Below, one piece after another: positions 1-26,370 of a DNA stretch of 26,370 nucleotides; position 1 is the first letter of the stretch, and each line of letters opens with the position of its first letter. Under the pieces are notes generated by a model, which made no database searches, was not told the DNA's origin, and worked only from the letters and a program-made list of their open reading frames with translations. The stretch comes from a virus. Location: positions 1-26,370 of the IMG/VR virus record IMGVR_UViG_3300001683_000102. One strand, 5' to 3'. The position numbers and the translations under genes are program-made.

Positions 1-9
1 ATATATATT

Positions 10-207
10 ATGAAAAATTACATGAAACTAGAAATCAACATCCAAATCATCAAGAGAAAACGTGCTAAAGTGTTTAAATATCCAATTCCTGTTGTAGAAC
101 TTGTTAATGCATATAAAGAACTAGTGTCAAATAATGTTCTTCCTCGCAGACCAGATGCATTCTTACTTGCAATGGAAGACCTTGCAATCTCAAACTTTTT
201 AAAATAG
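10..207 (+). CDS. Hypothetical small protein, possibly 5'-truncated
   Basis: A 65-residue basic protein that I do not recognise. The N-terminal third is rich in Lys, Arg and Ile; the C-terminal half looks helical and ends in an amphipathic stretch. The frame is open to the left edge of the window and no ribosome binding site is visible, so the real start may lie outside; the second Met at base 22 is another candidate. It lies 11 bases before another small gene and upstream of gp32. In T4 the genes just before gene 32 encode gp59 and gp33, but I see no convincing match to either, so synteny is only a hint. Confidence 0.55.
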   Translation: MKNYMKLEINIQIIKRKRAKVFKYPIPVVELVNAYKELVSNNVLPRRPDAFLLAMEDLAISNFLK

Positions 208-218
208 AGGATAACTAA

Positions 219-437
219 ATGAGCAATATTTTAGATATGACACCTGAAACTCTTACCGTAATCATTAAAGATGCGGTTTCAATGATAAATAATAAAGATC
301 TTAATGTAGAGGTGTTTGCAGATAGTATTGATGAGTTGATTAAAAAAGAATATGTAACTTCCAGTGCTATCTGTGGTAGATACAATGCAAACATGCAATT
401 AATTGAAGATTTTAAGATAAAGGGGTTGACAATGTAG
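219..437 (+). CDS. Hypothetical small acidic protein upstream of gp32
   Basis: A 72-residue protein of unknown function with a good ribosome binding site (GAGGA about 8 bases before the ATG). It looks all-helical with no membrane segment. In T4 the late co-activator gene 33 lies just before gene 32, and this protein has the position and roughly the character of a short gp33, but the sequence does not prove this. Its last codons overlap the -35 box of the promoter for gp32, so the end of the gene doubles as regulatory DNA. Confidence 0.65.
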   Translation: MSNILDMTPETLTVIIKDAVSMINNKDLNVEVFADSIDELIKKEYVTSSAICGRYNANMQLIEDFKIKGLTM

Positions 438-454
438 ATACATAGTAGTATAAT
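426..454 (+). promoter_or_regulatory. Perfect sigma70-type promoter for gp32
   Basis: TTGACA at 426-431 and TATAAT at 449-454 with exactly 17 bases between. The predicted start near 461 gives a leader of about 95 bases before gp32. The -35 box lies inside the end of the preceding small gene. It indicates early expression by unmodified host RNA polymerase. Confidence 0.85.
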
Positions 455-502
455 AGGTACTTAAATTATGAAGTGTTGAAATTTATATTATAATTTAAAA
501 GA

Positions 503-533
503 CGTATAAAATCGTATAACAATCGTTTAAAAC
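503..533 (+). promoter_or_regulatory. AT-rich triple repeat in the gp32 leader, possible autogenous operator
   Basis: Three tandem related units, CGTATAAAAT, CGTATAACAAT and CGTTTAAAAC, lie in the leader 24-54 bases before the gp32 start. In T4, gp32 represses its own translation by binding an unstructured A/U-rich leader next to a pseudoknot. This leader is similarly unstructured and A/U-rich. The operator role is inference. Confidence 0.35.
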
Positions 534-556
534 AGTATTAATAAGGAAAACAAAAA

Positions 557-1444
557 ATGGCTACTCTTAGTGATTTAAAATCAAGAATGAACATCGGCAA
601 TCTTACTTCTGAAATCAACAAAATTGCAGATCGTGATAAATCATTCTCAAACAACAATGATAACACATGGCGTCCTAAGTTAGACAAATCATCTAATGGG
701 TTTGCAGTGATTCGTTTTTTACCAACTCCTAGTGATGATGGTGCAAATGCACTACCTTGGTGTAAAATGTACGACCACGGATTTAAAACTCCAAATGGTT
801 CTTGGTATATCGAGAAAAGTCTGACAACCCTTGGTGAAAAAGATCCTTTATCAGAGTGGAATTCTAAACTATGGAATTCTGGTATCGAGTCCAATAAAGA
901 TGTTGTTAGAAACCAAAAACGTAGATTGAACTATTATGCAAATATCTATGTTGAACAGGATCCACAAAATCCTGACAATGAAGGTAAAGTTTTCCTTTAT
1001 CGTTTTGGCAAGAAAATCTTTGATATGATTAATGAAGCAATGCAACCAGAGTTTGCAGATGAAGATCCAATCAATCCATTCGATATGATTGGTGGTGCAT
1101 CATTTAAAATGAAGATCCGTCAAGTTGAAGGATACTGGAATTATGACAAATCCGGTTTTGCTACACCGTCACCTCTCGTAACATCTGAGGATGAAATGGT
1201 TGATATTTGGAATAAATGTTATTCTTTGAAAGATATGGTCGATCCTAGCAATTTCAAATCTTATGAGGAACTAGAAAAGAAACTTATTGATGGTGGTGTC
1301 ATTATTCGTGAGACAGTTGCTGCACCAGTTGCACCAGCTCCTGTACATGTAGTTGCACCAGTTGCACCATCAGTTGCCCCTGAACCTATTTCAGAATCCT
1401 CTGATGATGCAATGTCATATTTTAAGAAGTTAGCTAATAGTTAA
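557..1444 (+). CDS. 32: Single-stranded DNA-binding protein gp32
   Basis: A 295-residue orthologue of T4 gp32, which coats ssDNA in replication, recombination and repair. The core carries the diagnostic block of NEGKVFLYRFGKKIFD followed by the INPFD and IRQVEGYWNYDKSGF motifs. The zinc ligands of T4 gp32 (one His, three Cys) are not preserved: the equivalent loop after the HGF motif has no cysteine, and the only Cys nearby is residue 69. The C-terminus is a Pro/Ala/Val-rich linker (about residues 250-275) and a short acidic-aromatic tip, shorter and less acidic than in T4. The ATG has AAGGA 9 bases upstream. Its stop overlaps the stop of the convergent tape-measure-like gene. Confidence 0.96.
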   Translation: MATLSDLKSRMNIGNLTSEINKIADRDKSFSNNNDNTWRPKLDKSSNGFAVIRFLPTPSDDGANALPWCKMYDHGFKTPNGSWYIEKSLTTLGEKDPLSEWNSKLWNSGIESNKDVVRNQKRRLNYYANIYVEQDPQNPDNEGKVFLYRFGKKIFDMINEAMQPEFADEDPINPFDMIGGASFKMKIRQVEGYWNYDKSGFATPSPLVTSEDEMVDIWNKCYSLKDMVDPSNFKSYEELEKKLIDGGVIIRETVAAPVAPAPVHVVAPVAPSVAPEPISESSDDAMSYFKKLANS

Positions 1445-4038
1445 CCAAATCCAGGCATTAATATCGGCCCGTACTTCTTGTTTACCAACATAGAAGTCGG
1501 GTCGTTATCATGTCCAGACTCAGGTGGTCTTTCCTGAGATGATCCGTTATTGTTGGTGACATTGTTATTGTTAACAATTGTATTGTTTGCAGTTCCAGTA
1601 TCACCAACTTTATTATCTAAGGTCTGATTAACCATTTTATTTGCAATATTACTAACATCACCAGCTTGTCCTGCTTCTTGGACTTTCAATTTATCATCCT
1701 CACTAGTAGTCAATCCAATTGCATTCGATAACAATCCCATCGGAGTATAATCATATGCTTTCTCTAGAAATGTCGATTCATCCTTACCGTCTGCACCTGT
1801 CGTACCAGTAATCTTTGAGAATATATCATTCTTTTCACCGGAAGCTTTATCATCTTCACTCGAAGTAAATCCTAACATATTGCTCATCAAACCCATCGGA
1901 GTATAATCATATGCTTTTTCTAGAAATGTCGATTCATCCTTACCATCTTCAGTAGTACCAGATATTCTACTGAATATATCAGATTTTTTACCAGAAGCTT
2001 TATCATCTTCACTCGAAGTTAATCCTAACATATTGCTCATCAAACCCATCGGAGTATAATCATATGCTTTTTCATACCATTGAGACGGATCATAATCTTC
2101 GAACTCTGAATCTCTACTATCAAGTTTTACTTGTTCATGAGTCCTTTTATTTTCCATATCAACAACTTTTTCAGTTGCTTGTTCCGTCTTTAATGCAGTA
2201 GATGCTTTAAGTTCTGCACGTTCTTCAGCACCGACAATGGTTCTACCCTTATCACGATGTTCTTGTTCTAGTTGTTGTATGGATTTTGAAGTATCATTCG
2301 AATAAAATTCATTACCATCTTCATCTCTAGACATCACTTGAAAATTGGCTCTTCTTTCATCCTCCATTGCAACATCAAGTTGTGCATCTGCCTTTTCTAC
2401 TGCAACATCATTATTACCACCAGATAAAATCTCTTCCATTCTAGTTTTTGTCGGCCCATCCCAATCATCATAATCAATCAATGCTTGGAGTGCATCAGGT
2501 TTCATCTGTTTTAGTGCTTCCCAATTAAGAACAGTTGAATCCCCTAGTAATGAATGATCAACCACACCATCTTCTTCTGCTTGGTCGAATGCTTTTTTAG
2601 ATTCGTCTGATCCTCTCATTGAATCGTACAACATATATCCACCCGCACCCAGAGCTGCTGCACCAAGTACTGCAGCACCAATAGGATTTGCAACTGCAGC
2701 TGCAGATGCCATTGAACCAAGTGAACTCAATCCACCCATTGCAGCAGAACCCATTGATCCTAATGAACCCATCATTCCACCCATACCACCAAGAGGAATT
2801 TTCGGCATTCCCATACCCTTGGGCATCATTCCACTCATCTTGCCCATCATACCTTTACCTTTACCCATGAGATTCTTCATGAGTCCACCCTTACCTCTTT
2901 TGCCTCTTTTACCGGTAATATCATCAAGACCGAACCCATCAGAATCGAGTTCTAAATCTTCGAACCCATCTTCTGTTACATCGATAAGTTCTGTAAGTGA
3001 TTCAGATATTTCCTCAAATATTTCTATGGGAAATTGTGGTGCAAGTGGTGCAGATTCCTTGACCAATTCTGATAATGCACCACCCTTTTCTTTTTTCGGT
3101 GGTATTAATGCAAGTGGTTGCATTAACGGTTGAGTCGGTTTTTCTAAAACACTAGGACTTTCAGTTGTAGATGATATTTCTCGTTCTACTTGTAAAAGAT
3201 CTTCTGTTAATCTAACATTCTCTTGGATTTTGACTGCACGATCTTCTGCAGCTTTTTCCATTTTATCTGCATGATCTAGTTCTTCAAGTTCCTTTTCTAT
3301 TCTTGCTTTTTCTGAGAATTTCAAGATTAGTTTTTCAATTGCAAACTTCTTCAATGCACCAATAGGATCATTGATTGCTTCTTCTAGTTTTGCCTTTTTC
3401 TCAAGCCAAGGTGCAAATTTTTGTTCATGTGCTTCTTTGGCTTTATCCAACTTAAGTTCAAGTGTAGACCGTTCAACCTGTTTTTGTAGATCCTGTTGTG
3501 TAGTACGGAGATTGATATCAACAGATGGTAGTTGAATATTATCAGGACTAAATGAGGATTCAAGTTTCTCAATAATACTGGAGAAATTTTGAATCGAATC
3601 AGATATCTGAGAAACCTGATCCACAGAACCCTTTTCTAATGATAGAGTAAGATCACGTAGAATGGATGAAGTTTCTTGTGTTATAGATTCATTGAGTTTT
3701 TGAATCTCTTTATTCGTTTCAAAATTACTCTTTTGATATTCACCAAACGTATCAGTTGATGCATTAAGGTTTCCAAATTCAGTCAGTAGTGTTTTCCGGC
3801 TAAGTTTTTCACCTAGATCCTGTAGATCTATGGAGTCACGAACCCCATTTAACGATTTTGCAATATCATCAAGTCCATCTAATAAGATATCTGTTTCATT
3901 AGAAGAATCCAATTTAAGATTTTCTAATGGTCGAACAGCATCATGTATTATAGGTTCAATAATACTTAACGATTGATTATCCTGTACACTAGTTTCAGAA
4001 TTATCGGTTTTTGTCTGGTTTAAGAGTAATTTGGGCAT
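1441..4038 (-). CDS. Putative tail tape-measure / hub protein (gp29 analogue)
   Basis: An 865-residue protein with tape-measure architecture. It has a helical N-terminal third with charged coiled coil at about residues 185-290, then a basic Gly/Met/Lys-rich stretch, then a hydrophobic Gly/Ala segment at about 415-470. The acidic C-terminal region carries three tandem repeats of 51-52 residues around the motif KAYDYTPMGL. It directly follows the gp26 and gp51-like pair, with its ATG overlapping the stop of the latter as TAATG. That is the position of a tape-measure gene after tail chaperones (lambda G-T-H). T4 gp29 has 590 residues, so this is longer. I see no residue-level match to gp29, so the role rests on context and architecture. 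Confidence 0.72.
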   Translation of the reverse strand: MPKLLLNQTKTDNSETSVQDNQSLSIIEPIIHDAVRPLENLKLDSSNETDILLDGLDDIAKSLNGVRDSIDLQDLGEKLSRKTLLTEFGNLNASTDTFGEYQKSNFETNKEIQKLNESITQETSSILRDLTLSLEKGSVDQVSQISDSIQNFSSIIEKLESSFSPDNIQLPSVDINLRTTQQDLQKQVERSTLELKLDKAKEAHEQKFAPWLEKKAKLEEAINDPIGALKKFAIEKLILKFSEKARIEKELEELDHADKMEKAAEDRAVKIQENVRLTEDLLQVEREISSTTESPSVLEKPTQPLMQPLALIPPKKEKGGALSELVKESAPLAPQFPIEIFEEISESLTELIDVTEDGFEDLELDSDGFGLDDITGKRGKRGKGGLMKNLMGKGKGMMGKMSGMMPKGMGMPKIPLGGMGGMMGSLGSMGSAAMGGLSSLGSMASAAAVANPIGAAVLGAAALGAGGYMLYDSMRGSDESKKAFDQAEEDGVVDHSLLGDSTVLNWEALKQMKPDALQALIDYDDWDGPTKTRMEEILSGGNNDVAVEKADAQLDVAMEDERRANFQVMSRDEDGNEFYSNDTSKSIQQLEQEHRDKGRTIVGAEERAELKASTALKTEQATEKVVDMENKRTHEQVKLDSRDSEFEDYDPSQWYEKAYDYTPMGLMSNMLGLTSSEDDKASGKKSDIFSRISGTTEDGKDESTFLEKAYDYTPMGLMSNMLGFTSSEDDKASGEKNDIFSKITGTTGADGKDESTFLEKAYDYTPMGLLSNAIGLTTSEDDKLKVQEAGQAGDVSNIANKMVNQTLDNKVGDTGTANNTIVNNNNVTNNNGSSQERPPESGHDNDPTSMLVNKKYGPILMPGFG
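1690..2078 (-). repeat. Three tandem ~153-156 bp coding repeats in the tape-measure-like gene
   Basis: The sequence CATCGGAGTATAATCATATG recurs at 1738, 1894 and 2047, giving periods of 156 and 153 bases (52 and 51 codons). The first two protein units, which are the two right-hand DNA copies, are nearly identical; the third is partial and more diverged. Whole-codon periods fit in-frame duplication. Confidence 0.9.
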
Positions 4039-4238
4039 TATCTTGAATTCCGTTTATTGTTTGCAGCTTTAATTTTTTCGTTCTCTTGTTCAATATAATC
4101 AATCAACATACCCACATACAAATCTCTTTCCCAAGGAATCATATTTTCAATATCACCTAACGAATAGTTATGGTGTTGCATTAATGCAAAATTAGTTTTC
4201 AAATATGCACCCAATCCATTATGAGAAAGAGCTATTAG
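4038..4238 (-). CDS. 51: gp51-like C-terminal frame, probably made as a gp26 -1 frameshift fusion
   Basis: A 66-codon frame that opens exactly at the slippery heptamer ending gp26 and runs to a TAA overlapping the tape-measure ATG. Key motifs are LKTNFALMQHHNYSL and IENMIPWERDLYVGML followed by a charged helix. From memory, this pattern resembles the short protein often annotated as gp51 (baseplate hub assembly catalyst) after gp26 in marine T4-like phages, and it recalls the T domain of GT-type tail assembly chaperones. The first in-frame ATG (base 4181) has no ribosome binding site and would discard the conserved front part. I therefore infer expression as a gp26-gp51 fusion of about 297 residues spanning 4038-4930. 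Separate translation of a 47-residue protein from 4181 is the alternative. Confidence 0.75.
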   Translation of the reverse strand, partial: LIALSHNGLGAYLKTNFALMQHHNYSLGDIENMIPWERDLYVGMLIDYIEQENEKIKAANNKRNSR

Positions 4239-4930
4239 AAAAAAGACTCGATACCCTCAATTCTAACAGTTCCTTTTACTTTAGTTTTTGGATTAATCAA
4301 ATCTACATCCAAATGAACTTTCGGTAAGGTTTTAAAGAAATCGATAATCTTTTGAAATTGGGAATTATTCATCGATTCAATGAAATCTTGAAGTTCTTTA
4401 TCTGTAAAGTCATCCGCTTCATATACTGCATCACCATCAAATACCGATAATACAGATTTTTTAATCGTTTCAATAAAGGTAGAATCTTCAGATGCATCTT
4501 CTATTGCCATATCCATTGTAGGATACTTCATAAGAATACCAACTTTATCATCCATCATTATCAGGTTATCTTTCTTTTTAGGTCTAATACATTTAACAGC
4601 CATTAGATCCACTTTAACTTTTGCATATGTTTCATTATCATCCGGACAAAGAACTTTAACAACAACCTCTTCGGATACGGATTTTGCACGAAGATGCAGA
4701 AACATATATTCGACATCGAAGGTCGGCATTTCTGAATACTTCATTTTTTCATATGTGCAATTTTCAATTATCTGACCAATTGCATCAGACCTTTCCTGAT
4801 GATCACCAGTTTCATTGGCTATCATCAATAACTTTTCTTCCTTAACCAAGAAAGGTCTAAATTTAATTTTCTTCCCATTACTAGGAAGTGTCAATGTATA
4901 TATTGGAGCATTCAATTTTGGTAAACTCAT
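4235..4930 (-). CDS. 26: Baseplate hub / tail assembly protein gp26
   Basis: A 231-residue member of the T4 gp26 family (T4 gp26 has 208 residues), needed for assembly of the central baseplate hub. Support is the N-terminal beta-rich part with the FRPFLVKEEKLLMIA motif, the following helix with GQIIENCTYEK, the YMFLHLRAKSVSE strand-helix, and the helical C-terminal part near FIESMNNSQFQKIIDFF. The gene ends in Phe-Phe-stop on a slippery run, which suggests that gp26 alone and a longer fusion are both made, as for lambda gpG and gpGT. It follows gp54 by 22 bases in the minus-strand late operon and leads into the tape-measure-like gene. Confidence 0.88.
   Translation of the reverse strand: MSLPKLNAPIYTLTLPSNGKKIKFRPFLVKEEKLLMIANETGDHQERSDAIGQIIENCTYEKMKYSEMPTFDVEYMFLHLRAKSVSEEVVVKVLCPDDNETYAKVKVDLMAVKCIRPKKKDNLIMMDDKVGILMKYPTMDMAIEDASEDSTFIETIKKSVLSVFDGDAVYEADDFTDKELQDFIESMNNSQFQKIIDFFKTLPKVHLDVDLINPKTKVKGTVRIEGIESFF
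4238..4244 (-). promoter_or_regulatory. Slippery heptamer TTTTTTC for -1 frameshift
   Basis: On the minus strand the gp26 frame reads TCT TTT TTC TAA. The heptamer T TTT TTC fits X XXY YYZ exactly in phase. It lies directly before tandem stops (TAA TAG), and a -1 slip enters the gp51-like frame with CTA ATA GCT. About 25 bases downstream GGTGCAT can pair imperfectly with ATGCAACACC as a possible stimulatory stem. Confidence 0.75.
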
Positions 4931-4952
4931 TATATTATCACCTTATATTATA

Positions 4953-5540
4953 TTATGTTTCTTTAGTTATTTCAGTAGTGAAATCTGTATAGTTAAATTT
5001 AATGGACATTATGGATACATTTGTTCCAGCATCCATTGTCATTTCATTTTTCGATATCGATATTGGATACACTTCATTCAATGTAACCTCATATGTTTTT
5101 TCTGCACCTTCACGTGTTTGCATAACAGTATTAGATGCTAATGCAGATACTTTAACTTGTGCAATATAATCATCAAAATATGCAACTGTACCAGAACCAC
5201 GATGATATATTGAATCTATCCATCTTTCGAAGAACGTTCTTTCTCTATAATCATGTGATAAGTAAAATGATGCAGAGAATGTTGCCCAATTGGCAGAGAT
5301 TGCATAATTTCTTTCTGGTCTATTATTCGTTGACGCTGATTGATTTGAATCAATTGCAATATCTGGAAGTTCTGTTGATGAACAATACATATTCATTCTA
5401 TCATCTATAACAGGAACTAGATTGCCAACACCAATTAATTGGAATTGGAATTTATTACTTCTTGCAAATGGTTGCGCAATGCCCATATGGACATTATCGA
5501 CAAACTGATCAAACCCTTTAAATGGTGATTCTAATCCCAT
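4953..5540 (-). CDS. 54: Baseplate tail-tube initiator gp54 (gp19-fold)
   Basis: A 195-residue protein of the tail-tube fold. It starts with a short lead, then the strand with FQFQLIGVGNLVP, a central segment with YAISANWATFSASFYLSHDY, a helix with FFERWIDSIYH and C-terminal beta strands with LNEVYPISIS. That order matches gp19 and the C-terminal tube domain of gp54, which sits on gp48 and nucleates the tube. At 195 residues it is much shorter than T4 gp54 (320). The true tube gene gp19 is present separately at 9905-10444 and gp48 at 6676, so the remaining tube-like protein is best called gp54. AAGG precedes the ATG. Confidence 0.7.
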   Translation of the reverse strand: MGLESPFKGFDQFVDNVHMGIAQPFARSNKFQFQLIGVGNLVPVIDDRMNMYCSSTELPDIAIDSNQSASTNNRPERNYAISANWATFSASFYLSHDYRERTFFERWIDSIYHRGSGTVAYFDDYIAQVKVSALASNTVMQTREGAEKTYEVTLNEVYPISISKNEMTMDAGTNVSIMSIKFNYTDFTTEITKET

Positions 5541-5544
5541 ATTA

Positions 5545-6132
5545 CTAACCTTTTATTATCTTTCTTGAGTCTGAATGAATTTTACGTGCAGATGCACCCT
5601 TAAATCGTGCAGTCGGTAAAAATACAGCAATCTCCCACTCAGTCGGTTGTACCATTTTTATCTCACTCTGCACTTTGTTTATCAAATAATGTTTAAAACA
5701 TGGTTTGAATGGTGCAAGTTTTGAAGCTGCAATGAGTCGTTGATATGACATAACAAACTTTGTTGATTCATCAAACTTATTGTTATTAGTAATTCTCAAC
5801 ATTTCATCCAAGAATTTTGCACGTAATCCCATAGGGAGATAATGAAGATTTAACCCATAAAACCCCTTTGGTGCTTTGTCAACCATTATAATCAATGGGA
5901 ATGAATCATAATAAGGTAACGTCTTTTTATGTTTCGGATCATATGAGAAATGAAACATTCTGCCTGGAGTCGGTCTAGATTTCCTAACCAAATTAGGATC
6001 TGATAATATATCAGACTGCTTGACTTTCATACCTCTAGTTTGTGACTGGAACCAATCTCTACTGGTTGCAGTTTGTGACGGTATACGTCTTTTATATGCA
6101 AGTGCTTGCAATTTGTCGAATAATGATTCCAT
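5545..6132 (-). CDS. Conserved T4-like virion-associated protein, function unknown
   Basis: A 195-residue basic protein. The central motifs GRMFHFSYDPKHKKTLPYYD, FPLIIMVDK, FYGLNLHYLPMGLRAKFLDEM and the Lys-rich C-terminus belong, from memory, to a family often seen beside baseplate genes in marine T4-like phages; I know no assigned function. In T4 gene 2 (DNA end protector) is next to gene 4, and this gene is next to gp4 here, but I cannot see a gp2 match. There is no signal peptide or membrane segment. An exact late box lies only 6 bases before the ATG and there is no clear ribosome binding site, which is unusual. Confidence 0.75.
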   Translation of the reverse strand: MESLFDKLQALAYKRRIPSQTATSRDWFQSQTRGMKVKQSDILSDPNLVRKSRPTPGRMFHFSYDPKHKKTLPYYDSFPLIIMVDKAPKGFYGLNLHYLPMGLRAKFLDEMLRITNNNKFDESTKFVMSYQRLIAASKLAPFKPCFKHYLINKVQSEIKMVQPTEWEIAVFLPTARFKGASARKIHSDSRKIIKG

Positions 6133-6137
6133 ATATC

Positions 6138-6145
6138 TATTTATA
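6138..6145 (-). promoter_or_regulatory. Late promoter box in a 14-base gene gap
   Basis: An exact minus-strand TATAAATA between gp4 and the next gene. At T4 spacing, transcription would begin at about the A of the downstream ATG (6132), giving a leaderless message. It may be real or a chance match in AT-rich DNA. Confidence 0.5.
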
Positions 6146-6146
6146 A

Positions 6147-6590
6147 CTACTTCTTAATCCCTAAGTCATATTCATCCATTACTTTGAATATCATTTTTTT
6201 CTTCTTGCAAAGTTTTTCTGCAGCTTCCCATTTAGCCTGATTGACTGCATAGGTCTTAACTTCTTTTAAATACTTACCCTCATTCTTGCTTTTCCTTGGT
6301 AACTTTCTTTCCTTCCGTGGTTTTACCTCTATAAGATACTCAACAATATTACCCTCTCGGTCACGTATCTTTGCATAAAAATCAACAAAATATCGATGGA
6401 ATTTATTATCCAATGGACTTTTATATGGTATAACAACTTGTTCCGATGACCATGATATAATAGATGGATTCGCATCCAAGTATATCATTAGTTTCTTTTC
6501 CCATGAGGATCTATAATATATTTTATCTGCAGGCCCTCTATATTTATTTTTATTTACACACTTAAAATATCCTTGATGATATCTACCCAT
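6147..6590 (-). CDS. 4: Head completion protein gp4 (nuclease-like fold)
   Basis: A 147-residue orthologue of T4 gp4 (gp50), which acts on filled heads before tail joining. It resembles the T4 protein along its length: YRSSWEKKLMIYLD, ISWSSEQVVIPY, HRYFVDFYAKI, YLIEVKPRKE and YAVNQAKWEAAEKLC. The residues E31, D70, E88 and K90 (as SWE, VDF and EVK) match a PD-(D/E)XK or TnsA N-terminal-like nuclease core. It is the first gene of the minus-strand unit and lies back to back with gp48. In T4, gene 4 is followed by 53; here gp53 is close by but on the other strand. Confidence 0.92.
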   Translation of the reverse strand: MGRYHQGYFKCVNKNKYRGPADKIYYRSSWEKKLMIYLDANPSIISWSSEQVVIPYKSPLDNKFHRYFVDFYAKIRDREGNIVEYLIEVKPRKERKLPRKSKNEGKYLKEVKTYAVNQAKWEAAEKLCKKKKMIFKVMDEYDLGIKK

Positions 6591-6622
6591 TATATATTCA
6601 CACTAGTAATTAACATTATTCT

Positions 6623-6630
6623 TATTTAGG
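6623..6630 (-). promoter_or_regulatory. Near-consensus late box for the gp4 operon
   Basis: Minus strand CCTAAATA, two changes from TATAAATA, 33 bases before the gp4 ATG. It lies one base from the plus-strand late box at 6632, so the two units would be served by back-to-back promoters. Confidence 0.4.
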
Positions 6631-6631
6631 T

Positions 6632-6639
6632 TATAAATA
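6632..6639 (+). promoter_or_regulatory. T4-type late promoter for gp48-gp53-gp27
   Basis: Exact TATAAATA 36 bases before the gp48 ATG in the intergenic gap. No -35 box is needed at T4 late promoters. Confidence 0.85.
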
Positions 6640-6675
6640 GTATTAAATTAATCGCAAATAATTAGGAATGTAGCC

Positions 6676-7587
6676 ATGGCTTGGGGAATAAACCGATCTG
6701 ATGAGGTTAAAAATAAACCTGTATATCGTAAAGATGGTAGTACTGTAGATATCAAACCAGACTATAGTGCCCAACCACCAAAGAAACCTAAACACTCTAA
6801 ATCCAAAGATATTACTTCATTTCCTGCTGATCTTGGCAGGAATGGTGAGGAAACTATGTGGATGAAATATGAGTTTATGGAACATACATCTCCATCACAA
6901 GGAGCAAAACAGAAAGGTGGGTTTGCATTTGTACCGTCAATTGGGGTTAATACTAAAAGACTTTGGACATGTGCATTACCACATAATCAATCGATTGAGG
7001 TTAACTCTGGTCAACAATGGAATACCGATGATTCTGATTTAAAATCGAATCTATTAGGTGGACTGAAAAATGTTGAAAATACATGGGGTTCTGTATTTGA
7101 TGCTGCAGGATCTGCAATATCATCGGGAGTCCAGGCGGTTACCAATGCTTCAGCGTCATTTTCTGGGACAACAAATTCACAAGGTTCATCAATTATTAAG
7201 AATAAAGCTCTCAATTATATGGGCCCAGATCAACGTGAATTTTCAACAACTCATACTATGGTTCCTAGAAATCGTAAGGAATGGGAAGCGATACAAGATA
7301 TAGTTTATAGTTTCAGATTCTTTGCTGCACCAGCTGGCCCTCAAAATAGTTCTGGTTCTATGACTTATACTTTCCCAGATCTTTGCAAATTGACTTACAT
7401 GAGAGGATCCGAAAAAAGAGAGGATATCAGTCAATTTGATATTGCATATATTACGAATGTAACCGTAACATATGGTGACGATACTTTCAAGGCATTCCAT
7501 GATGGTTCACCAATACAAACTACGATTACCCTTGGTTTCACAGAGATGACTTTCCAAACCAAACAACATATCGAAGCATTCAGATAA
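6676..7587 (+). CDS. 48: Baseplate tail-tube cap protein gp48
   Basis: A 303-residue protein related to T4 gp48 (364 residues), which caps the hub on the wedge ring and connects it to gp54 and the tube. The C-terminal half shows the family pattern: YMGPDQREFSTTHTMVPRN, then EWEAIQDIVYSFRFFAAPAG, and tube-fold strands ending in TTITLGFTEMTF. The N-terminal 60 residues are Lys- and Pro-rich and look disordered; residues about 115-170 are a low-complexity Ser/Ala/Gly linker as in T4. The ATG has AGGA upstream and follows a late promoter. gp53 starts 9 bases after its stop. Confidence 0.82.
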   Translation: MAWGINRSDEVKNKPVYRKDGSTVDIKPDYSAQPPKKPKHSKSKDITSFPADLGRNGEETMWMKYEFMEHTSPSQGAKQKGGFAFVPSIGVNTKRLWTCALPHNQSIEVNSGQQWNTDDSDLKSNLLGGLKNVENTWGSVFDAAGSAISSGVQAVTNASASFSGTTNSQGSSIIKNKALNYMGPDQREFSTTHTMVPRNRKEWEAIQDIVYSFRFFAAPAGPQNSSGSMTYTFPDLCKLTYMRGSEKREDISQFDIAYITNVTVTYGDDTFKAFHDGSPIQTTITLGFTEMTFQTKQHIEAFR

Positions 7588-7596
7588 GGTAAGATT

Positions 7597-8076
7597 ATGT
7601 ACTTTTCAAGTATAAAAAATATCACATACAATGATCAAATAGTAAAGGACATTTTCACCAGAGTCCGACCAGCAGATGCTGGTATAATTAACTATACAGA
7701 TTTGATGAAATATCACATCAAAGATTATGATACACCAGAGACTATTGCATACGAACTTTACGGAGATTCGGAACTTCATTGGGTCATTATTCTAATTAAT
7801 GACATACAAAATATCCATGAAGATTGGCCATTAGGACAAATGGACTTCAATATTGCATTATTAAAGAAATACCCAACAGGCAGTCAAATGACTCATCATT
7901 ACGAAGATGAAGATGGTGATATATGGGATTATGGCCATTCTGGTTCTATACAATTATATCCTATTTCAAATGAAACTTATGAAGAAAGGATTAATAACAG
8001 CAAAATGAATATTAATATTCTAAATCCTGCATACGTGGATGCATTCATCGAAAAGTATACTGATCTGGTTTCATAA
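7597..8076 (+). CDS. 53: Baseplate wedge protein gp53
   Basis: A 159-residue orthologue of T4 gp53 (196 residues), which joins neighbouring wedges around the hub. The diagnostic segment is DTPETIAYELYGDSELHWVIILINDI, given here only as the pattern PETIAYELYG followed by LHWVIILIND, matching the T4 pattern around ANAIYGNPQLYWVLLMCND. A later His/Asp-rich loop corresponds to the T4 region following the wedge helix. The stop overlaps the next ATG as TAATG, implying translational coupling with the gp27-like gene. Confidence 0.9.
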   Translation: MYFSSIKNITYNDQIVKDIFTRVRPADAGIINYTDLMKYHIKDYDTPETIAYELYGDSELHWVIILINDIQNIHEDWPLGQMDFNIALLKKYPTGSQMTHHYEDEDGDIWDYGHSGSIQLYPISNETYEERINNSKMNINILNPAYVDAFIEKYTDLVS

Positions 8077-9518
8077 TGGAAAAAACTTTATATGAAGATC
8101 TGAGTAATAATACACAGATGACTGAGCCAGGGCAATATGATCTTGATCTATGCATGCTTGTTTCTAAAGGAGGTAACATTGATTTGAGAGAAATGGTCAA
8201 GTCAATGAATTTCTACGAATCCATATACAATACATTTATAACAGGTGAAATAACATGTGTCGATGATAAGAATATATTGACAGGTGCAAAAATATCCGGC
8301 ACAGAACCAATTATAATTAAATTTACCACAAAAGGGTCTGGATTCCCTATTACTCTTAATTTAATGGTTGCCAAGATTAAGGATAAAGAGAAGATAAAGG
8401 AAGCAGTTCAACGTTATACATTAGTAGTTGTTCATCCAGATTCCATTGCAGATACCAGAAGGAAGATATCACAATCATTTCAAGGTAAATATTCTGATAT
8501 GGTGGAATCGATATTCCAGAATCATTTAGAATCAACCGAAGATATATGGATCCAATCTACTCAACAGAATAATAGAATAGTAATACCAAATGAATCACCT
8601 GTAAAGGCAATCAATATGATTGCTGCTTATAGTAAAAGTAAAGATGCAGACAATGCATCATTCCTATTTTATCAAACATCAAAATCATACCATTTTAGAT
8701 CATTTGATGATATGATTTATTCTGATCTGGTAACCCCACAAGGTTTAAATGGTGGTTCACTAGAATTCACAATTGACAGAGAAACAATAGATCCAGATGT
8801 ACATGTAACACAAAAGGCATTACGTGCAGAATCATTCGAATTAATCAATGATGTAGATGTGTCAAAACATACTGAGATCGGATCATATGGATCATCATTG
8901 TTGGTTCATGACATTCACAATAAATCATATGATGTTTCGACTTTTAATTATCATAGACAATTCGATACAGATTCTAATGCAAATGTAGTTATGTTAGAGT
9001 CAGAACCGATAACACCATTGGGCCCAATTGATCCACAGGACAGAGGAATTTCAGATTTTCCTAATGCAGAATTCAATCTAGTATCTACTGCAGGCAGTAA
9101 ACAGTACACAGAGGATCAATTTCTTGGTACATTCCAAGCGTTAAACTACAAAGGAACGGTTCTACAAAGACGGTCTGAACTTGCAGCTTCCGGATTATTA
9201 CGTGCAAAAATGGTTATTGGTGGGATGTCAGGTATACAAGCATCTGATATCATATCAATTAAAATGTTTGTCCAAGATGCAACAACATCAATTTCTGGAT
9301 CTAAACCAATTAAAGATAAGAAGTTATCTGGCAAATGGATTGTTGAATCTGTTCAACATAGTTTATCTGACAAGTATTCTTGTATTCTTCATATTATCAG
9401 GGATAAATCACCGGATGTACAACCAGAATATGCAAAATTACAATATAATACAGAAGTAGGTGAGGTGTTATTGGATAAGACTAATAACAGAAAATTCGTA
9501 AAGAGAGTTAAAAAATAG
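8076..9518 (+). CDS. 27: Baseplate central hub protein, gp27-like
   Basis: A 480-residue protein with the layout of the gp27 / gpD hub family, which forms the trimeric ring linking spike gp5 to the tube. N-terminal strands carry YESIYNTFITGEITCVDDKN; the middle has RRKISQSFQGKYSDMVESIF and a helix with PVKAINMIAAYSKSKDADNA followed by FLFYQTSKSYHFRSFDD, typical of hub proteins. C-terminal strands near GKWIVESVQHSLSDKYSCIL close the barrel. It is longer than T4 gp27 (391). It is last in the gp48-gp53-gp27 unit; gp5, its partner, is in the separate late unit at 16187. Assignment is by pattern and context. Confidence 0.78.
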   Translation: MEKTLYEDLSNNTQMTEPGQYDLDLCMLVSKGGNIDLREMVKSMNFYESIYNTFITGEITCVDDKNILTGAKISGTEPIIIKFTTKGSGFPITLNLMVAKIKDKEKIKEAVQRYTLVVVHPDSIADTRRKISQSFQGKYSDMVESIFQNHLESTEDIWIQSTQQNNRIVIPNESPVKAINMIAAYSKSKDADNASFLFYQTSKSYHFRSFDDMIYSDLVTPQGLNGGSLEFTIDRETIDPDVHVTQKALRAESFELINDVDVSKHTEIGSYGSSLLVHDIHNKSYDVSTFNYHRQFDTDSNANVVMLESEPITPLGPIDPQDRGISDFPNAEFNLVSTAGSKQYTEDQFLGTFQALNYKGTVLQRRSELAASGLLRAKMVIGGMSGIQASDIISIKMFVQDATTSISGSKPIKDKKLSGKWIVESVQHSLSDKYSCILHIIRDKSPDVQPEYAKLQYNTEVGEVLLDKTNNRKFVKRVKK

Positions 9519-9520
9519 AC

Positions 9521-9560
9521 AAAAAAAACCAGTAAAAGGAATACATTCCTGATACTGGTT
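9521..9560 (-). terminator. Intrinsic terminator of the tRNA unit
   Basis: On the minus strand AACCAGTA pairs with TACTGGTT, with an inner GGAAT/ATTCC stem, followed by eight T. It lies just before the end of the opposing gp27-like gene. On the plus strand there is no T run, so it works in one direction only. Confidence 0.8.
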
Positions 9561-9575
9561 ATACTAGAGGTAAAT

Positions 9576-9651
9576 TGGAGCCCATGAGGGGAGTCGAACC
9601 TCTGACCGGTTGATTACAAATCAACTGCTCTACCAACTGAGCTACATGGGC
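9576..9651 (-). tRNA. tRNA-Thr (UGU)
   Basis: A complete cloverleaf of 76 bases. The acceptor GCCCATG pairs with CATGGGC, then U discriminator and an encoded CCA. The anticodon loop TTTGTAA gives UGU. The T loop TTCGACT is normal. It reads ACA, a common codon in these AT-rich genes. Confidence 0.96.
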
Positions 9652-9658
9652 ATTATTA

Positions 9659-9748
9659 TGGCGGAAAAGGTGGGATTCGAACCCACGGAGGGGATAAACC
9701 CTCGCTGGTTTTCAAGACCAGTTCTTTAGACCTCTCAGACACCTTTCC
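9659..9748 (-). tRNA. tRNA-Ser (UGA)
   Basis: A complete 90-base tRNA with a long class II variable arm (GAGGG loop CCCTC), acceptor GGAAAGG/CTTTTCC with one G-U pair, anticodon loop CTTGAAA giving UGA, T arm GTGGG TTCGAAT CCCAC and encoded CCA. It reads UCA, abundant in the virion genes here. Confidence 0.96.
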
Positions 9749-9754
9749 TTTAAT

Positions 9755-9819
9755 TGGCTCCCTGTCGTGGGCTCGAACCACGGACAAGATGATTAACAGT
9801 CATCTGCTCTACCAACTGA
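9755..9819 (-). pseudogene. 5'-truncated tRNA-Asn (GUU)
   Basis: The 3' 65 bases of a tRNA-Asn are intact: the GTTGGTAGAGC part of the D arm, anticodon stem GATGA/TCATC with loop CTGTTAA (GUU), T arm CGTGG TTCGAGC CCACG, acceptor 3' strand ACAGGGA, G discriminator and CCA. The 5' acceptor strand, which should read TCCCTGT, and the 5' D stem are gone; the bases there cannot pair. The break coincides with the -10 box of a sigma70-type promoter, so a transcript would begin inside the D loop. It is very unlikely to make a working tRNA. Confidence 0.85.
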
Positions 9820-9846
9820 TATACTACATTAAAAGTCTTTTGTCAA
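9818..9846 (-). promoter_or_regulatory. Sigma70-type promoter of the tRNA unit
   Basis: Minus strand TTGACA (9846-9841), 17 bases, then TATATC (9823-9818). It lies directly upstream of the tRNA-Asn remnant, after the gp19 terminator, and would give the two complete tRNAs early expression independent of the late sheath-tube unit. Confidence 0.65.
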
Positions 9847-9849
9847 GGG

Positions 9850-9882
9850 CATAAAAAAAGGGAACCATTTCTGATTCCCTTT
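9850..9882 (-). terminator. Intrinsic terminator after gp19
   Basis: On the minus strand AAAGGGAA (9882-9875) pairs with TTCCCTTT (9864-9857), and the run of seven T on the 3' side follows. It lies 22 bases after the gp19 stop and separates the late sheath-tube unit from the tRNAs. Confidence 0.85.
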
Positions 9883-9904
9883 CTCATTGACTATAAAAGT
9901 AAAA

Positions 9905-10444
9905 TTACTTTGTCACAGTCGGTTTGTCACTAGTGAAGTAGTTGTAAGTCCATGTTACTGGAAATTCTTCTACTGCTGTAGCTTGATCATAATCTAATGC
10001 AATTTCACCACAAACTGACGGCCATAGACCGAAGAATTTGTAAGTTTTAATTGTCTTAGACTGACGATCCAATTGGTGTACAATTGCAGAACTTTGGTAT
10101 GCAGCAGGATCCATAGTGTTGTCTCCCTCTGCAATAGTTCTTTCAAATGCATCCATCCAACCTTCAATTGCATTACGGATGTTGAAGTCCGTATCATTGA
10201 TAATGTTAGTTTCCCAATTGTCGTAAGTACGATCACCGGCAAGTTTAAGGATCCGTCCACGATAAGGAACTTCAACCTCTTGGATTGTAGATGTTGGTAA
10301 AGAAGCAGATTTACATAAGTAAGTGAATTCTTCTCCAGCAGCACCAGCATTTGCAAGTGATGGGAAAGTCATGATTACTTTGAAATGGTTTGCTCTTGCA
10401 CCACCACCAGTTAGATTACTTTTAAAACTTTCTATATTGGCCAT
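9905..10444 (-). CDS. 19: Tail tube protein gp19
   Basis: A 179-residue orthologue of T4 gp19 (163 residues), the subunit of the hexameric tube rings. Recognisable parts are the N-terminal NHFKVIMTFPSL strand, FTYLCKSASLPTSTIQEVEV followed by PYRGRILKLAGDRTYDNWE, and the C-terminal GLWPSVCGEIALDYD and FPVTWTYNYF strands. These are the conserved tube motifs of T4-like phages. GGGAG lies about 8 bases before the ATG. It follows the sheath gene by 13 bases and ends before a strong terminator. Confidence 0.97.
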   Translation of the reverse strand: MANIESFKSNLTGGGARANHFKVIMTFPSLANAGAAGEEFTYLCKSASLPTSTIQEVEVPYRGRILKLAGDRTYDNWETNIINDTDFNIRNAIEGWMDAFERTIAEGDNTMDPAAYQSSAIVHQLDRQSKTIKTYKFFGLWPSVCGEIALDYDQATAVEEFPVTWTYNYFTSDKPTVTK

Positions 10445-10457
10445 TGTCTATTCTCCC

Positions 10458-12383
10458 TTATGCGCCAACTTCTGAAAAGCTTACACCAGTACGGGTAGCC
10501 ACAAAAGTAAGTGTGATGAAGTTAATAGAACGAGCAGGTTTGACATAGATGTCTGCAATAAACTGATTAGTATCAATGATATTACCAGTATTATTACTTT
10601 CATCACAGACTACTTTAAAGTCAGTGATACCTCTACGACCTTGAACTCCACGTAAAAATGGTTCAACCATTGCAAGAAAGTTAGAACGAGTAATCTCGTC
10701 ATTCAATTCAAACAATTGTGATTTAGAAGCATTACTAATTGCTTTTTCCATAGTGATGAACAGTCTACGAACATTGATTCTATCGAATGCAGATGCTTTA
10801 GTCTGTGCAGTTTTATCACCCCAAAGTACTGTTCCAACGCCTGGGAAAGTTACAACAGGGTTGATACGAGCTTTGTAAAGAGTATCACGATGTGATTTCT
10901 TAGGGTTGAATGCAAGTTTAGTTACAGACTTAATGTTACCACGTGTGTATCCTGCAGGACTGAACCAAGGATCTGCAACATCATCTGTATTTGCACAACA
11001 ACCAGCGATATCACCGTTTAATGGAACCCAAACAAAGTTATCATTGTATGCATCATACTGGTATTTCCAACCAGAATCGAATACTGTGTAACTTGAACTG
11101 CTCAGAGCATCAAAGTAAGTTTTAACGTTAGTTGCTTGAGTATTAGAATCTGTAATACCAACAACATCACTTTTCTCAGGTGAAATGAATGCAATACAAT
11201 CTTTACGTGCATCAACAACATTCATACATGCTTGAGCATGAGATGGATCAGCAGGGCCAGACATCAATAAATTGATATCAACTGTCTCTGCATCAGCAAA
11301 CAATTGCAGACCATATGTCATATCAGACGATGCAACACTAACAGAATCTACACCATATGCAAGACTGAATGTCTCAACAGCAGCATCATCAGATCCAGTA
11401 AAACCTTTTGCAACATCACCAAAACTACTACTAGTTGCAGAAGTTACAGTAGATACCGTAAAAGTAATATCAGCACCAGTCAAACCAAGTGCAGTTAACA
11501 GAGCAGCAGGAACAGATCCAGCAGTATAACCTTCACCACCAGAAATAATTGATGCAGCAGTAACAACACCACCACCAATTACGACAGAAATTGTACCACC
11601 AGTACCACCAGAAACGGCAACAGTAAATGTTCCGTTAGTACCACCAGTACCACCAGCAACAATAGATGTAGTTGCAATTTGATTAGCTACAGTATCAGTA
11701 GTTGTAGGATGTTCCATTTGGTAAATATATGAAGATCCGTTTTTCAACATATCAACATAATACATACTTGCACCAGTTATGGATTTAGCATCTTTACATT
11801 TTGAAGTGATGAATTTTTCCAATACTGTACCAGCAGTACCAGTAATTTCTCCATCTTCATCAACTACAACAATGTAGAGTTCATCTCTTGATCCACCAAC
11901 AGCAGATGCATATTCAGTAGTGCCAGGAGCAATATCGAAAATATCCTCATGTGCCCATCCACTGAATGCAGCAGAACTAGAACAGATATCAACTCTTAAT
12001 GAGTTACCCCATGTTCCTGCAGTCTTAGCTGCAAATTCTCCAGCTGAGACAATAGTTTCGTCTTCATACTGTGTAACGTTATTGACGATCACACCAGCAG
12101 TACCAGATGCATTTTTTGCAGAACTTGAAGTTGCACGAACAACTTTAAGTGATGTACCGTATTTTAAAAAGTTGGCAGCTGTATACCAAGAAGATGCATT
12201 GTCACTAGTAGGTTTACCGAATATTGAAACTAATTCTGTTTCGGTAGATACCATTGTGATCTCATTAACAGGCCCTTTTGAAGAATCGATTACAATTGCA
12301 CCGATACTTGTTGAGACTGATGGGATTACACTAGATAAATCTTTCTCTTGAACAACTACGCCAGGACTTACTTGAAAAGCCAT
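10458..12383 (-). CDS. 18: Tail sheath protein gp18
   Basis: A 641-residue orthologue of T4 gp18 (659 residues), the contractile sheath subunit. The N-terminus has the family signature SPGVVVQEKDLSSVIPSV. The conserved C-terminal domain has AFDRINVRRLFITMEKAISN, FLRGVQGRRGITDFKVVCDE and the last strand RSINFITLTFVATRTGVSF, which forms the sheath-connecting arm. A Gly/Thr/Ser-rich insert at about residues 238-305 contains repeated GGTGGT and GGEGYTAG motifs, resembling segments in gp8 and the gp7-like protein of this phage. AAGGAG lies 7 bases before the ATG. A late promoter at 12473-12480 gives a 90-base leader. Confidence 0.97.
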   Translation of the reverse strand: MAFQVSPGVVVQEKDLSSVIPSVSTSIGAIVIDSSKGPVNEITMVSTETELVSIFGKPTSDNASSWYTAANFLKYGTSLKVVRATSSSAKNASGTAGVIVNNVTQYEDETIVSAGEFAAKTAGTWGNSLRVDICSSSAAFSGWAHEDIFDIAPGTTEYASAVGGSRDELYIVVVDEDGEITGTAGTVLEKFITSKCKDAKSITGASMYYVDMLKNGSSYIYQMEHPTTTDTVANQIATTSIVAGGTGGTNGTFTVAVSGGTGGTISVVIGGGVVTAASIISGGEGYTAGSVPAALLTALGLTGADITFTVSTVTSATSSSFGDVAKGFTGSDDAAVETFSLAYGVDSVSVASSDMTYGLQLFADAETVDINLLMSGPADPSHAQACMNVVDARKDCIAFISPEKSDVVGITDSNTQATNVKTYFDALSSSSYTVFDSGWKYQYDAYNDNFVWVPLNGDIAGCCANTDDVADPWFSPAGYTRGNIKSVTKLAFNPKKSHRDTLYKARINPVVTFPGVGTVLWGDKTAQTKASAFDRINVRRLFITMEKAISNASKSQLFELNDEITRSNFLAMVEPFLRGVQGRRGITDFKVVCDESNNTGNIIDTNQFIADIYVKPARSINFITLTFVATRTGVSFSEVGA

Positions 12384-12472
12384 TTAAATCTCCTTTATTT
12401 TTGACGTAAATATTATATAATTTGTCGAATTAATAAAAACTTTTATTCAACAAAGTCTTCTAATTCTTATCT

Positions 12473-12480
12473 TATTTATA
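12473..12480 (-). promoter_or_regulatory. T4-type late promoter for gp18-gp19
   Basis: Exact TATAAATA on the minus strand, 90 bases before the sheath ATG. It faces away from the plus-strand late box at 12514, forming a divergent pair 33 bases apart. Confidence 0.85.
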
Positions 12481-12513
12481 ATTATAATATTTGGAACTTT
12501 CGTGCATTATCAC

Positions 12514-12521
12514 TATAAATA
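12514..12521 (+). promoter_or_regulatory. T4-type late promoter for the HNH-like gene
   Basis: Exact TATAAATA 25 bases before the ATG at 12546. It is the plus-strand member of the divergent pair and gives the HNH-like gene late timing. Confidence 0.8.
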
Positions 12522-12545
12522 CGAATTTAAATTAATGAGTATATT

Positions 12546-13151
12546 ATGGCCACAGGCAGACCTAGAAGTTATACTACATATTATACATTCGATGACACCG
12601 GATCTATTATTCATATCTTCGCATCAAACACAGAACCTGCGGGTTGTGATAGAACGAGAAAATATAAATCATTATTATCATTTGAGGAATCGATATTATT
12701 ATGTAGAATAATGAAGAATTTTTATAATATCGACAGTTTTGAAATAAATCCTTGCAGTATACCAGATAAACTTAAGTTTTTGAAGTTTCCACCAAAGAAA
12801 CATTCAGGGAGGTTATCTAGTTCATGGAATGTCGGTAAGAGGAAATCTAGAAAGGATTTAAAATTCAATCCAAAAGGAACTGATTATAATAAAAAAATAG
12901 ATACCAAAAAAAGACAATGGTTGTATTCGACATTCTCTGATAAAGTATGTGCATATTGCCATGAATCAGAAAACTCAGTTTTATTATATCACCCAAACAT
13001 GAAAGAAATTGCAAAAATTAACTCAAATCTAGGTGTGAACGAATCTAGATCATTTGTTATCGATATGATAGAATCTCAGGAAGTTAGGTGTTTAAATTGT
13101 AATGGGAAAATTCAAGGTGGTCATGAATTAATAAAACATGTATTCTGGTAA
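12546..13151 (+). CDS. HNH-endonuclease-like zinc-binding protein
   Basis: A 201-residue basic protein. The C-terminal part has CAYC at residues 135-138, YHP with H149, CLNCN at 182-186 and H193. This spacing follows the phage HNH pattern CxxC, then (H)H, a long helix, and CxNCH. The two zinc Cys pairs and the Asn are kept, but the last catalytic His is Asn186 and only one His remains at the first site, so cleavage may be lost. The middle (about 80-125) is Lys/Arg-rich and could bind DNA. The N-terminal 75 residues are not recognised. The ATG has only GAG upstream. Late expression and a place outside other genes argue against a simple free-standing homing gene. Confidence 0.62.
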   Translation: MATGRPRSYTTYYTFDDTGSIIHIFASNTEPAGCDRTRKYKSLLSFEESILLCRIMKNFYNIDSFEINPCSIPDKLKFLKFPPKKHSGRLSSSWNVGKRKSRKDLKFNPKGTDYNKKIDTKKRQWLYSTFSDKVCAYCHESENSVLLYHPNMKEIAKINSNLGVNESRSFVIDMIESQEVRCLNCNGKIQGGHELIKHVFW

Positions 13152-13159
13152 CCGGTTTT

Positions 13160-13167
13160 TATAAATA
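13160..13167 (+). promoter_or_regulatory. T4-type late promoter
   Basis: Exact TATAAATA 70 bases before the small gene at 13237 and 9 bases after the HNH-like gene. Confidence 0.75.
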
Positions 13168-13236
13168 CTATATAGGGATTGTAATCCTTTACTTACAAAT
13201 TAATTCAACTTACCACCAACCTATTAGGTATGACAT

Positions 13237-13509
13237 ATGGTAAAGAAACTTATAATTTATATAGAAACAGATATAGTTGATGCACAATTTTACCACTGCA
13301 CTGCAAGTTCACACGAATTACCACCATGTGGATTATCATCTGTTTTCGACACAGTATTAAAACTGCACAAAACCGAACTATGGGGTGATATAGGAGATAT
13401 TGATATCAATAAATTAATTGCAAAATATAAATCCGAAGGTTATAGAGTGTGCTGTTTTGTCAAAGGTGGTAATATCAAGGACAAAACTCTCCATATTGAT
13501 ATACTTTGA
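13237..13509 (+). CDS. Hypothetical protein, 90 residues
   Basis: Not recognised. It has a beta-strand N-terminus (KKLIIYIETDI), a middle with CTASSHELPPCGLSS, and a C-terminal alpha/beta part containing INKLIAKYKSEGYRVCCFVK. Four Cys and two nearby His could bind a metal but do not match a known finger. TTAGG lies about 8 bases before the ATG, and a late box is 70 bases upstream. An overlapping out-of-frame ATG at 13230 leads nowhere. The stop overlaps the -35 box of the next promoter, as happens at gp32. Confidence 0.7.
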   Translation: MVKKLIIYIETDIVDAQFYHCTASSHELPPCGLSSVFDTVLKLHKTELWGDIGDIDINKLIAKYKSEGYRVCCFVKGGNIKDKTLHIDIL

Positions 13510-13534
13510 CAAATATATCTATTCATGATATAAT
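13506..13534 (+). promoter_or_regulatory. Perfect sigma70-type promoter facing a gene-free region
   Basis: TTGACA at 13506-13511 and TATAAT at 13529-13534, spacer 17. The next 640 bases contain no plausible gene on the plus strand, so the product is probably a noncoding RNA. Confidence 0.85.
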
Positions 13535-13540
13535 ATACAT

Positions 13541-13786
13541 TCTAGACCAAAACAGTAAATTAATAACAACAACCGTCTGAGTTACAAGCTATCGGGTTGT
13601 AAAGGCTACCATTAGATCCAATGATTTAATGCAACCATCCATTGATGTCCGGTCAGACAAAATATGGTAAAGATCTCGGCTCAGGACTAGTATCATTAAG
13701 GTGATATATTTGTCCATTAAGGATTCATGAATTGACATGTTATGGGCGGTAGGATTAGAGTTTTTTTTAACTTTCGTAACCTACCC
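13541..13786 (+). ncRNA. Putative structured noncoding RNA, family unknown
   Basis: This starts about 7 bases after a perfect promoter and has no coding frame. Visible pairings are GTCTGA (13575-13580) with TCAGAC (13653-13658), enclosing a hairpin TTACAA/TTGTAA (13582-13602) and CAATG/CATTG (13619-13644). A second domain has GGAC/GTCC (13684-13715) around TATCA/TGATA. The end has GGTAGG-a-TTA (13748-13757) pairing with TAACCTACC (13777-13785) around an AGTT/AACT hairpin with a T-rich loop, a possible 3' end without a classic U tail. I compared it by eye with group I introns, RNase P RNA, tmRNA and glutamine riboswitch motifs and found no convincing match. Confidence 0.5.
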
Positions 13787-13850
13787 TTTAATTGTGCTAT
13801 GGTAAACTTTAACCATTAAATGAATTAAAATAATTGTTAAAATAATACAT

Positions 13851-14079
13851 TGACGATTGAACGAAGTGAATGAGGAAAGCAATTCGTAAGAATTGCATAA
13901 TAGATACCAATAGGTTAATCCTATATTAACATCTTTATACCATTGATGCATAATAGATACCAATAGATTTAACACTTTTACTTTAATGGTATATTCAGCA
14001 TAAATTTTATCATTGTCTAATAGATACCAATTATGCAATTCTTCGAATTGCTTTCCTCATTCACTCCGTTCATTCGTCA
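13851..14079 (+). repeat. 229-bp element with ~50-bp terminal inverted repeats
   Basis: The left arm 13851-13900 and right arm 14031-14079 are inverted copies differing at two bases and one single-base indel. The ends read TGACGA and TCGTCA, and the element is flanked directly by CAT on both sides (13848-13850 and 14080-14082), a possible 3-bp target duplication. Each arm contains its own small hairpin (GCAATTC/GAATTGC). There is no transposase. It could be a miniature inverted-repeat element, a replication origin structure or a structured RNA. The orientation given is arbitrary. Confidence 0.8.
13894..14031 (+). repeat. Three direct repeats of TAATAGATACCAAT inside the inverted-repeat element
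   Basis: Exact 14-base copies lie at 13898-13911, 13951-13964 and 14018-14031. The first two extend to 20 identical bases (TGCATAATAGATACCAATAG at 13894 and 13947). Spacings are 53 and 67 bases. They could be iteron-like protein sites. Confidence 0.85.
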
Positions 14080-14099
14080 CATATCAATTAAATTAATAC

Positions 14100-14128
14100 T
14101 TGACATATACCAAATACTTAAGTATAAT
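14100..14128 (+). promoter_or_regulatory. Perfect sigma70-type promoter after the inverted-repeat element
   Basis: TTGACA at 14100-14105 and TATAAT at 14123-14128 with a 17-base spacer. The spacer contains ATATACCAAAT, close to the TAGATACCAAT core of the nearby repeats, so a shared binding protein is possible. The first gene downstream is at 14175. Confidence 0.85.
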
Positions 14129-14174
14129 ATATTTTGTGGTCAGGAATTAATTTAAAATTTTATAGGTTAAATTT

Positions 14175-14405
14175 ATGTACATTGTATCATCCCATTGGGA
14201 TAATGAGAATCGAATTGAGTCGTTTGATTCATTGAGTATTGCAAATAAAGTTGTTGGGAAGTATAGATCTAATGAGGTTTGTACCTATGCTGTAACATTT
14301 CTTGCAGTTGAATTAGATATACCGTTGGCAAAAAGTAATTGTGCATATTGTAATTCTAGTAAAAATATTGCTAAATGGAATAATGAAGACCAATGGCCAA
14401 ATTGA
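14175..14405 (+). CDS. Hypothetical protein, 76 residues
   Basis: Not recognised. It has a beta-like start (MYIVSSHWDNENR), a helix with SIANKVVGKYRSN, and a C-terminal CAYC motif that alone is not enough for a zinc ribbon. The ribosome binding site is weak (TAGG about 10 bases upstream). The position 40-odd bases after a perfect host-type promoter suggests an early small protein, a class that in T4-like phages often modifies host functions; that role is inference only. Confidence 0.65.
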   Translation: MYIVSSHWDNENRIESFDSLSIANKVVGKYRSNEVCTYAVTFLAVELDIPLAKSNCAYCNSSKNIAKWNNEDQWPN

Positions 14406-14445
14406 AAAAAGGTTGACAATCATATATAAAAAGGTTGACAATCAT
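14406..14445 (+). repeat. 22-bp spaced duplicate of AAAAAGGTTGACAATCAT
   Basis: Two exact 18-base copies at 14406-14423 and 14428-14445, offset 22 bases or about two helical turns. Both contain TTGACA, but only the second has a -10 box at the right distance. The first may be a relic of a promoter duplication or a binding site. Confidence 0.85.
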
Positions 14446-14463
14446 GTGTAATTTTGTTATACT
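14435..14463 (+). promoter_or_regulatory. Sigma70-type promoter for the 58-residue gene
   Basis: TTGACA at 14435-14440 and TATACT at 14458-14463 with a 17-base spacer, 28 bases before the ATG at 14491. Confidence 0.8.
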
Positions 14464-14490
14464 AACAGTGAATTAAAGATAAAGAGAGAA

Positions 14491-14667
14491 ATGAAGATGA
14501 ATGAATTTTTAGATATTGGTGATTGGGTTGATAATTTTGAAGTTGAAGTTGAACCGATCAATGAACTATATGCTGTTGCAAAAACTAATTTCGAAACTAA
14601 AAGTGCTTTAGATGAAATGGGCCCTGCAAAGTATAAAGGGGTTGATGTTCACGATGATGATGGTTAA
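14491..14667 (+). CDS. Hypothetical acidic small protein, 58 residues
   Basis: A 58-residue, strongly acidic protein starting MKMNEFLDIGDWVDNFEVE and ending VDVHDDDG. No family is recognised. It has no Cys and no membrane segment. The start has a purine-rich AGAGAGA just upstream; the second Met at 14497 is an alternative. It is the first gene after an early-type promoter and is followed by a possible terminator. Small acidic early phage proteins are often DNA mimics or inhibitors, but nothing here proves that. Confidence 0.65.
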   Translation: MKMNEFLDIGDWVDNFEVEVEPINELYAVAKTNFETKSALDEMGPAKYKGVDVHDDDG

Positions 14668-14712
14668 TTAATTAGAGGTTATATTTGAGTTCCGTATGAT
14701 GCAAGAAAATGG

Positions 14713-14757
14713 AGTTCCTCCTAGTATATAGGAATTTGGCTTTTTGATTTTTTTGTC
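14713..14757 (+). terminator. Possible intrinsic terminator
   Basis: AGTTCCT (14713-14719) can pair with AGGAATT (14730-14736), followed by a T-rich stretch (TTTTTGATTTTTTT) a few bases later. It is imperfect because the T run does not abut the stem. Confidence 0.4.
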
Positions 14758-14804
14758 ATTTTAGGCTTCATTTGAAGCTTCATTACTAGGAAGGACGTTA
14801 TATT

Positions 14805-14996
14805 ATGAGAAATGTATTGAGAGCAGTAATTAATATTATTAGTAGTATTTTTTGTGTGATTTCGATGATAATGATATTCGGTTCTGTATCTACAGAATCT
14901 TTGAGTGTTATGGAAATGGTAGGGGTGTTTTCTATTGGAATGGTATTTCTATGGTTAACAATTGAACTTCAACTTTTTATTAATGATAGATTATAG
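14805..14996 (+). CDS. Small membrane protein, two predicted helices
   Basis: A 63-residue hydrophobic protein with membrane helices at about residues 7-26 and 36-57 and a short charged turn between. AGGAAGGA lies about 9 bases before the ATG, a strong ribosome binding site. The next gene starts 10 bases after the stop, so the two are probably co-transcribed. I cannot tell whether it is holin-like, a superinfection exclusion protein or something else; two-helix holins have this size, but the T4 holin is different. Confidence 0.7.
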   Translation: MRNVLRAVINIISSIFCVISMIMIFGSVSTESLSVMEMVGVFSIGMVFLWLTIELQLFINDRL

Positions 14997-15006
14997 GGTG
15001 GGAATT

Positions 15007-16050
15007 ATGTCTAAAGCAAAAGCTAAGATACGTGCAAAATGGGCAAATGAAGTTGTAGAGCCTACATTACCAGAGAAATATACCAAAGGTGAAATGACTG
15101 CAGCATTAAATTGGTATAACACAATGGCTGATCAAAAAAGTATAATTCGTTATATCAACACATATTTGAAAAAAAGGAAGATAGAAAAGGTCATTCCGAA
15201 ATCTGTAAGCACACAAACTGCAGGTGCAATCATGAGAATGATTGATAGAGGTATCATTTCCGATATGAAAACTGAAAAATATATCTCAGACTTTATAGAT
15301 CGATTGGAAGATCCATCACCGACTACTAAGACTGTCAGTAAACCAGAATTGACAATTCAACAAAGGACTGCAATTAGAAGTAATGCATATATTACAGGAC
15401 TAGATAATGCATTTGAGGATTTTCTAGAATCTGGTTTACTAATGAAGTTCAATACACAGAAATATTTATCTGATAATTCTATCAAATCATCATATTCAAC
15501 TGGGTTGATTGAATGGATGGTATCTGTAAGGGAAGAGTTTAAATTATCAATGACTGATAAGGAAATGAAAGAAGGGTATGATAACTTCTCGACACCACAA
15601 AAGAAAAAGGTTATTAAATTCTTTGATGATATGATTTCAGAAACTCAGGTGTATATGAATGCAATTGCACCAAAAAGAGTTAAGAAGTCTAAATCACCAG
15701 AAAAGATTGTTGGAAAGGTTAAGTATCTTCAATCATTTTCGGAACTTAAGCTTAAATCACAATCACCTGAAAAATTAATTGATGCGAAAGAAGTATGGTT
15801 ATATAATCCTCATACTAAAATGTTAAGTTATTATTCGAGTGCTGGTGGAATGACTGTCAAGGGTACAACACTTCAGGGATATGACACTTCGGCTCAACGT
15901 AGAATAAAAAAACCAATTGATAAGATTGGTGTATTTATGAAATCTCGTAAAGGTCAAATGATTAAGAAGTTTGGTGTTATCGATAAGACAATTATATCCA
16001 CGGGTTCTGGTAGGTTAAATGACAAAACATTGATTCTTAAAGTGTATTAA
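15007..16050 (+). CDS. Conserved unknown protein of T4-like marine phages
   Basis: A 347-residue basic protein. I chose the start at 15007 because AGGGTGGG lies 7 bases upstream; a longer frame from 14962 would overlap the previous gene. The N-terminal two thirds are helical, and a Lys-rich linker follows at about 230-250. The C-terminal domain reads VKYLQSFSELKLKSQSPEKL, VWLYNPHTKMLSYY, GGMTVKGTTLQGYD and LKVY at the end. From memory this domain pattern is widespread in T4-like cyanophages and relatives without assigned function. No catalytic motif is seen. A strong terminator follows. Confidence 0.78.
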   Translation: MSKAKAKIRAKWANEVVEPTLPEKYTKGEMTAALNWYNTMADQKSIIRYINTYLKKRKIEKVIPKSVSTQTAGAIMRMIDRGIISDMKTEKYISDFIDRLEDPSPTTKTVSKPELTIQQRTAIRSNAYITGLDNAFEDFLESGLLMKFNTQKYLSDNSIKSSYSTGLIEWMVSVREEFKLSMTDKEMKEGYDNFSTPQKKKVIKFFDDMISETQVYMNAIAPKRVKKSKSPEKIVGKVKYLQSFSELKLKSQSPEKLIDAKEVWLYNPHTKMLSYYSSAGGMTVKGTTLQGYDTSAQRRIKKPIDKIGVFMKSRKGQMIKKFGVIDKTIISTGSGRLNDKTLILKVY

Positions 16051-16114
16051 CCCCTATCGGTAATATTTTTCATATAAATCATCTAATACATGTTAATAAT
16101 CCCTTTCGGGAATA

Positions 16115-16140
16115 ATGCCTGACTTCGGTTGGGCATTTTT
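16115..16140 (+). terminator. Strong intrinsic terminator with UUCG tetraloop
   Basis: ATGCCTGAC pairs over nine positions (two G-U pairs) with GTTGGGCAT around a C(UUCG)G tetraloop, followed by TTTTT. A smaller TCCC/GGGA hairpin lies just before it. It ends the accessory unit and isolates the gp5 late unit. Confidence 0.92.
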
Positions 16141-16150
16141 GTGTGTGCAG

Positions 16151-16158
16151 TATAAATA
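16151..16158 (+). promoter_or_regulatory. T4-type late promoter for the gp5 unit
   Basis: Exact TATAAATA directly after the terminator and 28 bases before the gp5 ATG. Confidence 0.88.
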
Positions 16159-16186
16159 CATGAAATTCTGAAGGTATTGATATTAT

Positions 16187-17443
16187 ATGGAAAATTATAC
16201 AGGTAAAGACTTAATATGGTTTGTTGGGGTGGTTGAAGACCGACAAGATCCAGAAAGATTGGGGAGGGTTCGTGTTAGATGTTTAGGACATCATACGGAA
16301 GATAAGACCAAGATACCTACACCAGATCTTGCATGGTCAACGGTGATGGCGCCCACAACTTCACCATCAATGGATGGTATGGGTCATACCCCATCTTTTT
16401 TAGTAGAGGGTTCTTGGGTAACAGGTTTTTTTCTGGATGCATATAGACAAGAATCTGTAATTGTTGGATCACTGCCTGGCTTCAATTCGGAACTTGACCG
16501 TGATGAATGGACATTAGAAAATCGTGGATTTAGAGATCCTAATGGTGCATACCCTAGACAATCAGATTCCGATGTTTCTAGACTTGCAAGAGGTCAACAT
16601 GCAGAATCACATGATTCACTTATCACACGAAGAAAAAATCGAATAACCGATATACCCAAAGCAACCAAACCATATATTAAAACGGTTGAATCTGTCGCGG
16701 TTGATCCAAGACAGACATGGGAAGAACCACATCCAAAAAGTAACACTTATTCCCAGTATCCATATAATCATGTAACTGAGTCTGAGTCTGGTCATGTTTT
16801 TGAGGTTGACGATTCACCTGGCGGTGAAAGGATAATGAATTATCATAGAACTGGAACATTTGATGAAATTCATCCAGATGGTTCTAAGATGACCAAAATT
16901 GTAGGCACAGATTATGAAATAGTATTGAGAGATAGGAATGTTTCTATTGAAGGATCATGCAATCTGACTATCGGTGGTGCATGTAGAACTTTAATTAAGG
17001 GGGATTATATTCTTGAGGTTGAGGGTAATTATACAGAAAAGATTCACAAAAACCATTTCTATAAGATAGGTGTTGGTAAATCAGGTGGTAATGAAGCATT
17101 TGAAGTACGTGGGAATAGAACAGGAAATATTAATAAAAATGATAATCTACGTGTAATGCTAGATCAGGTATCACATATTAATGCAAATTATATAAAACAA
17201 GTGAATGGAACATATGATTTGTCGGTTGTTAAAGATATGACCTTAACTGTTATGAAGTCTTATAATTTATCTGCATTTAATAATATATCATTAGCTGCAC
17301 TATCTAGTAATTTCAATGCAACTGCCGGTGGTGCAATGACATTGAGTTCAACTGGTAGGTTACATATACAGACTCCGAGTCAGATCCGAACTGAATCTGG
17401 TACGGAGATTAAAGAAACAGCACCAGTAATTAACATGAACTAA
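16187..17443 (+). CDS. 5: Central spike protein gp5, without lysozyme domain
   Basis: A 418-residue spike protein. The N-terminal OB-fold (about 1-105) has WFVGVVEDRQDPERLGRVRV and the strand with WVTGFFLDAYRQESVIVGSL, typical of gp5 and VgrG. A linker region leads to a C-terminal triple-stranded beta-helix (about 230-418) with DGSKMTKIVGTDYEIVLRDR, repeated short polar strands and an end rich in TPSQIRTESG. T4 gp5 (575 residues) has a lysozyme domain between these two; here no lysozyme motif is visible and the length is short by about that amount. It should form the puncturing needle with the gp27-like hub below and PAAR at the tip. Confidence 0.93.
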   Translation: MENYTGKDLIWFVGVVEDRQDPERLGRVRVRCLGHHTEDKTKIPTPDLAWSTVMAPTTSPSMDGMGHTPSFLVEGSWVTGFFLDAYRQESVIVGSLPGFNSELDRDEWTLENRGFRDPNGAYPRQSDSDVSRLARGQHAESHDSLITRRKNRITDIPKATKPYIKTVESVAVDPRQTWEEPHPKSNTYSQYPYNHVTESESGHVFEVDDSPGGERIMNYHRTGTFDEIHPDGSKMTKIVGTDYEIVLRDRNVSIEGSCNLTIGGACRTLIKGDYILEVEGNYTEKIHKNHFYKIGVGKSGGNEAFEVRGNRTGNINKNDNLRVMLDQVSHINANYIKQVNGTYDLSVVKDMTLTVMKSYNLSAFNNISLAALSSNFNATAGGAMTLSSTGRLHIQTPSQIRTESGTEIKETAPVINMN

Positions 17444-17444
17444 T

Positions 17445-18644
17445 ATGGCAATACTACCGAATATAACTTTACCTGATGCATCTATACCAGATATAGATCT
17501 AGATAAAATCAATATACCATTACCTACTGTTGATATACAGAGTGCAATTGATAATTTTCCTGGCCTCGATTTATCTACATCTTCTGCATTAGACACATTC
17601 AAGGTATGTGGACTTGATGTTAATAAGACTGCAGTCAAGGGTGTATTACTTGCAGCAGCTGCATATGCACTTTCCAATTCGAATGCACTTGCATCTTTGA
17701 AATCCCAAGCAGGAGTTATGGTTCAGAGTGCCATGGAACAGGCACTAAGGGAATTCGTTCAACCAGTGTATGATGTACGTGATTCGGATGGTGAACCAAT
17801 ATTACAACAAGTAATTGCACTTGCAGTAATGGCGGAACAGTTTCAGAAGAATCCGGAAGATGTTATCAATCAACAATTAATACAAGTTTATAATGAGAAT
17901 CTTGCAGATTTCCAGACTGTCTATGGTGATGCACTTAATAAAGCTGGGGTTTCTGTTAATAATCTAATTGATGGTATCCTAGATAATATCGATCCATGTG
18001 CATTGGTACCTAACATATTAATGAAGCCTGATGGAACAGTTTCTGAAAATCCGAAGGAACCCTTATTTGCAAAAGATCAGTCTGAACCAGAAGATCCATC
18101 AGAAGAAACTGCAATAATGAAAGCATTAAAATCACAGACATTCAATGATTTAAATTTCACAAGGGTAGTTGCAGCTGGTGCAAGAACGTTAACTGAGGAA
18201 TCATTGGAAGTGGTTAAAACACTTGGCCCAGATGCAAAAACTACACAGTCAATTAAACAAACAATTGTTGAATATTGGGATAATATTAAATCGATAGAGG
18301 ATATTGATAGATCAATTCTTAAGAGTAGGCCGATGACTTCACCGACTATAGAAAAGATTAAAATGGAGAACGTTCGTCAGGGAACTGAGATTCCACTTCC
18401 ACCACCATTATCACAATCGGTATTGCCAGAGGTTTCATCAGAAGATAAGATTGCATTTGCAGCCTCACAAGAAACCGAGAATAAAATGGTATTGTACAAT
18501 GAGGAAAATCAAAGTAACTTTAAAAAATATGTGGTTAATAATCCACATATAGATAATATGACAACCGGTGATCAGTATGCACAATGGGAAAATGATTTAA
18601 ATGCAGATCCTATGTATGTTGCATGGGTTGATTGGAGAGTATAA
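17445..18644 (+). CDS. Putative virion protein between gp5 and PAAR, unknown
   Basis: A 399-residue acidic protein, not recognised. The N-terminal region is Pro/Ile/Asp-rich with repeated short strands (LPDASIPDIDLDKINIPLP). It is followed by a helix-rich part with an Ala-rich segment (VKGVLLAAAAYALS, about residues 65-80) and a long Pro/Glu-rich tail. It starts one base after the gp5 stop and its own stop overlaps the PAAR ATG, so the three are translationally coupled. That placement suggests a hub or spike accessory, or a protein guiding PAAR or gp5 loading. The function is inference. Confidence 0.72.
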   Translation: MAILPNITLPDASIPDIDLDKINIPLPTVDIQSAIDNFPGLDLSTSSALDTFKVCGLDVNKTAVKGVLLAAAAYALSNSNALASLKSQAGVMVQSAMEQALREFVQPVYDVRDSDGEPILQQVIALAVMAEQFQKNPEDVINQQLIQVYNENLADFQTVYGDALNKAGVSVNNLIDGILDNIDPCALVPNILMKPDGTVSENPKEPLFAKDQSEPEDPSEETAIMKALKSQTFNDLNFTRVVAAGARTLTEESLEVVKTLGPDAKTTQSIKQTIVEYWDNIKSIEDIDRSILKSRPMTSPTIEKIKMENVRQGTEIPLPPPLSQSVLPEVSSEDKIAFAASQETENKMVLYNEENQSNFKKYVVNNPHIDNMTTGDQYAQWENDLNADPMYVAWVDWRV

Positions 18645-18943
18645 TGCCAGCCGTTGCAAGAATTGCAGATCCTACAACTACAGGTCACGGGTGTGATGTA
18701 ATAACTACGGTTATATCTGGGTCAACAACTGTATTTGCAAATTATATTGGTGTAGAACATAAAGGGGATCCAACACAAATTCATACACTACCTTGTGGGA
18801 ATTCGTGTTGTCCACATCAAGCAAAGATTAATGTTGGGTCTGGTACAGTTTTTGCAGATGGTATTGCAATTGCAAGAGTTGGGGATTCAACTGACTCTGG
18901 TGCCATTATAGCAGGATCCTCCAATGTAAATGCTGGTGGATGA
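18644..18943 (+). CDS. 5.4: PAAR-domain spike tip protein (gp5.4-like)
   Basis: A 99-residue PAAR protein that caps the gp5 needle with a sharp metal-bound cone. Motifs are the N-terminal MPAVARIADPTTTGHGCD, the middle HTLPCGNSCCPHQAKIN and the C-terminal repeat-like VGSGTVFADGIAIARVGDST. His and Cys residues here (H19, C21, then H and C in the middle) are candidate metal ligands. I chose the ATG at 18644, which overlaps the previous stop as TAATG and has GGAGAG 5 bases upstream; an earlier TTG at 18632 is less likely. Confidence 0.9.
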   Translation: MPAVARIADPTTTGHGCDVITTVISGSTTVFANYIGVEHKGDPTQIHTLPCGNSCCPHQAKINVGSGTVFADGIAIARVGDSTDSGAIIAGSSNVNAGG

Positions 18944-18944
18944 G

Positions 18945-18952
18945 TATAAATA
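18945..18952 (+). promoter_or_regulatory. T4-type late promoter for gp25-gp6-gp7
   Basis: Exact TATAAATA two bases after the PAAR stop and 31 bases before the gp25 ATG. Confidence 0.85.
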
Positions 18953-18983
18953 TAGTTAATAAAACCAGAACCAGAGAATTCTA

Positions 18984-19415
18984 ATGGCTACTACATTTCA
19001 TGATGCAGAGGATACTAATTTATCCAGAAATACATCAAAAATTTGGAAAGATCTGAACATCGCATTCACCAAACATCCAGTTACTGATGATGTAACTAGG
19101 GTATTTGATGTTACTGCAATTAAGAGATCCGTGATGATGTTGATACAGACTAACTATGGGGAAAGACCATTTCAACCATGGCTAGGATCTAATATCAGAC
19201 GATTGATATTTGAGAATATGGATTTCATCCAATTGTCTGTATTGAGAACAGAGATAGAACAATTAATTGGCAATTTCGAACCTAGAGTGGTATTGACTGA
19301 CCTTGATATAGTACCTGATGATGCAAATTCATTAATGGTAACTATCCATTTTACTATAATCAATGCACCAAATGAACATCATACAATAGAAACCATCCTA
19401 GAAAGGATTAAATAG
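18984..19415 (+). CDS. 25: Baseplate wedge protein gp25
   Basis: A 143-residue orthologue of T4 gp25 (132 residues), the wedge core subunit that also contacts the first sheath ring. It has AIKRSVMMLIQTNYGERPFQ, then PWLGSNIRRLIFENMD, and the signature EPR at residues 99-101 followed by beta strands. It precedes gp6 by two bases, as expected because gp25 and gp6 form the wedge core with gp7 and gp53. Confidence 0.97.
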   Translation: MATTFHDAEDTNLSRNTSKIWKDLNIAFTKHPVTDDVTRVFDVTAIKRSVMMLIQTNYGERPFQPWLGSNIRRLIFENMDFIQLSVLRTEIEQLIGNFEPRVVLTDLDIVPDDANSLMVTIHFTIINAPNEHHTIETILERIK

Positions 19416-19417
19416 AT

Positions 19418-21298
19418 ATGGCAACGACTAATAAATTAAACATAACTGAACAGGATTTTTTCGAAATAAGAAACAATCTAAAAACGTTCTTATCACAACA
19501 AGATCTTTTAACTGATTATGATTTTGATGGTTCTACCATTTCAGTTCTTTTGGATGTCCTTGCATATAACACACATTATACTGCAATGACTGCAAATATG
19601 GCAGTCAATGAAATGTTTTTGGATTCTGCAGTTTTAAGAAAAAATATTGTTGCACATGCAAAAGCATTAGGATATACTCCACAATCCTCTAAATCATCTG
19701 TTGCAACCGTTACATTTACTGCAACATTTACATCATCATACCCATCAGTTACATTACCCGCGGGTACAGTTTTCGAATCATCTGGTGGAAACGAAACATA
19801 TAAATTTGTATTATTGGAATCTTATTCTGCTAATCCAACTCTCAATAGTACCGGTCATCATGTGGCAGTATTTGAGAATATTAAACTGTATGAGGGTAAA
19901 TTAATAACTAATGTATTCAATATTGTAAATGGTGTGCAGAAATACACTATTCCGAATACAGGGATAGATACTTCAACTATATCTATTTCCAGACTTGATG
20001 GATCTAATAATATTCCTATCATATATGCAAGTGATATTGCAGTTGCCGGTAAAGAATCTGGACAAGATCTATTCTTTCTTGATGAGGGGTCGAAAGGTCT
20101 TTATACTGTAACTCTCGGTGATGATATTATTGCAAAAAAACTAATAGATGGTACACAAGTTTCTGTTAAATATCTAAAAGTATCTGGTGACTCTGCAGAT
20201 GGTATACAGAGATTTGTTTATGGTGGAGGTATTCAAGATAATAATGGAAATATCATCTCTCCTGATTCTATTTCTACTGCAACGGTATCACCTAGTATTG
20301 GTGGTGGTGGTGCGGAAAGTATGGAATCTATCAAACGAAATGCACCATTTACTTATACTGCACAAAATAGAGCAGTAACTGCAGCAGATTATTCAACTAT
20401 TATTCGTAGAATATTCCCTAATCATGACTCTATATCAGTCTGGGGTGGTGAAGATAATATTCCACCAATTTATGGTAAAGTCTTTATTTCAATCAATCCA
20501 AGTACAGGTGATAAATTGACAAATGCGACCAAACAGCATATTGTCGATCAATTGTCTGAATATAAAGTTGCAAGTATTATCCCAGAAGTTATCGATCCAG
20601 AATTTCTTTATATTAAATTGAATTGTGTATTTTCTCATGCAGCTGGTAGATCAAGTATGTCAAAATCTGAGGTAGTTGATATTATCACACAAACAATCTC
20701 TGATTATAATGAAACACAACTTCAACAATTTGGTGGATCGTTTAAACATTCTAATTTGTCTACGTTAGTTGATGCATCTGATTCAGCAGTAATATCAAAC
20801 ACTATTCGATTGACCGTTGAAAAACGTGTTGATGTGAATTTCTCAGTTGATAATAAATATATATTCAATTTTGGTGCAAAAATATTACATCCACATGACG
20901 GTCATGTTGTTGGTACTGATGGTGTATGTTCATCGAATGCATTCTATATGATTGGTAACACAACTGATAAATTTGAATTTGTTGATGATGGTTATGGTAA
21001 TATGGTATTGTTTAGTTCTTCTCGAGGTGGTGGTTCACGTAAAGTGGAAGATCAAAATGCAGGAACAGTTGATTATGATACAGGTCTAGTGACAATCAAT
21101 TCAGTTAATATACATCAGTTGCATGGTGGATCAGATTATCTTAGTATGACAGTATCTGTAGATTCGAATGATGTTATGCCATCTCACGGACAAATAGTTT
21201 CTATATCAGATATAGTGGTAAGTGGTGTTGATGATCTAGGGGATTTATCGGGTTATTCTGCAAACGTGCAATATAAAGCAACTTCATCTAGGATATAA
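19418..21298 (+). CDS. 6: Baseplate wedge protein gp6
   Basis: A 626-residue orthologue of T4 gp6 (660 residues), which forms the inner wedge ring that dimerises between wedges. The N-terminal signature is FDGSTISVLLDVLAYNTHYT, then NMAVNEMFLDSAVLRKNIV and AHAKALGYTPQSSKS. The middle has APFTYTAQNRAVTAADYST and the strand-turn with FPNHDSISVWGGEDNIPPIY. The C-terminal part is beta-rich and phage specific. The gp7-like gene starts two bases after the stop. Confidence 0.96.
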   Translation: MATTNKLNITEQDFFEIRNNLKTFLSQQDLLTDYDFDGSTISVLLDVLAYNTHYTAMTANMAVNEMFLDSAVLRKNIVAHAKALGYTPQSSKSSVATVTFTATFTSSYPSVTLPAGTVFESSGGNETYKFVLLESYSANPTLNSTGHHVAVFENIKLYEGKLITNVFNIVNGVQKYTIPNTGIDTSTISISRLDGSNNIPIIYASDIAVAGKESGQDLFFLDEGSKGLYTVTLGDDIIAKKLIDGTQVSVKYLKVSGDSADGIQRFVYGGGIQDNNGNIISPDSISTATVSPSIGGGGAESMESIKRNAPFTYTAQNRAVTAADYSTIIRRIFPNHDSISVWGGEDNIPPIYGKVFISINPSTGDKLTNATKQHIVDQLSEYKVASIIPEVIDPEFLYIKLNCVFSHAAGRSSMSKSEVVDIITQTISDYNETQLQQFGGSFKHSNLSTLVDASDSAVISNTIRLTVEKRVDVNFSVDNKYIFNFGAKILHPHDGHVVGTDGVCSSNAFYMIGNTTDKFEFVDDGYGNMVLFSSSRGGGSRKVEDQNAGTVDYDTGLVTINSVNIHQLHGGSDYLSMTVSVDSNDVMPSHGQIVSISDIVVSGVDDLGDLSGYSANVQYKATSSRI

Positions 21299-21300
21299 GA

Positions 21301-24054
21301 ATGCTTTCTATCAGTCAGAAAATAGAGTCAAACTTTCCAGAGTTTTTAAGAGAAAGCCATCCAGAATTCATACAGTTTGTAAGACATTATTATGAATTTC
21401 TAGAAGCAGGGGAATATACCGTAATGAACGGTGAGTATTTCTCCGCGGGTGATATGATCACCTTGCCTGATACTACACAAATTAAAGTGTATGCAGTAGA
21501 TGGTAATCGATTATTTCTGCCTGCGGATAAACCAATTGCAATCGGATCTATATTGTCAATTGGTTCGAATACCACTATCGTAAAAGATTTCAGACCAAAT
21601 CCTGTCAGATCTATTACTGATTTATTGAAATATCGTAACATTGATGAGACTGTGGATAGATTCTTCAGTTCATTTAAAAATGAGTTTATGAGGACTATAC
21701 CACATAAACTTGCAAATGGTATCGATGAGAGAACTGTAATAAAAAATATTACAGATCTATATAGATCGAAGGGTAATCTTCAAGCAAACGAATTATTCTT
21801 TAGAATGTTGTTAGATGATTCTGTTGAACTTTATTATCCATCAGCCGACATGATTCGAGCAAGTGGTGGACAATGGAGTCAACATGAAACAATGACTCTT
21901 CGACTTAATTCTTCACAACTTAATGGTAATACTTTATATGGTTCCGAGGGTCTAACTGCAGCATTAAGTAATTTTATTGGACAGAAGATTTCACAGGTAG
22001 TGGCTTCAGATGAGAGTCCGATCAATGCACGAATAGAAGAAGCCATATTTTTTGAACATGATTCTGAACATTATATAAAGATTATTCTTAATTCTGAGAG
22101 TCTTACAGGATGCTTCAGACCATATGCAATGTGTAATGTGCAAGGACATGATGGATATTATACATCATTCATTATTATGCCGTCATTCAATGGTGTCGAT
22201 TTTGATTATACGGGACAGTATAATCCAGATGGTTATGGTATATCTGTTACTGGTATGTACAATCCAGCAGAAGTTATAATCGGTTCAACTGGTAAAGGAA
22301 CTTTAGATTCGGTAATTGTCATTGATGATGGTGATAATTACCAGTATGGTTCTACTATTACGGTGAATACTAATGAAGGTCATGCCACTCTTAACATAAG
22401 TGGTATTAACCCACCTATTGAATCTGAAGATGGTGATGATATATCATTTGAGGATGGAACGATATACCAATCTAATAAGTCAGGTCATAAAATCCTTATT
22501 GAGGATGGAACCCCTGATGCGGTTGGATCAATATCAGATGTAACTATATCCAATAATAAGGATTTGTTTGATCATGTACCTCTAATATCTACGGTGAATC
22601 TGAATGGTATTGAGTCTGCTAAACTGGAATTTGTAACAACCTCTATTGGATATCTTAAATCTATCACAATAAAAGATTTTGGATTTATTTCACCGATTGA
22701 CAATATAGATAACATAAAAGTTAATTGTCCGGTAGTATTCAAGTTGACAGATATTACAGGTCAATTTATTGAGGGAGAGGGAATTACTGGTGGAGCAGGA
22801 AAAAGTGCATCTCTGACAAAATTCATAGAATATAATTCCGTGATGGTATTCTCAGTAGAGGATATTGATGTAGGTGGATTTGTAAATCTTAAAGGTGGTA
22901 ATGAGATAACTGGTATTACATCAGGTGCAAAAGCAACTATTTTGAATGTTGAAACTGCAACAGGTACACCGATTATATCTGGTGTTGCTAGAAGTGATGG
23001 AACACATATATCTTCATCATCCTTTATATCAGAATATGATAAAAGGGTACAAGATAACTTTTATTATCAAAACTATGCATATGTGATAAAAACATCAGAA
23101 GCAATTGATTCATGGAGAGACTTCCATAAGAATGCAATACATCCAGCCGGATTTAATGTTTTCGGTGAAATTGCAATGACAACAAGAATTTCTGCTAAAT
23201 CAGGTGTTACATTTATATCTGAGACATTCACACCAGAATTATTCTCTACCTTTGTTGATATTTTTCAATCGATTGTTCATCGCCGTGGAGGACATCCAAG
23301 TACTGGTGTTAAAAACCAAGATCCAATGACTCTTTCGGAGAGATATCCGTCATTGAGAACTATTGGTGATTATGATGTAACAACTAAAACATCATGGCAT
23401 TATAATTTATGTTTACATACTGGAAGACATTTTCAATCAAGTTGGGAATATATTGATAAGTATAAGTTTGTATCATTTGGTGCAGAGGGTCTTACAACTT
23501 CGGAAGTTGCAAATGATCTTCCTGGCCACACCAGACTTCTAACACCAATTGGTGGAACCGGTTTGGTAATTCATCCAGATAATAATTACGTGATTCCAAC
23601 AAGATCTGGTTATAGAATTGCAGATCTAAAAGATGTTAAGATTGAAGAGTTTAACCATCAGAAAGCAAATAATTGGATTAAGAAAACTAATATTGCATTA
23701 AATTCTGAGATCATAATCTTAGATCGTGAACCGACTAGATTACAAACTTTCATTTCATCAAGACCGAAATTGGAAGTATTAGATCTATACAAATTTATGG
23801 CTCCACCATATACCGCATTTAATGGAGTGCATAACTCCCCTAGTATAAATAGAGTTAACATAATTGGTGTTGGGTCTGCAAGTAATGATACAATAACATG
23901 GACACATCCTGACTTTTCTACTAAAGGTATGAATAGACAGGGTTACGAAATACAACAGTTTAACACAACTAAAATTTCGGACATGGTAGACAACCTAGAT
24001 AGAAGACACTCTATAGGTATACCATCTGAAATAACACAAGCAACATACCCATAA
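21301..24054 (+). CDS. 7: Large baseplate wedge protein, gp7-like
   Basis: A 917-residue protein in the gene 7 slot between gp6 and gp8 (T4 gp7 has 1032 residues). The N-terminus FPEFLRESHPEFIQFVRHYY followed by EFLE is the usual start of this protein in marine T4-like phages. Next come FFSSFKNEFMRTIPHKLANG and DLYRSKGNLQANELFFRMLL, helical wedge-core segments. From about residue 300 it is beta-rich, with GY-type repeats (about 306-366) and modules built on GEGITG and GITSGAKAT (about 486-560) that recur in neighbouring proteins. The C-terminal 250 residues are less repetitive. The identity rests on position and the N-terminal pattern. Confidence 0.8.
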   Translation: MLSISQKIESNFPEFLRESHPEFIQFVRHYYEFLEAGEYTVMNGEYFSAGDMITLPDTTQIKVYAVDGNRLFLPADKPIAIGSILSIGSNTTIVKDFRPNPVRSITDLLKYRNIDETVDRFFSSFKNEFMRTIPHKLANGIDERTVIKNITDLYRSKGNLQANELFFRMLLDDSVELYYPSADMIRASGGQWSQHETMTLRLNSSQLNGNTLYGSEGLTAALSNFIGQKISQVVASDESPINARIEEAIFFEHDSEHYIKIILNSESLTGCFRPYAMCNVQGHDGYYTSFIIMPSFNGVDFDYTGQYNPDGYGISVTGMYNPAEVIIGSTGKGTLDSVIVIDDGDNYQYGSTITVNTNEGHATLNISGINPPIESEDGDDISFEDGTIYQSNKSGHKILIEDGTPDAVGSISDVTISNNKDLFDHVPLISTVNLNGIESAKLEFVTTSIGYLKSITIKDFGFISPIDNIDNIKVNCPVVFKLTDITGQFIEGEGITGGAGKSASLTKFIEYNSVMVFSVEDIDVGGFVNLKGGNEITGITSGAKATILNVETATGTPIISGVARSDGTHISSSSFISEYDKRVQDNFYYQNYAYVIKTSEAIDSWRDFHKNAIHPAGFNVFGEIAMTTRISAKSGVTFISETFTPELFSTFVDIFQSIVHRRGGHPSTGVKNQDPMTLSERYPSLRTIGDYDVTTKTSWHYNLCLHTGRHFQSSWEYIDKYKFVSFGAEGLTTSEVANDLPGHTRLLTPIGGTGLVIHPDNNYVIPTRSGYRIADLKDVKIEEFNHQKANNWIKKTNIALNSEIIILDREPTRLQTFISSRPKLEVLDLYKFMAPPYTAFNGVHNSPSINRVNIIGVGSASNDTITWTHPDFSTKGMNRQGYEIQQFNTTKISDMVDNLDRRHSIGIPSEITQATYP

Positions 24055-24076
24055 GGTATTATAAAGGAAAAGATAT

Positions 24077-25420
24077 ATGTCTGCCATAATTACATCAAAA
24101 TTTAGATACGCTAACGCACAAAACTTCAAGAACTCGTTTGGAATTGCAAGTGAACCATATTACATGTTCATTGGTAGATCCAGACTTTGGGCGGATGAAG
24201 GCAATCCACCAGTTCCAGTAGATTCTATTTCTTCTGAAACATATCACCACAGAGATATTTTATCTGCAAAAGGTGTGAGTTCAAGTGATGTGGAATATGT
24301 AATCCCACGTAGGAATTGGACTTCTGGTACTATGTATGATCATTATTCACATGATGTATCAGCTGCGGCACCATCAGATTCTGGTAAAACATCATTATGG
24401 GAATCGTATTTCTTTATTAAAACATCATTGAACCGTGTGTATGTTTGTATTTGGAATAATGGTGGAGGTCTTTCGACTGTAGAACCTAGTCATACATCTA
24501 CTGCAAATTATCAAACTTCTGATGGATACATCTGGAGATTTTGTTACGAAATCACATCAGTTCAAGTACAGAAGCATTTATCACTCGACTTCATGCCGGT
24601 TTCTGATGCTACACCAGCTGGTGTAGTTTCTGGTGCAATTGATTTTGTTAAATTGATATCTAGTGGTACTGGATATAATAATGGTACGCACACACTTCCA
24701 ATTGTTGGGGATGGTACTGGTGGTACAGTTTCTATGGTTGTTTCATCTGGTACAGTAGATACTGTTACCATATCTAATGCGGGATCTGGATATACTTTTG
24801 CATCTATTGATCCAAGTGGTCAACAAGGTGCTGGTGGTACTGATCATAATCTTAAAGTTATTATTCCACCAATTGGCGGTCATGGTGTCAATAATAAGAT
24901 TAATCTTGGTGCATTTTTTATTATGGTAAACACTACACTATCTGGTGAAGAGGGTGCGGGTGATTTCCAAAGTACTAAAATGAGACAGGTTGGATTAATT
25001 AAAACTCCACATACTGCAAGTGTACCATCTACAGGTTCTACATTATCATGTGTGAATTCTATAACACTGTTAATGAACTCAGGTACTTTTATTGAAGCTG
25101 AAACAATCACTTCATCTACTTCTGGTGCATCTGCATCTGTTGTATCGTTTGTTCCAGCACTTGGTTCATCACCAGCAATACTTAAATATGTACAACAGAG
25201 TGAAATTGGATCTGGATTAGCAAGTGATGGTACTATGCCTGCATTTCAAACATCTGAAACCATTACGGGTACTACTTCCGGTGCAAGTGGAACTTCACAG
25301 ACATTAAATGGTGCAGAATTGGATCCATATTCGGGTGACATTTTATACATTGAGAACCGTATGCCAATTCCAAGAGCAACGGATCAATCAGAAAATATAA
25401 AATTGATTGTAGAATTCTAA
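24077..25420 (+). CDS. 8: Baseplate wedge protein gp8 with inserted repeat modules
   Basis: A 447-residue orthologue of T4 gp8 (334 residues). Family motifs are AIITSKFRYANAQNFKNSFG, VIPRRNW, TSDGYIWRFCYEI and the C-terminal GDILYIENRMPIPRATDQSE. The extra length is explained by beta-rich inserts: residues about 184-264 with GTGYNNG and GSGYTFA motifs, and about 334-411 with two ETIT-x-STSGAS / ETITGTTSGASG units. These resemble modules in gp18, the gp7-like protein and the next gene. It starts 22 bases after the gp7-like stop, with AAAGGAAAAG before the ATG. Confidence 0.94.
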   Translation: MSAIITSKFRYANAQNFKNSFGIASEPYYMFIGRSRLWADEGNPPVPVDSISSETYHHRDILSAKGVSSSDVEYVIPRRNWTSGTMYDHYSHDVSAAAPSDSGKTSLWESYFFIKTSLNRVYVCIWNNGGGLSTVEPSHTSTANYQTSDGYIWRFCYEITSVQVQKHLSLDFMPVSDATPAGVVSGAIDFVKLISSGTGYNNGTHTLPIVGDGTGGTVSMVVSSGTVDTVTISNAGSGYTFASIDPSGQQGAGGTDHNLKVIIPPIGGHGVNNKINLGAFFIMVNTTLSGEEGAGDFQSTKMRQVGLIKTPHTASVPSTGSTLSCVNSITLLMNSGTFIEAETITSSTSGASASVVSFVPALGSSPAILKYVQQSEIGSGLASDGTMPAFQTSETITGTTSGASGTSQTLNGAELDPYSGDILYIENRMPIPRATDQSENIKLIVEF

Positions 25421-25421
25421 G

Positions 25422-25429
25422 GATAAATA
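25422..25429 (+). promoter_or_regulatory. Near-consensus late promoter box
   Basis: GATAAATA, one change from TATAAATA, just after gp8 and 43 bases before the next ATG. Confidence 0.6.
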
Positions 25430-25471
25430 AACGTATAACATTCAAACAATCATTTATCAGGAACGATATTA

Positions 25472-26370
25472 ATGGGAATCAAGACTAATTTAAATGCAAC
25501 ACCATACTTTGACGATTTCGATCAAAATAAGGAATTGTATCAGGTGCTATTCAGACCTGGCTATGCAGTACAAGCAAGAGAGTTAACGACTCTACAAACA
25601 ATTCTAAGAAATCAGATTGAAAGTTTTGGTTCTCATATGTTTTCTGAGGGGGCACAGGTAATCCCTGGCGCAATCTCATTAGATCTAGAATACCATTCAG
25701 TCAAATTGAAAGGGTCTTTTGTTACTGGTGAATCAACCGATGAATATATTATGTCATTGATTGGTGAAACGGTAACTGCTCCGAGTGGTGTTAAAGCTAA
25801 AATAGTCAATGCAACTGTATCTACTCAAACAGATAGTCCTACTATATTTGTAAAATATGAATCACGTGGAACTAGTGGAGAGGAAACTTTTCAAAATTCT
25901 GCAATGAATACGTTATCAAATGACATATTAACCATTGGATCTATAGATGTATCGGTATTAGAATCTTCGACAGTTAAATGTTCGGAAATTGGTTCTGCAG
26001 CTTCGGTACGATCTGGTGTATATTTTGTTCGTGGAATGTTCATTCAATGCCAAGATACAACTACTATTGTCTCGAAGTATTCCAATGCACCATCTGTTAG
26101 AATTGGTTTCCGAGTTATAGAGAATTTAATATCTTCTGATGATGATGTTACTTTATTAGATAATGCATCTGGATCGACAAATTATTCAGCCAAAGGTGCT
26201 GATAGATTACAAGTCAAACTATCTCTGACCACAATTCCATTAACTTCACTTGATGATGTCAATTTCATCGAATTGATGAGAGTTGAAAATGGTTCAATTC
26301 GATCTTCTGTGACTACTACCGATTACTCTATTTTTGAGGACACTTTAGCACGTAGAACCTATGATAATTC
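25472..26370 (+). CDS. DUF4815-like virion structural protein (partial, runs off the window)
   Basis: 299 codons are visible without a stop. The start LNATPYFDDFDQNKELYQVL continues as FRPGYAVQARELTTLQTILR and NQIESFGSHMFSEGAQVIPG, which is the typical N-terminus of DUF4815-type phage structural proteins, found after gp8 in many marine T4-like phages and placed where T4 has gp9 and gp10. A GETVTAPSGVKAKI unit (about residues 98-112) resembles the modules in gp7-like and gp8. It is likely a baseplate or fibre-attachment component. AGGA lies 9 bases before the ATG. The C-terminal part is missing here. Confidence 0.85.
   Translation, partial: MGIKTNLNATPYFDDFDQNKELYQVLFRPGYAVQARELTTLQTILRNQIESFGSHMFSEGAQVIPGAISLDLEYHSVKLKGSFVTGESTDEYIMSLIGETVTAPSGVKAKIVNATVSTQTDSPTIFVKYESRGTSGEETFQNSAMNTLSNDILTIGSIDVSVLESSTVKCSEIGSAASVRSGVYFVRGMFIQCQDTTTIVSKYSNAPSVRIGFRVIENLISSDDDVTLLDNASGSTNYSAKGADRLQVKLSLTTIPLTSLDDVNFIELMRVENGSIRSSVTTTDYSIFEDTLARRTYDN

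Follow-up and report, generated by a model that had tools for sequence, protein, structure and literature searches.

The window analysed here, a virus record of 26,370 bases, contains T4-type structural genes. On its minus strand these are arranged in the order gp4 (head closure), gp2 (DNA end protector), a tail-tube-like protein, gp26, an open reading frame in the -1 register and a gene encoding 865 aa. The virus is marine and infects bacteria. The features of the gp26 region are given in Table 1. The 3' end of gp26 reads ...ATT GAG GGT ATC GAG TCT TTT TTC TAA TAG on the minus strand, in agreement with an earlier note on this DNA, which had claimed an in-phase -1 slippery heptamer directly before the stops. 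The heptamer T_TTT_TTC lies in the X_XXY_YYZ phase, which is correct for a -1 slip. A slip at this site passes both stops and enters the -1 frame (translation LIALSHNGLGAYLKTNFALMQHHNYSLGDIENMIPWERDLYVGMLIDYIEQENEKIKAANNKRNSR), as was read directly from the sequence. The statement that this frame ends exactly on the ATG of the next gene was true to the base, the stop sharing one base with the start codon as TAATG.

Table 1 Features of the gp26 region in the window (positions numbered from the first base of the 26,370-base record).
Feature	Position	Strand	Evidence
gp26-like gene, predicted short tail assembly chaperone (TAC-N), 231 aa, stop TAA 4237-4235	4235..4930	-	PF12322, phrog_150, AF2 model, HK97 TAC alignment
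Slippery heptamer T_TTT_TTC	4238..4244	-	direct reading; T_TTT_TTN kept across relatives
Two zero-frame stops in tandem, TAA TAG, adjoining the heptamer	4232..4237	-	direct reading
Shine-Dalgarno-like GAGGG, 9 nt 5' of the heptamer; candidate upstream stimulator	4254..4258	-	aSD pairing
-1 frame, predicted chaperone C-domain (TAC-C, gp51 C-terminal domain), 66 aa, stop 4040-4038	4038..4238	-	phrog_634, hhalign, conservation
Predicted downstream RNA helix, 5' arm CUCUUUCUCA, begins 6 nt past the heptamer	4222..4231	-	consensus and single-sequence folding
Predicted downstream RNA helix, 3' arm UGGGAAAGAG, codons W-E-R-D of the PWERD motif	4124..4133	-	folding, pairing, covariation
865-aa gene in tape-measure position, start ATG overlaps the -1 frame stop (TAATG)	1441..4038	-	position; weak direct family match

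Conservation of the heptamer and the overlapping frame

Related phages were searched for a T run followed by a -1 frame, as the earlier note had proposed. Among 80 gp26 relatives from IMG/VR, the T run was located at the end of the gene and was followed by the same -1 frame wherever the contig extended far enough. In loci where the zero frame continues for a number of codons, the T run precedes the stop. In a screen that demanded the heptamer, T_TTT_TTN was present in 175/175 unique related loci (last base C in 136, A in 21, T in 16 and G in 2), and 24 loci fell outside. The latter were T4-type and Ackermannviridae relatives, contigs mostly ending near the site, KVP40 and L116; both KVP40 and L116 were found on inspection to have the heptamer. 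When sequences were grouped below 70% amino acid identity, T_TTT_TTN was retained in 35/35 clusters, in which TTT makes up 68% of the other Phe codons and a T precedes Phe in 28%. Most relatives have one extra codon between the slip and the stop, and in the window the stops follow the heptamer directly. As expected of a programmed -1 frameshift gene, the overlap contains an in-phase X_XXY_YYZ heptamer that is conserved.

An open frame of 66 codons arose by chance in 0.45% of shuffles, and conservation across relatives is a far stronger argument than this figure. Conservation of the C-domain sets in at its first residues (ALSH), directly after the slip and before any usable start codon, which bears out the conserved-looking motifs pointed out previously. 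Because the heptamer is kept in all of these loci and clusters, and the residues directly after the slip are conserved, sequence comparison indicates that the heptamer and the overlapping frame are not a product of chance.

No Shine-Dalgarno-led start codon was present within the first 8 codons of the -1 frame in the window, consistent with the claim that this frame has no ribosome binding site of its own; its first TTG is codon 9, with an aSD pairing of +1.8 kcal/mol. In several lineages the -1 frame contains no ATG, GTG or TTG for the first 18-31 codons, so the early C-domain is hardly reachable except via frameshifting. Relatives that lack the slippery run and keep the downstream frame with its own start, which the earlier note held would count against frameshifting, were found only among distant Ackermannviridae (Vibrio YC, K445 and Serratia IME250, all without the heptamer and two of the three with TAATG) and not elsewhere. 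KVP40, Marzo, phiM19, RHph_I9 and AF3 carry both the heptamer and, in the -1 frame, a TRATG overlap, and a separately restarted C-domain is possible in these phages.

Upstream of the heptamer, aSD pairing averaged -5.6 kcal/mol over 35 clusters, compared to -4.8 +/- 0.23 in synonymous shuffles (0/500). Glu-Gly codons elsewhere pair nearly as well (-6.1 versus -6.4), and the Shine-Dalgarno-like signal is mostly explained by a conserved [E/R]-G dipeptide. Since this motif accounts for most of the pairing, GAGGG was kept as a candidate stimulator.

Relationship of gp26 and the -1 frame to T4 gp26 and gp51

The window gp26 matched PF12322 (E 8.7e-61) and phrog_150 (E 9e-67), which places it by sequence in the TAC-N, gp26 family. 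Its AlphaFold (AF2) model had a pLDDT of 83.8. In a second-look structural alignment, the top row for residues 1-85 of the model was the HK97 tail assembly chaperone gp13 (PDB 2ob9, 2ob9_A), with Z 7.7 (below 8), 84 aligned residues and an rmsd of 4.0; the next row scored 4.7. The predicted N-terminal fold of gp26 may resemble that of the HK97 chaperone, a point that is supportive only, and a further region of ~145 residues in the window gp26 is without a clear match. Neither the gp26 model nor the gp51 model had a significant hit when searched against the PDB by Foldseek (gp26 E 6.2), and the second-look alignment of the gp51 model contained no HK97 TAC row.

The -1 frame matched phrog_634, annotated as "baseplate hub assembly catalyst" (gp51), with E 2e-25, and was aligned by hhalign to residues 205-245 of T4-type gp51 (E 6.6e-7). 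The extra C-domain is therefore homologous to the C-terminus of gp51 and lies in another frame than gp26. The description of this frame as gp51-like holds for the C-terminal ~50 residues of gp51, but not for the whole of gp51, which is itself a protein of N and C parts. Both T4 gp26 and T4 gp51 matched PF12322 over the full length (8.8e-64 and 3.9e-52), and of the two only gp51 extends into phrog_634; a profile comparison of gp26 with the N-terminal part of gp51 gave E 2.4e-8. Because both halves were recovered in this way, these profile matches identify T4 gp51 as the full fused long form and T4 gp26 as the short form, encoded by paralogous genes. The T4 genes are divergently transcribed and involve no frameshift, whereas the window has one gene and a -1 frame. 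In T4 and four relatives, the five Tequatrovirus-type loci in which gp26 was recovered beside an in-frame gp51, Phe-Phe is retained but encoded by TTC TTT, which leaves no heptamer. These five loci form a natural negative control for the heptamer.

The gene downstream of the -1 frame in HTVC008M, at the same place as the 865-aa gene of the window, matched tape-measure families (E 8e-12), as did its counterpart in phiM19 (E 2e-5). The position of gp26 and the -1 frame fits the G/GT layout upstream of the tape measure, although the window protein itself gave only a weak direct tape-measure match (phrog_4197, E 0.018).

Predicted RNA structure downstream of the slip

Consensus folding of the 130 nt past the slip yielded a helix with a 5' arm that starts 6 nt after the heptamer, within the 5-9 nt spacing expected for the downstream RNA of a programmed -1 frameshift gene. 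The window helix has 10 bp and an 88-nt loop, and is present in both the minimum-energy and the centroid folds. Stability was assessed against shuffles that preserve the -1 frame protein and phage codon usage. The downstream region was over-stable, with a mean z of -2.31 over 87 clusters, 61 of which were below -1.64, compared to -0.25 to -0.62 in gp26 control regions of equal length and -0.52 in the homologous stretch of T4-type gp51, which is encoded in frame. For the RNA of the window itself, the gain in stability over shuffles was only modest (z -1.26; -0.6 versus synonymous shuffles).

Across 60 sequences the 10 helix pairs formed in 88.5% of cells, compared to 37-62% when the arms were slid by 1-3 bases, and double changes occurred in 28 cells versus 13 in shuffles (0/500). 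Third positions of the Ala and Leu codons in the 5' arm track those of the Arg and Glu codons in the 3' arm; the predicted partners gave Fisher p values of 1.4e-13 and 5.4e-10, and the crossed pairs gave 0.015 and 0.65. In a tree-aware count, the predicted pairs had five independent double changes of the compensatory type and the crossed pairs had none. Because only five such events were counted, and a few unrelated third-position pairs scored similarly, covariation alone is not decisive.

Other lineages have different helices, folded as local hairpins, at the same spot: GCCCUC-N6-GAGGGC in those of P-HM2 type; GGGCUCUC-N4-GAGAGCCU in another group, with the variants GGACUCUC/GAGAGUCU and GGACUAUC/GAUAGUCU; and the 10-bp CGCUCGGGCG/CGUUCGAGCG in Vibrio phage D479. 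In this helix classification a small number of loci truncated at contig ends (e.g. L010, L020 and L043) were mis-indexed; the mean z of -2.31 and the Fisher figures are those of the corrected set, which led to the same conclusions. A sliding 60-nt alifold scan detected no local consensus structure, and the RNA signal is long-range, or local within subgroups only. A search of Rfam gave nothing relevant.

These comparisons support selection on the RNA after the slip beyond its protein code. We infer that the helix stimulates slippage, and that it acts over a long range in the window phage. We lean, with some reserve, toward a dedicated stimulatory RNA module with an architecture that was switched in evolution. 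In such a module the 5' arm would be fixed ~6 nt after U_UUU_UUN, and its partner would be either a distant arm ~90 nt downstream in the PWERD codons or a local arm that yields a tight hairpin; the module would be absent where T4 split gp26 and gp51.

Probable frameshifting, its alternatives and known systems

The earlier note had proposed that a -1 frameshift yields two tail assembly chaperones, one short and one long. We regard this as very probably correct, with slippage aided by the helix and both forms acting on the tape measure. Most ribosomes would terminate at the TAA after T_TTT_TTC and produce gp26 (TAC-N). A minority would slip -1 on the heptamer, read the 66-codon frame and produce a 297-aa fusion of gp26 and the C-domain (TAC-NC). 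Slippage may be aided by the helix and possibly by the upstream GAGGG. By analogy to lambda gpG/gpGT, TAC-N and TAC-NC would cover the tape-measure protein and bring in subunits of the tail tube. The support comprises the conservation of the heptamer and frame, the missing start, family membership, RNA selection with covariation and, as a supportive point only, the HK97-like fold.

Alternatively, the C-domain could be made as a separate small protein (gp51), via termination-reinitiation or an internal start. Public records mostly annotate gp51 as its own gene, yet the annotated starts often lie inside the conserved domain (P-HM2, C48C1), and the first possible start in many lineages is at codon 19-32, past conserved residues. 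The TRATG overlaps of some lineages and the absence of the heptamer in Ackermannviridae favour a separate protein; however, the window is without a Shine-Dalgarno-led start, the same domain is fused in frame in T4, and a heptamer retained in every one of the 35 clusters would need a use. We consider a separate protein improbable. Slippage during transcription, rather than translation, is slightly less probable still. The T run has 6 bases, and a few relatives have 8 (HTVC008M, Melnitz), but the run is limited to six T in most of them (136/175 with a final C), and transcriptional slippage usually requires longer runs. It also offers no obvious role for a selected helix at the 6-nt spacing expected of a ribosomal stimulator. 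That one gene was split by an indel, through sequencing error or decay, has nothing in its favour beyond the split itself and is refuted to near certainty by 175 unique loci and many finished isolate genomes that share both split and heptamer.

With programmed frameshifting as the preferred reading, the 175 loci confirm that marine T4-like phages generally have the lambda-style chaperone frameshift, and they explain why gp51 is inconsistently annotated or missed in these phages. If the helix acts as proposed, the ratio of short to long chaperone in abundant ocean phages would depend partly on an RNA element that can be measured, and lineages that swapped the long-range helix for a local hairpin would constitute a natural experiment in frameshift tuning. 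The gp26/gp51 split of T4 provides a matched control without frameshifting.

Frameshifting is reportedly conserved in several T4-like groups, with genes 26 and 51 in T4, as the abstract of a 2022 study is said to state. According to papers that cite it, that study (Vladimirov, Gautam and Davidson 2022, Virology 566:9-15, doi 10.1016/j.virol.2021.11.003) had identified these chaperones among T4-like phages. The PRFect paper (PMC10885494) cites it for the separate short and fused genes of T4, and the Adele paper (PMC12846349) for frameshift signals of poly-T type in the TAC-N genes of T4-like phages. A 2016 review had described the G-T frameshift as widely conserved "except T4" (PMC5009743), a gap that, as cited, the 2022 study closed. 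Recasting gp26 and gp51 as tail assembly chaperones, as put forward in the earlier note, had thus already been done. The window has the same proteins, with gp26 as TAC-N and gp26 plus the C-domain as TAC-NC, and the same type of poly-T signal, in a different phage record. The frameshift is thus already known for T4 relatives and the downstream helix is the part not found described: literature searches, in which Vladimirov et al. 2022 was represented by the papers citing it, returned no description of RNA structure at the T4-like chaperone site.

The arrangement at the window site also resembles that of other frameshift genes. E. coli dnaX has a Shine-Dalgarno-like element ~10 nt upstream of its A_AAA_AAG site and a helix downstream, and the window likewise has such an element upstream and a helix downstream of its heptamer; the dnaX gene is unrelated, its slippery site differs from that of the window, and its hairpin is local. 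The lambda slippery heptamer is GGGAAAG, which differs from the T_TTT_TTC of the window, and we know of no long-range helix at the lambda G/GT site. Lambda gpG and gpGT are a short protein and a -1 frameshifted long form that act on the tape measure (PMC5009743), and the window is likewise predicted to encode a short and a -1 frameshifted long chaperone upstream of the tape-measure position.

Signals at the gp26 end in relatives

The gp26 (short tail assembly chaperone) genes of KVP40, RHph_I9, Marzo, phiM19 and AF3 (related loci L084, L087, L103, L108 and L112) end with the slippery heptamer, accompanied in the -1 frame by overlapping stop and start codons (TRATG). Because both signals are present, these phages could produce the fusion as well as a free C-domain, the -1 frame segment matching the gp51 C-terminal domain.

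A similar-looking C-domain lies in the -1 frame after gp26 of the Ackermannviridae-type Vibrio phages YC (L106) and K445 (L107) and Serratia phage IME250 (L105). The T_TTT_TTN heptamer was absent at gp26 of all three loci, and a TAATG overlap was found in YC and K445. The missing heptamer and this overlap suggest that YC and K445 produce the C-domain by a different route.

At the 3' end of T4 gene 26 (L090), which reads GAG TTC TTT GAG, the heptamer of a presumed ancestral slip site has decayed and its Phe-Phe persists. This Phe-Phe is perhaps a frameshift fossil.

Public annotation of gp51

In some public records, including those tabulated and similar ones, the 'gp51' start was placed within the conserved C-domain, resulting in products of 30-48 aa; in others the C-domain was left unannotated. 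A joined frameshift product was annotated in none of the records examined for 'gp51'.

Tail-tube-family and tape-measure-position genes

The window encodes two tail-tube-family proteins (both phrog_45), and the one adjoining gp26, the more divergent, may be a gp54-like tube initiator. In the C-terminal third of the window's tape-measure-position protein, a ~50-60-residue repeat (EKAYDYTPMGL[ML]SN...TSSEDDK) occurs three times and is perhaps a length-variation unit. Peptidase or endolysin-like segments were observed within the gene at this position in some cyanophages.

Coordinates of the genes discussed
Source	Feature	Position	Strand
Window	Tail-tube-family, adjoining gp26	4953-5540	-
Window	Tail-tube-family, second	9905-10444	-
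Window	Tape-measure-position gene	1441-4038	-
L083	Region of the 'gp51' C-domain	3004-3186	
L109	Region of the 'gp51' C-domain	3208-3391	
L083 (cyanophage)	Tape-measure-position gene, peptidase or endolysin-like segments	3186-5018	
L081 (cyanophage)	As L083	3180-5528
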